Of a DNA stretch of 61,973 nt, positions 1 through 61,973 are shown one piece after another. Every line of letters begins with the position of its first letter. The first letter of the stretch is position 1. A program made the translations under genes and the position numbers. Source of the stretch: Legionella steelei (GTDB lineage Bacteria; Pseudomonadota; Gammaproteobacteria; Legionellales; Legionellaceae); NCBI RefSeq assembly GCF_001468005.1, contig NZ_LNYY01000002.1, positions 1 to 61,973 on the forward strand, in the 5' to 3' direction. The notes beneath the pieces are model-generated. The model was not told the DNA's origin. It saw nothing but the letters and a program-made list of their open reading frames with translations, and did not search any database.

Positions 1-32
1 CATTCAATAACTTATCAGAAAATATGGATTTT

Positions 33-71
33 CCTTAGCGTACGTTTTCGTACCATTGGACCTCAACCCCC
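33..71 (-). repeat. Tn3-family terminal inverted repeat, left edge of window
   Basis: This 39-bp sequence is the reverse complement of 61902-61940 with two mismatches. Its reverse complement begins GGGG and ends GTACGCTAAGG, the general layout of Tn3-family 38-bp ends (GGGG at the outer tip, TAAGG inside). The outer tip is at 71, so the transposon body would extend leftward out of the window. Bases 1-32 would be transposon interior. The next five bases (72-76) are TACAA. Family assignment is from remembered Tn3 ends. Confidence 0.72.
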
Positions 72-82
72 TACAAGAGCAA

Positions 83-379
83 TTAAAGGTGTCTATTAAA
101 ATCCATAGATTGATGCAACACCCGAATAACTGCAATACCATAATGGGTCATTTTGAAAAAAACAACATGAGAACCAACATTGAAAGCCCTCAAATCCTGA
201 CGGACATAATCACATGTTCGAGAAATAAGTGGATCATCTGCAAGGTATTGGAAGCTTGTTTCAATTGCCAAAATATAATCTTCTGTTCTTTTTATACCAA
301 ATTCGCGCGTACTGTATAAATAGATTGACTCAAGATCCTCTATAGCCTTTGGATAAAGGCGATATGTTTTATTTAGCAT
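83..379 (-). CDS. parE: ParE/RelE-superfamily toxin of a type II toxin-antitoxin pair
   Basis: The 98-residue protein fits the small ParE/RelE fold. It starts with the YRLYPKAIEDLESIYLYS helix, has the central strand motif around residues 60-80 (DLRAFNVGSHVVFFK), and ends VLHQSMDFNRHL, a typical ParE tail. ParE proteins poison gyrase; other members of the superfamily cut mRNA, and the target here is not readable from sequence. The start codon overlaps the end of the upstream antitoxin gene by 11 bp, so the two are translationally coupled. It ends only about 12 bp from the Tn3 repeat at the window edge, yet the C-terminus looks complete. It probably stabilises the plasmid. Confidence 0.85.
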   Translation of the reverse strand: MLNKTYRLYPKAIEDLESIYLYSTREFGIKRTEDYILAIETSFQYLADDPLISRTCDYVRQDLRAFNVGSHVVFFKMTHYGIAVIRVLHQSMDFNRHL

Positions 380-623
380 GAGGGGCTTTCTTCATTCGCT
401 CAAGAAATTCTTCCGCGTTCCACATTAATGGATCGCCGCTCCCCTCCCCTTCATCGATAAGATGACGCAACTGTTCAAGCTTTGAAGCCGCTTGTTTTTC
501 ACGAAGCAGGCGCAGCGATTCTCTTAATACTTCACTATTACTTCTATAATCTCCTGAATCAACAAGAAACTGAACATAATCACGAAGTTCACTACCCAAA
601 TCAACAGTCATTGTGCGAGCCAT
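369..623 (-). CDS. parD: ParD-like ribbon-helix-helix antitoxin
   Basis: 84 residues. The N-terminal third (MARTMTVDLGSELRDYVQFL, then SGDYRSNSEVLRESLRLLRE) is the ribbon-helix-helix DNA-binding pattern of ParD/CopG antitoxins, with the SNSEVLRESLR helix strongly conserved. The C-terminal half (KLEQLRHLIDEGEGSGDP onward) is the toxin-wrapping tail. It is the first gene of a two-gene operon and probably represses its own promoter through the long palindrome just upstream (634-686). It should neutralise the ParE-like protein encoded downstream. Confidence 0.87.
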   Translation of the reverse strand: MARTMTVDLGSELRDYVQFLVDSGDYRSNSEVLRESLRLLREKQAASKLEQLRHLIDEGEGSGDPLMWNAEEFLERMKKAPHAK

Positions 624-633
624 AAATACCTCA

Positions 634-688
634 GCAATGTAAGTAAATGTCTTACATTTAGTATATAAGACATTTACTTACATTGCAA
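634..688 (-). promoter_or_regulatory. parDE promoter inside a perfect 21-bp palindromic operator
   Basis: Bases 634-654 and 666-686 are perfect 21-bp inverted arms separated by 11 bp. Each arm contains a smaller GTAAG/CTTAC inverted pair, so several antitoxin dimers could bind. On the minus strand a -35 box TTGCAA (683-688) lies 17 bp from a -10 box TATACT (660-665), placing the promoter inside the palindrome. This fits autorepression by ParD. The repeat is seen directly; its function is inferred. Confidence 0.75.
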
Positions 689-839
689 TAAATTCATTAC
701 TCTCACTAGAGTACACCCTTGTGATGCCTATCGTGATCTTGAAGCACCTACACTTTTAGCTATCAAAAGATGCCGATTGTATAATTTGATAGAACCAAAT
801 CACATAGTCTAAAACCTATTGATAGACTCTCTCGGCTTC

Positions 840-1889
840 CTAACTTTCAAATAATTCTTCTATGGTCGACTGCATCTCTTCTTGACTGGGTTTTGCATAA
901 CGAAAAATTTCCTTAATGGACACATTCCCACTAAGCTCCTGTGCAAAATGCACTCCATGTTTATCAGTCACTTTCTTCAAGAAAGTATGCCGGAGCTTAT
1001 GGGGTGTAAATTCAAATCGCTCGTTCTCTGGTAATAGTGCTAACACTTGTTTTAAGACACGCTGACATATTCTAAAAATATTCCGAGTATTAATACGATT
1101 CCCAGCCCTATTAATAAATAATGGTTCGTCAGGTTCTGAAACGCGGCTTTTTAAATAATGCTCCAAATGTTCCCTAGCTTCTTGAGGTAAAGGAATTTTT
1201 ATAGTCACCCGTTTACTCTTATGTCGTACTACAGAATGAAGTCCTTTCGAATGATACTGGTGTACATTTAAAGTAACGAGCTCAGATTCCCGTAAGCCTG
1301 TTCCTAGTAACACATAAAATACTGCCGTTTCCAGTAATGCATTTTGATTTTTTCGGGTGCATATTTTGGCTCGTTGTTCACACGCTGCTTTTAAACGCAT
1401 AAGTTGTTTTGAATTTAAGCCATTCCATTCTGGCGCATCAGTTTGTAAATCCTTAACCCCGGATAACGGGTCACCTGCGATTAATGGTCTTTGTTGATAA
1501 AGCCATCGGCCTGCATGACGAATTGTTGCCATTGTCCGATTAATGGAAGTCGCTTTGTATGCTTTTCCGGTTTTCTCCGAAATGGTATTGCATAAGGAAC
1601 GTTGAAATTGTTTACTTACTGCTGGTGTCCAATTATCTACCTGGTCATGTCCTACTTCGACCTGAAAAAAATTTAAAAATTTAGATAAGTCTTTTTGTTT
1701 CGCCTGGACTGTTTTATCAGGTGCACCTTTGACATGAACCTGAACATAAAATAACAACCAGGCAGACAAAGAATTGGTATCAAAATGAACATCTAAAGGA
1801 TAAAAAACCTTATCTACCCCAAACTTTCGATTTTTGCTATTTTGGTGATCCAATACGTTCAAGACATTCTCCATGAGTGTTTTTTTCAT
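840..1889 (-). CDS. Tyrosine recombinase/integrase
   Basis: 349 residues. The N-terminal half is a SAM-like core-binding domain (SLSAWLLFYVQVHVKGAPDK region). The C-terminal catalytic domain has the first Arg in LGTGLRESELVTL, the H-x-x-R box in PHKLRHTFLKKV, and a candidate nucleophilic Tyr in IFRYAKPS near residue 333. The usual LGH before the Tyr is replaced by SGN, so the second catalytic His is missing or moved. Such enzymes integrate elements or resolve plasmid dimers. No partner attachment gene is nearby. A 14-bp motif occurs three times at the start of this gene and upstream of it (see 1899-1932), possibly its binding site or operator. Confidence 0.82.
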   Translation of the reverse strand: MKKTLMENVLNVLDHQNSKNRKFGVDKVFYPLDVHFDTNSLSAWLLFYVQVHVKGAPDKTVQAKQKDLSKFLNFFQVEVGHDQVDNWTPAVSKQFQRSLCNTISEKTGKAYKATSINRTMATIRHAGRWLYQQRPLIAGDPLSGVKDLQTDAPEWNGLNSKQLMRLKAACEQRAKICTRKNQNALLETAVFYVLLGTGLRESELVTLNVHQYHSKGLHSVVRHKSKRVTIKIPLPQEAREHLEHYLKSRVSEPDEPLFINRAGNRINTRNIFRICQRVLKQVLALLPENERFEFTPHKLRHTFLKKVTDKHGVHFAQELSGNVSIKEIFRYAKPSQEEMQSTIEELFES

Positions 1890-1932
1890 TTTACCTCATT
1901 TGGGGTAGATAAGGTACGTTATCTACCCCAAA
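1810..1932. repeat. Three copies of a 14-bp motif at the recombinase 5' end
   Basis: TTTGGGGTAGATAA (1899-1912) and its exact complement TTATCTACCCCAAA (1919-1932) form a perfect inverted repeat with a 6-bp spacer just upstream of the recombinase start. The same TTATCTACCCCAAA occurs again at 1810-1823 inside the gene. The arrangement resembles recombinase core sites (two arms around a 6-bp spacer) with an extra arm, or an autoregulatory operator. The repeats are seen directly; the role is inferred. Confidence 0.6.
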
Positions 1933-1960
1933 AGCATCAAATCATTTTTTTCATTAAATT

Positions 1961-2005
1961 TTTATAACGTGGCCTTTTTGTGCTACAATTAAATCATCAT
2001 GATTT
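1961..2005 (+). promoter_or_regulatory. dinJ-yafQ promoter and palindromic operator
   Basis: A -10 box TACAAT (1984-1989) lies 17 bp downstream of a weak -35 (TTTATA, 1961-1966). It is followed by a perfect palindrome, AAATCAT-C-ATGATTT (1991-2005), located just before the antitoxin start. This placement suits autorepression by the DinJ-like antitoxin. Confidence 0.55.
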
Positions 2006-2017
2006 TTCGAGATAAAA

Positions 2018-2275
2018 ATGAAAACGGCAACTGTAAGAGCACGAGTAGAACCAGCATTGAAACTGGAAGTAGAGTCCGTATTAAATGAATTGGGTTTATC
2101 AGTATCAGAAGCTATTGAAATTTACTTACGTCAAATTAAATTAGTACATGGGATCCCTTTTGATATCTGTATCCCAAATAAAACAACCCAAGAAACATTT
2201 GAGCATACTGATCATGGTGAGAATCTTAATTATTATAAGAATGCCAAAGATATGTTTGATAAGTTGGAAAGCTAA
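2018..2275 (+). CDS. dinJ: RelB/DinJ-family antitoxin
   Basis: 85 residues. The N-terminus (TATVRARVEPALKLEVESVL, then LGLSVSEAIEIYLRQI) is the RelB/DinJ ribbon-helix-helix domain, and GIPFDI is the usual short linker motif of DinJ. The remaining acidic tail should wrap around the toxin. The stop codon overlaps the start of the toxin gene (TAATG), a classic coupled pair. The upstream palindrome at 1991-2005 is a likely operator. Confidence 0.88.
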   Translation: MKTATVRARVEPALKLEVESVLNELGLSVSEAIEIYLRQIKLVHGIPFDICIPNKTTQETFEHTDHGENLNYYKNAKDMFDKLES

Positions 2276-2544
2276 TGCTTAAACCCATAACCACGAACCA
2301 ATTTGAAAGGGATATTAGACTTATAAAAAAACGCGGCAAAGACCTTAATAAGGTTTTTAAGATCATGCAATTACTTTTAAACCAAGAAAAATTACCATCA
2401 AAAAATCGAGATCACGCATTAACAGGTAATTATGCTAATCGCCGTGAATGCCATGTAGAACCTGATTGGCTTTTAATTTACAAACTAGAATCTGATGCGA
2501 TTATTTTTGAAAGAACAGGAACGCATTCTGATCTGTTTAGATAA
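2275..2544 (+). CDS. yafQ: YafQ-family mRNA interferase toxin
   Basis: 89 residues. The protein has the YafQ signature: HALTGNYANRRECHVEPDWL followed by LIYKLE and the terminal RTGTHSDLFR. Known YafQ enzymes cleave mRNA on the ribosome using His and Asp residues, and the corresponding histidines are all present here. It is translated by coupling from the DinJ-like antitoxin. Together they form a second addiction module about 1.4 kb from parDE. Confidence 0.9.
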   Translation: MLKPITTNQFERDIRLIKKRGKDLNKVFKIMQLLLNQEKLPSKNRDHALTGNYANRRECHVEPDWLLIYKLESDAIIFERTGTHSDLFR

Positions 2545-2696
2545 AATTAATATCCTTTATGATTAGCCTCTAAGGCACTCGGTTTTAACAAAACCACTCT
2601 CACCACTATCTAGCACTTTAACCAGCCTCACTGTTACGGCCATTCTCCTCAAACATGCCTCCATATACTCCACCAGAGATAACAAAGCCTCAGGAA

Positions 2697-3089
2697 TTAG
2701 GGCTTATCAAAAGCAAATTTTAATGAATGCTGTAAAAATACTGATTTGTTCTGAATGGCCTCAGAAAATCTTATTGATAGCAGCATACAGTAGAGACCCG
2801 AACGAAACTTACCATCTTTATTAAGTATTCTTTTTTCACGTTCAGTCAAAAAATTAACAGGCGCATCTTTTCCTATACAGCCATCATTTTTCTTAAAATA
2901 ATTAACTGCTTGAATTAAGTCGTTGTCCGAATGCTCTTCATCTAGATCCAGTATTTTTAATACTTCAAATAAAGAGTCCTCTTTTGCCTGCTTATATTGT
3001 TTTTCAAGTCCGTCACAATAAATAGCATATTCAATATCATCATACTGTTGATTATTGCCACTATGTAAATTATCTCGTTTAGTTGTCAT
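2697..3089 (-). pseudogene. Fragment of a Tn3-family transposase
   Basis: The 130-residue open frame has no independent family look. Residues 45-130 align by eye with an internal piece of the full transposase encoded at 20962-24021: IGKDAPVNFLTEREKRIL here corresponds to VGKEAPVSFLSENEQAAL there, and DGKFRSGLYCMLL to EGKFRVSLYKVLL. About 100 of roughly 1000 residues remain and no catalytic residues are included. I read it as the relic of an earlier Tn3-type element. A fresh start codon may still allow expression, but no function is expected. Confidence 0.7.
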
Positions 3090-3497
3090 GGAACCCCTTT
3101 CAAATAAAAATAGGCTGCTAATTGTAGCAACCGATGTCTTCCCACTACTGGGTTAGGGGTCTTTATCAAAGTGTATCGTTTTCCATTGGGCAAGAACGTC
3201 AAAGATTGACAAAGACTTCTGGCTATTGCCATTAATTTCTGATCAAAAACCATTCAAAACCCTGAACCGAACTGTTAAAAATTATCGCCATAAGCTTATT
3301 GTAAAAGATTATCTCATAAAAAGCCCCAGATGTTTAGCTAAAATACAAAGAGGATTTTGTAAATACTCTATATCTTATAAATGAACTTTAAACAGTCCTA
3401 TTCATCATTTGAATTCAATCTTGGTTTCTATATCCCAAAAAATCCATATAAAAAATAGACTATTATTTTAATAAATATACAAATATAAGATTTAAAA
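3090..3497. other. Intergenic region, nothing recognised
   Basis: About 400 bp between the transposase fragment and the oxygenase gene. Short broken open stretches around 3200-3330 may be more transposon debris, but I cannot assign them. The last 80 bp are very AT-rich and probably hold the oxygenase promoter. Confidence 0.4.
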
Positions 3498-4274
3498 ATG
3501 GCAACTAATACAAGAAATCAATTAACGGATCTGATTGTAGATAGATTAAGCGAAACTAAAGAACAGTCGAAACAACAGTTTTTTCTTGAGCATTCTATAA
3601 AAGTTGCCCGTTATTTTACACTAGACAACCTTCTTCCAACTGAAATTGCTGAAAAAATATATGCTAACTTTCCTAAACCAAGTGACATGCATCTATTAAA
3701 TATTCCTGGAAAGTTAAAACTAAAATACAGCCACCTAAAAGATGTATCCAGTTTATTGCAAGATATTAATTTTGCAATTCAAGATCCTCGAGTTGTCGCT
3801 TTGATTGAAGAAATAACCGAGATTAAAAACCAAATTCCTGATCCATCAGAGTACGCAGGTGGAATTAGTACATTACTCAAAGGATTTCGTCTTAACCCTC
3901 ATTTGGATAATTCGCATGCTGTAGACAGAAAACACTATCGAACAGTAAATGTACTTTATTATGTGTCCCCTAATTGGCGACTCGAAAATGGTGGAAATTA
4001 TGAACTATGGGATAAAGAAATAAAAAATTGCATTGTTGTTCCTAGTCTTTTTAATCGCCTGCTTGTGATGGAAACAAATCGATCCTCTTGGCATGCTGTG
4101 AATCCGGTTTTATGTGACGCCCCTCGGTGTTGTGTGTTTAATTACTTTTTTTCTAAGCAATCTCCTGAAGGTGAGGAATATTTTTTCAATGGGAATTCAT
4201 TTAGCGCTCGACCTGAACAAAAAATTCGTCGTGCAGTTGAACGTATTAAAAAAACATTCCTAAGAAGAAGATGA
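3498..4274 (+). CDS. 2-oxoglutarate/Fe(II) dioxygenase, prolyl-hydroxylase-like
   Basis: 258 residues. The iron triad and co-substrate residue of the 2OG-Fe(II) double-stranded beta-helix family are visible: HLD at residues 135-137, the distal His in SSWHAVNP (H199), and an Arg in APRCCVFNYFF (R210) that would hold 2-oxoglutarate. The segment RTVNVLYYVSPNW then ENGGNYELWD is typical of the prolyl 4-hydroxylase (P4Hc) branch. The N-terminal 100 residues are helical and unassigned. The substrate is unknown. Similar enzymes in bacteria modify proteins, sugars or peptide natural products. A small membrane protein gene follows 71 bp downstream and may be co-transcribed. Confidence 0.8.
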   Translation: MATNTRNQLTDLIVDRLSETKEQSKQQFFLEHSIKVARYFTLDNLLPTEIAEKIYANFPKPSDMHLLNIPGKLKLKYSHLKDVSSLLQDINFAIQDPRVVALIEEITEIKNQIPDPSEYAGGISTLLKGFRLNPHLDNSHAVDRKHYRTVNVLYYVSPNWRLENGGNYELWDKEIKNCIVVPSLFNRLLVMETNRSSWHAVNPVLCDAPRCCVFNYFFSKQSPEGEEYFFNGNSFSARPEQKIRRAVERIKKTFLRRR

Positions 4275-4345
4275 TGATGATTTATCAATGCAACTGGGTA
4301 ACACATTAGGAAGCATTGAACGAAGTTGAGAAAAGGATCAGATAA

Positions 4346-4750
4346 ATGTTATTTGCTTTAGTTGTTCTCTTCGGTGTTGTTATGGTTCTTTTTTCAGAGG
4401 AGTTTAGCAAATCCTTCAAGAAGCTATGGGCAATAAAAGGATCTAAATTACTTCTACCACTGTTTGCTGCTTCTTGGTTTATCTATACTTTTGATTTTTT
4501 GTTTGTTGGGGTAATCTTTTATCTACATCAATTTTTGCACGATACACTGGCCTTTTTGATAAGGATTATGCCTTTTCAGCAAGGTGCAGAATCCGTAGCA
4601 TTAGTCATCTTATTAACGTTTTTTTCTGTTGTCCCTGTGCTAATTATTGATTTTTTTACTCGAAAGAAAAACTATAAGGGTTATCAATACCCTTATATAA
4701 CAAGTACAATAATTTGGATATTGTGCGTTGCTCTATTAATAATCATCTAA
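4346..4750 (+). CDS. Small integral membrane protein, unknown function
   Basis: 134 residues with about four predicted membrane helices (near residues 2-17, 35-62, 83-103 and 117-134) and short charged loops such as FTRKKNYKGYQ. No family recognised. A reasonable ribosome site (AAAGGAT) precedes the ATG. It lies on the same strand as the oxygenase gene and may share its transcript. Both genes stand between two minus-strand blocks. Confidence 0.6.
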   Translation: MLFALVVLFGVVMVLFSEEFSKSFKKLWAIKGSKLLLPLFAASWFIYTFDFLFVGVIFYLHQFLHDTLAFLIRIMPFQQGAESVALVILLTFFSVVPVLIIDFFTRKKNYKGYQYPYITSTIIWILCVALLIII

Positions 4751-4819
4751 TTGTTTATACCATTCACAGCACAGAACAATTTTTAAAAAAGTGAATAAAC
4801 AAGAGAACGTTAGCCGATT

Positions 4820-6064
4820 TTAATCTATTTTAATCGAGCCATCGCATTCTCTTTGACCTAAAACATTTAATACATAGTCCCAAATGATACTTGGCACATT
4901 GATTCGCGTTCCATCAGAGGGATTAAGATGCAAGTCGATATAGGGAAAGCTATTATTTTCAATAATGCCAAATTGTTGCTTATGCCATGGAAGAGAAATA
5001 TCCTGACAAATAAAATCAAGACCCGTAAGGGGTATATTGAGTACTTTATGTACTCGTTCCAATAACAGTTTATTCTCTGGATGGATCAGATCAATAACAT
5101 TACTAATTTTTGCACCACTACCTATAGTCACTTTTTTTGAAATAAAGATTTGTTGTCCTTTGTTTATTACTGTGTTAAATGCAACTCCCTGAGCCTCTAG
5201 TATTTTCTTCAAATAACTATTGAGATTAATTTTGCGTGAATCACTACCACCTGCAGCTTTATTCTTTTTATCGATTAATTCAGCCAAAGTACTGAGACCA
5301 TCACCGATCACGCTTCCAGGCAGTCGCATCACACAAGCGACTAATGAGTCATCAATAATTAATGACCGATAAACATTGCCAGGAATATGTTGTTCAACCA
5401 ATACACGAAAATCAACTTGTTTTACTATTTTAATTGCCTCTTTTAATTCATTTGGCGTTTGAATAGTACACAAGGCATGAATACTTAGCGATTCGGATAC
5501 GGGTTTCACAGCAAGAGGGAATCCTAATTCAATGCCATATTGATAAGCGCTTTTACTGGAAATAAAAACCTTTCCTACGGGACAGGGGATTTTTTGGTTT
5601 AATAATTTCTTTTTGAGAATCCATTTATTATCGTATTTGGTATCCTCATCAAAGTACGTATTTTTTTGATAAAGAAGAGAAATAGGGGTTTGCGTAAAAT
5701 AATATTTTTTGTTATTGAATACCAACATAAAATACAACGTATGTAATTGGGACTCTTTAAAATTATACAGTTCTAATCCCCTTCGTTGCGCCTCATCCCA
5801 TAATGCAAGTACACTATTATTAAATTGGTTCCTATCAATGATATTGGTTTTGGTAAATAATTTTAATTTTTGAAAAATAGTAATGGACGTCCTATTTAAT
5901 AGATTATCAAAACGTAAAAAATCTTGCTCTGAGAGGAGAAACGCTTTAGATAAAGCATAGATAAATGGATTGAATATAAAATAATCGAATAAACTAAAAA
6001 TTTTCCTTCTAACATGACAGCGTTTTTCAGGATAGCAATGCTCACAAATTTTATCATCCATCAC
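4820..6064 (-). CDS. ATP-grasp ligase, cyanophycin-synthetase/GshF-like
   Basis: 414 residues. Residues about 140-410 are an ATP-grasp domain: a nucleotide-binding Lys in FPLAVKPVSESLS, then VEQHIPGNVYRSLII, then LPGSVIGDGLSTLAELID (the loop typical of cyanophycin synthetase and GshF-type enzymes), and a C-terminal metal-binding block FGIIENNSFPYIDLHLNP. These enzymes activate a carboxylate with ATP and join it to an amine, making peptide-like bonds. The N-terminal 130 residues are unassigned and open with CEHCYPEKRCH, a possible metal-binding Cys/His cluster. The substrate cannot be deduced. It stands alone between convergent and same-strand neighbours. Confidence 0.75.
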   Translation of the reverse strand: MMDDKICEHCYPEKRCHVRRKIFSLFDYFIFNPFIYALSKAFLLSEQDFLRFDNLLNRTSITIFQKLKLFTKTNIIDRNQFNNSVLALWDEAQRRGLELYNFKESQLHTLYFMLVFNNKKYYFTQTPISLLYQKNTYFDEDTKYDNKWILKKKLLNQKIPCPVGKVFISSKSAYQYGIELGFPLAVKPVSESLSIHALCTIQTPNELKEAIKIVKQVDFRVLVEQHIPGNVYRSLIIDDSLVACVMRLPGSVIGDGLSTLAELIDKKNKAAGGSDSRKINLNSYLKKILEAQGVAFNTVINKGQQIFISKKVTIGSGAKISNVIDLIHPENKLLLERVHKVLNIPLTGLDFICQDISLPWHKQQFGIIENNSFPYIDLHLNPSDGTRINVPSIIWDYVLNVLGQRECDGSIKID

Positions 6065-6204
6065 CGTATACTCCCTTATAGGTATGGTGTCATCTCAAAG
6101 TAATAACGCTTTTATTTAAATCCGTCTGCTCGACCTTTTCTATATTCCTAATCTTAGTTTCTTCGTAACCTCAAAGCTACCCCCCAAGGCACGAAGCAAT
6201 TAGT

Positions 6205-9200
6205 TTAAAAAGACTTACCTATGAGAAACCCTGATTTAAATCCACAATAACTATCCTGTTGATTTTTTTCTTTGCTCTTTTCCGGTGTCAAAAATCCTAA
6301 AGTTAACGTTTTTGCTTTGGGTAAAGAGGCAGTGAGTCGTTCTGATTCTTCACTCACAGTAGTTCCTTTTGCTAATTCTTTTGGTGTATCTGGTTTTTCT
6401 TCAATTTTAGCCGAAGTTTTCTTTAAGCTACTGGGGTTTACCCCATGAAAATTAGTTATCCCTCCTAGCTCATCAAAACTCCTTGCAAATCCATAGGTTT
6501 GAAAAAAGTAATTAAATACGTTACCTATCTCTACTTCTGGAGAGATGATTGAATCTGCTAGAATATGTCCATTATGTGAATTGGCAAAATAAACTACAGC
6601 CGACTTATCTTCTAAATTCATTGCCACCCACGCTCTGTATTCATTCATATCACCGGAATGATAGGCTCTGCTTGCACGATGGATATGGCCTGTTACAGCG
6701 GTAATCCATTTTAATTCATCCCCTTGGGCTAATTTATAGGACTCGGTACATTTTGTTTTCAGCCTGTTAAAATCATCCTGATTACTCTCAGTCAATTCAA
6801 TCCTACTAACCGTTCGACTGGTTTGATCTGCATAAAAAAGCGCATCATTAAATAAAATGACCGCATTTCTATCATCCAATAAGCCTTCGATACAATCAAA
6901 TGAAGATTGGCTTGGATCGGTTGTCATTTTAATAAGACCGCACCCACATTGCTTATCGGTTTGTAATCCAAAACCTAAACCCCATGCTACATTGTTTTTA
7001 TCCTGTTCTAATCCATTGACTTCGATTGGCCAATTGCCAGGTAAATAATCATTGTTCATGGAGACCATGGGTTGAAATGCATACTGTAGCTCTTCGTCAT
7101 TCATCCAGGCTACTATAAATTTGGCATAATCACTTGGCGTTGTATAGAGGCTATTTGCTGCCTGAGGCGGCTTGCTTTTATCGAAATGATAGCTGCTGTG
7201 CTTCATGTTTAAGGCTTTTTCCCCAAAGATGTGTTCTTGGGCAAGTGATTCAAGATTTGAGCCTGTTACTGCCTCGATGACTTCTTGCAAGTAAGCAATC
7301 CCTGGGCCTGAATAGGCATATTTTGTGCCAGGGTCAAACTGAAATTCAATGAGCCCTTTGCTCTCATCATGCGTAATGGGTAACCCTGTCGTATGGGATA
7401 ATACCATCTCTGCGGTCAAAAGCTTGGCCTTATCTTCATCTTCTTTACGGAATTTTTTTAGTATCTCTGGAAAAACTTCATAAAGCGGGGTATTTAAATC
7501 AAATTTAGCGTTAAATTTTCCTAGACCAGGTTGGGCTTCATTCGCGTTATTGGCTGCTATTAATTTTAATACCAAATAGGCAAATACAGGTTTACTCAGT
7601 GATGCAGCTCCAAAAACTGTTTCAGGAGTTACGTCCATGGACGGACTTGAATGAAGATGGTCTGTAATTGAGGTAATCTCACTTAATTGATCATCGGACA
7701 AGATATCTATTTGTTCGTCTTTGGCGAAACTCTTACGAAAGTCTTTTAACTGATATTCATCCAGCTCAAGCTTATGAAGCTTATCCTTTGATTTGTTATA
7801 ATAAAGTACACCTTCTTCAGTAAGGATGTAATACGATTTATAAAATTTGCTTTGTTCTTCCTTAGTTTTAGCCACAGGCATCTTCAATAACCCACATTGG
7901 GTTGATCTGACAGTGCCTTTAACGAGTGGCGGAGAAATAATTCCTTCATGATTGACCGTGACAACCGATATGCCTGGAATATCGGCTTTTTTCATCACCT
8001 CTTCCAATGTCATTTTTGATGAGGGGGCAGTTGCTTTTTGTTTCTTCTCTATAATGGGCTGAAATGCTAAATCGAGAAAGTGATAAGCAACGTGCCCTTG
8101 TTCTTTATCGAATTCAAGGCGAAAATTGAGATTGTTTTCTGGTGAAAAAATGTGGTCACCAACAGGAATAAGCTTATAACTTTGTCCGAATGACTTGAGC
8201 TTAAGTGACTCTCCTTCAATGCTTAATTCATGAGGTCCATACTTGCCCGTATATTCTTGTAATTTTTCTTTACTTACCTCAATTGGGTTATCCAAATCAG
8301 TTAACCACGCAAGATGTTTTTTGATCTGTTGTTCAGATTCTAAATCTTGAAGCAGTGCTTGATTGAATTTGATTAGGGCAGTTTTATAATCACCCTTTAA
8401 TTCAGCTTTTATGCCTTCCTGTTGCTCTTTCCAACCAGGCCTATCATAACACTCAATATGTTTCGTCAGTTCAGTAGTGTATTTAGGATCCAATTCAATG
8501 GCCTTGAGTAATTGGATTTTTGCAGTGACATAATCGCCTTTCGATTCAGCGATTAATCCTTCATGTCGTTCTTTGTAACCGGGTTTATCATAGGGCGTAT
8601 AATCATATTTGCCACAAAGGTAATCGAGACCTTTTGTTACACCAACAACAGGAGTAACTAGCTCTTTGGCAAGAGACAAGCCATTTTGGCTGTTCGCAAA
8701 ATAACAAATTGCAGAACCATTATCAGGATTTATTGCAACAAATGCCTTCGCGCCTGATGTATCTCCCCAATGAAATGCCAATGTTCCTTCCTCTGTTTTT
8801 TCTAAACCCCATCCTAATCCCCAAAATACAGAGTGTACTATTTCTTGAGGAATCTCTTTCTTTCTTGCTGTTTCATCTTTTTCTGTTGAGACGATTTCTT
8901 TCATTACTGTCTTTCTCAGCATTTGCTCTTTGAGTAGTGCCATGACAAATTGTGCATAATCATATGCTGTAGTTTGTAACGACCCAGCAGCAGTGACCTC
9001 GTCTCTATACGATTGGGGCTGCATCAGTTCATTATGACGGGAGGCAAATTGTGTTCCTGGCTTAAAACGAGCACGTTCAAAGTGACTGTTTTTCATTCCA
9101 AGTGGTGTAAATACATATTCTTGTGCCAGCGTTTCAAGGCTTTTACCTATTTTTGCTTCAATTACTCTCTGTAAATAGTGATACCCTTCACCCGAATAAT

Positions 9201-12200
9201 GGTATTGGTCACCCGGTTTGAATTGGAACTCAAGTTGATTATTAGCAGGCTCCCAGTTAGGCAAACCTGTTTGATGCGACAAAATCATTTGTGGCGTTAA
9301 AGATGCTACTTTTTCTTTATCCTCACTCTTAAAGCGTCCATATTCTATTTCAGGCAAGGATTGTGTCAGGAAATCTGGTGGCAGTTGGTCTTTTTCTATC
9401 AGTTTTAATACTAAATAAGCAAACAGTGGCTTGCTCAAGGAGCACGCCTCAAATACAGTAGACTCATCAACACAATCTCCTGAATCCATATCAGAAATAC
9501 CAAGCGCACCGCTCCAAGAAAGTGTTCCATCAGAAATAGTAGCAATGGATAGTCCAGGAATGTAGGCTTTTTTCATCAAATCGTGCAACATTTCTTTTTT
9601 TGGTAAATCAACGGGTATTAAAGAGGGTTGCTCTTTTGCCCCAACTGTTTTTTCATGATCCGTTTCGAGTTGAGGTTTTGGTAAAGGATGTTTCAATAAA
9701 AAGGTTTTTTCCCCATGGATAGAAAGGATTTCCACGAGATCGCTTTTGAAACTTAGCTTAAACGAGGGATCCTCTTCCGGCAGAAATTCGGTTTCTGATA
9801 TGCGTACAAGCTTTGTTTCAACATTAAAACGCCTGCAGATTAAGCTGCCCTCTTTTAAGTAGATTTCTGCTTCATTGTTATAATTTCCTACAAAAGTTTC
9901 CAATGGAGCGGTAAATACTGTTTTTTCTAGAGAGGAAATTTGATGAACTGCATTCGACCATTCCAAATGCCTTAGCTTAAGCGCTTTTTCAAAATAAATT
10001 CTTGCCTCTTCAAGTCTGCCCTCTTCTTCACACATCTTACCCGCAATTGTTTCTTGCCATCCGGCCTCATCACTTTGACTAAAACTCATATAGTTAAAGA
10101 GTTCTTGCATATCCCCGATAGGAGGTAAAATAGGAGAATTCAAAATTTGAGTGGCGATACTCATCCCATTTTCTGAATTCGTAAAAAATACTGCACCCTT
10201 TTTTTCTGTAACATTTATGGCAATAAACGATCGTGTATTAGGGTTTGCACCCCATTGATAGGCGATGACTGCATCTTTATTTTTATAAATATGCCAACCT
10301 AACCCACAGGTTTTCGCAATACTGTAATCACTTCTTGGCTCAAATGCTTGTTTTATGATGGGATCATCCATACTATCCAACCAAGCACTCATCAATTTTG
10401 AAAAATCATTAGCTGTTGTAAGCAGTGATGCGGCAGAATGAAGTGGTGGCTCTATTGCTAAAATGGAAGTCGATTTTTCCAGCTGAGTATGAACAACTAC
10501 AATATTTGTATCGTCTTCTGATTGAGGCTGGAACGTAGAGCGACTCATTTTTAAAGGATCAAACACATACTCTTTAGCCAACTTTTCTAAATTTTTACCC
10601 GTTTTTGTCTCGATGACTGTTTGTAAAAAAAGAAACGCTTCACCTGAATACGAATATCCACTACCTAGCTCTGACTTAGGATCAAATGCTAGTGGTGAAG
10701 ATAAATTGGGAGCCCAATTGGGCAAGCCTGTGGTATGTGACAATACATGTCGAGCAGTTAATTTTTTAGCCTTTTCAGGATAGTCACCATCCACCTTGAA
10801 TCGTTCATATTCATGGCCTTCTTGTTGAAGAATAGAAAGTAATGGCTCATCCAAATCGATTTGCTTCTCTTTGACCAGCTGTAACACCAAATAAGTAAAT
10901 ACAATTTTACTCAGTGAAGAGGCTGGAAAGCTCGTATTACCATCTACGGAATTTTCAGTACCTGTGGATTGAACATTTTTTTTGCCAAGAGCAAGAGAAG
11001 TTTTTGCAAGTCCGTGTTGGTGTTGTTCATTAGATTCAACATAAGCATAACTTACAGCGGGAGTATGAGCAGAATCAATTATTTTTTGTAGTTGCCCTTT
11101 ATTACGTACAAAAGTTGTGAGTTCTTGATGAAGCATCATTTTTTTATCATGCATGTTTTTTCGGTCTATAATGGTTTTTTTTGTGTCTTCTACTCGTTTT
11201 GCATCCTCCTCGTTTTCAGGCAAGATAACAGGCAGTTGACTCACCGTATCTAGATAACTTTTAAGTGCTGTTGGTGGCTGCCCATGCTTGATGTATTCAT
11301 CAGCGATGAGAGAGTATGTCCAGAAATCTCTGAGATTAAAACTAAGCTCACCCTGATTATCTTGGAAAATTTTATTTATTTTTTCAAAATCACCATGCCG
11401 TGCGTAGGCAAGCATTCGTTCTCCTACTGATAATTCTTGAGATATTCTCAATAAATCTTTTGAATCGATGGTGACATCATGAATCACAGGCTCTAAACCA
11501 AGTTTCATGGCACAAACATTGACTGCTCTAATGTTTGCCGGTGAAAAATAGGCATGAGTAAAATTAACAAAACTTGTTAAATCGACTTCTTTTCCAGAAT
11601 GTAATGCATCAAACAACTCCTGCGTGTATTTTCCAGTATCATGCTTTATCGCACTTCCTATTTTAAATTGCCAATCACCTTTTTCATCTTTAAAAAACAG
11701 AATGTTTTCAAATCCCATGGCATCCAGGATGATATTAGTCCTTTGATAAAAATCACGATAATGATTTAAAAATTCAATCATGACTTCCCGAAGCTTGGGA
11801 TCGCTATCCAAACGTTGCAAAATGGCACCGATTCGTTCATCAATGAACGCATAATCATTAAGCTCAAAATCTACTCCAGTATCGTCTTTATGAGTAAGCG
11901 TTTTATGTGCCTTATCAAACAAATCCTGGTTATGCTCCATCAAATAAATATCAAGTTCTGCGGGTTCTATTTTAAAATCAAATTTTACTTTAGATTTGAA
12001 GCATTTTTCATAGGGAACAATGGATAACGCAGCACTTTGAGACTCTTTTCCAGGAAGTTGTACTTGACATGTAACATGTTGCTCCCGGATGCAGCGTTGT
12101 TTTCCATCTTTATCAAAGCACTCGTATAAAACAGCATATTTTTTCTCTAATTCTTCAAGCTCTGTAGGATTGGGATTTTGTTTCATTAACTTAATAACAA

Positions 12201-12384
12201 AAGGCGCATCTGAAAATCGATAAAGTATGTGAGTCCCACCTTCAGCTATGCGCTCCGCTTGTGCTAAATCAATTGCACCCGATTCAGTCTTTGGTACTGA
12301 ATGAATGAACTCTTGTTGTGCCAATTCACCAGACATTTTGTTCACTGATAGAATTTGAGCAATTTCTTTATTGGATGTAGACAT
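6205..12384 (-). CDS. Giant protein with three beta-lactamase-like serine hydrolase domains; effector candidate
   Basis: 2059 residues. Three class C beta-lactamase/PBP-like domains are visible. Each has an S-x-x-K motif (SLSK near residues 490, 980 and 1595), an HTTGLP or HQTGLP box, a Y-x-Y/H-SG element (near 578, 1060 and 1691) and a late W/S-G strand (YQWG, FHWG, YHSG) in place of KTG. TPR-like helices join domains 2 and 3 (about 1235-1330, ESKGDYVTAKIQLLKAIELD). The first 300 residues contain FVIKLMK and GFENILFFKDEKGD, reminiscent of a kinase-like fold, but no HRD/DFG pair is seen. Domain 3 is interrupted by two related ~85-residue modules. There is no signal peptide, which suits a cytosolic or translocated enzyme. 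Related domains cut or transfer D-amino-acid peptides or esters; the substrate is unknown. Confidence 0.72.
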   Translation of the reverse strand: MSTSNKEIAQILSVNKMSGELAQQEFIHSVPKTESGAIDLAQAERIAEGGTHILYRFSDAPFVIKLMKQNPNPTELEELEKKYAVLYECFDKDGKQRCIREQHVTCQVQLPGKESQSAALSIVPYEKCFKSKVKFDFKIEPAELDIYLMEHNQDLFDKAHKTLTHKDDTGVDFELNDYAFIDERIGAILQRLDSDPKLREVMIEFLNHYRDFYQRTNIILDAMGFENILFFKDEKGDWQFKIGSAIKHDTGKYTQELFDALHSGKEVDLTSFVNFTHAYFSPANIRAVNVCAMKLGLEPVIHDVTIDSKDLLRISQELSVGERMLAYARHGDFEKINKIFQDNQGELSFNLRDFWTYSLIADEYIKHGQPPTALKSYLDTVSQLPVILPENEEDAKRVEDTKKTIIDRKNMHDKKMMLHQELTTFVRNKGQLQKIIDSAHTPAVSYAYVESNEQHQHGLAKTSLALGKKNVQSTGTENSVDGNTSFPASSLSKIVFTYLVLQLVKEKQIDLDEPLLSILQQEGHEYERFKVDGDYPEKAKKLTARHVLSHTTGLPNWAPNLSSPLAFDPKSELGSGYSYSGEAFLFLQTVIETKTGKNLEKLAKEYVFDPLKMSRSTFQPQSEDDTNIVVVHTQLEKSTSILAIEPPLHSAASLLTTANDFSKLMSAWLDSMDDPIIKQAFEPRSDYSIAKTCGLGWHIYKNKDAVIAYQWGANPNTRSFIAINVTEKKGAVFFTNSENGMSIATQILNSPILPPIGDMQELFNYMSFSQSDEAGWQETIAGKMCEEEGRLEEARIYFEKALKLRHLEWSNAVHQISSLEKTVFTAPLETFVGNYNNEAEIYLKEGSLICRRFNVETKLVRISETEFLPEEDPSFKLSFKSDLVEILSIHGEKTFLLKHPLPKPQLETDHEKTVGAKEQPSLIPVDLPKKEMLHDLMKKAYIPGLSIATISDGTLSWSGALGISDMDSGDCVDESTVFEACSLSKPLFAYLVLKLIEKDQLPPDFLTQSLPEIEYGRFKSEDKEKVASLTPQMILSHQTGLPNWEPANNQLEFQFKPGDQYHYSGEGYHYLQRVIEAKIGKSLETLAQEYVFTPLGMKNSHFERARFKPGTQFASRHNELMQPQSYRDEVTAAGSLQTTAYDYAQFVMALLKEQMLRKTVMKEIVSTEKDETARKKEIPQEIVHSVFWGLGWGLEKTEEGTLAFHWGDTSGAKAFVAINPDNGSAICYFANSQNGLSLAKELVTPVVGVTKGLDYLCGKYDYTPYDKPGYKERHEGLIAESKGDYVTAKIQLLKAIELDPKYTTELTKHIECYDRPGWKEQQEGIKAELKGDYKTALIKFNQALLQDLESEQQIKKHLAWLTDLDNPIEVSKEKLQEYTGKYGPHELSIEGESLKLKSFGQSYKLIPVGDHIFSPENNLNFRLEFDKEQGHVAYHFLDLAFQPIIEKKQKATAPSSKMTLEEVMKKADIPGISVVTVNHEGIISPPLVKGTVRSTQCGLLKMPVAKTKEEQSKFYKSYYILTEEGVLYYNKSKDKLHKLELDEYQLKDFRKSFAKDEQIDILSDDQLSEITSITDHLHSSPSMDVTPETVFGAASLSKPVFAYLVLKLIAANNANEAQPGLGKFNAKFDLNTPLYEVFPEILKKFRKEDEDKAKLLTAEMVLSHTTGLPITHDESKGLIEFQFDPGTKYAYSGPGIAYLQEVIEAVTGSNLESLAQEHIFGEKALNMKHSSYHFDKSKPPQAANSLYTTPSDYAKFIVAWMNDEELQYAFQPMVSMNNDYLPGNWPIEVNGLEQDKNNVAWGLGFGLQTDKQCGCGLIKMTTDPSQSSFDCIEGLLDDRNAVILFNDALFYADQTSRTVSRIELTESNQDDFNRLKTKCTESYKLAQGDELKWITAVTGHIHRASRAYHSGDMNEYRAWVAMNLEDKSAVVYFANSHNGHILADSIISPEVEIGNVFNYFFQTYGFARSFDELGGITNFHGVNPSSLKKTSAKIEEKPDTPKELAKGTTVSEESERLTASLPKAKTLTLGFLTPEKSKEKNQQDSYCGFKSGFLIGKSF

Positions 12385-12682
12385 AATAGAAAAACAAAAA
12401 TAGAAGTGTTGCGCACATTTTAAACTAAAAAAATTACACGCCCTTTGGGTGAGCCTTTTTTTACGTTTTTTTTACAGCTCAAATTGCTTTTTTATGATAG
12501 GTTACTATGAATTTTTGGCTCATCGACTAAGAGGGACATTAAACTGACGCCTTACCTAACAAAAAATTATTATCTTGCATCCGCAAACACATTAATTCTT
12601 TATTTGCTATATCAATAGCGCGAGATAGAGCCCCAAAAATTAAATTTGACCCGAATAGAAGGATGTATAGCGTGTCTACGCG

Positions 12683-13273
12683 TCATGACCCATAGAGTGT
12701 GTTATTAATCATCTCAAGAGTACCTATAATGTTAACCGCTAGAATTCCACCAAATACATGGATTAAACCCTTTCCAGTAGCTCCTGGTTGACTACCCGAA
12801 CCTGCAGCGCGTGCAATTAATACCCACCCTCTTACAAAAGCAATGAGACCGATGACTTGAATAATAATCGTCAATGGCCTTCCCACAACACTTCCACTAC
12901 CAAATAAGGTATCAAGAGTCGAATTACCGCTATTAACCGGTGCATACTGAAGAACATTTTGATAACCAAAAGAAGATTGCATGAATGTCGCAAAAGTCGT
13001 TGGAAAATAAATCAGCATTGTACCCACTAACAAATAGGTTATTGGTTCTTTAGCATTGGTATTACTCGACATCATTGTTCGTTGTTCACCATATTGCTTT
13101 AAACAATAAACTCCCTTAAATAAAAAGGCGCAACCGATAAGATACGCTGCTCCTGTAATTAAGCGCTCTACAGGAAGCAAGTTATTTGCAATATTATTTA
13201 ATATATTGACCTGACTTGATATCCAGCATGCCACTGTCCCGCCTGTACATGTATCAGCCATATAAAACCTCAA
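12683..13273 (-). CDS. icmC: IcmC/DotE-family type IVB secretion inner-membrane protein
   Basis: 196 residues with about four membrane helices. The C-terminal part, ARAAGSGSQPGATGKGLIHV then FGGILAVNIIGTLEMIN, carries the Gly-rich loop and hydrophobic tail shared by IcmC/DotE, IcmD and DotV proteins of Dot/Icm systems, and the length matches IcmC. In the full system these are small inner-membrane components. Here no other dot/icm or tra gene is nearby, so it is an orphan copy that could supplement the chromosomal system or be a relic of a conjugation operon. An internal start at residue 5 (MADTC) is also possible. Confidence 0.75.
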   Translation of the reverse strand: MRFYMADTCTGGTVACWISSQVNILNNIANNLLPVERLITGAAYLIGCAFLFKGVYCLKQYGEQRTMMSSNTNAKEPITYLLVGTMLIYFPTTFATFMQSSFGYQNVLQYAPVNSGNSTLDTLFGSGSVVGRPLTIIIQVIGLIAFVRGWVLIARAAGSGSQPGATGKGLIHVFGGILAVNIIGTLEMINNTLYGS

Positions 13274-13508
13274 CTATTTTCTTATCTAATCACTCGTACT
13301 GGGTGTAGATGGCTATCAATACCCATCACCCCTTCACCGAATGAATTAATTTCACCCCATACCTTGCAATTTTTATTTCTTTTCTTACAGTTAAGTTTAG
13401 AATATTTATGCCAATTTGTTTTGCACAACGATATAAATACTATTTAACACTAATTTTGCACCAAAATAAGACAAATCACTTAAATAGTGGCGTATTTTTA
13501 CATAAATT

Positions 13509-13537
13509 TTGCAGATAATTTAATATTTGTGTATAAT
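13509..13537 (+). promoter_or_regulatory. Sigma70-type promoter for the acidic Gly-rich protein
   Basis: TTGCAG (13509-13514) and TATAAT (13532-13537) are separated by exactly 17 bp. The predicted transcript would begin near 13544, which favours the ATG at 13575 over earlier in-frame starts at 13527 (TTG) and 13545. Confidence 0.6.
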
Positions 13538-13574
13538 TGTCATAATGTTTATAAATTTAAATTTGGTATCCTTT

Positions 13575-14513
13575 ATGAAAAAAGACAATGAAAAAGAGAA
13601 AGAAAAACATCAGCCCGTCCCTGAACCAACCACGGCAGGTAAAGCCAAAGAACAAACTTCTTCAGCCGCACTCACATTAGAACTATTAAAAAAAGAAAAA
13701 GAAAAACTGAAAGAGGTAGAAAAAAAAGAGGCTGCTGCTGAAGGAGCAAAAGTACGCTGTCGAACTTGTTTTAAAGAAATAGCCCCTACCCGTCGTTGTT
13801 TTGGACATGGTGGAGGAGGCGGTGGAGGTGATGGTGGTTCTGGTAAAACCTCCGAGGAAAAAGCAAGTTCTGGTGAAGATAAATCGCTCACTAAATCAGG
13901 AAAAATAGTTGAAACTACTGATGAATTGATAGGCGAGTTTGCTTCCATGGGAGATAGTGAAGCACTTGATTTAGAGTCTAGTTTTGACCCAGAAATAATT
14001 GAACAATTAATTGCTGATGGGAAATTGCTGGTTGATAGTGATCGCGAATCAATGACCCTTACCATTAAATTGCTTTGTGAACCTAATGAATTAACTGAAG
14101 AACAAAGAGAAGAATTAAAAAAATTCATGGAAGCGATTATAAAAGAATTCAATGAATTTAAAGAAGAAAATAATCTTTCCGATGAGTGTTTACAACTCAT
14201 TCAAGATGAGGAAGGAAACATACGTTCTCTTCGTATTACTATGCCAACATTAGCCTTATACGATGCATTTATCCAACGGCTGGCAAATAATTTAGTACCA
14301 ATACCCAGTCCAAAAGCACAAGAAAAGGATGAAGCCACGAAAGAACAAAGTATTGCTCCAAATCCACTTTCGAAGGAACCCAAGCCTTCTAATAAAGGCA
14401 AATCCTCTACAAAAGAAGAAATTGAGCCTAATAAGGATATAGAACCTAAAAAGGCTGAGGAAGAAGAACAACCGATATTTAACCCATCTCCTTTCAATAT
14501 GAAACCTTGGTAA
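13575..14513 (+). CDS. Acidic, Lys/Glu-rich low-complexity protein; effector candidate
   Basis: About 312 residues from the ATG chosen to follow the promoter. The N-terminus is Lys/Glu-rich and predicted helical (ELLKKEKEKLKEVEKKE). A short cysteine/histidine cluster, VRCRTCFKEIAPTRRCFGHG, runs into a glycine stretch and could bind metal. A central globular part (about 100-220) holds EQLIADGKLLVDSDRESMTL. The C-terminus is Glu/Pro/Lys-rich and ends FNPSPFNMKPW. Glutamate clusters near the C-terminus are a known feature of some Dot/Icm substrates, so translocation is possible but unproven. No family recognised. It ends at a strong hairpin (14517-14560). Confidence 0.6.
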   Translation: MKKDNEKEKEKHQPVPEPTTAGKAKEQTSSAALTLELLKKEKEKLKEVEKKEAAAEGAKVRCRTCFKEIAPTRRCFGHGGGGGGGDGGSGKTSEEKASSGEDKSLTKSGKIVETTDELIGEFASMGDSEALDLESSFDPEIIEQLIADGKLLVDSDRESMTLTIKLLCEPNELTEEQREELKKFMEAIIKEFNEFKEENNLSDECLQLIQDEEGNIRSLRITMPTLALYDAFIQRLANNLVPIPSPKAQEKDEATKEQSIAPNPLSKEPKPSNKGKSSTKEEIEPNKDIEPKKAEEEEQPIFNPSPFNMKPW

Positions 14514-14516
14514 TAT

Positions 14517-14570
14517 AATGAGTGCGGATAAAAAATGCCTTGCTTTTATTCGTACTCATTAAAAATTTTT
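14517..14570 (+). terminator. Strong stem-loop terminator
   Basis: AATGAGTGCGGATAAAA (14517-14533) pairs with TTTTATTCGTACTCATT (14544-14560). The 17-bp stem contains two G-U pairs and has a 10-nt loop. It is followed by AAAAATTTTT. It begins four bases after the stop codon of the acidic protein. Confidence 0.75.
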
Positions 14571-14757
14571 GTTTAGAAAATGGTTTCTAATATAATGAAC
14601 CCGAACCGACCAGGATCAACATTATATCCTGCTTAAATATCGCCATTTGAAATCTAGCATCGTTGACCGCTCTCCCATGCAAAACTGCAGATCTTATCCT
14701 AGATGACCATTTTTTTGAAATCAAACCCTTATTTTGCTGTCAAAACACCCACTATTG

Positions 14758-14787
14758 CACAGGGTTATCCTCAGAAAATGTGGATAA
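14758..14787 (+). other. DnaA-box pair, origin-like motif copy 1
   Basis: TTATCCTCA (14765-14773) and the reverse-strand perfect DnaA box TGTGGATAA (14779-14787) sit within a 30-bp block beginning CACAGGGTTA. That block recurs at 54031-54060 with four mismatches. DnaA boxes have the consensus TTATCCACA. Confidence 0.7.
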
Positions 14788-14807
14788 AAGAGCAAACAAA
14801 AAAGGGG

Positions 14808-14924
14808 TTTATAGACCATATTTATCAATACGATTTATAAATCAGGTTTATAAGTCACATTTATAGACCTGTTCCATAAACCAGATTGATCTACCTCCTT
14901 ATACAAGGGGGTTTATAAATAGGG
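14808..14924 (+). repeat. AT-rich iteron-like array with 13-bp period
   Basis: TTTAT begins at 14808, 14821, 14834, 14847 and 14860, each exactly 13 bp apart. TTTATA recurs at 14912, which is 104 bp (8 x 13) from the first. The units at 14873, 14886 and 14899 are degenerate. Well-conserved units read TTTATAGACCATA, TTTATAAATCAGG and TTTATAGACCTGT. Such 13-mers next to DnaA boxes match unwinding elements or iterons of replication origins. Confidence 0.65.
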
Positions 14925-14976
14925 TTTTATTAAAACACCGTCAATCTGTCTTTAAAACTGTTGCAGCTTGATCTAT

Positions 14977-14996
14977 AAGGGGGCTATAACCCCCTT
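14977..14996. other. G/C-rich hairpin in origin-like region
   Basis: AAGGGGG and CCCCCTT flank the 6-nt loop CTATAA. It stands out in very AT-rich DNA. It could be a terminator for leftward transcription or a structural element of the origin. Confidence 0.5.
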
Positions 14997-15302
14997 CCAA
15001 TAATAAACCTAAAAAAGGGGTCTAACAGTAGTTAGTAGTTATTAATCATTATTACTACTAAAATATTTTATATGAAACCACTGATGTTCAAAAAGTAAGC
15101 GGAAATGATTGATTCAATAATTTCCAATTTAAAAAATAACATGGATAAAAACCACCTTATTTTAAAGATATTTTTATATCCTGAAATGATTTACTGTTCT
15201 ACTAAATTAATACTCCCTACAAAGGAACGTGAGGGCGATTTTAGCCTACCCATATAAGTAGCATTTTTATTTCTTTACCATAAAGTTTTATGAACCGTAT
15301 TT

Positions 15303-15340
15303 GGGGTCGTGTGGAATAACCACCAAAAGTGTTAATCCTG
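15303..15340 (+). repeat. Probable Tn3-family terminal repeat next to transposase 1
   Basis: The sequence begins GGGGTCGTGTGG and continues to CCAAAAGTGTTAATCC. It has the GGGGT tip and AAAA-GT-TTAA interior common in Tn3 ends. It lies three bases beyond the stop codon of the transposase gene, the usual place for a Tn3 end. I could not find its inverted partner downstream of the resolvase, so the far end may be lost. Confidence 0.5.
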
Positions 15341-15342
15341 AA

Positions 15343-18300
15343 TTAGTCGTCCTTCCAAAAGGATGCCTTTAGGTGTTTTTCGAGAGCGTTCACCATAGCT
15401 TTTATGTCAATTACACCATTACTCTTTTTAAAATTGTATTTGCCAGTAAACGCAATGTGCGCCCAGGCAATGGGAGATATTCTTGCAAATTTTTCAATAA
15501 TATCCTGACTAACACCACCTGCAAGCATTTGTTCATATACCATGTTCAAAATAACGCTGTTGTACGCAATGATACAATTTGCAACAAGCCTTACTGCATG
15601 AGCACTGATGCGATTAGCAACTATTTTCTTCCCTTTGAAAACGCCTCGGTATATTTTTCTAATGAGTCCCTGTAATTGATGATAGGCTTCCGTTCGATTC
15701 CTTGCTGTTCGTATGGCTTTTCTCAGCGCCATGTTATCAATTAAATTTAGAACATGGATGCTTTTTAAGAGCTTGTTATATTCAAATAACGCTTTCTTTA
15801 GATTGGAATAACGTGCATATGAATTTATCTTTTTAACAAGGGTGCTTTGGGTATTTTCTTGCAACAGTAATGAAAGAAGAACCCGCAAGATGCCTCGTTT
15901 CTGAGATTTAATCAAGGGTATATTAATGATCCCTTTGGGTTGAATAATACCTGAGTAATCACTAATCGGCTTAACAGAATACAAATCACGAGCTGCTTCT
16001 TTTATATCCTTGATGCTTGGTACATAATCAACGTCTATGGAATCCAAGATAACAAAATTGAGTTGATTAAGCGAATGATTATCGCCAGTCACCATATCAA
16101 TATTAATGTCTGTCTTATTTCCATTAATTAGGTCATAAAGTGAGTGCCCTTCGTACTCATTTAACCCGATATTTTTAGCATTAACTGCAACAAAATTCGC
16201 TATTAATGTATAAACAGAAATGCCCGGTGCTTTCCCAAGGTATTTTTTTGAATACCGTGATTGAATAGTGCTTTCGCTAGTCGCCAGTTTTTGCCCATCA
16301 GCATCCCCCAGTATTTTATTATCGATCAAGTCCCATAACTTGAAAATAGGCAGTGAGTGTACAAGGTTACTTGCCTTATCATTTGCAGGGCACATTGTGT
16401 CAATTCGAATATAGTCTTCTTGAGTTGAACGTAATAGATTAAATTTCAGATCAGACATTTCGGCCATTTTTTCAGTGCTAATACCGAAAGCATTTGAGAG
16501 GATACATGCATTGACAGCAGTTTTGGTAGGTTTTACTTTTACATTATATCGCGTTTTCATGTGGGTAAACACACTCCACATATCGGTACGATCCCCCATG
16601 TGCATCATAATATCTGGAATTTCAACTTGTGGCAGTGTTTTAAAAAAACTGTCATCAAGTTTTTCAACACTGTCATAACTCAAACTCCAGTCTTGTTCTC
16701 CCGATTTAGTTTCTTTAATGTTGAATGCTAAGTTTTCACCACGACGAATACGACCGGTGGTCTTATCCCATGCACTGTTTAGCTCATTTACTGCGTCATC
16801 TAATCGTTGGTCACAATAGATTGGAATTTTCAGATAGCCAAACTCGGTAGCAATTTTTTCGGCATCATCCACCAAGCTTTCACTAACCAAATCATGATCG
16901 ATATCACAGTAGGACACACTGTCATTGCAACAGAGTAATCCTTTATCCAAACGGCGATACATCTTTTGATACACAAAAAATTCAAATAAATGGGGATCTA
17001 CATGTTCATCATCCGCATTCTTTTTCAAATAAGGCAACATGGTTTTTGAAATAGAATCCTGCATCTCTTTGGGGAGTTTAAAGGACGATGGGCCTTTTTT
17101 TCGGCTGTAATGATTTTTCATTAACTCGATAAAGTCCATGATGTCGCTGTCTTCTTTATAATAGTCAAACGAGACATTGAGTAATACGGGGCGCAGATAA
17201 AGGGCGAAGAGACGGGATGATTCCAAATAAAAATCTCTCCTGGCAGCCTTTTTGTCAAAAGTGCTACCCACTAAATACTCTGCAATGATAGGAAACTGCT
17301 TTTCTGGTAAAATCTTATAGGCTTCATGATTTAATTCTTCATGGCTAAGGCCATATTTGCGATTGGGAAACCATTTCATAAAACGAGCTAATTTGGGTAG
17401 ATCAACAACTAGGCTTGCATTATATTCCGCCAGTGCTTTATCGACATGTTTTGTAGCATCAGCCAGTATAGCTCTGATATGAAACATAAAGCTTGTTATC
17501 AAATTATCCATGATTTGGTGATAGCGGTGGTAAACAAAGCATAATGCTTGCAGCCATTGCTGCGTTATATTAAGTCGTCGTAATCGAGAGGCAGCATACT
17601 GTTCAGCCAAATCAGCATAATATCGAATGGCATTTTTGGACAGCTGAAGGGTTGGCATAAATTCCTTTGCAAATTTATATAAGCTCAGGATTTCTGCTGC
17701 TTTGGCTGCTTCTTCTTTGATGGAGGAATATTTAAAACTTTTCTGATCGGCACGAATGACATTGAGTTTAGTGAGCCCATCCTCTCGATTAATCAAATTT
17801 GATAATTGGTCTTGTTGCGCTTGCGGGATTGCTAGTATTAGTTTGCCCAGCCGTTCATTTTCTTTTGAAAATGCTTGGGTAAACAGATCTTGCAAACTGC
17901 GATAGGTTGGCAATAGTATTTTTTGATTATCAAAATAAACCAGCAATTGCCGAAATGTATCGTGACCTTTTGGATAATAGCGTAACAATTCACAGAGATG
18001 AGCTTCAACTAAACCAGCTTGCCTTGGTGACCAGTCCTGATAACCAAATAAGTTTAGAATAACGTTTTTTTGCTGATTCAAACTTTGCCTGGTAATGCTG
18101 CTTGGTAAAATGGCATTTTTTATTTTGTAATACCGTTCAAGGATATAATCAACATCAGTGCGAACATCGTCAAAAGTGAATGTAAAAAATTGGTGCTTGG
18201 CCTTAAAATAAGCAAGCTGCAGAATAAAGGCAACCCGTGTTTTTGTCGTTGAATATTGCTTCAACGCAGTAAGCTCGTCCCTACTCAATGAAAAATACAG

Positions 18301-18390
18301 CTCACGTTCGCCAGCATTAAACTCTGGGCGAGCATAAAGATCTTCAATTTCTGCGTCGGTAAGTAATTGCAACCGATTTTTCAGGGACAT
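15343..18390 (-). CDS. tnpA: Tn3-family transposase (unit 1)
   Basis: About 1015 residues, the normal length for Tn3 TnpA. The N-terminal segment (YARPEFNAGERELYFSLSRD) matches the DUF4158 domain. The C-terminal half is the TnpA catalytic region: a first Asp in DADGQKLATS, a second in MVTGDNHSLNQLNF, and a Glu in RNRTEAYHQLQG, consistent with the DDE set. SPIAWAHIAFTGKYNF near the end is the family tail. It performs replicative transposition at the 38-bp ends. I prefer the ATG at 18390; a TTG 12 bp upstream is the alternative. A resolvase gene diverges from it across about 140 bp that should hold the res site. It is only distantly similar to the second transposase. Confidence 0.9.
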   Translation of the reverse strand: MSLKNRLQLLTDAEIEDLYARPEFNAGERELYFSLSRDELTALKQYSTTKTRVAFILQLAYFKAKHQFFTFTFDDVRTDVDYILERYYKIKNAILPSSITRQSLNQQKNVILNLFGYQDWSPRQAGLVEAHLCELLRYYPKGHDTFRQLLVYFDNQKILLPTYRSLQDLFTQAFSKENERLGKLILAIPQAQQDQLSNLINREDGLTKLNVIRADQKSFKYSSIKEEAAKAAEILSLYKFAKEFMPTLQLSKNAIRYYADLAEQYAASRLRRLNITQQWLQALCFVYHRYHQIMDNLITSFMFHIRAILADATKHVDKALAEYNASLVVDLPKLARFMKWFPNRKYGLSHEELNHEAYKILPEKQFPIIAEYLVGSTFDKKAARRDFYLESSRLFALYLRPVLLNVSFDYYKEDSDIMDFIELMKNHYSRKKGPSSFKLPKEMQDSISKTMLPYLKKNADDEHVDPHLFEFFVYQKMYRRLDKGLLCCNDSVSYCDIDHDLVSESLVDDAEKIATEFGYLKIPIYCDQRLDDAVNELNSAWDKTTGRIRRGENLAFNIKETKSGEQDWSLSYDSVEKLDDSFFKTLPQVEIPDIMMHMGDRTDMWSVFTHMKTRYNVKVKPTKTAVNACILSNAFGISTEKMAEMSDLKFNLLRSTQEDYIRIDTMCPANDKASNLVHSLPIFKLWDLIDNKILGDADGQKLATSESTIQSRYSKKYLGKAPGISVYTLIANFVAVNAKNIGLNEYEGHSLYDLINGNKTDINIDMVTGDNHSLNQLNFVILDSIDVDYVPSIKDIKEAARDLYSVKPISDYSGIIQPKGIINIPLIKSQKRGILRVLLSLLLQENTQSTLVKKINSYARYSNLKKALFEYNKLLKSIHVLNLIDNMALRKAIRTARNRTEAYHQLQGLIRKIYRGVFKGKKIVANRISAHAVRLVANCIIAYNSVILNMVYEQMLAGGVSQDIIEKFARISPIAWAHIAFTGKYNFKKSNGVIDIKAMVNALEKHLKASFWKDD

Positions 18391-18402
18391 ATTTTGGTTC
18401 AA

Positions 18403-18538
18403 AAAAACGGAGGTTTGGGTGAACTAATTTTTTAGTCAACAAAGGTCGCATTGTACGCTGATTTTTAGTAAGATAAAGCGGTTCAGTAAATCTTGGTTCA
18501 AAATATTGTTTTTCTATTAGTAAAATGGACTAAACTGT
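18403..18538. promoter_or_regulatory. Divergent tnpA/tnpR intergenic region, probable res site 1
   Basis: This 136-bp AT-rich gap between divergent transposase and resolvase genes is where Tn3 elements keep their resolution site and both promoters. Short imperfect motifs such as TTTAGTAAGA, TATTAGTAAA and GGACTAAACT could be resolvase half-sites. The exact sites are not determined. Confidence 0.45.
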
Positions 18539-19123
18539 ATGAAAATTGGATATGCGCGCGTTTCAACTAGAGATCAATCTTTGTCCATGCAGGTGGATGC
18601 ATTAAAAAAAGCCGGTTGTGATCAAATTCATGAAGAAATTGCCAGTGGTGCAAAAACGGCAAGACCAGTGCTTGAAGAAATTATGCGTAACATTCGGGAA
18701 GATGACACCCTGGTTATTTGGAAACTGGATAGACTTGGCAGGAATCTGGCTCACCTTATTCACTTAACCAATAAATTGATTGAAAAAAAAGTTGGCTTAA
18801 TAAGTCTGAACGATCCAATTGATACATCAACTGCCCAGGGACGGATGATATTTGGTATTTTCGCAACATTGGCAGAGTTTGAACGTGAATTAATCCGAGA
18901 GCGAACTCAAGCGGGGTTAAAATCAGCTCGAGCTCGAGGAAGAAAAGGAGGAAGACCCAAGGGCATGTCAAAATCAGCAATGGAAAAAGCGGCTATTGCT
19001 GAAGCTCTTTATAAAAATGGAACCATCCCTGTTAAACAAATTGCTGAACAGTTAGATATTTCTAAAACTACGTTGTATCTGTACTTACGTTCTCGAAATG
19101 TTTCTATCGGAGAAAAAGGTTGA
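18539..19123 (+). CDS. tnpR: Serine recombinase, Tn3-type resolvase (unit 1)
   Basis: 194 residues. The N-terminus MKIGYARVSTRDQSLSMQ has the nucleophilic Ser (about residue 9) and Arg of serine resolvases. VIWKLDRLGRNLAHL and FATLAEFERELIRERTQAGL are family motifs, followed by the RGRKGGRPKG linker and a C-terminal helix-turn-helix (VKQIAEQLDISKTTLYLYL). It resolves the cointegrates made by the neighbouring transposase, acting at the intergenic region. Confidence 0.93.
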   Translation: MKIGYARVSTRDQSLSMQVDALKKAGCDQIHEEIASGAKTARPVLEEIMRNIREDDTLVIWKLDRLGRNLAHLIHLTNKLIEKKVGLISLNDPIDTSTAQGRMIFGIFATLAEFERELIRERTQAGLKSARARGRKGGRPKGMSKSAMEKAAIAEALYKNGTIPVKQIAEQLDISKTTLYLYLRSRNVSIGEKG

Positions 19124-19208
19124 TACTTCAATTAGAAAATAAATATCTCATCATGAGCTGGTTATACAGGAAAATACAGCTAATGATAGTATTCTCCAAG
19201 AGGTACTA

Positions 19209-20060
19209 ATGTACGAACGATTATATCATTGGTTTTTTGCTTTATCACAATATAGTAAAGCTCTTTACACTTCGTTCTATTCTTCTGTTTTATATTCCGA
19301 TGTGGTGAAGCGTTGGCAGGGATTGGGTCTGGGGTATCTTTTATTCCTCATTATTTTGGGAGCCATTCCTTTATCTGGACGGGTAATCGTGGAATTTAAT
19401 CATTTTTTTAAGGAGGAGATTCTATTCCCCATACAGTCACTCCCGCTACTGACCATGCAAAATGGCGAGATCACTTACGATCAACCTATGCCCTATTTAA
19501 TAAAAAACAACAAGGGAGAAGTGGTTTCAATAATCGATACGACAGGAGCAGTGTCTGATATGAATCAGGCATACCCTCAACTCACGGTTTTAATCACCAA
19601 AAATAAAATGATTTTAAGACCGCCTAGCTATAAACAGTTTTTAGGTTTGGTTAAAAGCAACATTGGCAACCCCATTTATATACGTACTTTTGACAAAGGG
19701 CTTAATGGAATACTCTCTGGCGAAGAGTGGATTCATTCCACTGGGATTTCCAGATTAAATACGTTGATGCAAATCCTTATTTTTCCTTGCATAATTTTAT
19801 TTTATTTTGGTTTTTTTGAGGTTATGTTACTTTTACTGTCTGCACTGGTGCAGTTGTTTTCTGATATTTTTTTCAGCTTTAAACTCCCATTTAAAGCCAC
19901 ATGTCGTCTATTAGCTGTAGCTGCAACACCTACCTTGGTTTTATTCTTTTTTATGCGATGCGGTAATTTCGCTGTTCCTGGAATGAGTTTGGTTTATGGA
20001 GTACTCCTTCTCAGTTATACTTCCTATGGGCTGTATTCAGCCAAACGGTTTAGTGTATGA
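19209..20060 (+). CDS. DUF1189-like integral membrane protein
   Basis: 283 residues. One membrane helix lies near residues 42-60 (LGYLLFLIILGAIPL), followed by a 120-residue extracytoplasmic part (EITYDQPMPYLIKNNKGEVV) and three or four C-terminal helices from about 187. This topology, with the FYSSVLYSDVVKRWQGLGLGY opening, matches DUF1189 proteins as I remember them. Function unknown. A ribosome site (AGAGGT) precedes the ATG. It overlaps a methyltransferase gene tail-to-tail by 11 bp. Both lie between the two Tn3 units and may be cargo of the first. Confidence 0.6.
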   Translation: MYERLYHWFFALSQYSKALYTSFYSSVLYSDVVKRWQGLGLGYLLFLIILGAIPLSGRVIVEFNHFFKEEILFPIQSLPLLTMQNGEITYDQPMPYLIKNNKGEVVSIIDTTGAVSDMNQAYPQLTVLITKNKMILRPPSYKQFLGLVKSNIGNPIYIRTFDKGLNGILSGEEWIHSTGISRLNTLMQILIFPCIILFYFGFFEVMLLLLSALVQLFSDIFFSFKLPFKATCRLLAVAATPTLVLFFFMRCGNFAVPGMSLVYGVLLLSYTSYGLYSAKRFSV

Positions 20061-20799
20061 TTTTATATATTCTAACTGGACATAGCCCCCAACTCATTAA
20101 TTCTACGCCCTGATAAATAAGTTCAAATTGTTCATGATGTATTATTCGAGTGGCCACAATAATTCGACTTCCTGATTTTAGACAAGCCATCTTTGAAATT
20201 AATTCATTCCAGGTCGCATCAGTAAGACAAGTGGCTGCCACATAAATAATACTAGCATCCCCAAAATCGTAATGTAAAAAACTGTCATTGATAAATTGAA
20301 TGCGCTCCATTTGAGATAGGTATTCTTTCTCAACATCAAGTTGTTGAAATCGTTGAATTGCCTTTTTAAGCAGGGTATTCGATTGCTCATACAGAGGTGG
20401 CAACAACTCAATACCAATAGATTTGTTAACATTAAAAAATAACATAGTGCTCAATACTGCTTTTCCCGAGCCCGAACCTAAGTCAAAAAAAATATCCTGA
20501 GTGGAAGGGGTGGCTCGCTCAAGAATGGTATAAAACGACAAAAAATCGATTTCTCCATAAATAAACTCCTTATCTTGAATCAAATGTAATAATCGATACC
20601 TTATCGAAGAGGATTTTGCACGAGCTTTTTTGTAAAGTGTCTCCAAAATCCCAATCCTTTTTTCTATTCTTGACCAATCTGTATTCTGACTTAACTGTTT
20701 TTTTAGCTCTTTTTTCTTGAAATGGGGAACAAGTATATTGGTTAGTAGAAGTTTTAAGATAACTAATAAAAAAGGTATGGTGATAATAAAGTAGAACAT
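20050..20799 (-). CDS. SAM-dependent methyltransferase, DOT1-like
   Basis: 249 residues. An N-terminal membrane helix (residues about 2-22) is followed by a class I methyltransferase fold. YGEIDFLSFYTILERA precedes the SAM-binding loop FFDLGSGSGKAVL, then an acidic residue in SIGIELLPPLYEQS, and a strand with NDSFLHYDFGDASIIYVAAT. This resembles the DOT1 type (E/D-x-G-x-G loop, ND-F box). The substrate is unknown. Membrane anchoring is unusual and suggests an envelope or membrane-associated target. It converges with the DUF1189-like gene. Confidence 0.7.
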   Translation of the reverse strand: MFYFIITIPFLLVILKLLLTNILVPHFKKKELKKQLSQNTDWSRIEKRIGILETLYKKARAKSSSIRYRLLHLIQDKEFIYGEIDFLSFYTILERATPSTQDIFFDLGSGSGKAVLSTMLFFNVNKSIGIELLPPLYEQSNTLLKKAIQRFQQLDVEKEYLSQMERIQFINDSFLHYDFGDASIIYVAATCLTDATWNELISKMACLKSGSRIIVATRIIHHEQFELIYQGVELMSWGLCPVRIYKIIH

Positions 20800-20961
20800 T
20801 AGGTGTCACAGTGTTTAGGAAGATTTATTATAGTATTACAGCTTCTTCCGTAAAAATAATGTAAAAATTCCAGCAAAAAGAATTAAATGAACTAATTTCA
20901 CATATAATTTCTCTATTATTGGGTTTTACCGCATATCCAGCCCAAACTGGCAATGAGATAG

Positions 20962-23900
20962 CTAAGCGACTTTAAGTGCCAATATTTTGTCCATATCGAA
21001 TAGCATGCCCTGCTCTTCGATATCCTGAGTAAAATCATATTCCCCATGCAAATTGACATAATGCCAGATTAAAGTCGATCCATTGCGAATAATGGTTAGT
21101 AGTGCTTTCCTGCTTACTTCATCCTCTAACAGAGTCAATTTTTGCGAAAGGTATAGCTCATTCCATAATACAATTGCATTCTGGATTAAGCGCTGGCAAC
21201 CAACAACCATTTCTTGTTCCTCCTTACTGCTGTATTGAATTTCCTGGTTGTTACCAAACAGAATGGCTTTTGAGAATTTATTCGATAGCTCAATACGATT
21301 TAACTGTTTTTCAACAGCCTGTCGTAATTCCACATCATCAATATATCGAAGAATAAACAGACTTTTAATAATCCGTCCAAATTCCTTTATGGCGCAGTAC
21401 AATGGATGTTGTTTAGAATATGAACTGAGACGCTTGAACAGTTGTGATGCCGTTGTGGCTTTAAGTTTAATCGTAACCATCAAACGCAAAATATCATCCC
21501 AATGGGTTTTAATTAAATCAGTGTCAATATAGCGATGCGGAAGTATTTTATATCCGCTGGTTTCATAAGTACTTCTGGAGTTAAAGCTGTACAGAGTGGC
21601 TTTCTTCAGACCTTTAATTCTGGGTGCAAAATAAATCCCCAGCATGTTCAATATCCCAAAAATTGCTTCAGAATAACCATGTGTATCAGTGGAATGGATT
21701 GTGCTCTTGATCGAAAGATTATGTAATAATCCATCGGCGACATAAGCTGCTTCTCGTTCAGAACTACTGATGGACGTAGTATAAAACAGGCGGTTTAGCT
21801 CATCAATAAAGCTGTAAAGAGTAGATCCTGAACCGCTGCCAAAATATTTGAATGATTTATTGGAGTTCAATGACTCAACAACTACGCTGACTTTTCGTCC
21901 ATCGCTGGATGTATGTAATTCACCAGGACTTTTTTGATAGATGCTGGCTAATGATAGCTTGCCGAGCAGATCAAGAATGCATTGATTGGCTGCGTTAATA
22001 TTATCAAGACTCATGTGCCAGTTTACAAAGTTTTCCAGAGCATCTTCCGTAATCCCTTTGGAGACATTGGCCATCTTGCTGATGCCAATGTTGCATCCCA
22101 TTCCTAAAATCGATGCATAAAATATAGATGTTTTGGGCAAGATCCTCTTGTCTTTAACGCTGTGATGGCGAAAGCAATCAAGGTAACCAGTTAACCGCTG
22201 AATATCACTCAATATTTTTAATATCGATGTATATTTCTGATCAGCAAACAGAGAAGATACCGACTGCGTATTTATTTTTTCGACTTTGGGTGTTGCCAGA
22301 ACCATTCGTCCCTTTGAATCAAATTTGATGTGAGGATTTTTGTCTGCCTTGATACGGCGATTAGTTTTATGGTATGCCCCGTGGAGCTTTTTTTGAAGAG
22401 TTTCCATTAATTGATCAATGTCTGCAAAATCGAGTAACCCTGCTTCTTCCAGTAACCTGCTCCTGTTAGCCTGCCAATGTTCTTTGGGGTGTAAATAATT
22501 TTCCAGTGACAGATAGCGATAGGCTGGTTTCAAACTGATAACACCTGCCTTTAAAGTATCTGCCGTGTAAAAATACAGCAGAACCTTATAAAGAGATACC
22601 CTGAATTTACCTTCACTGGAATAAAGTGCAGCCTGCTCATTTTCAGATAAAAAGCTGACTGGCGCCTCTTTCCCCACATTCCCTGTTTTAGCCTGATAGT
22701 GTTTGATGGCTACTAAAATGGCAGGAATATCCTGATTTTCCGGGATATCAAATGCAATATTGCGCAAGATATCAGCCACTCTGTTCTGTAATTTAAGGGA
22801 CAAATCCTCCAGTATCTGGTAATAGTTCTGTGCATTCATTTCATCAAGTGCCTGTTTTGTATATTCATCCAGTTTTGGTTCCGGTGGGTAGATTTCCAGG
22901 TGCTGGTGATAGTCCTCCAGCAATTGCCTGATTTGCTGAACTTTCTCTGAATCACTTAAAACAGGTGATGTTGCCAGCTTTTCAATTTTTTTCAGTTGAG
23001 CCTTATAGGATATTCTTGCATCTGATAATAATTGCAGGGTTTCCTTTTGCTGGTCTTTCTGTTTAAAGATCTGTTCCTTTTCATTTTTTGTAGCGGCGTT
23101 TTCTGTTGCCTTCACACAGTTGAGTAAAATATCTGCAAAATTATCCTGTCTTAACTGATATTGATGAACCAGAAAACAAATGATATGGAGATAGCGTTTA
23201 TCAGGATGAAGCTGATTAATCTGAAACAGACTAGCCTTGCGAACCCAGGTTGCATAATGCTTGACGGTGTCATTGTGCAGATTTAGTCTATCGAGCAAGG
23301 GACTAACACTGTTATAAATACTTTGGATTAGTTGAAAATCCTCGATACTTTTCTTAATCTCCTTTGGCTTTCTTGAGTGACTGATGGTTTTAAGTCTGGC
23401 TATGGTTGAAGAATCCGCATCATCTATTTTTAGAAGAGCATCCATACTGATTTTGTGACCATCGGATAATTGATCCTCAATCAAATGAACCAGATGTTTA
23501 TCATAATCACTGATTATCTCTGTGATGCTTAGGGCAAATCGATTATAACGAGGGATCTCAATACGCCTGGCTTTCAAAAGATCGAATACATCCTGTAAAA
23601 TCTGTTTTGGTGGGTAACGACGAGCAACGCGATCATGGATGCTCTCCCTGAACAATGTTTTTGCCTCTTCATCAAAGGGTTTTATCGCTAGATATTCCCG
23701 AATTATCTGTTTATGGTAATTAAATGTCCGCTGATTATATTTTGTTAATTGCACCTCATTGCTGTCAAAGCCGTATTGGTAGCATATGACCTTGAGATCA
23801 GATTCATAAAATTGTCTTGGCTGGTAGAATCGCGCTCCTGCCAAGCAATACCCAAACAATAAAATAAATCCAGCTTTATTGGTGACGCTATCCACGCTTT

Positions 23901-24021
23901 TCAGCCAGACCGCTAACTCTGGTGGTAAACAAAAATATTTATTTTGTTCATCTTGGGAAAAATTTGGTGGAGCATTGAAAATAGTTTGTTCTGATGGGGT
24001 CAGTATTTCAAGCTTTGCCAT
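20962..24021 (-). CDS. tnpA: Tn3-family transposase (unit 2)
   Basis: 1019 residues. The N-terminus LTPSEQTIFNAPPNF and the following 150 residues are DUF4158-like. The catalytic half has a first Asp in LHTSSDGRKVSVV, a second in HSTDTHGYSEAIFG and a Glu in LNRIELSNKFSKA, forming the DDE set. IRNGSTLIWHYVNLHGEYDF is the terminal family motif. A coiled-coil-like insertion runs from about 290 to 390. The stop codon lies about 6 bp inside the left terminal repeat. The sequence is clearly different from transposase 1 but related to the fragment at 2697-3089. It looks intact. Confidence 0.93.
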   Translation of the reverse strand: MAKLEILTPSEQTIFNAPPNFSQDEQNKYFCLPPELAVWLKSVDSVTNKAGFILLFGYCLAGARFYQPRQFYESDLKVICYQYGFDSNEVQLTKYNQRTFNYHKQIIREYLAIKPFDEEAKTLFRESIHDRVARRYPPKQILQDVFDLLKARRIEIPRYNRFALSITEIISDYDKHLVHLIEDQLSDGHKISMDALLKIDDADSSTIARLKTISHSRKPKEIKKSIEDFQLIQSIYNSVSPLLDRLNLHNDTVKHYATWVRKASLFQINQLHPDKRYLHIICFLVHQYQLRQDNFADILLNCVKATENAATKNEKEQIFKQKDQQKETLQLLSDARISYKAQLKKIEKLATSPVLSDSEKVQQIRQLLEDYHQHLEIYPPEPKLDEYTKQALDEMNAQNYYQILEDLSLKLQNRVADILRNIAFDIPENQDIPAILVAIKHYQAKTGNVGKEAPVSFLSENEQAALYSSEGKFRVSLYKVLLYFYTADTLKAGVISLKPAYRYLSLENYLHPKEHWQANRSRLLEEAGLLDFADIDQLMETLQKKLHGAYHKTNRRIKADKNPHIKFDSKGRMVLATPKVEKINTQSVSSLFADQKYTSILKILSDIQRLTGYLDCFRHHSVKDKRILPKTSIFYASILGMGCNIGISKMANVSKGITEDALENFVNWHMSLDNINAANQCILDLLGKLSLASIYQKSPGELHTSSDGRKVSVVVESLNSNKSFKYFGSGSGSTLYSFIDELNRLFYTTSISSSEREAAYVADGLLHNLSIKSTIHSTDTHGYSEAIFGILNMLGIYFAPRIKGLKKATLYSFNSRSTYETSGYKILPHRYIDTDLIKTHWDDILRLMVTIKLKATTASQLFKRLSSYSKQHPLYCAIKEFGRIIKSLFILRYIDDVELRQAVEKQLNRIELSNKFSKAILFGNNQEIQYSSKEEQEMVVGCQRLIQNAIVLWNELYLSQKLTLLEDEVSRKALLTIIRNGSTLIWHYVNLHGEYDFTQDIEEQGMLFDMDKILALKVA

Positions 24022-24180
24022 TAAGGTACATCCAGGACATCAAATTTAATTCTTTTAACGCTCGTTTTATTGGGCGAGAAATTATATCATTAAGGTGCGT
24101 GGTAAACGATAATAAAATCTATGGTGTTATGTATAAAAATAACCTTAATACAAAAAACACAAAAATTGGATAAAATTTGT

Positions 24181-24822
24181 ATGATTTATGGATATGTTCG
24201 GGTAAGTACTCAAGATCAAAGTGTTGATAGTCAGAAAAATAGTATCAGTCGATATTGCATTGATCAAAAACTGATGGTGGATGAGTGGATAGAGTTAGAA
24301 ATGTCTTCGCGAAAGTCTACTGCTCAGCGTCGAATTGATGAGTTATTAAATAAATTAGCACCAAGTGACATTGTTATTGCCTCAGAATTATCACGGTTAG
24401 GACGTTCAATTAAGGAAACACTTAATACAATAGAAACGATTATCGAGGATAAACAAGCAAGACTAATTCTTATTAAGCAAGCTCTTGATTTAAATCCAGC
24501 TGCTAAAAACAATGTGGCAAATAAAGTTCTAATTACTATTTTTTCTATGCTTGCGGAGTTAGAGAGAGATTTTATTTCGGAAAGAACCAAAGAAGGATTA
24601 AAAGCAAGAGCAGCTAAGGGAATTAAACTTGGGAAACCTAAAGGAGTAATTCAAACTTCAATGTATGATCAAGACAAAGATAAAATATTGCATCTTCATC
24701 AATTAGGGGTCCCCATACAAAAAATTATTGCGACCCATTTAGGCTATGGAAAGTATTTATCATTATCCACTTATATCCGTAAAGTAAACAACTTACAGGT
24801 TGAAAATGAATCACAATATTAA
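24181..24822 (+). CDS. tnpR: Serine recombinase, Tn3-type resolvase (unit 2)
   Basis: About 213 residues from the ATG at 24181, chosen because MIYGYVRVSTQDQSVDSQ is the canonical resolvase N-terminus; an upstream in-frame ATG at 24121 adds 20 unconserved residues. Further motifs are ASELSRLGRSIKETL and FSMLAELERDFISERTKEGL, then a KGIKLGKPKG linker and a degenerate C-terminal helix-turn-helix. It resolves transposition cointegrates. The 160 bp between it and the divergent transposase should contain res. Its last codons overlap the acetyltransferase gene. Confidence 0.9.
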   Translation: MIYGYVRVSTQDQSVDSQKNSISRYCIDQKLMVDEWIELEMSSRKSTAQRRIDELLNKLAPSDIVIASELSRLGRSIKETLNTIETIIEDKQARLILIKQALDLNPAAKNNVANKVLITIFSMLAELERDFISERTKEGLKARAAKGIKLGKPKGVIQTSMYDQDKDKILHLHQLGVPIQKIIATHLGYGKYLSLSTYIRKVNNLQVENESQY

Positions 24823-25309
24823 AATTAAATTCGCAACAATTGACGATGTCTCTTTAATTCTGCAATTTATTAAAGAATTAGCTGAATACGAGCAATTGCT
24901 TCATGGGATTGTAGCAACTGAGGAACTATTGCAAGAAACCCTATTTGGTAAGCACTCTCATGCGGAAGTAATTATAGGGTATTTTAATGACCAACCAGTT
25001 GGTTTTGCTTTATTTTTCCATAATTTTTCCACTTTTTTGGGCAGACCCGGGATTTATTTGGAGGATCTCTACGTCAAACCAGAAGCTCGCGGACAAGGAA
25101 TTGGAAAAATTATGTTAGCTTATTTAGCTCAACTAGCTAAAGATAGAAATTGCGGCCGATTAGAATGGTGGGTATTAGATTGGAATGAAACGGCTATTAA
25201 TTTTTATAAAAGTTTAGGTGCTAAAGCCATGGATGAATGGACTGTTTATCGAGTAACAGGTGAAGCATTAGATAATTTAGCTAATAACTACAAGATAAAA
25301 AAGGAGTAA
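24806..25309 (+). CDS. GNAT-family N-acetyltransferase, transposon passenger
   Basis: About 167 residues. The acetyl-CoA loop is EARGQGIGKIMLAYLAQLA (the R/Q-x-x-G-x-G/A motif), preceded by LEDLYVKPE and followed by LEWWVLDWNETAINFYKSLGA. The overall pattern is that of spermidine/diamine N-acetyltransferase-like members. These enzymes acetylate small amines, but the substrate is not readable. The gene overlaps the resolvase by 17 bp (ATG at 24806; a TTG at 24800 is less likely) and ends six bases before the right terminal repeat. It therefore travels as a passenger gene, possibly giving a tolerance trait. Confidence 0.87.
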   Translation: MNHNIKIKFATIDDVSLILQFIKELAEYEQLLHGIVATEELLQETLFGKHSHAEVIIGYFNDQPVGFALFFHNFSTFLGRPGIYLEDLYVKPEARGQGIGKIMLAYLAQLAKDRNCGRLEWWVLDWNETAINFYKSLGAKAMDEWTVYRVTGEALDNLANNYKIKKE

Positions 25310-25352
25310 GATATTCATTGCCAGTTTGGGCTGGATATGCGGTAAAACCCAA

Positions 25353-25775
25353 GGCAGGATGCCCGATGGAACGCCGCGCTCTGATATGCTGACGGCTCAA
25401 GTCACTATGGATTTACCCTTTTTTACCGCCAACCGCCAAGACCGCCAACTCAATGCAAGCCTTAATAAATTAAATGCCACCCAAATGGACAGACACATCC
25501 ATTATCGCGATTTACTCCAATCGCTTAACATACAATATACTACTTGGGAACACCTTGTAGAGCGCGAACATTTATACAATAAGCAATTAATTCCAGAAGC
25601 AAAACAAAATGCCAAAGCTGCATTACTCGCCTATCAAAATACCACAACCGAACTGACCACTGTATTACGCGCCTACAGCAGTGAATTAACCATTCAACTA
25701 GAACACATGCAACTCCAAGTAGAGCGCTTAAAAGCTCATGCGACTTTGCTCTATCTCGAAGGAACGCCAACATGA
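25353..25775 (+). pseudogene. 3' remnant of a TolC/CusC-like efflux outer-membrane factor
   Basis: The open frame starts artificially inside the transposon end. From about 25353 it encodes the C-terminal third of an outer-membrane efflux factor: MLTAQVTMDLPFFTANRQDR, then helical coiled-coil sequence (YRDLLQSLNIQYTTWEHLV, ELTTVLRAYSSEL). The signal peptide and beta-barrel N-terminal part are absent and were not found elsewhere in the window. The stop overlaps the cusB-like start, showing it was once the first gene of a cusCBA operon. The CusBA pump must use another outer-membrane channel, perhaps HelC encoded at 48974-50221 or a chromosomal TolC. Confidence 0.85.
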
Positions 25776-27238
25776 ACAAAAAATTAATTGCTCTTGCACT
25801 CATTACTCTGATTCTAGGCGTTGTTCTTGGACGATGGACCACTAACACCACCGTGTCCCAAAAGGATAAAAAACCCATGTATTGGATTGATGCCATGGAG
25901 CCAACCATTCACTACCCAGGACCTGGAACATCACGTATGGGTATGGAGTTAACTCCTGTCTATGCGGAGGAACATCAGAATGAGGCAACAGTACACATCT
26001 CACCTGCCGTTATTAATAATTTAGGCATTCGCCTTGCGCCCGTAGTACAAACCAATTTAGCAAAAACAATGGATACCATAGGCTATGTAGAGCCTAATGA
26101 GAATCAAATTGGTCACATTCACACTTATGCCGATGGTTGGGTAAAAAACCTAGTGGTTAAAACAATGGGTGAACCAGTAAAAAAAGGCCAACTCCTATTA
26201 CAATATTATTCTCCCCAGTTGGTCACTGCTCAAGAAGAATATTTGATCGCTTTAGAAAGTAAAAATCCTGTCTTAATCAATGCATCCTATAAAAAATTAC
26301 AAGCCTTACACATCTCTGAACAACAAATTCAAGAAATCAAAACAACCCGCAAGGCCAATCAATTAGTGGCTATCTATGCGCCTCAAGAGGGGATTGTGGC
26401 CCAGCTGAATATTCGTGAAGGCATGCGAGTAACCCCCGATACGGAGATGATGAGTCTTGTAGACCTCGCTAGTGTATGGATGATTGCCCAGATTTTTGAA
26501 GAACAAGCCAATTGGGTCCATATCGGCGACTGTGCAACAGCAAAAATATCTGCTTTTCCACAACAACAATGGAAAGGTGCTGTAGAGTATATTTATCCGC
26601 AATTAGATCCCACAACCCGCACTGTTAAAGTCAGATTTCGCTTTGAAAATCCGGATGGCCAGTTAAAACCTAATATGTATGTCAGTATTGTCATTCTGAC
26701 ACAACCTAAAACCAATGTGCTCAATATTCCCCTTGAGGCATTAATTAGAAATAGTCAAGGCGATCGAGTGATTGTTGCCTTAGGTCAAGGACGATTTGAA
26801 GTCCGCCCTGTAACAATAGGGATGGAAGCAGAAAATCAAGTGGAAATTATCTCAGGACTAAAGCGTGGGGAGGAGGTAGTCATCTCCGGGCAATTTCTTC
26901 TGGACTCCGAATCTAATTTAAAAACTGGACTTGAACGGCTACAAACACCTAAAAAGAACATGAGTGACCAAGTATCTGCTGCATCAGCGGATACAATAAT
27001 TAGGGGATTGGGAACTATAAAAGAAGTGAACCCAACCAAGCATTCTTTAACGATACAGCACGATGCCATACCTACTTTAAATTGGCCTGCAATGAAAATG
27101 AATTTTCCAGTGTCACCAGAAATTGTGTTGGATGATTTTAAAATCGGAGACTTAATTCAATTTGATTTAGAAAAAAAGAACACTGATTTTATGATTACGA
27201 AGATAAAAAAACTACCCAAGGACGATCACTCTAAATGA
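25772..27238 (+). CDS. cusB: CusB-like periplasmic adaptor with C-terminal CusF domain
   Basis: 488 residues. An N-terminal membrane anchor (residues 3-20) precedes a short metal-binding motif region, MYWIDAMEPTIHYPGPG then RMGMELTPVY. The adaptor hairpin, lipoyl and barrel domains follow (GWVKNLVVKTMGEPVKKGQL, VAIYAPQEGIVAQLNI, VWMIAQIFEEQANWV). The last 80 residues are a CusF-like copper/silver-binding domain with the diagnostic LNWPAMKMNF (Trp and two Met) and an upstream His. It links the CusA pump to an outer-membrane channel and could hand Cu(I)/Ag(I) to it. It overlaps both the truncated channel gene and cusA. Confidence 0.92.
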   Translation: MNKKLIALALITLILGVVLGRWTTNTTVSQKDKKPMYWIDAMEPTIHYPGPGTSRMGMELTPVYAEEHQNEATVHISPAVINNLGIRLAPVVQTNLAKTMDTIGYVEPNENQIGHIHTYADGWVKNLVVKTMGEPVKKGQLLLQYYSPQLVTAQEEYLIALESKNPVLINASYKKLQALHISEQQIQEIKTTRKANQLVAIYAPQEGIVAQLNIREGMRVTPDTEMMSLVDLASVWMIAQIFEEQANWVHIGDCATAKISAFPQQQWKGAVEYIYPQLDPTTRTVKVRFRFENPDGQLKPNMYVSIVILTQPKTNVLNIPLEALIRNSQGDRVIVALGQGRFEVRPVTIGMEAENQVEIISGLKRGEEVVISGQFLLDSESNLKTGLERLQTPKKNMSDQVSAASADTIIRGLGTIKEVNPTKHSLTIQHDAIPTLNWPAMKMNFPVSPEIVLDDFKIGDLIQFDLEKKNTDFMITKIKKLPKDDHSK

Positions 27239-30200
27239 TAGCTGCCATTATTCGCTGGTCTATTAAAAATCGCTTTTTAACTTTACTGATGACCGGCATG
27301 CTCATACTCGGCGGCATTTATACAGTGAAACATACTGTAGTCGATGCCATTCCTGATTTGTCTGATGTGCAAGTCATCTTAAAAACGGAGTTTCCGGGAC
27401 AAGCCCCTCAAATAGTTGAAGATCAAGTGACTTATCCCTTAACTACCGCGATGCTCTCAGTACCCGGTGCTGTGACTGTACGAGGTGAATCCGGTTTTGG
27501 GGTGTCTTATGTGTATGTTATTTTCCAAGATGGAGTTGATTTGTATTGGGCTCGCTCTCGCGTTTTGGAATATCTAAGTCAAATTGCCAATCGTCTGCCT
27601 CCGGGAGCCCAACCCTCTTTAGGTCCTGATGCAACCGGTGTGGGCTGGGTGTACGAATATGCATTAGTCGATCGCACAGGAACTCGTGATCTCGCACAAT
27701 TAACCAGTTTACAAAATTGGTTTTTAAAATACGAATTACAAAAAGTACCCGGTGTGGCTGAAGTAGCCACCGCAGGAGGAATGGTTAAGCAATATCAAAT
27801 AACTTTAGATCCCGATCGTTTACGCGCCTACGGATTAACTCTTGCACAAGTCAAACAAGCCATTGTGCGTGGTAATCGTGAAGCAGGAGGCTCTGCCATT
27901 GAAGTAGGAGAAGCCGAATACATGATACGTGCTAAAGGGTATCTAAACTCCATAAAAGATATGGAACAAATTCCAGTGGGACTTGGCAAAAATGGCATTC
28001 CTATCTTATTACAAGAAGTCGCTCAGGTGCAGTTAGGCCCACAAATGCGCCGGGGTATCACCGAACTCAATGGTCAAGGTGAAGCTGTAGGCGGCATTAT
28101 CGTCATGCGTTTTGGGCAAAACGCCATGCAAACCATAGCCCATGTCAAAGAAAAACTAAAGCTATTGCAAGCCAGTTTACCCAAAGGGGTAGAGATTATT
28201 ACAACGTATGATCGCGCCAACTTAATTCAACGTGCCATTAATACTTTAAAAGACAAATTGATTGAGGAATTTATTGTTGTTTCGCTCATTTGTGTTGTCT
28301 TTTTATTTCATTTTCGTTCTTCATTAATTATTGTCATAAGCCTTCCTATTGGCATTTTATTGGCGCTAATGGTCATGCACCTTCAAGGCATTAATGCCAA
28401 CATCATGTCTCTAGGAGGTATTGCCATAGCCATTGGTGCTATGGTTGATGCCGCGATTGTCATGATTGAAAACGCCCATAAACATCTTGAACATAACGTT
28501 CTTACAGAAATGAATCGCTGGCACATCATGGAGCAAGCAGCTCTCGAGGTTGGACCTCCTTTATTTTTTTCCTTACTGATTATTACCATTAGTTTTCTAC
28601 CCGTGTTCACCTTGCAAGCGCAAGAAGGACGATTATTCGCGCCTCTTGCCTATACCAAAACCTATGCCATGGCCGCTGCTGCAATGCTCTCCATTACTTT
28701 AGTCCCCGCACTTATGGGATATCTCATTCGAGGCAAAATCAGACAAGAACATGAAAATCCGGTTAACCGTTTCTTGCTAGCCCTTTATCAACCCGTGTTA
28801 CACGCCAGTTTAAATGCTCCAAAAATGGTTTTAGCCGGAGCCACTCTGATTGTTGTTCTGGGTTTTTTACCCTTTCATTATCTGGGTAATGAGTTTATGC
28901 CCGAACTGGATGAAGGGGATTTGCTCTATATGCCAACAACATTCCCGGGGATTTCCATCGGCAAGGCACAACAACTGCTGCAACAGACGGATAAACTCAT
29001 CGCGACTATTCCGGAGGTCAAAACAGTATTTGGTAAAATAGGCAGAGCAGAAACTGCAACCGACCCAGCCCCCTTATCGATGGTTGAAACAACCATTCAA
29101 TTTAAGCCCAAAGATGAATGGCGCCCAGGTTTGACCATGGACAAGTTACGCGAGGAACTGTCTTTACGCCTTAAGTTGCCTGGACTGTCGAACGCTTGGG
29201 TCATGCCGATCAAAACTCGCATTGACATGTTAGCCACAGGAATAAAAACTCCTGTGGGGATTAAAATTGCAGGTCCTGACTTAAACACCATTCAATCTAT
29301 TGGAGAACAACTCGAAAGTATCTTAAAAAGCATACCTGGTACCACGTCTGTTTTTGCAGAGCGAGTCGCAAGCAGTCATTACATCTTTATTGACATTAAC
29401 CGCCTTAAAGCGGCCCGTTATGGATTAAATATTGAAGACATTCAAGAAATTATTGAAACAGCTGTTGGTGGCATGAATGTAACTCAAACGATTGAAGGAC
29501 GAGAACGTTATCCTGTGAACCTGCGCTATCCGCGTGACATTCGTGACTCTTTAGAAAAACTTCGTTTACTGCCTATTGTCACACCTACAGGTGCCACGAT
29601 TCCGTTAAGTGAAGTCGCTTCTGTCTCGATTACAGAAGGACCTGACATGATTCGCAGTGAAAATGCACGGCTTAATGGGTGGGTATATATTGATATCGCC
29701 GGACGCGATTTAGGCTCTTATGTTCAAGAAGCACAAAATGCCGTTCAGAGCCAAGTAAAACTACCAGCAGGTTATTCATTAACCTGGTCTGGTCAATATG
29801 AATACTTAGAACGTGCCAAACAACGTCTCACTTTAGTTGCACCTTTAACCTTAGCAATTATTGCTTTTCTGTTATACCTTAATTTTGGTCGCTTAGGCGA
29901 AGTCTTGATTATCTTAGGAACATTGCCCTTAGCATTAGTTGGTGGGGTTTGGCTTTTATATTTATTAGGCTATCACCTATCTGTCGCAGTGGGCATTGGG
30001 TTTATTGCTTTAGCTGGGGTGGCCGCAGAAACCGGAGTCATCATGCTCGTATTTCTTAATCAAGCTTTGGAAAAAGTAAGGCTTGAGGCGTTACAGCAAC
30101 AGCGTGCCCTGACTCAAGCAGATGTTTTTGATGCGGTAGTGGCAGGAGCCCTGCTTAGGCTTCGCCCAAAAATAATGACGGTCACAGCAATTATCGGTGG

Positions 30201-30357
30201 TCTATTACCGATCATGCTATTAAGCGGTACAGGCTCTGAAGTGATGAGACGCATTGCGGCCCCAATGGTTGGAGGCATGCTCAGTGCAACCGTACTTACT
30301 TTGATTGTTATTCCAGTGGTTTATCTACTTTGGCAGCAAAGAAAATATAATAAATAA
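27235..30357 (+). CDS. cusA: CusA-type Cu(I)/Ag(I) RND efflux pump
   Basis: 1040 residues, full length for a heavy-metal RND pump. The N-terminus has the first membrane helix and DAIPDLSDVQV. The TM4 signature is AIGAMVDAAIVMIENAHK, which fits the HME4 (copper/silver) subtype rather than the HME1 (zinc/cobalt) type seen at 44589. Two large periplasmic loops (PEVKTVFGKIGRAETATDP among them) and twelve membrane helices are apparent. It exports monovalent copper or silver by proton exchange, acting with the CusB-like adaptor, whose gene overlaps by four bases (ATGA). Confidence 0.94.
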   Translation: MIAAIIRWSIKNRFLTLLMTGMLILGGIYTVKHTVVDAIPDLSDVQVILKTEFPGQAPQIVEDQVTYPLTTAMLSVPGAVTVRGESGFGVSYVYVIFQDGVDLYWARSRVLEYLSQIANRLPPGAQPSLGPDATGVGWVYEYALVDRTGTRDLAQLTSLQNWFLKYELQKVPGVAEVATAGGMVKQYQITLDPDRLRAYGLTLAQVKQAIVRGNREAGGSAIEVGEAEYMIRAKGYLNSIKDMEQIPVGLGKNGIPILLQEVAQVQLGPQMRRGITELNGQGEAVGGIIVMRFGQNAMQTIAHVKEKLKLLQASLPKGVEIITTYDRANLIQRAINTLKDKLIEEFIVVSLICVVFLFHFRSSLIIVISLPIGILLALMVMHLQGINANIMSLGGIAIAIGAMVDAAIVMIENAHKHLEHNVLTEMNRWHIMEQAALEVGPPLFFSLLIITISFLPVFTLQAQEGRLFAPLAYTKTYAMAAAAMLSITLVPALMGYLIRGKIRQEHENPVNRFLLALYQPVLHASLNAPKMVLAGATLIVVLGFLPFHYLGNEFMPELDEGDLLYMPTTFPGISIGKAQQLLQQTDKLIATIPEVKTVFGKIGRAETATDPAPLSMVETTIQFKPKDEWRPGLTMDKLREELSLRLKLPGLSNAWVMPIKTRIDMLATGIKTPVGIKIAGPDLNTIQSIGEQLESILKSIPGTTSVFAERVASSHYIFIDINRLKAARYGLNIEDIQEIIETAVGGMNVTQTIEGRERYPVNLRYPRDIRDSLEKLRLLPIVTPTGATIPLSEVASVSITEGPDMIRSENARLNGWVYIDIAGRDLGSYVQEAQNAVQSQVKLPAGYSLTWSGQYEYLERAKQRLTLVAPLTLAIIAFLLYLNFGRLGEVLIILGTLPLALVGGVWLLYLLGYHLSVAVGIGFIALAGVAAETGVIMLVFLNQALEKVRLEALQQQRALTQADVFDAVVAGALLRLRPKIMTVTAIIGGLLPIMLLSGTGSEVMRRIAAPMVGGMLSATVLTLIVIPVVYLLWQQRKYNK

Positions 30358-30456
30358 TGAATGACAAAAAAGTTATCTGACTGTTTTTTTAAATACTGCA
30401 GTCGATGGTCCCAGGCGGCGGTTGCTGAAGAAGTTGGACTTTGTAAGGAGTTACTT

Positions 30457-30908
30457 ATGAATAAAGCTATTTGTTTAATTACCCTTTTTATTATAACAGG
30501 CACCATAATGGGTTGCGTGCCAAGACATGTAGAGCCAGGTGCTAAAAACATCACTATTCTCTATGACAAAAATACTCAGCATTTAAATGATTGTAAGTTT
30601 CTGGGAAAAATATCAGGCAAGGATGTACACGGTATGACACTTCAACGCTCATGGGGATTGGAAAAAATCTCAAAAACGATGATGTCAATTTTCTTAAAAG
30701 CGAAGGGGACAAATTAAATGCTAATGTTGTTGTGTTTGAAAAACATCAAACCTTGATTAAACGATTCCATACATGGAGCCTAAATCGACATACGGAGATT
30801 AGCATCCATTCTATTGAAAGAAGTGCCTATCGATACTCTTCACAAATAATGCTCACAATCAAACAATTGAATACCATGAATCATTCGGTTTATTGTCCGT
30901 TATCATAG
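30457..30908 (+). pseudogene. Frameshifted DUF4156-like lipoprotein
   Basis: Translation begins at ATG 30457 after AAGGAG. It gives a lipoprotein signal ending TIMGC, then a DUF4156-like core (ITILYDKNTQHLNDCKFLGK). Near 30660, at an A-rich run, the frame is lost. The continuing family-like sequence (DDVNFLKSEGDKLNANVVVF) is in another frame starting around 30651. Intact DUF4156 proteins keep both halves in one frame. A single-base indel in the A6 run at about 30661-30666 would explain it; a sequencing error cannot be excluded. Confidence 0.65.
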
Positions 30909-31098
30909 AAAACAATGGAGAATATTGGTGTTAGCAATGAGATAATTTGTTGATCGCATTGAAGCAACTCATCATTTTGTTGAGGTTCAATGAGATTGAT
31001 GGTTAACCGAATGTTTTGATAAAATTCGGTAGGTTAGTAGAGCAATCTTCTCTTGCTTATTATACAATTTATGCTCTTAATGAGAAGGCCACGATGAA

Positions 31099-32346
31099 AT
31101 GCGAACCCATTATTTTTATTTAGTTTTATTACTATTGACATCCATTGTTCCTGTAAATACTTATGCAGAATCAATTACTGCATCCCAACATCCTATTGAT
31201 GAGGACAAAACCATCAATGAAACGTTCTCTCTTTTAAATGATCGTGGCGTAGCTTATGCCGTAGGTCATGAGGCACCCAAAAATAACGTTGAAGCCGTGA
31301 AGCGCTTTCGCCAAGCTGCCAAACATGGATTACCCGTGGCGCAACGTAACCTTGGCATTATGTACGCATTCGGTAAAGGCGTACCGCAAAGCGATCTGAA
31401 AGCCGCTGTATATTTTCGTAAAGCAGCGGAACAAGGGGATGTCATAGCCCAGCTAAATCTTGGTGTGATGTGTGTTACTGGAAAAGGGGTCGCAAAAAAT
31501 GAAAGCGAAGCAGTGACATGGTTTCGTAAAGCAGCACATCAAGGATTACCGATAGCGCAACGCAATCTAGGCCTCATGTATGGCATGGGTAAGGGGATAA
31601 AACAAAATTATACTAAAGCGTTTGCGTGGTTTCGCAAAGCAGCGCAGCAAGGAGAGCCTATCGCGCAACTTGATCTTGCAGCAATGTATGTTGATGGAAA
31701 AGGAGTACAACAAAGTGATACGGAAGCCTTCTCATGGTTTCGAAAGGCAGCAGTACAAGGGGAGAAGATGGCTCAACTTCATCTTGGCTTCATGTATGCA
31801 CAGGGTAAAGGGGTCCAGCAAAATGAACTTGAAGCAACACAGTGGATTAGTAAAGCGGCACAACAAGGATTGGCTTTAGCGCAATTCAACTTAGGTACAC
31901 GGTATGCAGAGGGCTTGGGGATTGAGCAAGACGATGCAAACGCCGTGACATGGTTTCGTAAAGCGGCAGAACAAGGAAATGTTTTGGCTCAACGCAGCCT
32001 TGCGATTATGTTCTCTACTGGACGAGGCATTCAGCAAAGTGATGTGGATGCGGTTAAGTGGTTTAAGCAGGCAGCACAACAAGGAGATTTAGTTGCCGAG
32101 TACAATCTTGGGGTGAAATACATCACGGGTAAAGGTGTTGCTCAAAATGATTCGAAAGCCGTTGCCTATTTTCGCAGGGCAGCGGAACGGGGGTTTCCCG
32201 AAGCCCAGTATGCCCTTGCTGCCGTATACCATGATGGGGTAGGAGTTGAGAAAAATGATACTGAAGCGATGAAGTGGCTTCGAAAAGCCGCTCAGCAAGG
32301 AAATGCTAGTGCGCGAATACGATTAAATGCTTTGGAGCAAGGGTAA
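31099..32346 (+). CDS. Sel1-repeat (SLR) periplasmic protein
   Basis: 415 residues. A signal peptide (residues 1-24, ending VNTYA) precedes ten near-perfect 36-residue Sel1-like repeats with the pattern [26 protein letters not shown]. The repeats fold into a helical solenoid used for protein-protein contacts. Legionella SLR proteins such as LpnE and EnhC influence host-cell entry; that is family knowledge and no specific orthology is claimed. The underlying DNA is a 108-bp tandem repeat, so copy number may vary. A possible ribosome site GAGAAGG lies 10 bp before the chosen ATG. Confidence 0.9.
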
Positions 32347-32380
32347 ATCCGTACTACTTTTTATCATTAGGATGATTGAG

Positions 32381-32587
32381 ATGACCGATAAAATACGCGG
32401 AAGGGTAAAATGGTTTAATAAAGACAAAGGATTTGGCTTTATTGAGAGCAGCGGCAAAGATTATTTTGTTCATTTTAGTGCCATTCAAGGGAGTGGCTTT
32501 AAAAACCTTTTTGAAGGAGCTCGTGTTTTATTTAAAATTAGCAAAGACCAGAAAGGTTTACAGGCCGAAGAAGTTGAGGTTACTTAA
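32381..32587 (+). CDS. Cold-shock domain protein
   Basis: 68 residues. [15 protein letters not shown] and DYFVHFSAI are the RNP1 and RNP2 RNA-binding motifs of CspA-family proteins, and the length is standard. The ATG at 32381 is preceded by AGGATGATTGAG. An open frame extends further upstream, but only from this ATG is the family pattern followed. It binds single-stranded RNA or DNA as a chaperone or antiterminator. It sits between the Sel1 gene and the PhaB-like gene on the same strand. Confidence 0.93.
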
Positions 32588-32645
32588 CAATTCATTTATT
32601 TTCTTATCCGAAAATGAATAACCATTCAAAACAAAGGAGTTGTTT

Positions 32646-33386
32646 ATGAAACGAATGACAGCAGTGGTAACAGGAGGTACAGGTGGGATAGGTTCTGCCA
32701 TATGCCAGCGCCTTGCGGCTGATTACCAAGTCATTGCATGTTATTTTAAAAATGGCAAACATGACGAAGCAAAACGATGGCAAGAAAGTCAGAGAGAGGC
32801 AGGTTATGATGTAGATATCCTCTATGGTGATACCACTCAATTTGCTGATTGTGAAAAACTCACCGATTTATTGAAGGAGCGCTATGGACGCATCGATGTT
32901 TTAGTCAATAATGCGGGCATCACCTGTGATACGACCTTAAAAAAAATGACTTCATTACAATGGCAACAGGTTATTGATGCTAATTTGACCAGTGTCTTTA
33001 ATATGACGCGCAATGTGTTACCTAACATGCTTGAGCAAGGATGTGGTCGAATTATTAGCATTTCATCAATTAATGGACGCAAGGGGCAATTTGGTCAATG
33101 TAATTATGCAGCCACCAAAGCAGCCTTATTTGGTTTTAGCAAAAGCTTAGCCCAGGAAGTGGCAAGTAAAGGAATTACGGTGAATACCATCTCTCCAGGC
33201 TACATTGAAACGCCGATGCTTTGTGCGATGAAAGAGGACATATTAAAGTCTATCATTACACACATTCCAGTAGGCCGTTTAGGCACGCCGCAAGAGATTG
33301 CCAATGCCGTGGCGTTCTTGTCTTCTTCAGAATCCGGGTTTATTACAGGTGCCAATCTTGATATTAATGGAGGGCAATACATGTAG
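32646..33386 (+). CDS. phaB: Short-chain dehydrogenase, PhaB/FabG-like (3-ketoacyl-CoA reductase)
   Basis: 246 residues. The NAD(P)-binding loop is VVTGGTGGIGSAI, NNAG is in VLVNNAGITCDTTLKKM, and the catalytic Ser, Tyr and Lys are in IISISSINGRKGQ and CNYAATKAAL. The stretch ITCDTTLKKMTSLQWQQVI and the YIETPML region favour acetoacetyl-CoA reductase (PhbB/PhaB) over FabG. It would make 3-hydroxybutyryl-CoA for polyhydroxybutyrate, the storage polymer of Legionella. The ATG at 32646 follows AAAGGAG at ideal spacing. No other pha gene is nearby. Confidence 0.85.
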   Translation: MKRMTAVVTGGTGGIGSAICQRLAADYQVIACYFKNGKHDEAKRWQESQREAGYDVDILYGDTTQFADCEKLTDLLKERYGRIDVLVNNAGITCDTTLKKMTSLQWQQVIDANLTSVFNMTRNVLPNMLEQGCGRIISISSINGRKGQFGQCNYAATKAALFGFSKSLAQEVASKGITVNTISPGYIETPMLCAMKEDILKSIITHIPVGRLGTPQEIANAVAFLSSSESGFITGANLDINGGQYM

Positions 33387-33459
33387 ATGTCCTACTAATT
33401 GGGATGAGTTGCTGATTTTCGGTGAGTCAGGACTTTGCATCATGCGCCAATTTTCGTTT

Positions 33460-33690
33460 TTAGCCGTTTGGCTCCTCAGCGCAGTTTTCGCCATCATGTA
33501 GCTTTGGTTTTTCCGAAAAACTAAAGCGCATCGTATCAAAAGCAATGACTTTAATGAGCTTATTTGCCTTTGTTGCCTGTACAAAGCTTCCTACTGGACT
33601 CATTGTATCCTTGGCGTGAGAAAAAGATGAATTAATACCAATCTCTGATAAGAAGCCTGTCAAAATAATTATTCTGCATAATGCCACCAT
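33460..33690 (-). pseudogene. Truncated cupredoxin-like protein
   Basis: The 76-residue frame starts with a signal-peptide-like segment, then KANKLIKVIAFDTMRFSFSE, which resembles the first strand of small copper-binding cupredoxins (the I-A-x-D-T-M-R-F motif). The copper-ligand half (His, Cys, His, Met) is absent, and sequence after about residue 65 is no longer family-like. It lies among copper genes, so a decayed periplasmic copper protein is plausible. It could also be noise. Confidence 0.4.
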
Positions 33691-33841
33691 CCTATTTAAA
33701 AACCTTTATAATCCATTTTAAATTAACATTAATTTATAAATTAGGAATGGAGTATAGTGCGCTCCACAGTGCACACTATACCCGTTTCTGCCCTAGGAAA
33801 TCGCAGTTAAAAAATTCCAAGAATAAATGGCAGCTCCTTTC

Positions 33842-36598
33842 TTACAGTAGTACAGTAAGACCAAAAGTTATCGTATCTTGACTGGCTGCTTCCCCATTAA
33901 TTATTTGTATGTTTTTAAAGGCACCATAATTTTGCTCATGTTCATACTCCACATTAATATTTAATCCAGGGGCTATACGATAATAAGGCCTGACAATATA
34001 GCGCATTTGATTAAGCCCATTTCCGATATTCGCTTGAATAACTGTCTTTGACGCCAGAATACTGCGTACCCCTGCCCTAATGAAAAAATTATTGGTAATT
34101 TGAGTATCTCGTGATAATTCCAAATCAAGTTTAGCACTGCCGTTATAGTAATAACCTCGAAGGTTGGTATCGATAAAATAAGGCATTAATCCTTCAATAC
34201 CAATACCTGGTTGCCAATAAGGAGTATTTGCTGGCTTATTGGTGTAGTTAGCCCCAGCTTTAATTGCCCAAAACTGACTGATTAAATGCCAATAAAAAAT
34301 ATCAATGTCAGCACTTTCGACTTTCCCTTTCAACAGTTCTGCATCATTAACAAACAATTCCAGCTTATCGTAATCAGGACCATATAAACCCTTATAATTA
34401 AGACGTTGTGCATTATGAAACGGATCGGCTCCGCCATCAATAAATGAGGCGCGCCACAAACCTGCAGGATGCACCATCGGATGCTTCACTAAAGAAGTAT
34501 CAATAGGCATCGTTTCATCCATTCTCACAATGGGGCGATTATAATAAGCAGTTTGTTTTATAATATCTTGCGGCTTCTTTTCACCTTTTGTAATGTCTAT
34601 TAAGGTAGAGTACTGAAACACCCGAGACATACCGGTCATCATGTGATAAAGAAAATGGCAGTGAAAAAACCACTGGCCACTGGCATCCGTATCGACATCC
34701 GCCGTTATCGTAGCACCTGGTGGCACATCAATCGTATGTAATAAAGGATCGTAGGCATCATTTCCCTTACGCAAAATAAACCAATGACCATGAATGTGCA
34801 TGGGATGATGCATCATGGATGTATTGGTAAACACAAATCGATAGCGTTTCCCAGGATCTAACCGTATGGGTTTTGCTTTATAAGCAGGCACTCCGTTGAT
34901 GAACCAAATAAATCGATCCATATACCCGAACAATTCCATATTAATCACATGAGCTACTGGTGTGTTTGGATCATTCGTTTTCACTGCAGCAATCATCGGT
35001 TGATATTTAGTACCCAATGAGGTTTTGTAAGAAGAGCTCTGTGGACCCATTTTGTCTCCAATAATGGTAGGCTCCGTAGGCATCTTCATGTTGGAATCCA
35101 TCTTCATACTGGAGTCCATCTTCATGTTGGAGTCCATCTTCATGTTGGAGTCCATTTTCATGTTGGAGTCCATCTTCATGTTGGAGTCCATCTTCATGTT
35201 GGAATCCATCTTCATGTTGGAATCCATCTTCATGTTGGAATCCATCTTCATGTTGGAATCCATCTTCATGTTGGAGTCCATCTTCATGTTGGAATCCATC
35301 TTCATGTTGGAATCCATCTTCATGTTGGAATCCATCTTCATGTTGGAATCCATCTTCATGTTGGACATAGAAGAGGAAATATTTGCCTCCTTAACTTGTA
35401 GTTTTTTCTTGCCCACTTCATGAGACATTGAACTCATTTTCATCTTAGAAGAATTGGTTCCCTCTTTTTTCTTAGTAGATGATTTAATTACTTGAGGTAG
35501 AGTACCCTGATTCATCCTGCCCATCATCATAGCCATCATATCTCGGCTAACAGGCAATGGTTCGGGAAAGGGCGAAGCTTTTTGGTAATCAACAATTTGT
35601 TGAGGAGATGTAACCAACGCACCATATGCAGCTCCTACGGTATCTAAAGATTCTGCATAAATAATATAAGGTTTATTTTTTTCAATTGGAACGAGTACAT
35701 CATAAGTTTCACCGGATGCAATCGCAAAATCTTTAATAGCATAGGGTCTCACATCATTGCCTTGTGCCTGCACCATCTGCATTTCAGATCCTGGAATTTT
35801 CACACGAAAAATGGTGCTTCCTCCGGCGCCAATAAAGCGCAACCGTACCACATCCCCTTTCTTCACCACAGCAGTCCAAGGCTTGAATTTGGGTTGACCA
35901 TTGAGTAAAAAAGCATCATAAGCCACGTCGCTAAAATCATAAATACTCATGCGCATTTGTTGCATCATTTTATAATCATTAAACAATTGTTTACGCTCAT
36001 CTGCAGAGCCCTTTTTATAATCATGAATAAATTTCACTAAAGAGGGCTGCAGCGGAAATCGTGGGGAATAATAATCCCCTTCTTTTTTTAGATTTTTTAA
36101 AATCTGTTCGGGTTTGGTATTGCTCCAATCCGATAACACCACCACAAAATCTTTCGTGTATTTGTATTTAGGCGCCTTAATCGGATCGATGACGAATGCT
36201 CCATACAGGCCCTGTTGCTCTTGTAATTCTGCATGAGCATGGTACCAATACGTTCCTGATTGTTTGAGCACAAACCGATAATGAAACACTCCTCCTGGTG
36301 GAATCGCTTCTTGACTTACATGTTCCACCCCGTCCATTTGCCAAGGAACTAACACACCATGCCAATGGATTGATGTAGGTTTATCCATATGATTGGACAC
36401 ATTAATAGTAACCTCATCGCCTTCCTTAAAACGTAGTGTGGGTGCTGGAATTTGATTATTTACTGCAATTGCTACTCGCGGTTTCCCAGCAAAATAAACG
36501 GTCTTGTACGCCACATCTAAATTGACAACACGCTGTGCAGAAAATACATTCGTCATCACCAAAAGACTGGTGAGAAACACCATTATTTTTTTCACCAA
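33842..36598 (-). CDS. copA: CopA-CopB fusion: multicopper oxidase joined to an outer-membrane copper protein
   Basis: 918 residues. After a signal peptide (1-20), residues about 25-665 form a CopA-type multicopper oxidase with all four copper motifs: SIHWHG, YWYHAHAE, HPMHIHGHWF and HCHFLYHMMTGM. A Met-rich insert of about sixteen SNMKMD units (409-505) lies before the third cupredoxin domain. From about residue 695 the sequence switches to a CopB-like protein (GLWRASFIDGGADPF, FYWHLISQFWAIKAG, RYIVRPYYRIAPGLNINVEY) ending in a barrel-type terminal strand. CopA and CopB are normally separate genes, CopA periplasmic and CopB outer-membrane. The fusion would tether Cu(I) oxidation and storage to the outer membrane. 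Confidence 0.9.
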   Translation of the reverse strand: MVKKIMVFLTSLLVMTNVFSAQRVVNLDVAYKTVYFAGKPRVAIAVNNQIPAPTLRFKEGDEVTINVSNHMDKPTSIHWHGVLVPWQMDGVEHVSQEAIPPGGVFHYRFVLKQSGTYWYHAHAELQEQQGLYGAFVIDPIKAPKYKYTKDFVVVLSDWSNTKPEQILKNLKKEGDYYSPRFPLQPSLVKFIHDYKKGSADERKQLFNDYKMMQQMRMSIYDFSDVAYDAFLLNGQPKFKPWTAVVKKGDVVRLRFIGAGGSTIFRVKIPGSEMQMVQAQGNDVRPYAIKDFAIASGETYDVLVPIEKNKPYIIYAESLDTVGAAYGALVTSPQQIVDYQKASPFPEPLPVSRDMMAMMMGRMNQGTLPQVIKSSTKKKEGTNSSKMKMSSMSHEVGKKKLQVKEANISSSMSNMKMDSNMKMDSNMKMDSNMKMDSNMKMDSNMKMDSNMKMDSNMKMDSNMKMDSNMKMDSNMKMDSNMKMDSNMKMDSNMKMDSSMKMDSNMKMPTEPTIIGDKMGPQSSSYKTSLGTKYQPMIAAVKTNDPNTPVAHVINMELFGYMDRFIWFINGVPAYKAKPIRLDPGKRYRFVFTNTSMMHHPMHIHGHWFILRKGNDAYDPLLHTIDVPPGATITADVDTDASGQWFFHCHFLYHMMTGMSRVFQYSTLIDITKGEKKPQDIIKQTAYYNRPIVRMDETMPIDTSLVKHPMVHPAGLWRASFIDGGADPFHNAQRLNYKGLYGPDYDKLELFVNDAELLKGKVESADIDIFYWHLISQFWAIKAGANYTNKPANTPYWQPGIGIEGLMPYFIDTNLRGYYYNGSAKLDLELSRDTQITNNFFIRAGVRSILASKTVIQANIGNGLNQMRYIVRPYYRIAPGLNINVEYEHEQNYGAFKNIQIINGEAASQDTITFGLTVLL
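35083..35370 (-). repeat. 18-bp tandem repeat encoding SNMKMD copper-binding units
   Basis: About sixteen 18-bp units (minus-strand sense TCCAACATGAAGATGGAT, with A/G variants) run in frame inside the CopA-CopB gene. Each encodes two methionines, likely Cu(I) ligands. Near-identical units imply recent slippage expansion. The long plus-strand frame over it is an antisense artefact. Confidence 0.92.
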
Positions 36599-36675
36599 AA
36601 TCCTTTCTCCCTTATTATTCTGAGCGCTCGCTTATTCGTATTAAGAAAAAGATTAAAAATTAATCGAGATGTTGT

Positions 36676-37182
36676 TCATGGGCTTTTCTCATGATGGTGC
36701 TGGGTTTCGCCATCTGTGCTGGGTAAAGACAAAACACCCAAGCCGTGACGATACACCAACTCACCACCACGCCAGGCCGTAGAAAGCAACAGTCCCTGAA
36801 CAAGAAACATTGCAATAAGAAACGAAAAGGTCATTGCTTTTTGCTTGTAATAGCGCCATAAAGACCAAATTGCAACGAGCCACATCACAACAGCAGTGGA
36901 TAATGCCCAATTGCGATGACTCATCATGGCCAAATGCGCTGGTTCATCATGTTTAACGGTATTATAAGCATAGAGCCCTGCAAGAACGGTCAATATCGTT
37001 ACTAAAGCGGCGCACCATAAACACCACCGGGCTACAATTTCAAACTCTATCGTCATTTTATTTGGAACGAGACGCGTGTATTTAGATATATACGTCAGTA
37101 GATAGAAACCAAAAGCAGACGTAAATAACGCCACAGTAAAATGCACTAAAATTGGATGCCAATTGGGTAGTATTTCAAACAT
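36676..37182 (-). CDS. DUF2231-like membrane protein with His-rich tail
   Basis: 168 residues with four membrane helices (near 10-30, 50-72, 88-108 and 116-136). LPNWHPILVHFTVALF at the N-terminus is the DUF2231 signature, whose conserved histidines are thought to coordinate metal or haem. Further histidines sit in the loops (KHDEPAHLAMMSHRNW), and the C-terminus has HHH. It is 78 bp downstream of the CopA-CopB gene start on the same strand, so it lies first in that operon. A role in copper handling is inferred from position and histidines only. Confidence 0.75.
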   Translation of the reverse strand: MFEILPNWHPILVHFTVALFTSAFGFYLLTYISKYTRLVPNKMTIEFEIVARWCLWCAALVTILTVLAGLYAYNTVKHDEPAHLAMMSHRNWALSTAVVMWLVAIWSLWRYYKQKAMTFSFLIAMFLVQGLLLSTAWRGGELVYRHGLGVLSLPSTDGETQHHHEKSP

Positions 37183-37713
37183 TGTAAAATCCTTTTTATT
37201 TGTGACTTTATCATACTGATACCAATTTCATTATGCTCTATTATTCATTGTAAATAAATCCTCCAAACCAGCACCTTAGGAATAATACACCATCGCTCAT
37301 CGATAAAAGTTTTGAGTCCGCGTTGATATTGTTTTTAAGATGCCTGTATCAGTCGTCTTGTCTCGAATAATGACTCGAGTATTTCCCGTAACTGCGCTGT
37401 ATTATTTCTCAATGTATTCAATTCATCCAATTCGCCTTAGTATCTTCTTTATCGTTTACATCTCTTGTTTTATCAAGGCGTGCGGCCAACTGCCCTACAT
37501 CACTTAAGTTATTTTGCAGTGTCTTTGTCGGATCATCCGATAACTCTTGTTTAAAGAATGCAGTGTATTCTACTCAATCAGTTTTTCAGTGAAATTGATG
37601 TTGCTAATCATTAGCCTTTATTTGGGATTGATAAGCCAACCAAAACAAAGGGGCTTGCTTTGCTAGATGGGCTCGACCAACGGTTAAATAAAAAACTCCT
37701 GGAACATGTGCCC
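37183..37713. other. Intergenic region with decayed coding fragments
   Basis: About 530 bp. It holds a frameshifted minus-strand fragment (37335-37574). A plus-strand open stretch at about 37621-37728 reads like protein (FGIDKPTKTKGLALLDGLDQ) but has a stop just upstream. Neither is an intact gene. Confidence 0.5.
37335..37574 (-). pseudogene. Frameshifted coiled-coil protein fragment
   Basis: Read on the minus strand from 37574, the frame gives EYTAFFKQELSDDPTKTLQN and DVGQLAARLDKTRD. After one frame change near 37435 it continues GELDELNTLRNNTAQLREIL and ESLFETRRLIQAS to a stop at 37335. The continuous helical, charged pattern across the shift suggests the C-terminal 80 residues of a lost gene. 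The family is unknown. Confidence 0.45.
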
Positions 37714-39126
37714 TTAAACTTTATATAAATTGACGTCTTCCTTTAAATGTTTGACAATAGCATCCAATTTGTAAATAAATGCCATCATCTCTTTAATGCC
37801 ACTAGAAAAAGTTGAAGTCGTGCGATTAATCTCATTCATACTTTCAACAATTTGTTCAATACCTACAGCTTCCTGACGGATGGCTACTTCAATGTGTTGA
37901 CTGGAAATGGATGCTTCATTAATCATCTGATTTAATGTTTGAATCACCTCACCGGCTTTTTCGATGCATTTTGATCCTGAGTCAAGAGTCTTTGTGCCTT
38001 CTTCTGTAACGGTGACAGCTTTTTCAGTAGTTCGTCGAATGTCCTCAAGAATTTTTTGTACGTGCACGGTAGATTGTTCAGATTGTTCGGCAAGATTTCT
38101 TACTTCAGTGGCGACTGCTGCAAAACCTTTTCCTGCCTCACCCGCTTTTGAGGCTTCAATCGATGCATTCAATGCCAACATCTTTGATTGTTGTGCAAGG
38201 GTATTTACTACCGAAGTAATGTCGCCAATTTGTTGGGTATGATTGCTTAAATCAAGAATGGTTTGTGCGATAAGCTTCATCTTTTCTTCTGATGCTTTGA
38301 TTCCGTGAATACTATGCTCTACCGATTCGGTACCCAGCTTTCCTTGTTCGTACGTATTTTTAGCAGCCTCTCTTAAGGCTTGTGCTTTAACCATCGTTTT
38401 TTTTGAGCTCTTATCAATTTCTTCAAGAGAAGCACTGATTTCATTCATTGCAGTGGCTTGAGAAGTAATGCCCTCTGCTTGTTCATTCGCTGAAGAGAGA
38501 ACCGTTTCAACCATAGTCACAATATCATTACTTACTTGAGTAATTTTTTTAGTAATGGACGCCAGACCATCGGTCATCAAATTTAAATCGTGACCAAGAT
38601 CATGTAAAATATCTTCTTTATCAATCTCAAGACACTCACGCAAATCTCCTGCAGCAACTTTACTGCTGTGTGCTCTAAATTTTTTCGATGAACTGACCAG
38701 TTTTTCAAAGAGTTCTCGAGAGGCATTCAGTATGGAGACTTGGGCTTGATAAAAAGGTACATATAATTCTTGGAGCTTGCCCCACTCATGCTGTAGCTTT
38801 GGATTATCTAATTGGCGCATCACCCGATCCCACTGGCCTCTAACACGATTTATTTCATTCCATATATGTGCAAAATACACTTTATCCTTGGGATCTCCGG
38901 TCATGGCCCAATGTTCAAGAATGTCTTGAGCTTGATAAATTTGGCTATCAAGGATTGGTGGTAAATTTTCACGATGAATTTTATGGGTCAGCGTAATGAC
39001 ACAATTTACTCTGGGCAGTAACAGCATAATTAATATCAATAAAGGCAAACTCAGTGCCATAAATCCTATAACTAATCGAGCCCCCATTGTAATTACAAAA
39101 CTTCGTTTATTGATTTTGTTTTCCAT
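37714..39126 (-). CDS. Methyl-accepting chemotaxis-type receptor
   Basis: 470 residues. The signalling domain (about 200-440) contains the conserved hairpin tip LALNASIEASKAGEAGKGFAAVATEVRNLAEQS-like sequence with flanking methylation helices. A sensor segment (45-150) has LPPILDSQIYQAQDILEHW. Only one clear membrane helix is seen (about 15-38), whereas typical receptors have two, so the topology is uncertain. Legionella generally lacks a complete chemotaxis pathway, so this plasmid copy may signal to something else or be inherited cargo. It lies downstream of the zinc operon on the same strand, 120 bp after the CDF gene. Confidence 0.87.
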   Translation of the reverse strand: MENKINKRSFVITMGARLVIGFMALSLPLLILIMLLLPRVNCVITLTHKIHRENLPPILDSQIYQAQDILEHWAMTGDPKDKVYFAHIWNEINRVRGQWDRVMRQLDNPKLQHEWGKLQELYVPFYQAQVSILNASRELFEKLVSSSKKFRAHSSKVAAGDLRECLEIDKEDILHDLGHDLNLMTDGLASITKKITQVSNDIVTMVETVLSSANEQAEGITSQATAMNEISASLEEIDKSSKKTMVKAQALREAAKNTYEQGKLGTESVEHSIHGIKASEEKMKLIAQTILDLSNHTQQIGDITSVVNTLAQQSKMLALNASIEASKAGEAGKGFAAVATEVRNLAEQSEQSTVHVQKILEDIRRTTEKAVTVTEEGTKTLDSGSKCIEKAGEVIQTLNQMINEASISSQHIEVAIRQEAVGIEQIVESMNEINRTTSTFSSGIKEMMAFIYKLDAIVKHLKEDVNLYKV

Positions 39127-39246
39127 AAATTATTCCTATCCCCTATTCCTTAGGATTAGCAAGAATGATGATGCACTATGAGAATATATTTTAATCACAC
39201 CATGTTTTTGCTTCCCATAAGGCGCATTGGCATTCTTATTAAAACT

Positions 39247-40155
39247 CTAATAAGTTGAAGAACTACAAAGACCTTCTTTATTTAAAGTTTCTTTATGTTC
39301 CGTTTGTAAGGTGGTGTGCCTAATATTAAATTGAGAGAATAAGATGTTCTGAACGTTCGTTCTTATGGGCTCTTCTTCTACGTTAAGAGCAACAACAAGA
39401 TGGGCTGTGAGACTGATTTTATCACTGGTAATCGCCCAAACATGCAAGTCATGTACACCCAAAACTCCTTCTACCTTCATCATCTGCGCTTTAATTTTTT
39501 CTAGATTAACTCCAGATGGCACCCCTTCTAGAAGAATATTCACCGTTTCCTTCAAAAGAACCCAAGTGCGGGGTAATACCCACAAACCAATTACTACCGC
39601 CACAGCCGAATCAACCCAACTCCAACCCCAAAAGCGAATGATGAGTGCCGCCGCAATCACCCCTAAAGAGCCTAACATATCACTCCACACTTCAAGATAA
39701 GCACTTTTAATATTTAAACTTTTATCTTTTTCTGAAGAAAGAAGCGACATGGAAGCCAAATTGACGACTAAACCCATGCTGGCAATAATAAGCATTCCTA
39801 AAGAATAAATCTCAGGAGGTTGTTTGAGGCGCTGATAAGCCTCAAACAGTATATAAAGAGCAACTACAAAAAGAAGGGCCGCGTTAAATGCTGCCGCTAA
39901 TATTTCAAATCGATAATAACCAAAGGTGCGGCGCTCATCAGCAGGACGTTTACTAATCCGAATCGCAATTAAAGCAATAATGAGTGCGGTCACATCCGTG
40001 AGCATGTGTGCCGCATCAGATATTAACGCTAAGCTCCCCGTGACAATGCCCCCAATCACTTCAGCAATTAGAAAACCACCCGTTAGCAAAAGAGCAGACC
40101 AAAGTAACCGCTCTTTTGAAGATTTTTTGACATCAGGAAATACGTTTTTACCCAT
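39247..40155 (-). CDS. czcD: CzcD-type cation diffusion facilitator
   Basis: 302 residues with six membrane helices. The TM2 metal site is SDAAHMLTDVTAL (H-x-x-x-D), the TM5 site LEVWSDMLGSLGVIAA, and ADERRTFGYYRFEILAA follows TM2 as in CzcD. The cytoplasmic C-terminal domain (VLGVHDLHVWAIT) is present. The family exports Zn(II), Co(II) or Cd(II) from cytoplasm to periplasm by proton exchange. It is the downstream member of the likely arsR-zntA transcript, 23 bp after a small membrane gene. Confidence 0.92.
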   Translation of the reverse strand: MGKNVFPDVKKSSKERLLWSALLLTGGFLIAEVIGGIVTGSLALISDAAHMLTDVTALIIALIAIRISKRPADERRTFGYYRFEILAAAFNAALLFVVALYILFEAYQRLKQPPEIYSLGMLIIASMGLVVNLASMSLLSSEKDKSLNIKSAYLEVWSDMLGSLGVIAAALIIRFWGWSWVDSAVAVVIGLWVLPRTWVLLKETVNILLEGVPSGVNLEKIKAQMMKVEGVLGVHDLHVWAITSDKISLTAHLVVALNVEEEPIRTNVQNILFSQFNIRHTTLQTEHKETLNKEGLCSSSTY

Positions 40156-40177
40156 TACTTCTCCTTATCACCGGCCG

Positions 40178-40351
40178 CTATTTTAATTTAAATGAAACCC
40201 CATGGAGGAAAATCGCTGTAATGATAAGAAAAGTAATTAAGGCAACATAAAATTGAATGGTTTTCTTCTGTTTTAGAAATAACAAGGTAAGGCCGATCAA
40301 TATGAGAATTACGAAACCTAAAGAACCTAAAAACCATCCATTGGTAAACAT
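40178..40351 (-). CDS. 57-residue membrane protein
   Basis: A short gene with start MFTNGWFLGSLGFVILILIG, one helix to about residue 24, a basic KQKK turn, and a second helix (FYVALITFLIITAIFL) before GVSFKLK. AGGAATACATC precedes the ATG. It fits tightly between the small lipoprotein gene (14 bp upstream) and the CDF gene (23 bp downstream), which supports it as real and part of the zinc operon. Function unknown. Confidence 0.6.
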   Translation of the reverse strand: MFTNGWFLGSLGFVILILIGLTLLFLKQKKTIQFYVALITFLIITAIFLHGVSFKLK

Positions 40352-40364
40352 GATGTATTCCTAT

Positions 40365-40529
40365 TTAGTTGTTCTTGTTTTGATGCACATGCCCACCCTC
40401 GCCACCAAATCCCCCCTCATAGCCACTTTCAGGATGAGTTTGAGCAGGCGTTGTCTTGGGGGTACACGCTGACAAACCAAAACCCAACAAACCAATCAAC
40501 ACAATCATCTTAAATCCATTAGTATTCAT
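40365..40529 (-). CDS. 54-residue Gly/His-containing lipoprotein
   Basis: Starts MNTNGFKMIVLIGLLGFGLS and reaches a clear lipobox, LSAC (Cys22). The mature part is short: TPKTTPAQTHPESGYEGGFG, then GEGGHVHQNKNN. AAGGAGAAATA provides a strong ribosome site. The histidines and location in a zinc-efflux operon suggest periplasmic metal binding, but that is inference. A similar His-rich peptide seems to be decayed at 51178-51320. Confidence 0.62.
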   Translation of the reverse strand: MNTNGFKMIVLIGLLGFGLSACTPKTTPAQTHPESGYEGGFGGEGGHVHQNKNN

Positions 40530-40630
40530 TATTTCTCCTTAAAAACGAGCCACATATCATTAACACTCTTCACATCGTAACATAATGAATACTAGAAGAT
40601 AAATGAGCCTTATCTACTCTCCAAAAAGAT

Positions 40631-41026
40631 TCATTTTTTAAGATTTTTTAGAAAATCAAGCAATTGTAATGCATCCATTTTGGATATGGGCTTTTTAAAA
40701 TAAATCCTGCTGCCCTGAGATTGGTGCTCCTCGTTATGGTTAGAAGTCAAAATGATTATGGGCGTCTGTTCATTGAATACCGAATTTTTTTGTATGTGGT
40801 CAATCAGCTCATAGCAATTTAACTTGTTATCCACTAAGATAAAATCATAAGCTCTCATAAAGGCCAGTTCTATTGCCGATTCAGCATCCCAAGCCATATC
40901 CACCGAATGCTTGTACTCTAATAAATGTGCACGAATGATAATACGAGCGCCTAATGAGGATTCGACCACTAAAAAACGTAAAGAATGAGCACTATCTTGC
41001 TCATTAGGAACCCACTCATTCATCAT
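40631..41026 (-). CDS. Stand-alone response-regulator receiver-like protein
   Basis: 131 residues, a single CheY-like domain with no output domain. LRFLVVESSLGARIIIRAHL opens it, FILVDNKLNCYELIDHI holds the likely phospho-acceptor Asp, PIIILTSNHN gives the Thr/Ser position, and RIYFKKPIS the conserved Lys. The usual acidic pair in strand 1 is reduced to a single Glu, so metal-assisted phosphorylation may be weak. It starts 36 bp after the P-type ATPase stop and is probably co-transcribed with it. Confidence 0.75.
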   Translation of the reverse strand: MMNEWVPNEQDSAHSLRFLVVESSLGARIIIRAHLLEYKHSVDMAWDAESAIELAFMRAYDFILVDNKLNCYELIDHIQKNSVFNEQTPIIILTSNHNEEHQSQGSRIYFKKPISKMDALQLLDFLKNLKK

Positions 41027-41062
41027 CCACCCAATTCAAGATAAAACTACCAAGACAACTCA

Positions 41063-43219
41063 TTAACCTTTCATTTCCTGATATTCAAAATGCCCCTTGT
41101 GCGAGTTAAGTAAGCGTAGGCCATTCGCAACAACAATTAAGCTTGCACCCATATCAGCAAATACCGCCATCCAAAGTGTTGCTAACCCTCCTAAGGCCAG
41201 AATAAAAAACACCCCTTTTATGACAAGGGATAACGTAATATTTTGGCGAAGAATACGCGCTGTTCTTCGGCTTAAATCAATGTATAAAGGAAGCATGGCT
41301 AAATTATCGTTCATTAACGCAACATCCGCCGTTTCTAAAGCGGTATCGGTGCCTTTCCCCATCGCAAAACTAATCGTGGCTTTAGCCAAGGCAGGGGCAT
41401 CATTGATTCCATCACCCACCATTCCCACTATTTTATACTGCTCCAAAAGGCGATTAATTGCTTGTAATTTTTCAGTAGGCAAGACATTTGCTTGCACCTC
41501 ATCAATCCCCACTTCCTTGGCAATAGCTTGAGCGGTCAGCGCATTATCACCCGTTAACATCGCCGTTTTAAGTCCTTGGTGATGCAAGGTGTCAATTGCC
41601 CATTTGCTCGTAGCACGAAGCGTATCGGCCACCGCAAAAACGGCTAAAACAACTGCTGAATTACTTAAAATAACGGTTGTTTTTCCTTCTTCTTCCAAAC
41701 GCTTGAGCTCTTGCTCTACAGCAAGAGAGCATACATTATTATCTTCTGCCAACTGATGATTCCCGACGTAATAGAGTTCTTGACCAATTGTTCCTTGCAC
41801 TCCACGACCGGGAAGGGCTGAAAATTGCTCTACTTCAAGCAAAGACTCATCAAGTTGATTTTGCTGCCAATACTCCACCAAAGCATGCGCAACTGGATGT
41901 TCCGAATGACTATCAAGGCTTGCAGCAAGTAGTAATAAATACGCTTCAGGTTGTTTTTTATCGTAGGTGATAAAATCAGTCACTACGGGTTTTCCTTCGG
42001 TTAAAGTGCCCGTTTTGTCCAGAGCAATTAATTTGAGCTGGTGTCCCATTTCTAAATAACTGCCTCCTTTGATAAGAAGACCGTGCTGTGCTGCTGCAGC
42101 CAATCCGCTGACTACCGTCACCGGCGTGGAGATAACCAAAGCACAGGGACAAGCAATAACTAATAACGTTAAGGCTTTATAAATCCAATCATAAAAAGGG
42201 TAGCCAAACGCCAAAGGAGGAATAAGTGCGATTAAAATTGCTATCAACACCATAATAGGGGTGTAATATTTTGCAAACTCATCAACAAAGCGCTGCGTTG
42301 GAGCGCGTTCACTTTGTGCCTGCTCAATGGCTTTTCCAATCTTAGCAAGCAACGTATCACCCGATGCCTTACTGACCCTAACTTCAAAAGTGCCGTGCTC
42401 ATTTAAAGTTCCCGCAAACACCCCATCACCTACATACTTGCTTACCGGCATGGACTCGCCTGTAATCGGTGCTTGATTCACCGTGCTTTGTCCCGATATC
42501 AATACCCCATCAAGTGGGATACGCTCACCAGGTTTTACTTTAAACACTGCACCAACGGCAACCTCTTCTACAGGCAAAGTCTGCCATTGACCATTATCCA
42601 TCTTAATCTGAGCCACCTCAGGCGCAATCTGCATGAGACTGCGGATGGCCAAGCGTGCCTTATCCAGAGAATACCGCTCAATGCGCTCAGCAAGAGCAAA
42701 TAAAACGGTAACCATTGCGGCTTCCGGCCAGGCTCCTATAAACAGTGCCCCTGTGATGGCAATCAACATTAAACTATTAATGTTCATGGCTTTGGTACGC
42801 AACGCAAGCAAACCCTTTTTAAGAGTAGGTGGGCCACTTAAGATAATGGCCAGCACCGCAGAAAGAATAACCCAAATTGATTGCTCACTCGCCCAGAAAT
42901 AAGCCATTAATTCAGAACCAAGCGCTAAAAAACCTGCCAAAGCAATAAATGGCCATGAGGAATCCACTCGCCTCTTCTCTTCTGTTGCTGAAGAGGTGCT
43001 GCCCTGAGTGCGCACACTCATGCCCAATGCTTCGATTTGTTTTTGCAATACATCAATCGCTGCAAGCCGATGATGCACGGTCACCTCTTCTGCAATGAAA
43101 TTAAAGTCCATCTGTTCCACTTCAGGTATCATTTCTAATTGCCGCCTGATTAATTGCTCTTCAGACGGGCAATCCAATCCTGCAACAAAAAAAGTGGTTA
43201 AGGTGAGAGGCGTTGTCAT
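41063..43219 (-). CDS. zntA: P1B-type Zn(II)/Cd(II)/Pb(II)-exporting ATPase
   Basis: About 718 residues from ATG 43219, chosen because MTTPLTLTTFFVAGLDCPSE follows GGGAGC and opens the metal-binding domain; a longer frame to 43282 reads through the upstream gene. The N-terminal metal domain has GLDCPSEEQ rather than C-x-x-C. The core has the metal-channel CPC (VIACPCALVIS), the phosphorylation site DKTGTLTEG, the SEHPVAHAL His-Pro motif and the MVGDGINDAPALA hinge. The tail fits the Zn/Cd/Pb subtype. It pumps toxic divalent metal out of the cytoplasm. The start overlaps the stop of the zinc-ribbon gene (ATGA), under control of the ArsR/SmtB-type repressor. Confidence 0.94.
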   Translation of the reverse strand: MTTPLTLTTFFVAGLDCPSEEQLIRRQLEMIPEVEQMDFNFIAEEVTVHHRLAAIDVLQKQIEALGMSVRTQGSTSSATEEKRRVDSSWPFIALAGFLALGSELMAYFWASEQSIWVILSAVLAIILSGPPTLKKGLLALRTKAMNINSLMLIAITGALFIGAWPEAAMVTVLFALAERIERYSLDKARLAIRSLMQIAPEVAQIKMDNGQWQTLPVEEVAVGAVFKVKPGERIPLDGVLISGQSTVNQAPITGESMPVSKYVGDGVFAGTLNEHGTFEVRVSKASGDTLLAKIGKAIEQAQSERAPTQRFVDEFAKYYTPIMVLIAILIALIPPLAFGYPFYDWIYKALTLLVIACPCALVISTPVTVVSGLAAAAQHGLLIKGGSYLEMGHQLKLIALDKTGTLTEGKPVVTDFITYDKKQPEAYLLLLAASLDSHSEHPVAHALVEYWQQNQLDESLLEVEQFSALPGRGVQGTIGQELYYVGNHQLAEDNNVCSLAVEQELKRLEEEGKTTVILSNSAVVLAVFAVADTLRATSKWAIDTLHHQGLKTAMLTGDNALTAQAIAKEVGIDEVQANVLPTEKLQAINRLLEQYKIVGMVGDGINDAPALAKATISFAMGKGTDTALETADVALMNDNLAMLPLYIDLSRRTARILRQNITLSLVIKGVFFILALGGLATLWMAVFADMGASLIVVANGLRLLNSHKGHFEYQEMKG

Positions 43220-43488
43220 AATGAGCTCCCGCATTGGCCAAAAAATTTCGCCCCTGCAGCAACTGTAGCGCCACAAGTGCATTGAGTATTCTCAAGACCG
43301 CTCCCACATTGACTGCAAAAACGTGCCCCAGATGCAAGAGAAACCTTACAACGTGGGCAGCTCACTCCTCCTATTTCAAGATTTTTGGAATAATTATTGT
43401 GTTTGTTTCTTTGACCATGATGAGAATTTCTGTATCCATCAGAGTGGCCACCAAGATAATTGCCAAGCATTCGTTTTAAAAAACTCAT
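43216..43488 (-). CDS. Double zinc-ribbon protein
   Basis: About 90 residues from ATG 43488 (GGAGAATTAAC ahead of it). The N-terminus is basic and His/Asn-rich (GYRNSHHGQRNKHNNYSKN). Two treble-clef-like ribbons follow: SCPRCKVSLASGARFCSQCG, then CTCGATVAAGAKFFGQCG; the second has lost one Cys (FFGQC). It begins one base after the arsR stop codon and overlaps the ATPase start, so it is firmly within the operon. A zinc-binding or sensing helper role is plausible but unproven. Confidence 0.7.
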   Translation of the reverse strand: MSFLKRMLGNYLGGHSDGYRNSHHGQRNKHNNYSKNLEIGGVSCPRCKVSLASGARFCSQCGSGLENTQCTCGATVAAGAKFFGQCGSSL

Positions 43489-43489
43489 G

Positions 43490-43792
43490 TTAATTCTCCG
43501 TCTCTTCAGTAAAGTGCTTGAGCATGTCTGTAAGGATACAACGTACATGGACGTCATAAATGCTGTAGTATATATGTTTGCCATCGCGATTGGCCATTAG
43601 AAGCCTGGCTGAGCGCAATAAACTTAAATGATGACTGGCTAAGGGCACGGAAAGTTGCAATTGTTCCGCCAATTCCGAAACTGATTTAGGGCCTTCAAAG
43701 CATACTATAAGGAGCTTTAGGCGATTAGGCTCGCCCATCAAATGTAAGATATCGCTTAAGGTAATGATTTGGTCTTGAGTTAACATAATCAA
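43490..43792 (-). CDS. smtB: ArsR/SmtB-family zinc-responsive repressor
   Basis: 100 residues with a winged helix-turn-helix: MGEPNRLKLLIVCF, VSELAEQLQLSVPLASHHLS, then NRDGKHIYYSI. In the last helix the residues Asp, His (+2), His (+13) and Glu (+16) of DVHVRCILTDMLKHFTEE reproduce exactly the spacing of the alpha5 zinc site of SmtB (D104/H106/H117/E120). This predicts dissociation from DNA upon Zn(II) binding. It is the first gene of the zinc-ribbon/ATPase/CDF operon, and a 9-2-9 palindrome lies between its promoter and start. Confidence 0.9.
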   Translation of the reverse strand: MIMLTQDQIITLSDILHLMGEPNRLKLLIVCFEGPKSVSELAEQLQLSVPLASHHLSLLRSARLLMANRDGKHIYYSIYDVHVRCILTDMLKHFTEETEN

Positions 43793-43798
43793 TCAAAC

Positions 43799-43849
43799 AG
43801 TTAAATAAGTATTTAACTATTAATATAGCCAAATACATGGTTTTGTCAA
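43799..43849 (-). promoter_or_regulatory. Promoter and ArsR/SmtB operator of the zinc operon
   Basis: On the minus strand, TTGACA (complement at 43844-43849) and TATATT (43822-43827) are 16 bp apart. Immediately downstream is the perfect palindrome AGTTAAATA-AG-TATTTAACT (43799-43818), where a repressor would cover the transcription start. Confidence 0.78.
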
Positions 43850-43994
43850 ATCACTATATCCCGAGTTGTGTTGCACTTTATATAGACAATTAATTTCATA
43901 TCGTTAGCAAAGAGGAATAACAACTATTTAAAAGAGCGTCTCATTAAAGACAGCGCATGCTGTTAACGATTGCAACACTTAAATGGTTTATTAT

Positions 43995-44477
43995 CTACTT
44001 TTCTTTTTTAATGAATGAGATGCTTCCAGCTCTTTCCAAAATAGCAGCATCGACTAAATCGAAATTCTCGGTATTTAACCTCTGTCGTAATTGTTCTAAC
44101 AAATCATTTTCACTGATACTGAAACGACGCATGTTATTATAATTGAATATTCCATTCTCTATTAGGTAATGAGAACATCCTTTAAATAGAAACCCGATAC
44201 CCTTAAAATAAAAACAGAGTTTAGATAATATAAAGTGGAATATTATCAGAGTGATCAGACCTTCTACAGTAAGTCCCAGTGAGTTTGCCCCTACAATACC
44301 CCTGCTGATCAACCCTCCAGAAATGGTAATGATTAAAAAATCTAACGGAGTATTTAAACTAAACCGATGATTGGTAAAACGGATACATAGCACACTTAAA
44401 ACAAATAGAATCAAACAACGGATCCAGGCACAAATATATCCCTGACCACTATTAATCCAATCAATATATTCCATCAA
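43995..44477 (-). CDS. DUF421 (YetF-like) membrane protein
   Basis: 160 residues with three membrane helices (near 15-35, 47-65 and 72-92) and a soluble C-terminal domain. SLNTPLDFLIITISGGLISR and ENGIFNYNNMRRFSISENDL followed by LEQLRQRLN are DUF421 hallmarks. Function is unknown in most bacteria; YetF-type proteins affect spore or envelope properties. It stands alone between two metal operons, with its own start after a sparse intergenic region. Confidence 0.85.
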   Translation of the reverse strand: MMEYIDWINSGQGYICAWIRCLILFVLSVLCIRFTNHRFSLNTPLDFLIITISGGLISRGIVGANSLGLTVEGLITLIIFHFILSKLCFYFKGIGFLFKGCSHYLIENGIFNYNNMRRFSISENDLLEQLRQRLNTENFDLVDAAILERAGSISFIKKEK

Positions 44478-44588
44478 TTATCCTTACAAGTGCGTTACAG
44501 ACAGCTCATTTGGGACGGAAAATTTCTAACTGTTTTAAGCATGAAACTCCCTATTCTACTTATTGGTGCGATGATTTTTATAAAATCG

Positions 44589-47726
<3,138 letters not shown>

Positions 47727-47732
47727 TTATCC

Positions 47733-48977
47733 TTAGTCGTCGTGGCTTGCGCCTTCCTTGCCAAGCTCGGCTTTAACAAAAAAGCTGTTCTTGGTGACAT
47801 ATTTTTGTCCAGCACGCAATCCTGAAAGTACCTCAGCCCATTGATTATCCTGCTGGCCTAGGGTGACAGGCGTGGCTTCAAAAAAATCCCCTTGTTGGAC
47901 AAACACCACCTCTTGTTCCCCCATACGTTGAATTGCTGAGAGACGAACAGCCACCGAAACGGCTCTTTCTTTAATAATAATTTCCCCATTCACATACATG
48001 CCTGGAAGCCACAGACGAGGCGTATTGGGCAAGACCGCACGGGCCAGTGTCGTTTGACTGTCTTCAATTCCTAGCGGTGAAATATAGAAAATAGTGCTCG
48101 TTGAATCAGGCTTTCCTTCATCACCGGTTACTCTGACTGTCATGCCTTTTTTCACTAAAGACGCTTCTTTACGGTATAAGGTAAAATCAGCCCAGACATC
48201 ATTTAAATTAGCCACATCGTAAATTGGTTTGGTGCCTTGTGCCATCTCACCATTGGTCGCATATTTTTGTACGATGGTACCCGTAATGGGTGCGTTAATC
48301 GTGTAGTTTTGTAGGCTTTCATTGCTCTCAATAGTGACTAATGGCTCACCTTTTATCACTTCTTCGCCTAAGATTTTATTCATGGTTTTAATAATGCCTG
48401 CGTAACGGGGGTATATAGGTGCCATTGTGTCGCGGTTGGGTACTATTTTTCCGACTACTTTTAATTGGGTTTTTATGGTTTGCTCTTGGGCCGTTTCAGT
48501 TTGGATGTCTGCGGCATTAAGCGTTGAGGGAAGCAACGTCACACGCCCCTCATAGCTTGGATAATTCCATTGATAGGTTTTGCCTGATAATGTGAGTTTA
48601 ACAGCCACATCAAACGAATGAGGCTCGGGAATGGCTTGATTGCTTTGTAGAAAGCCATCATTAGGTTCAAAAGTAATACGGTCTTTATTTTGATTAAATC
48701 GCGTAAGCTCAAGAGTAAGCTTGGTATCAGCAGACAAAGCCTGCTTATCGTTTTGATAAAGATAGGCACGAAAATGAGGTGGCATTCCTTGGCTAAAGAG
48801 AACAAGCTCAAGACTTACATTCTCTTGCTTTAGCAATCGACCCCCATGAGGCCCTTTTTCAACCACTTCTTCGGTTTTCTCACCCATACTGGCCTCATTG
48901 GCCCACGTAATCGACGTATTCAAACTTACCAGAAACAAAAAAAGGGTGAGAAAGGTTCTTAGTGACAGGCAGATCAT
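47733..48977 (-). CDS. helB: HelB/CzcB-type periplasmic adaptor
   Basis: 414 residues. Signal peptide (1-26), then an N-terminal extra domain beginning VEKGPHGGRLLKQENVSLEL, the H-G-G motif common in CzcB-type adaptors. The adaptor body includes VVGKIVPNRDTMAPIYPRY, ITGTIVQKYATNGEMAQGT and VWADFTLYRKEASLV. It bridges HelA and HelC. Its start overlaps the HelC stop by four bases and its stop lies 9 bp before helA. Confidence 0.92.
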   Translation of the reverse strand: MICLSLRTFLTLFLFLVSLNTSITWANEASMGEKTEEVVEKGPHGGRLLKQENVSLELVLFSQGMPPHFRAYLYQNDKQALSADTKLTLELTRFNQNKDRITFEPNDGFLQSNQAIPEPHSFDVAVKLTLSGKTYQWNYPSYEGRVTLLPSTLNAADIQTETAQEQTIKTQLKVVGKIVPNRDTMAPIYPRYAGIIKTMNKILGEEVIKGEPLVTIESNESLQNYTINAPITGTIVQKYATNGEMAQGTKPIYDVANLNDVWADFTLYRKEASLVKKGMTVRVTGDEGKPDSTSTIFYISPLGIEDSQTTLARAVLPNTPRLWLPGMYVNGEIIIKERAVSVAVRLSAIQRMGEQEVVFVQQGDFFEATPVTLGQQDNQWAEVLSGLRAGQKYVTKNSFFVKAELGKEGASHDD

Positions 48978-50221
48978 TTACTCTCCTTGGTCGGATGAAG
49001 GCCCAAAAGTCCCGTGAGTTGAATTAATGTTTTATGAAAATCAGCATGGGCCTGCTGATAATGGCGCTCCTCTTCAAATAAGGTGTTTAAAGAAAGCGAT
49101 AATTCAATGTAGGTGTAACGCCCCATTTTATACCCCTCTTGGGCCAAGGTAATGGATTTTCGCGCTAGAGGAAGCAATGAGTTGCTCACCAGATTGGCTT
49201 CGTATTGACTTTGTTGGGCTTGCAAGTACACGGTGTAGACGTTCTGTCGTACATCAAGACGTGCGCCTTGGTACATATGGGCTGTTTGGGTGTATTGCGC
49301 CTCAGCAGTGAGGATTTTTCCTTGGTTTCTATCAAACACAGGAACTTGGGCGTAAGCTGATGCTACTGCGGCATTGCTGTCATCATCCGAAAAATGCCGA
49401 CCTCCTAATTGAATGTTTAAGTCAGGCCATACTGCTTTTTTAACCGCCGTGATGGTGGCACGCTTGGCCTGTAACTGAATTTGTATTTGTTGCAACAGGG
49501 GGTTTTGCGGCAGTTTTTTGATTAATTGCGACCACTTTAAGGTCACATCAGGCAGGCCTTTGTCGATTAAGGGGCGGTCTACTCTTAATCCATCGCCTAA
49601 GAGTCGTGATAATTTAGCACGTTGCGCTAGAGCGTCTCTGCCTGCCTTTTTCTCCTGAATACGCGCATCGCCTAAGCGTACTTGAGCCAGGCGCAAATCC
49701 AGTTCCGCACCCGCACCTGCTTTTACGCGTCTATCAATGGCCACCACAATCTCTTGATTTAATCGAGTTAATTTTTTCGTGACCTGATGCCACTGCCCTG
49801 CATACAACGCATCCACATAAGTCATCCCCACATTAATGTACAGTGTTGCCTTATACACCTGAATTTGCGCTAAGGAAGCCAGGTAATCACCGTAGGTGGC
49901 TTTTTGTTGGTAGTGTAAACGGTTTCCCAAAGGGATGGGTTGTGTAATAGATGCGGTAGTTTCTGCCGCTTCAAAGCTTGAATAAGAACCAGAGCCGCCA
50001 AAATTTTCTGCGGTTAGCGCCACTTGAGGATTGGGATAAAGGCCGCTTTGAATAAAAGTGCCGCGCATCGCGCGCGCCTTATCCATTTCAGCTTGCAACT
50101 CGGGGTTATTGCGATAAGCAATGCCCAGGGCTTGTTTGAACGTCAAAGGACTAGCCGCAAGCCCTTCGTTCATTATAAAGCTCATTGCACTACAAAGAAC
50201 TGAATAAATTAAATAACGCAT
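48974..50221 (-). CDS. helC: HelC/CzcC-type outer-membrane efflux factor
   Basis: 415 residues. Signal peptide (to about 22), then two TolC-type repeats: LTFKQALGIAYRNNPELQAE with EAAETTASITQPIPLGNRLH, and WPDLNIQLGGRHFSDDDSN with ASAYAQVPVFDRNQGKI. Long alpha-helical segments complete the tunnel. It is the first gene of the hel operon. It may also serve the CusBA pump, whose own channel gene is truncated at 25353. Confidence 0.92.
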   Translation of the reverse strand: MRYLIYSVLCSAMSFIMNEGLAASPLTFKQALGIAYRNNPELQAEMDKARAMRGTFIQSGLYPNPQVALTAENFGGSGSYSSFEAAETTASITQPIPLGNRLHYQQKATYGDYLASLAQIQVYKATLYINVGMTYVDALYAGQWHQVTKKLTRLNQEIVVAIDRRVKAGAGAELDLRLAQVRLGDARIQEKKAGRDALAQRAKLSRLLGDGLRVDRPLIDKGLPDVTLKWSQLIKKLPQNPLLQQIQIQLQAKRATITAVKKAVWPDLNIQLGGRHFSDDDSNAAVASAYAQVPVFDRNQGKILTAEAQYTQTAHMYQGARLDVRQNVYTVYLQAQQSQYEANLVSNSLLPLARKSITLAQEGYKMGRYTYIELSLSLNTLFEEERHYQQAHADFHKTLIQLTGLLGLHPTKESK

Positions 50222-50368
50222 TCCCTACCTATTAAGTAATCCATAACAAATTTTGTTGTTCCAGTGTACCTTGATTTTGAGTCTTGATACATCCTATAGC
50301 TAAAGAATGAAGAAAAATCTAAAGCTAATCCACTGAAATGATTCTCATATTGGTATACACTGCTCTTT

Positions 50369-51127
50369 ATGACCCCTCGTCCTATTTATCTTATGTTCAT
50401 GCGATTGTTCTTTGTTTTATTCATGCTCTTAACTGCTGAGCTAAGGGCCCAATCGTTAACCATCGGGATAGTAGCATATGATCCACCGTTTTCAATGAGT
50501 GCCGATCAAAATCATTTCTTTGGATTTGATATCGAGCTCATGACTGAATTATGCAAGCAAATTAAAGCCCAATGTCAATTTAAACCCATGCTGTTTAACA
50601 CATTGTTTACTGACTTAAATGCAGGTAAAATTGACTTGGCAATTGCCGCAATTACCATCACCAATGAACGGCAGCAAGCCTTTCTTTTTAGTCTTCCTTA
50701 TCTCGCCAGTGAAGCACGTTTTGTTACCACAAAAAACAACTCCATCAAGGCGCTGAAAAACCTTAACAATAAAACAATAGGCATTATCAAAGGCTCTCTA
50801 TTTAAACAATTAATCACTCAGGATTTTAAAACCAACTCGATTAAAGAATATCCCTCGACCAATCAACTAATAACTGCCTTAAATCAACACGAAGTGGATG
50901 CCCTATTGGTGGATGACTTTTCGGCTGATTATTGGATAGCCAATAATAACACCTTGTTTAAAGGATTGGGAAAGCCCTTTCCTGTAGGCATTGGTTATGG
51001 AATTATGGCTAAAATGAGCGCTTTGGCGTTGATAAATCAAATCAATAAAGCACTAAAACATCTTGAAAAAAATGGGATCTATTTGTCTTTATATCAAAAA
51101 TATTTTCACACCATACCCATGCATTAA
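50369..51127 (+). CDS. Family 3 periplasmic solute-binding protein
   Basis: 252 residues. A signal peptide ends near residue 27 (ELRAQ). The mature protein has LTIGIVAYDPPFSMSADQNH then FFGFDIELMTELCKQI, the SBP_bac_3 signature, followed by TLFTDLNAGKIDLAIAAITI with NERQQAFLFSLPY. Such proteins bind polar amino acids for ABC importers, but no transporter genes are beside it, so it may be an orphan receptor or sensor part. It diverges from the hel operon across about 150 bp. Confidence 0.86.
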   Translation: MTPRPIYLMFMRLFFVLFMLLTAELRAQSLTIGIVAYDPPFSMSADQNHFFGFDIELMTELCKQIKAQCQFKPMLFNTLFTDLNAGKIDLAIAAITITNERQQAFLFSLPYLASEARFVTTKNNSIKALKNLNNKTIGIIKGSLFKQLITQDFKTNSIKEYPSTNQLITALNQHEVDALLVDDFSADYWIANNNTLFKGLGKPFPVGIGYGIMAKMSALALINQINKALKHLEKNGIYLSLYQKYFHTIPMH

Positions 51128-51177
51128 TAGCAACCTTGTATTGTTTTTCTTAATCCCAATACTTTAATTTATTCTCG

Positions 51178-51320
51178 TTAATGATGTCCATGTCCGTGGC
51201 CATGCGGGTGATACCCCCACCAAATACTCGCTTAGGCGGTTTAGTGTTTTTTGAATCTTCTTTACTCGTAGCAGAGGTAGCGACCTTATTGAACATTAGA
51301 CTCCCAGCTTTTGGATGGTC
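51178..51320 (-). pseudogene. Decayed small His-rich peptide gene
   Basis: On the minus strand, MFNKVATSATSKEDSKNTKP then PKRVFGGG, after a one-base frame change in a G-run near 51210, leads to YHPHGHGHGHH and a stop at 51178. The clean histidine/glycine tail suggests a former metal-binding lipoprotein similar in style to the one at 40365-40529. The plus-strand frame opening over this stretch is its antisense. Confidence 0.42.
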
Positions 51321-51747
51321 TCCATCGTTCATTCCCAAGCGGCATGAAACACCAGCTGTTGATCTCTCCAAAGCAAGAAAAGACTTGCCTGACAGTGATG
51401 ATGAGATGTTTCAATTAAATAAGTTCCCTATCTTAAACAGTGACGAGGCATTGAAAAACTGTGCGACTCATGAGATGTTAAAGGAATTGTTAACCTTAAT
51501 GACTCAGGAACTTCCCACTGATTTGGAATGCATGAACAATGCCTTCAAGGCTCTTGATTATCCACTGGTTGAAAAAACCGCCCATAAAATAAAAGGTAGA
51601 GCGGTTTATGTAGGAACCATTCGTATGAAATACGCCTGTCAGTATGTTGAGCGCTACTGGAAAACAGGGCAACGTGAATTATTTGATGCACTCTATCATC
51701 AGGCAGTAAGTACTATAGAAGAAACCATCACCTATATTGAGGGCTAG
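51181..51747 (+). CDS. HPt phosphotransfer-domain protein, possibly a hybrid-kinase remnant
   Basis: The last 110 residues form an HPt domain. The phospho-accepting His lies in EKTAHKIKGRAVYVGTIRMK, followed by ACQYVERYWKTGQ, as in the C-terminal HPt modules of Legionella-type hybrid sensor kinases. The first 50 codons of the open frame are antisense to a decayed His-rich peptide, and the domain linker (HETPAVDLSKARKDLP) appears abruptly. The real start may thus be later (for example ATG 51406), or the gene is a fragment left after deletion of the kinase part. It could exchange phosphate with the stand-alone receiver at 40631. Confidence 0.7.
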   Translation: MMSMSVAMRVIPPPNTRLGGLVFFESSLLVAEVATLLNIRLPAFGWSPSFIPKRHETPAVDLSKARKDLPDSDDEMFQLNKFPILNSDEALKNCATHEMLKELLTLMTQELPTDLECMNNAFKALDYPLVEKTAHKIKGRAVYVGTIRMKYACQYVERYWKTGQRELFDALYHQAVSTIEETITYIEG

Positions 51748-51764
51748 TTGCAAAGAAATACTCC

Positions 51765-52055
51765 ATGAATAAAAAATTGTTTCATGCGATCGAACGCGAG
51801 TGTTTGATTTATTTATCCAAGAAAGAGGCCACACTTGAACTGCTTCGCCCGTTAATTAATGAATTTCTTTCCACACAACCAGAGCATCTACTGTTAATCC
51901 TGGCCAAAGAAGAACAAACGACTGATACAGTCAGTGAGGTAATCGCCCATCAATTCACCGATACCCATGATATTTTAATGCATCGAGTGATACACCACCT
52001 TAACGACCTGCTTTATGAAACCATCAAGCCTTATTATTTCCAGAATAAATGCTAA
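51765..52055 (+). CDS. Hypothetical 96-residue helical protein
   Basis: 96 residues, mostly predicted helix, with motifs ERECLIYLSKKEATLELLRP and LMHRVIHHLNDLLYETIKPY. No family recognised. It starts 17 bp after the HPt gene on the same strand, suggesting co-transcription and possibly a two-component-related role. Not otherwise assignable. Confidence 0.55.
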   Translation: MNKKLFHAIERECLIYLSKKEATLELLRPLINEFLSTQPEHLLLILAKEEQTTDTVSEVIAHQFTDTHDILMHRVIHHLNDLLYETIKPYYFQNKC

Positions 52056-52089
52056 TAAAAATCCACTCATCTCGTTATAACAAAAGCCA

Positions 52090-52305
52090 TCAGGAATCAG
52101 TTAATGTCTGCCCCTTCTCTTTCTTTAATTGCTCCTGTTTTTTTAAATAAATTTCCTGCCTGTTTATACTCACGTGTTTAGGCGCATCAATTCCCAATTT
52201 AAAATTTCCAAGTTCATGGGTTTTAAAAGGGGTAATCACCACCTTTTGATTGTTCTTCAACGTAATAATTAACTCAGATTCAAAAGCTACTGTTCTTATT
52301 TCCAT
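52090..52305 (-). CDS. csrA: Divergent CsrA-family RNA-binding regulator
   Basis: 71 residues. The C-terminal half GNFKLGIDAPKHVSINRQEIY matches the CsrA core (G-x-x-A/D-P-x-x-V-x-x-x-R-x-E-I-Y), including the RNA-contacting Arg. The N-terminus (MEIRTVAFESELIITLKNNQ) departs from the usual MLILTRR. CsrA binds GGA motifs in mRNA leaders and controls the transmissive switch of Legionella. Plasmid and ICE copies are known in the genus and often regulate the mobile element's own genes. The basic tail after residue 55 is typical. Confidence 0.85.
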   Translation of the reverse strand: MEIRTVAFESELIITLKNNQKVVITPFKTHELGNFKLGIDAPKHVSINRQEIYLKKQEQLKKEKGQTLTDS

Positions 52306-52352
52306 ATTGGTTTACTCGTTTTAGTTCAAAATAATTGCAAAAAAAGCACCGG

Positions 52353-53567
52353 TTATACTACAGCAACCATCGGTGTCCTATGGGTAGAAGCAGGAAAAAA
52401 TGGAGGTTCTTTTTTTATTGCATAAAAACCATTGATGCTTGGCTTAACACCATCAAACGATTCCTGTACCTCTTCTGGTTGAACCATATCAATTTGTTCC
52501 AGGCGAATAATCTGTTGTTCCTGCCTGTCTAACAGCTTGCGATACCTCTGATTACTTTCTTCTAATTGTTTTGTAACTACAGAGAGTTTGCGTTCGGCTT
52601 CGCATATTCGCTCCGCTACCTGATCAAAGCTCTTTTCTTTATTAGTTAGGAATTCATTGAGTCTTAATTGAAATGAGGTACGTTGCTCTTCATCTGCTAT
52701 GACCGTTTTTGATAGGGCTTCTACTGTGCTTCTTAGAACAAGGGAAAGTGATTGTGCCTGATCAACCTCTTTACTCATTTTTACTTTAACTTCATCAAGT
52801 TCTTTAATTTTATCAGATAACTGATTTTGATTGTCTTTATACGCCAGAACAACCTGCTCTAATTCCTTTTGAGTGTTTTCTAAAACTTGAGACTGTTCCT
52901 CAATAGAGCCTTTAAGCGTTTTGGCAGTCAATTCGAGATCAATCTGAGTTGCACGAAGTGCCTTCTCGGTATCACTCAGCTTACTGATTTCTGATTTTAA
53001 TGTGTTAATTTGCTCACAAAATTGATCCACATTTTGGGTTAAGCGCGCATTTTCTTTCTGGAATGCCTCGATTTCAAGGGCTAATTGTTCGCGTAAGAGA
53101 TCTAAAGTTGAAATAACCGTGTCTAACAGTTCAACAAGACTTGAAATTCCTGCGTTTAAATTTTCGGTGTTGTTTGTGTTTTGGTTTTGATGATTTTCAA
53201 GAAGGATGTGACTTGCCGTGTATCCAATCGCCGTAACGATACTGAGGGTAATCAAGGCGGCCAGGTTTGCCAGGACGCCGATTACCAAAAGCGGTACGGT
53301 ACACCCAACTCCTCCGAGCACCTTTTGCCACAAGGGAATTTCATTCCAAAAACTTGCAGCACGAGAAAACCAGCTAGGATTGTTATTCATTGATTGAATC
53401 AATTGATTCAGATCTACTTTGATTTTTTGTATTTTATTTTGAGTCGTTACAATTTTCTCAAAACGCTCTTTATCTTTTTTTGTTTTCTGAGCGAGAGTGT
53501 CCTGCTCCATATGTTCTGATTGATGGATATCAGAATCCAACTCAAGTTCCACTTTTTGATACGACAT
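52353..53567 (-). CDS. Membrane-anchored long coiled-coil protein; effector candidate
   Basis: 404 residues. A polar N-terminus (1-75) leads to a hydrophobic hairpin (about 77-122: VLGGVGCTVPLLVIGVLANL, ALITLSIVTAIGYTASHILL), which could span the membrane twice. About 220 residues of continuous heptad-rich coiled coil follow (FQKENARLTQNVDQFCEQIN, KSEISKLSDTEKALRATQID). The C-terminus is PFFPASTHRTPMVAVV. A double membrane helix plus coiled coil resembles LegC-type Dot/Icm effectors that act on host vesicles, but homology is not claimed. No signal peptide is present. Confidence 0.62.
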   Translation of the reverse strand: MSYQKVELELDSDIHQSEHMEQDTLAQKTKKDKERFEKIVTTQNKIQKIKVDLNQLIQSMNNNPSWFSRAASFWNEIPLWQKVLGGVGCTVPLLVIGVLANLAALITLSIVTAIGYTASHILLENHQNQNTNNTENLNAGISSLVELLDTVISTLDLLREQLALEIEAFQKENARLTQNVDQFCEQINTLKSEISKLSDTEKALRATQIDLELTAKTLKGSIEEQSQVLENTQKELEQVVLAYKDNQNQLSDKIKELDEVKVKMSKEVDQAQSLSLVLRSTVEALSKTVIADEEQRTSFQLRLNEFLTNKEKSFDQVAERICEAERKLSVVTKQLEESNQRYRKLLDRQEQQIIRLEQIDMVQPEEVQESFDGVKPSINGFYAIKKEPPFFPASTHRTPMVAVV

Positions 53568-53701
53568 GATTCTTCCTTACAACGAATGGGTCATCCACTT
53601 TTTTTAAATCGAAATGGTGTCACAGGATGATTAGATTAAGCTTAAAATAAGCAGGGTGACGGATAACCTCTTAATTATTTAGTTAATTACCAGTACCATT
53701 T

Positions 53702-53824
53702 TTAGGTATTGGATTGAGGTGTATCTTCATTTTTTGAGGCACCGTATAAAAACCCTGAAAATAAGGTCTTAAGGTTGCTCATTGAGGTGGGAAATTGATT
53801 TTTAATATTCAGAATGTTACTCAT
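53702..53824 (-). CDS. Possible 40-residue peptide
   Basis: A short frame starting MSNILNIKNQFPTSMSNLKT and ending SKNEDTPQSNT, preceded by AAGGAAACG at loose spacing. It lies upstream of the coiled-coil gene on the same strand. No homology is recognised and it may not be real. Confidence 0.25.
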   Translation of the reverse strand: MSNILNIKNQFPTSMSNLKTLFSGFLYGASKNEDTPQSNT

Positions 53825-54030
53825 TACCACGTTTCCTTAATTTGGTTTGAAACAACAATCAACCGAGCGCTTTTCCTTCGAACGGTTAAATCTTGATCAT
53901 TCTATCGAATAAATTGTGCTCAGTCACTCTCTTTTTAATGAACTTACAGTCTTGATGTTCCTCCAAACAGAAGCGTTGTTTAAATCCCATCAATCAGGAA
54001 GTAAATTATTGTTATTATCCTTGATTGCCC

Positions 54031-54060
54031 CACAGGGTTACCCACAGAATTTGTGGATAA
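54031..54060 (+). other. DnaA-box pair, origin-like motif copy 2
   Basis: TTACCCACA (54038-54046) and the perfect inverse box TGTGGATAA (54052-54060) occupy a 30-bp block starting CACAGGGTTA. It differs at only four positions from 14758-14787. It lies 260 bp downstream of the replication gene. Confidence 0.7.
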
Positions 54061-54320
54061 CTTTATGGAACTGTTTTTGATAGGCATTTATTATTGGGAA
54101 CAGTGAAGGCTTTATATATAGAGATCTCAAGCTTAAGTGTTCCCCAAAAAAAACATTGAACAGTGAGTTACATTAAAAAAATGAGGACTATAGTTTCTTA
54201 AACTCATTCTTATTGAGGGGTTAAAAATAGCATATTGAATTAATTTTGAACGTTTATTTATAAGAGGCGATAGGGTTTCTTCCTATCTAAAGGCATTTTA
54301 GATTAAAATTACTTAAAAAT

Positions 54321-57300
54321 TTAAGCAAATACGGGAATATCTGAATTGTCTAGCGTGAAAAACCGCTTTATTTTCTTGAAGGTTTCAATAAAAAATTCAG
54401 TGGTTGACGGCTCTTTTAGGCGGCAATATGAGGTATCCAGTGGCGCTGAAACACCAGCAAGACCCTTAGCACGACGCATAATCAATGCATTTAACAGGTT
54501 AATGCGCTCAATATCCAGATGATAAAGTCCATGCTCGGCTTTCCCTACTCGTTTTTGTTTTAAACCCATTCTGCTAAGCAGCATGGAAAGAAAGCGCAAG
54601 GGGTCGCGTTGCAAAAGTTGCGCGGAGGGAACGGAGATGAGCCCTTGAAGAATGGCGCGATGTTCCTCTATCCAATTTATAAAACCACTGTGAAGAATGG
54701 TGTCTTTGGTGTATTGATAATCGTGAAGCGCTAAGGTCTGATGAGTAGTGGTTAAATGAAGTGTATCGAGTACTTTTTTATAAAGCAGTTGCAAGGTACT
54801 AAAATGCGTTAAATCCGCTGCAAATTGCGCCCCATCTTCAAGTTGGGCAACAAATCGTTTTTGCGCAAGGGCTGCATCACCTAAAGCAAGCTCTAAGGCT
54901 AATACCTGTTTTTTAAAACGTCCATTATTATCCATATTCGCCATGGCGGTAATGGATGCTTCATCTCGTTCTGACAGATTATAAAACTCAATAAGCTGCT
55001 GTTTTTTATACTGCCTGGATTCGCTCATTGTTTTGCGAGGCTTTTGAGCAAGCGCTACTAATTGAGCCGCGGTTAAGGGTAGCTGCTCCTGGCTGATAAG
55101 GGAGGCATCTTGTTCAATGCACGCATTTTTAAATTGACGCAATTGTTGTTGGGTGGTTACATCAAGGGTGGTATCAAAATAGGTGAGCTTCATGCCATCA
55201 TGCAATGCCAGCAGGGAAAATTGTTGGTAAAAATCATTAAAGCTTGCATGACGTGCCTGGGTCACTAAAAGAGTTAACTGTTCGTAATCAGGGTTTAGAA
55301 TGATACGTTGTCCCTCTTTATCCAGATTCATAAGGCTTATATCATGCTGATGTGTGTTTAACCACTTAGAGGCAATAACATCAGGATTTAATGATTTAAA
55401 GGCTTGTCGTTTATCACAAAAAACGTGCAAGGTTTTGTGGTTTCGGATTCGTCCTAACGCTTGCATGCAATCATTGGCGGTATTGACCTGGGCGTTAAAC
55501 ACACCGCCTACAAAATCAAAATGTCCGTTATCAATAGAGACACCGGTACTCACCGATGGAGTACATACCAGGTAATCGTAGCGTTTTGACACTTCATTGA
55601 CGTTATTAAAAAAAGCCTGATTTTCAGCGTCACCCGCATTATCACTTGATATATAAAGTCCACGCTTTTCAGGAAAGGCCATGTTCAGCGCGGAATAGGT
55701 TTTAAAGGCTTCCTTTTTGGAATTAAAGGCAAGGTATACTTTTTGTTCTTGCTCTAAAGCCTGCATGGCGGTCATTTGCACGCTTTCTGGGCTGTCGTGA
55801 AAGGCTATTTGGCGTGCGCTTCCTGGTTCAAAGCGGTTAAAATGAATGGTGACGGGTTGATTAGGGCAAAAACGTTGAACCATTTGTACTGTTGCTTGAG
55901 ACAGATGTGCATCAAGGCAAATCAGACTTTTGGCATTTGTCATGACGTGTTGCAGTACAGAAAATATCAGGGGTTTTTGTTCAATATGGGAAGTCAGACG
56001 GGCAAGAACCTGTTCGATTTCATCAATGATGACCACATCATAGTGTCTCAGTGAGCCTTCTGCGGTGAGTTTTCCTAAGGAATTGAGGCAAATGGCCAGG
56101 CGATGTTCGATTTGTAAGTCAAAATTATCACACTCATTATAACTGGTTAACCCTAATCGAGAAGCGGCACTTTCCACCAGTGAAATAAGATGGGTTGTGA
56201 ACAAAATGGATTGTTTAGGGTTTTGTTTCACCAGGTGCTCAACTATGGCCGTTTTTCCTGTACCAATGGCAGAACGCACTAAATGTACGCCCTCTCGTTT
56301 AAATACATCATTGGGTAAATAACGACTGTTATAAGATAGCTTTACGCCATCTCTAAATTGACCAGGTGCCACCGCTCCATGGGCATGTTGGTTAAAATGT
56401 CGTAATTCATGCCATAAGCCTAAATGGATATCAGGTTTTTGGGGGATGGTTGAGACTAAGCGATTTAATCCGTCTAACCGATGTAAATCATTAAAGTCAG
56501 TAGCCTCTTTAATTAGCTCTGAATCGAATGTTGAAAAATCAGGCGTGCAGACCAAGGTGCCTCTTAGTTTAAAAGCAGTACGGTTGGCTTGAATGAGTCC
56601 GGTGTTGCCTAAAACCCTACCAAATTTAGTTTTAATATCGGCTTTTTGCCAGTCATTATCAGCCCAGATAATAATCTGTGTTTTAGGATAGTGGCGTTTT
56701 AATGATTTACATACAGGGAGTAAGTTAAAGGCATCAAGAGCTGCAAAGACAGGCTCACCAATCGCACGATGGATGCTGGCAGCAGTTGCCACCCCTTCGC
56801 ATACATGAATGGTGCTTATTTTTTCAGGTAAGGAAGGACAACCTATGAGCGTAAAATGACCTTTTTTAGATAAGCTTTTAGTAAATCGTTTTTGACCGTC
56901 ATTAAAAATGCGTTGCAGGCCTAAAAAAGTATTATGGGTATCAATAATGGCTACTGCAATGTGATGCTTGGCGTGTTTTATTCCTGGAATAATACCCTCG
57001 GATAACCCTTTTCGTTTGAGGTAGTGACTTGTGCCCTTATCAGTCATCGATTGCCAGGATTCTTTATCACGAGCAACCCAGTCAATGGGATTGATTTCTG
57101 GCATGGGTTCTATACGGGGTTTAATTGCTGTCTTTGCGGGTGATGAAAAAAGCCCTCCCCTCGCCTCTTGCCATAGTGCTTTAAGTACGGACTTGTTATC
57201 AAAGCGCTCAGAGTGACCACCGTGTCGAAAGGTGTAATAGGTCAAAGCGAGATAGGGAATTCCATCGCTGTTATATTCTATCGTTGCGCGATAGCTTTGT

Positions 57301-57512
57301 TTTTTAGCCGGTTTATCAATGTAATGCCATCGATTATCTACGATTAGGCTGCTTACCGGTGTTCGCAGGTCTTCCCCATGAACATTGAGAAATGCAATTG
57401 CCTCATCAATCAATCGAGCCTCGATGGATTGCTTGTTCTCAATTGCCCATTGGGCAAAAGATTTACTACTCACTCGCTCTAACGAGTTGTTATTCTTATT
57501 AAAAAATCCCAT
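54321..57512 (-). CDS. rep: Plasmid replication protein: Toprim primase plus helicase (CyRepA1-like)
   Basis: 1063 residues. An N-terminal helical and zinc-free primase-like part (1-200) is followed by a Toprim domain: STIHVCEGVATAASIHRAIG, then FAALDAFNLLP and QIIIWADNDWQKAD, giving the E and D-x-D metal ligands. Residues about 400-700 form an SF2-type helicase with Walker A SAIGTGKTAIVEHL, DEAD-like VVIIDEIEQVL, and later motifs CTPSVSTGVSIDNGHFDF and ALGRIRNHKTLHVF. This combination matches large CyRepA1-type plasmid replication proteins. It should unwind and prime the plasmid. The adjacent downstream DnaA-box region is a likely origin, and parAB diverges upstream. Confidence 0.85.
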   Translation of the reverse strand: MGFFNKNNNSLERVSSKSFAQWAIENKQSIEARLIDEAIAFLNVHGEDLRTPVSSLIVDNRWHYIDKPAKKQSYRATIEYNSDGIPYLALTYYTFRHGGHSERFDNKSVLKALWQEARGGLFSSPAKTAIKPRIEPMPEINPIDWVARDKESWQSMTDKGTSHYLKRKGLSEGIIPGIKHAKHHIAVAIIDTHNTFLGLQRIFNDGQKRFTKSLSKKGHFTLIGCPSLPEKISTIHVCEGVATAASIHRAIGEPVFAALDAFNLLPVCKSLKRHYPKTQIIIWADNDWQKADIKTKFGRVLGNTGLIQANRTAFKLRGTLVCTPDFSTFDSELIKEATDFNDLHRLDGLNRLVSTIPQKPDIHLGLWHELRHFNQHAHGAVAPGQFRDGVKLSYNSRYLPNDVFKREGVHLVRSAIGTGKTAIVEHLVKQNPKQSILFTTHLISLVESAASRLGLTSYNECDNFDLQIEHRLAICLNSLGKLTAEGSLRHYDVVIIDEIEQVLARLTSHIEQKPLIFSVLQHVMTNAKSLICLDAHLSQATVQMVQRFCPNQPVTIHFNRFEPGSARQIAFHDSPESVQMTAMQALEQEQKVYLAFNSKKEAFKTYSALNMAFPEKRGLYISSDNAGDAENQAFFNNVNEVSKRYDYLVCTPSVSTGVSIDNGHFDFVGGVFNAQVNTANDCMQALGRIRNHKTLHVFCDKRQAFKSLNPDVIASKWLNTHQHDISLMNLDKEGQRIILNPDYEQLTLLVTQARHASFNDFYQQFSLLALHDGMKLTYFDTTLDVTTQQQLRQFKNACIEQDASLISQEQLPLTAAQLVALAQKPRKTMSESRQYKKQQLIEFYNLSERDEASITAMANMDNNGRFKKQVLALELALGDAALAQKRFVAQLEDGAQFAADLTHFSTLQLLYKKVLDTLHLTTTHQTLALHDYQYTKDTILHSGFINWIEEHRAILQGLISVPSAQLLQRDPLRFLSMLLSRMGLKQKRVGKAEHGLYHLDIERINLLNALIMRRAKGLAGVSAPLDTSYCRLKEPSTTEFFIETFKKIKRFFTLDNSDIPVFA

Positions 57513-57946
57513 TATACATGTCCCTTACACCAAAAAATCTTGATGTTTATAAGGAACAAAGCTAAACTAATCAGTGTGTTCATCCAAAAAATTCAATTTT
57601 ATTGATTATTTTTGGTGTTTAGCTTTGTTCCGAGCTAATAGTTATATTTTATTGAGGAAGAGTTTGCAGACTTTTCCTCAATGCACTTAGTTCACTATAT
57701 ACCCTCTCACCATTTTATTGCCCATAATTTAATCATCCAACATTAATAACTAGTTCATATGGTTTGCTATTAAATTACAAAATCTCTTTGTGTACAACCA
57801 CTCTTTCAATACTCTATAACAACCCAATACAATCCGCAATATATGGCCTTAAAAAATAAAAAACACGGAATTTAGAATTTATCACTTGATAAATAACGAA
57901 TTAACCTATAAATTTAAATTTCATCTTTTTTATTAAAAGGAAATAA
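57513..57946. other. Divergent rep/parA intergenic region with two long inverted repeats
   Basis: 434 bp of AT-rich DNA containing the 15-bp inverted repeat at 57553-57631 and the 9-bp one at 57651-57682, plus promoters for rep (leftward) and parA (rightward). No gene or confident RNA is recognised. Possible roles are centromere, operator or replication-control RNA. Confidence 0.5.
57553..57631. repeat. Perfect 15-bp inverted repeat upstream of rep and parA
   Basis: GGAACAAAGCTAAAC (57553-57567) and GTTTAGCTTTGTTCC (57617-57631) are exact complements with 49 bp between them. An inner CCAAAAA/TTTTTGG pair extends the possible stem. Immediately beyond it lies ATTGAGGAA/TTCCTCAAT (57651-57659 and 57674-57682). 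The repeats are seen directly; function is unknown. Confidence 0.7.
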
Positions 57947-59158
57947 ATGAAAAATCAAGCGGGAATTGAATACATAAGAGCATTAATAACTCGTGGAGAA
58001 AGTGTTTTACGACAAATAGAAGAAAGTGGGAGGACGCCAAATAATAAGAAAATCTTGGAAAGAAGATGGTCATTGAAAGAAGCTGCTGAGTTGGTAGGTA
58101 GATCAAGTAGTTCTATTCTTAAAATCCAAAATCAACTAATTACTGATGGACTTCTTGATAATCTCGAAAAATATGAATCAACGAATCGGATTTCTGGTTA
58201 TACATTAAAACAGATCAATCAATTTAGAAATCATTTCAAAACCTTTCCAAGAAGAGATTCTTCCTTGGATGATTGTTTAACCTTGGCCATTCAAACTTTT
58301 AAAGGAGGTGTTGGAAAATCAGTGACCAGTGTGGCCGCAGCGCAATATTTTGCAACTATGGGTTATAGGGTTTTATTTATAGATATGGATTCACAAGCGT
58401 CTTCTACAAGCAGTTTTGGTTATATTCCTGATCGTGACATTGATGACAATAGTACATTATTACCATATTTCAAGGGAGAAAGAGATAGTTTGCATTATTG
58501 TATTAGGAAAACATATTGGGAAGGATTAGATATTATCCCATCAAATTTACAACTTTATAATCTTGAACTTGGTATAGCAGAACAAATAAGGGATTTGCCA
58601 ACAATTGAAAAAAATTATGTTTTTACAGAACTTAAGCAAGGAATTGACACAGTTAAAGATTCATATGATTTAGTTATTATAGATAGTCCACCCGCATTAG
58701 GTTTTACTTCAATGAATATTTTGTGTGCCGCAGATGCCATTATTGTTCCAACACCTCCGGCACTTTATGAGTTTAGCTCTACTGTTCAATATCTTAGAAT
58801 GATAGAAAATGTTATTGAAATGATCAATTCAGAAAAAGAATATAGATTTATCAAGATTTTAGCCACAGATGTTTTTCCGAATCAAATTAATCATAGGGAA
58901 TTTTTACCTATTATGCAGGACGTATTTGGTTACCATATGATGAGTAAGTATTTTTTACATACTACTGAAATAGGAAATGCAGCCATTGATTTTCAAACCG
59001 CATTGGAAGTAAGAAGACCTCAAAAAAGAGCGCTTAATATTATTAATTCTTTTTGTAAGGAGATTGAAATAGAAATATGGAAAACATGGCCAAGCAAATT
59101 TAAGAAATTAGAAAAAGAAGGGAAATTCGTGTTAGGAGGTGAAAATGTCTACGCGTAA
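57947..59158 (+). CDS. parA: ParA partition ATPase, type Ia
   Basis: 403 residues. The N-terminal 110 residues include a helix-turn-helix region (WSLKEAAELVGRSSSSILKI), typical of type Ia ParA proteins that repress their own operon. The ATPase has the deviant Walker A FKGGVGKSVTSVAAAQYF, then LFIDMDSQASSTSSFGY, and Walker B LVIIDSPPALGF. It moves plasmid copies along the nucleoid with ParB and a centromere. A strong AAAGGAAAT ribosome site precedes the ATG. The parB start lies inside the end of the gene. Confidence 0.95.
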   Translation: MKNQAGIEYIRALITRGESVLRQIEESGRTPNNKKILERRWSLKEAAELVGRSSSSILKIQNQLITDGLLDNLEKYESTNRISGYTLKQINQFRNHFKTFPRRDSSLDDCLTLAIQTFKGGVGKSVTSVAAAQYFATMGYRVLFIDMDSQASSTSSFGYIPDRDIDDNSTLLPYFKGERDSLHYCIRKTYWEGLDIIPSNLQLYNLELGIAEQIRDLPTIEKNYVFTELKQGIDTVKDSYDLVIIDSPPALGFTSMNILCAADAIIVPTPPALYEFSSTVQYLRMIENVIEMINSEKEYRFIKILATDVFPNQINHREFLPIMQDVFGYHMMSKYFLHTTEIGNAAIDFQTALEVRRPQKRALNIINSFCKEIEIEIWKTWPSKFKKLEKEGKFVLGGENVYA

Positions 59159-60143
59159 AAAAAGATCTCTTTCTGGTGTCATAGCTAATGACTCTGAGAC
59201 AATAGGAATTAACAATAAAATCATATTACCTGCTACATCAAGAACATTAAATCAAGATAAAAAAAACAATCACAGCGAGGCAGTTAGAGGAACAGAATTT
59301 TTAGTTGAACCATCCGATTGTCGTCCTTGGAAGTTTCATAACAGAGACAACATTTGGATGAATGTGGATAAATGCCAAGATCTTATTTCTTCCATTAGAA
59401 AGAACGGACAAAAAGTTCCTATATTTGCACGAAAAATAGAAAATGATCCTGATGGTAAAAATTGGGAAATTATAGCAGGAAGAAGAAGATGGTTTGCATG
59501 CAATCATTTGGGTATAAAAATTCGCGTTAAAGCAACAGATGCTAATGATCGTGAATGTGCAATTTTAATGAATTTAGAAAATAAAGATAGAAATGATATT
59601 AGTGAATTTGAAGATGCTATAAGTTTCAAACAACAACTAGAAGCGAATTTATTTGACAGTCAAGATGAGATGGCTATAGCTCTAGATCTTAAAAAGAGTA
59701 AGCTATCTAAAATGCTATCCGCCGCTAAAATTATAGAATACAAAGAGATTATAGATCTTTTTAAAGATATTACACTCTTAAAAATTAACCCAGTATATTC
59801 TTTAGTTTTATTGTTAGAAAAAAACAGCATGAATGAAGAGCGTATAATTAAAAAGGCGCAATATTTGCGCGATGTAATATCAAGCAGGAAGATTCCAATA
59901 AAAACCAATGTTATTATTAATGAACTAATAAATTCATTGGACAATGAAGATAATAAGAAAAATATAGCTTATAAGACATTTAAGTTGGATGAGAAAGTTA
60001 TTATTAAGACAAGCGAGGTAACTTCGAGAAAAGTTGTTTTTGAGCTTAACAAGTCGAATTTAATTAATTTTAGTTCCGAAGAAATCAAGAAGGTTGTACT
60101 AGAAGCATTAGAAGAGTACATGGTTGATCACTCAGTTTCATAA
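59145..60143 (+). CDS. parB: ParB centromere-binding protein
   Basis: About 332 residues from ATG 59145, chosen for AGGAGG five bases upstream; GTG 59139 is alternative. The ParB/Spo0J nuclease-like N-terminal domain has KNGQKVPIFARKI and IAGRRRWFACNHLGIKIRV. The linker NLENKDRNDISEFEDAISFK and a helix-turn-helix (QDEMAIALDLKKSKLSKMLS) bind the centromere. The C-terminal part should dimerise. It overlaps parA by 14 bp. Confidence 0.92.
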   Translation: MSTRKKRSLSGVIANDSETIGINNKIILPATSRTLNQDKKNNHSEAVRGTEFLVEPSDCRPWKFHNRDNIWMNVDKCQDLISSIRKNGQKVPIFARKIENDPDGKNWEIIAGRRRWFACNHLGIKIRVKATDANDRECAILMNLENKDRNDISEFEDAISFKQQLEANLFDSQDEMAIALDLKKSKLSKMLSAAKIIEYKEIIDLFKDITLLKINPVYSLVLLLEKNSMNEERIIKKAQYLRDVISSRKIPIKTNVIINELINSLDNEDNKKNIAYKTFKLDEKVIIKTSEVTSRKVVFELNKSNLINFSSEEIKKVVLEALEEYMVDHSVS

Positions 60144-60155
60144 ATGAAACTGAGT
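60130..60155. terminator. Perfect 12-bp hairpin at the parB stop: terminator or parS candidate
   Basis: ACTCAGTTTCAT (60130-60141) and ATGAAACTGAGT (60144-60155) are exact complements around two A residues, and the parB stop codon sits in the middle. A loose T-rich tail (TATTTGTTTTTA) follows. It may end parAB transcription. P1-type centromeres also lie just after parB and contain TTTCA/TGAAA-type boxes, so parS is an alternative. Confidence 0.6.
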
Positions 60156-60487
60156 GTAACTATTTGTTTTTAATATATTTTTAATTAATTAACAAAATAT
60201 TTAGTATATTAAAAAATGAAATTAGACTATCGAAAATATATATTTTTTAATGTTGGCTATTAAGTGATTTTGCCGCCCAAGGATATTGTTTAAACAAAAG
60301 TTGTAATTTTTTAAATGAATCGATTACTATGTGTTTCTGAAGCAAAGCAAGGATGCGTAGAGTCGATAGATATACTTAAAAAGTAGAGGAAATTTTTAGG
60401 CTTATTTTTTATTCGGCATGAATTAGAATTTACTTTAAATAATTATAAAATGTATAATGAATTACCTAATCTAAGTTAGGAGGAACT
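60156..60487. other. AT-rich leader region ahead of the borosin-like locus
   Basis: About 330 bp without a gene. It holds a promoter (60430-60458) and a small hairpin touching the ribosome site (60465-60480). Nothing else is recognised. Confidence 0.5.
60430..60458 (+). promoter_or_regulatory. Promoter of the borosin-like operon
   Basis: TTACTT (60430-60435) and a perfect TATAAT (60453-60458) are 17 bp apart, about 30 bp before the precursor start. CCTAA (60465-60469) can pair with TTAGG (60476-60480), partly covering the AGGAGG ribosome site at 60478-60483, a possible translational switch. The hairpin is short, so this part is weak. Confidence 0.55.
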
Positions 60488-60706
60488 ATGGAATTATTAG
60501 ATGCAGTTGAGGCATTAGTAAAAAATCCCTTTCTTGATATGTTGTTTTTAGAAGATTCAATGCTTAGTAAAAGTTTGGTTGAATCATATAAGAACTCAGA
60601 TACCCATAAGATCAGAGAATTAATAGCAAAAAAGAAAGAATTTTCAGATATGAGTCATGTCATACCATTTCCAGATATGAGTCATGTTTTTCCAGTGACA
60701 AGATAA
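60488..60706 (+). CDS. Candidate split-borosin precursor peptide with two core repeats
   Basis: 72 residues after a strong AGGAGG site. Residues 1-50 are helical and amphipathic (LLDAVEALVKNPFLDMLFLE; LSKSLVESYKNSDTHKIREL), in keeping with the helical binding domain of split-borosin precursors such as SonA. Residues 53-70 hold two 9-residue units, SDMSHVIPF and PDMSHVFPV, then TR. The DNA of the units shares an exact 16-bp word (60645-60660 and 60672-60687) at a 27-bp period. Hydrophobic Val, Ile and Phe around V58, I59, F61, V67 and F68 are plausible backbone N-methylation sites. The gene sits 8 bp ahead of the methyltransferase. The family is inferred mainly from that neighbour and the architecture. 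Confidence 0.75.
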   Translation: MELLDAVEALVKNPFLDMLFLEDSMLSKSLVESYKNSDTHKIRELIAKKKEFSDMSHVIPFPDMSHVFPVTR

Positions 60707-60714
60707 GGTTTTAT

Positions 60715-61485
60715 GTGAAACTATTAGCGTTAGTTGGCACTGGTATTAAAACCATATCTCATCTTACAGAAGAAGCAAAAGGGTATATATGCAATTGTGA
60801 TAAAGTTTTATATTTAGTTAATGAACCTTTGTTAGAGATTTATATTAAGAGGTTATCTAAATTATCCGAGACGCTAGAACCAGTCTATTTTCAATCAGAA
60901 TCAAGAGAAAATTCTTATAATAATATCGCGCAAAAAATTCATATAGAGTTAGAAAAATTTAACTCTATATGTGTTGTAATATATGGCCATCCATGTGTTT
61001 TTGCTACCCCTGGTCTCTTAGCTTTATCAGATCTTGATAACAGTATTAAAACAGTCGTTTGTCCTGCTATTTCAGCTCAGGATTGTTTATATGCCGATCT
61101 GAGATTTGATCCTGCTTCTGGCGGAATCCAAACTTTTGATGCCACTGAATATCTTTTGTATGATAAGTTAATAGATACCTCCTCTCATACAGTGATTTAT
61201 CAGATTGGCATGGTTGGAAACTTAGGTTTGCCAACAAATAAAGTTAATAAAGAGGCAATTAATTTTATCAAAAAAAAATTGATAAATGTATATGAAAAGG
61301 AAAAAAACGCGGTTATCTATGAATCAGCTCTTTATCCTGGTAATAACCCCAAAATATCTGAATTCGATTTAGATGATCTAGATAGACAAGAGTTAACAAC
61401 AATATCTACTTTATATATTCCTCCTGATGGAATACAAAGACAGCCGAATTCAGAAGCATTAAAGTTATTAAATCAAGCGACATAA
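60715..61485 (+). CDS. Borosin-type peptide backbone alpha-N-methyltransferase (SonM/OphM-like)
   Basis: 256 residues from a GTG start (AAGG ahead). The tetrapyrrole-methylase fold is clear: LALVGTGIKTISHLTEEA, IYGHPCVFATPG, PAISAQDCLYADLRFDP, GGIQTFDATEYLLYDK, then ISTLYIPP near the end. These follow the borosin methyltransferases OphMA and SonM segment by segment (OphMA VVGTGIKAISHLT; SonM ISTLLIPP). The spacing Y58-x5-R64-x3-Y68 equals that of OphMA Y66/R72/Y76, active-site residues as I recall. The enzyme would move methyl groups from SAM to backbone amides of the separate precursor encoded just upstream. Corrin or porphyrin methylase identity is less likely because no such pathway gene is present. 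Confidence 0.9.
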   Translation: MKLLALVGTGIKTISHLTEEAKGYICNCDKVLYLVNEPLLEIYIKRLSKLSETLEPVYFQSESRENSYNNIAQKIHIELEKFNSICVVIYGHPCVFATPGLLALSDLDNSIKTVVCPAISAQDCLYADLRFDPASGGIQTFDATEYLLYDKLIDTSSHTVIYQIGMVGNLGLPTNKVNKEAINFIKKKLINVYEKEKNAVIYESALYPGNNPKISEFDLDDLDRQELTTISTLYIPPDGIQRQPNSEALKLLNQAT

Positions 61486-61519
61486 TAGATATATTTTTTA
61501 TTTAACACGAGGGATTAAA

Positions 61520-61901
61520 ATGAGCTTAACAGTCAGCTCTCCTAAAATAGGATTTTCTTTTGGCGATTTACCGATTGTTTGTAAATTACTATTGGCTCTT
61601 TCTTTTATAGAAGCTATTGGAGGGGGAATATCTTATCACATAGCATATTTCTTTAGTGTGAGCACAAACTTTAATAAACTTAATATAGGTTTCTTAGGTT
61701 TTTCAATGGGGATTGGTGCCATATTCGGTAGCATATATGGTGGATACTTCACAGGAAAAATACAAGCAAAAAACTTAATCGGAACAAGTTTTTTATTAAT
61801 AGGGATAGCATTTTCTATTTTAGCAAAAGTAAGTAGTTTTCAACTGTCGATTATCTTTGTACTGTTAATGGGATTTGGAATTAATTTATTTATTACTTGT
61901 A
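61520..61901 (+). pseudogene. Major-facilitator transporter truncated by a Tn3 end
   Basis: About 127 native residues with four membrane helices (near 22-48, 53-78, 84-103 and 108-126), starting MSLTVSSPKIGFSFGDLPIV. FSMGIGAIFGSIYGGYFTGK is the helix 2-3 loop region of MFS proteins. The frame then runs into the terminal repeat at 61902 and stops at 61945, so helices 5-12 are missing from this window. It begins 34 bp after the methyltransferase stop with AACACGAGGG ahead, so it was probably the exporter of the borosin-like product. The start of the window does not continue it. Confidence 0.75.
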
Positions 61902-61940
61902 GGGGTTTGAGGTCCAGTGGTACGAAAACGTACGCTAAGG
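61902..61940 (+). repeat. Tn3-family terminal inverted repeat, right edge of window
   Basis: GGGGTTTGAGGTCCAGTGG followed by TACGAAAACGTACGCTAAGG. It matches Tn3-type ends and is the inverted partner of 33-71. The outer tip (61902) adjoins the transporter gene, so the transposon extends rightward out of the window. The preceding five bases are TTGTA. Confidence 0.75.
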
Positions 61941-61973
61941 TTTAGAACCTAACCTCACCTTTGCTATCTCTTG

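What the first reader, a model, noticed from the sequence alone, without database searches (positions are those of the whole stretch)
60430..61901. Plasmid-borne split borosin RiPP locus
A 72-residue precursor-like peptide, a SonM/OphM-like backbone N-methyltransferase 8 bp downstream, and an MFS transporter gene form one compact operon with its own promoter. The methyltransferase keeps borosin-specific segments (VGTGIKTISHLT, YGHPCVFATP, ISAQDCLYADL, ISTLYIPP) and the Y-x5-R-x3-Y spacing. The peptide has an N-terminal helical half and a C-terminal repeat, as expected for a discrete (split) precursor. Borosins are known mainly from fungi, Shewanella and a growing set of bacteria. I know of no characterised example on a Legionella-type plasmid with this core. 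The gene set is seen in sequence; family identity comes from remembered homologs; methylation itself is inference.
Basis: partly seen in the sequence, partly recalled or inferred. Interest (0 to 1): 0.93.

Follow-up and report, generated by a model that had tools for sequence, protein, structure and literature searches.

The report
Damaged Legionella borosin peptide gene cluster
A Legionella plasmid carries a small peptide gene and the enzyme gene predicted to methylate that peptide's backbone; its transporter gene has been cut short by a transposon, but relatives across Legionella keep a fuller cluster that includes a protein family of unknown function.

Summary
The 72-aa peptide (60488-60706) and 256-aa methyltransferase (60715-61485) are real. 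By sequence the enzyme is a borosin-type backbone N-methyltransferase: dbOphM E 3.9e-33, SonM E 2.5e-27, next other protein E 0.73; predicted catalytic residues are kept. The peptide ends in two core repeats, SDMSHVIPF/PDMSHVFPV, present with few changes in 7 of 7 aligned relatives. The "MFS transporter gene" is a 127-codon stump cut by a Tn3-family inverted repeat; the rest was not found in the assembly.

The kind is common in Legionella: 33 of 45 genus genomes. In 62 of 63 rows examined a short precursor-like ORF lies just upstream, in eight core types that follow the methyltransferase tree. Of 60 loci, 54 carry an MFS or POT transporter and 52 a ~440-aa protein for which searches gave no Pfam, NCBIfam or PDB identity. 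Relatives of that protein also sit in POT-YcaO-TfuA clusters. It looks like an undescribed RiPP-associated family of unknown activity; the window copy lacks it.

Methylation itself is inference. Bench tests with Legionella genes were referred.

The parts
60488..60706 (+). Putative borosin precursor, 72 aa; residues 1-52 leader-like, 53-72 core region
   Evidence: ORF; same gene in 7 named Legionella loci, 67-85% identical; dN below dS against five of them; AlphaFold2 model of low confidence, pLDDT 56.5, four helices
60644..60697 (+). Two tandem 9-residue core repeats SDMSHVIPF / PDMSHVFPV (residues 53-61 and 62-70)
   Evidence: Sequence; repeat present with few changes in all 8 aligned sequences; C-terminal motif shared by 21 of 22 non-redundant Legionella precursors (motif written after looking)
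60715..61485 (+). Borosin-type peptide backbone N-methyltransferase, 256 aa, GTG start
   Evidence: PF00590 56.2 bits; dbOphM E 3.9e-33, SonM E 2.5e-27
60886..60984 (+). Stretch holding the predicted active-site residues Y58, R64, Y68 and SAM-site Y90 of the methyltransferase
   Evidence: Invariant in 23 of 23 aligned sequences; aligned to the same residues of dbOphM; roles of SonM Y58/R67/Y71/Y93 from passages of PMC8429565
61520..61901 (+). Stump of an MFS transporter gene, first 127 of about 401 codons
   Evidence: 83% identical to residues 1-129 of the L. bozemanae homologue; the rest not found in the 21 contigs; break point
61902..61939 (+). 38-bp terminal inverted repeat of a Tn3-family transposon; transposon sequence continues to the contig end at 61973
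   Evidence: Repeat search of own genome; copy on C19 with Tn3 transposase (PF01526 E 4.8e-151) and resolvase (PF00239 E 1.2e-46); flanks
34..71 (-). Facing copy of the same transposon end at the left end of the contig
57947..59158 (+). ParA-like partition ATPase
   Evidence: PF13614 E 2.5e-36
59139..60143 (+). ParB-like partition protein
   Evidence: PF02195 E 1.7e-07
54321..57512 (-). Plasmid replication protein (Toprim plus helicase-like; CyRepA1 type by plasmid matches)
   Evidence: PF02399 E 1.9e-12, PF13362 E 2.3e-06; annotated matches on L. fallonii and L. antarctica plasmids

Best explanation
A truncated copy of a Legionella split-borosin cluster on a plasmid. The 72-aa peptide is the substrate: its N-terminal part docks on the methyltransferase, and its C-terminal double repeat is threaded into the active site, where SAM methyl groups are placed on backbone amides one after another from N to C. 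If the spacing is as in SonA (residues i and i+2), the likely sites are I59/F61 and F68/V70, because prolines 60 and 69 have no amide hydrogen. In intact relatives an MFS transporter then exports the peptide and a ~440-aa companion protein takes part in maturation, export or protection. Here the transporter is cut off and the companion gene is absent, so the peptide may still be made and methylated but has no exporter of its own; the second cluster of this genome, on C16, could stand in. Shown: genes, homology, predicted catalytic residues, conservation, truncation, missing companion. Inferred: docking, methylation and its sites, export, the companion's role.
For: Borosin enzymes are the only strong PDB matches. 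Y58, R64, Y68 and Y90 are invariant in 23 of 23, aligned to dbOphM and offset by exactly 3 after Y58 from SonM Y58/R67/Y71/Y93 (positions from PMC8429565 passages; SonM itself was not displayed in an alignment). Precursor-like ORF in 62 of 63 rows, with core types that follow the enzyme tree in 7 changes for 8 groups, the least possible. Window against five of the seven relatives: Jukes-Cantor dN 0.09-0.18 and dS 0.93-1.37 for the peptide, 0.13-0.15 and 0.76-1.24 for the enzyme. MFS or POT in 54 of 60 loci, companion in 52 of 60; companion within 5 kb of 75 of 83 methyltransferases in the order survey. MFS cut. Companion profile finds nothing in the window.
Against: The leader was not shown to be a borosin binding domain: the AlphaFold2 model is poor (pLDDT 56.5, pTM 0.30) and the peptide profile found neither SonA nor any confident PDB chain. 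Many relatives (core type E) have leaders of about 30 residues by eye, which looks short for the five-helix, 53-residue SonA domain. The dN/dS values are averages over long branches and cannot show that the window copy is still selected since the transposon arrived; in one close pair (L007/L008) the peptide is less constrained, dN 0.107 with dS 0.21. No relative of the prolyl oligopeptidases annotated in two other borosin-like loci was found near 62 Legionella loci or in the window. In the class sample 5 of 8 genomes outside Legionellaceae with such an enzyme gave no companion match, so the companion is not a general borosin part.
Confidence: 0.82

Rival explanations
1. The methyltransferase is a TP-methylase of another kind (for example YabN-like or precorrin-like) that methylates a small molecule, and the short ORF is a regulatory or chance ORF.
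For: It scores with the general TP_methylase family and weakly with YabN (E 1.4e-14, 54 bits against a cut-off of 525) and cobalt-factor II C20-methyltransferase (E 5.7e-4) in NCBIfam.
Against: Borosin enzymes score E 3.9e-33 to 8.8e-27 while precorrin-2 methyltransferase scores 0.73; borosin active-site residues invariant; precursor-like ORF upstream in 62 of 63 rows with a shared C-terminal motif; the window peptide differs from relatives with dN well below dS.
Confidence: 0.08
2. The window locus is a dead remnant: the transposon event removed transporter and companion, and peptide and enzyme are only awaiting decay.
For: Transporter cut at codon 127, its remainder not found, no companion in the window and only a G-type and a YcaO-cluster companion elsewhere in the genome. 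The two transposon ends on this contig do not carry reverse-complementary 5-bp flanks, unlike those of C1 and (if two G are counted as flank) C19, so this was not a simple insertion.
Against: Peptide and enzyme are intact, with the predicted catalytic residues and both core repeats; the genome has another cluster with MFS and companion on C16 that could act in trans.
Confidence: 0.45
3. The peptide is a non-secreted regulator or enzyme partner that is methylated in the cell, or a re-imported signal, and the transporters do not export it.
For: At 25 of 28 E-type loci the transporter is of the POT family; the one tested by profile (L096) scores as an oligopeptide:H+ symporter, known mainly as importers (recalled). 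No relative of the known borosin-locus peptidases was found.
Against: Transporter genes of two families accompany 54 of 60 loci, which fits handling of a peptide product; the direction of transport cannot be read from sequence here.
Confidence: 0.15

Closest known systems
Type IV split borosin SonM/SonA (Shewanella oneidensis)
   Same: Separate methyltransferase and small precursor as neighbours; enzyme of about 260 aa without fused core; same predicted catalytic residues; core at the precursor's C terminus
   Different: Two tandem cores in the window type; leader not shown to be a SonA-type borosin binding domain; transporter and ~440-aa companion genes in the Legionella clusters
Fused borosins OphMA, dbOphMA, MroMA1 (fungi)
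   Same: Methyltransferase domain, E 3.9e-33 for dbOphM
   Different: Core and clasp are fused to the fungal enzyme; here the core is a separate protein
Plasmid-borne borosin-like loci of Bradyrhizobium sp. 155 and Haloarcula sp. CBA1115
   Same: Small hypothetical ORF just upstream of a related methyltransferase
   Different: These carry an annotated prolyl oligopeptidase beside the methyltransferase; no relative of it near 62 Legionella loci or in the window
POT-YcaO-TfuA-ThiF clusters of Legionella contigs (e.g. G000:C1, L147) and of G498 (L136)
   Same: Share the ~440-aa companion family and a POT transporter
   Different: No borosin methyltransferase seen in the fetched stretches; YcaO, TfuA and ThiF instead, with an ATP-grasp protein in L147

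Membership tests
Split borosin (type IV-like RiPP) | Methyltransferase of the borosin branch of TP-methylases | tested here: met
   Only borosin enzymes match in the PDB with E below 1e-20
Split borosin (type IV-like RiPP) | Catalytic Tyr, Arg, Tyr and SAM-site Tyr | tested here: met
   Y58, R64, Y68, Y90 invariant in 23 of 23; aligned to dbOphM; roles from PMC8429565 passages
Split borosin (type IV-like RiPP) | Discrete precursor encoded next to the enzyme, core at the C terminus | tested here: met
   8-nt gap; precursor-like ORF in 62 of 63 rows; conserved C-terminal repeat. That the C-terminal part is the core is inference
Split borosin (type IV-like RiPP) | Leader that folds as a borosin binding domain (five-helix bundle in SonA) | tested here: inconclusive
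   Poor model with four helices; no SonA match by profile; fold search switched off
Split borosin (type IV-like RiPP) | Alpha-N-methylation of the core backbone | not testable with these tools
   Needs mass spectrometry
Corrin/porphyrin methylases (CysG/CobI type) | Closer to corrin or porphyrin methylases than to borosin enzymes | tested here: not met
   Precorrin-2 methyltransferase E 0.73 against dbOphM E 3.9e-33; NCBIfam corrin models far below cut-off
Diphthamide methylases (DPH5 type) | Closer to diphthamide methylases than to borosin enzymes | not tested
   No DPH5 sequence was placed in the tree; no DPH5 chain appears among the 26 PDB matches up to E 1
Complete Legionella borosin cluster (as defined here) | Intact MFS or POT transporter plus the ~440-aa companion protein | tested here: not met
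   Transporter cut at codon 127; companion profile finds nothing in the window

The most novel reading that the evidence does not exclude
The ~440-aa companion is a new family of RiPP maturation enzyme (leader removal, ring closure or another core modification) that Legionellaceae use both for backbone-N-methylated borosins and for YcaO/TfuA peptides, in the place that prolyl oligopeptidase holds in other borosin loci; the Legionella borosins, with a shared C-terminal core motif, would be one product class made across the genus.
Probability: 0.3. Interest if true: 0.8.

Novelty: new variant of a known kind. Interest (0 to 1): 0.6.

Why it matters
Backbone N-methylation makes peptides stable and membrane-permeable, and bacterial borosins with known products are few (recalled). 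The survey shows that Legionella, intracellular bacteria of amoebae, commonly carry borosin-type loci: 33 of 45 genus genomes (single-protein query, E up to 1e-10), against 10 of 369 sampled genomes of the class, two of them Legionellaceae (family profile, E up to 1e-20); queries and cut-offs differ, so the contrast is approximate. The cores come in eight types that mostly share a C-terminal motif. The survey also points to an unnamed protein family tied to two kinds of RiPP-like cluster, which gives a specific protein to test. The window locus itself matters less, because it is truncated.

Tried and rejected
Intact transporter operon: rejected, the gene is cut. Own promoter: not above shuffles. 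Defence system: no PADLOC match at E up to 0.1 for peptide, enzyme or two companion proteins. Companion gene in viral contigs or phage records: none in the two searches made. Companion identified by profile or sequence: best Pfam E among 26 members 0.0075 (DUF7276, 2 members), no NCBIfam match for 3 members, best PDB E 0.6 by profile and 1 by single sequence. Peptide leader as SonA-type domain: not shown. An RNA hairpin over the ribosome-binding site: predicted structures differ among relatives, dropped.

Companion as strictly borosin-specific: rejected. It occurs in 24 of 369 class genomes; of the 22 outside Legionellaceae, 3 also have a borosin-type enzyme, beside the companion in 2 of them and on another contig in the third. 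Conversely 5 of the 8 class genomes outside Legionellaceae with such an enzyme gave no companion match. In a phylum sample the only companion match was the window's own genome (1 of 299).

Limits of counts: of 64 places, 63 were examined; a 186-nt fragment (G010:C20) was not fetched. The 63 rows are 62 of those 63 places (the window itself not among them) plus the L. israelensis plasmid locus L013; two short rows (L085, L094) were dropped from the tree. In one search nine short extra pieces, belonging to genes already listed, were left out. The shared motif was written after looking at the peptides, so 21 of 22 (61 of 63 with near-copies) against 9 of 2058 control ORFs is descriptive. In the tree, types A, B, E and G are well-supported groups, D is weakly supported (47/99) and the two C rows do not form one group; outgroups sit on very long branches.

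Full report
What is in the window. Between 60488 and 61485 lie a 72-aa ORF and a 256-aa ORF with 8 bases between them. Upstream are parB and parA and, on the other strand, a Toprim/helicase-like replication protein. The nearest plasmids are those of L. fallonii and L. antarctica, annotated with a CyRepA1 replication protein. The window is the whole of contig C2 (61973 bases) of a 4.2-Mb genome in 21 contigs.

The enzyme. It matches TP_methylase with 56.2 bits. Against the PDB it matches dbOphM (E 3.9e-33), OphA, MroMA1 and SonM (E 2.5e-27); the next different protein is precorrin-2 methyltransferase at E 0.73. Y58, R64, Y68 and Y90 are invariant in 23 aligned sequences and align with the same residues of dbOphM. 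PMC8429565 (passages only) gives Y58, R67 and Y71 of SonM as active-site residues and Y93 as cofactor contact; the window residues have the same order, with an offset of 3 after Y58. SonM methylates L63 and I65 of SonA, L63 first.

The peptide. Seven named Legionella loci (L006-L012: Legionella sp. PATHC038 twice, L. waltersii, L. bozemanae, L. maioricensis, L. anisa, L. worsleiensis) have the same peptide-enzyme-MFS order. Eight aligned peptides, the window's included, share F52-S-D-M, H57-V-I-P, D63-M and H66-V-F. Window against five relatives (L011 and L012 left out): peptide Jukes-Cantor dN 0.09-0.18 with dS 0.93-1.37; enzyme 0.13-0.15 with 0.76-1.24; MFS stump 0.08-0.11 with 0.70-0.99. 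The dS values are high and the ratios describe the whole branch, not the time since the transposon arrived. Between L007 and L008 the peptide is less constrained (dN 0.107, dS 0.21; enzyme 0.049, 0.18).

The break. The MFS frame keeps 127 codons, then runs into a 38-bp repeat (GGGG...TAAG) that is also found facing inward at the left end of the contig, at both ends of C1 and around a 5.5-kb element on C19. That element encodes a Tn3 transposase (PF01526 E 4.8e-151) and a resolvase (PF00239 E 1.2e-46). The rest of the MFS was not found in the assembly. C1 has reverse-complementary 5-bp flanks, as after a simple insertion, and so has C19 if two G are counted as flank; C2 has TTGTA reading in at both ends, so a rearrangement or deletion is likely.

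How common it is. The enzyme occurs in 33 of 45 genus genomes (E up to 1e-10), in 47 of 143 genomes of the order (E up to 1e-15), and with a family profile in 10 of 369 sampled genomes of the class (E up to 1e-20). Of 64 places in the genus survey, 63 were looked at. In one search, 62 of 63 rows (these include the plasmid locus L013, not the window) have a precursor-like ORF: 28 of type E, 10 D, 9 A, 7 B, 4 G, 2 C, one F and one H; the exception, L085, is an enzyme fragment. Taken together the types need 7 changes on the enzyme tree, the least possible (shuffled mean 31.6); the window falls in a group of 10 A-type rows with support 100/100. A C-terminal motif of eight residues is present in 21 of 22 non-redundant peptides, against a shuffle mean of 0.17 and 9 of 2058 other small ORFs; it was written after looking.

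The neighbours. MFS (29), POT (25) or neither (6) accompany the 60 fetched loci, and the companion family is present in 52; POT goes with type E in 25 of 25 cases. In the order survey 72 of 82 strong companion matches (400 bits or more) lie within 5 kb of a borosin-type enzyme, and 75 of 83 enzymes have a companion within 5 kb. The window's enzyme is one of the 8 without. The companion has no Pfam, NCBIfam or PDB identity. Ten strong companions and 27 of 30 weaker ones are not near a borosin-type enzyme. Weaker ones sit in clusters with POT, a winged-helix-like protein, ATP-grasp, ThiF-rhodanese, YcaO and TfuA (L147; profiles); look-alike ORFs in the same order occur in L150-L152 up to YcaO, where the fetched stretch ends, and partly in L153 and L154 (by eye). 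G498 (L136) has POT, companion, ThiF, YcaO and TfuA. Others lie convergent to a class I methyltransferase-like gene (L131, L135, L137, L138 by eye; profiles for L135, and L138). No relative of the prolyl oligopeptidases of Bradyrhizobium L158 and Haloarcula L159 was found near 62 Legionella loci or in the window.

Reading. The window pair is very probably a split borosin enzyme and substrate, and the cluster around it has lost its transporter and companion. The wider result, a genus-wide set of borosin-type clusters with a companion family shared with YcaO/TfuA clusters, is the part that could be new. 'Not in print' rests only on searches of an open-licence library, of which I saw listings: 'borosin' (32 papers), 'borosin' with 'Legionella' (none). 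Three split-borosin papers looked up by id are not held, so earlier mention of Legionella borosins cannot be excluded. From PMC11395268 I read the outline, the introduction, the figure legends and passages; from PMC11285071, PMC10885120 and PMC3218107, passages.

Noticed in passing
L053-L058, L085, L094: The B-type borosin methyltransferases have no ATG, GTG or TTG at the expected start; all 8 of 8 have ATT (AUU) there after a GGATTTATC stretch, which suggests a conserved rare start codon.
   Followed up: partly
G000:C1:72000-86000 (L147): A second RiPP-like cluster on another contig of the same genome: POT transporter, winged-helix-like protein, companion-family protein, ATP-grasp, ThiF-rhodanese, YcaO, TfuA.
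   Followed up: partly
G000:C16:135125-138691 (L005): The same genome has a second borosin-type locus on a larger contig: companion, MFS, 63-aa peptide ending QACETMVYKN, methyltransferase.
   Followed up: partly
L050 5811-7014: In L. worsleiensis (contig matched by length) the MFS gene of the A-type locus is split into two ORFs of 199 and 200 aa.
   Followed up: no
window 27235-50221: Two AcrB-family efflux genes and a multicopper oxidase with a CopB domain lie on the plasmid; related Legionella plasmids carry CusA/CzcA-type genes.
   Followed up: no
L131, L135, L137, L138: Companion-family genes outside Legionellaceae sit convergent to a class I methyltransferase-like gene with an N-terminal HWTNDDN-like stretch in three of them (profiles for L135 and L138).
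   Followed up: partly
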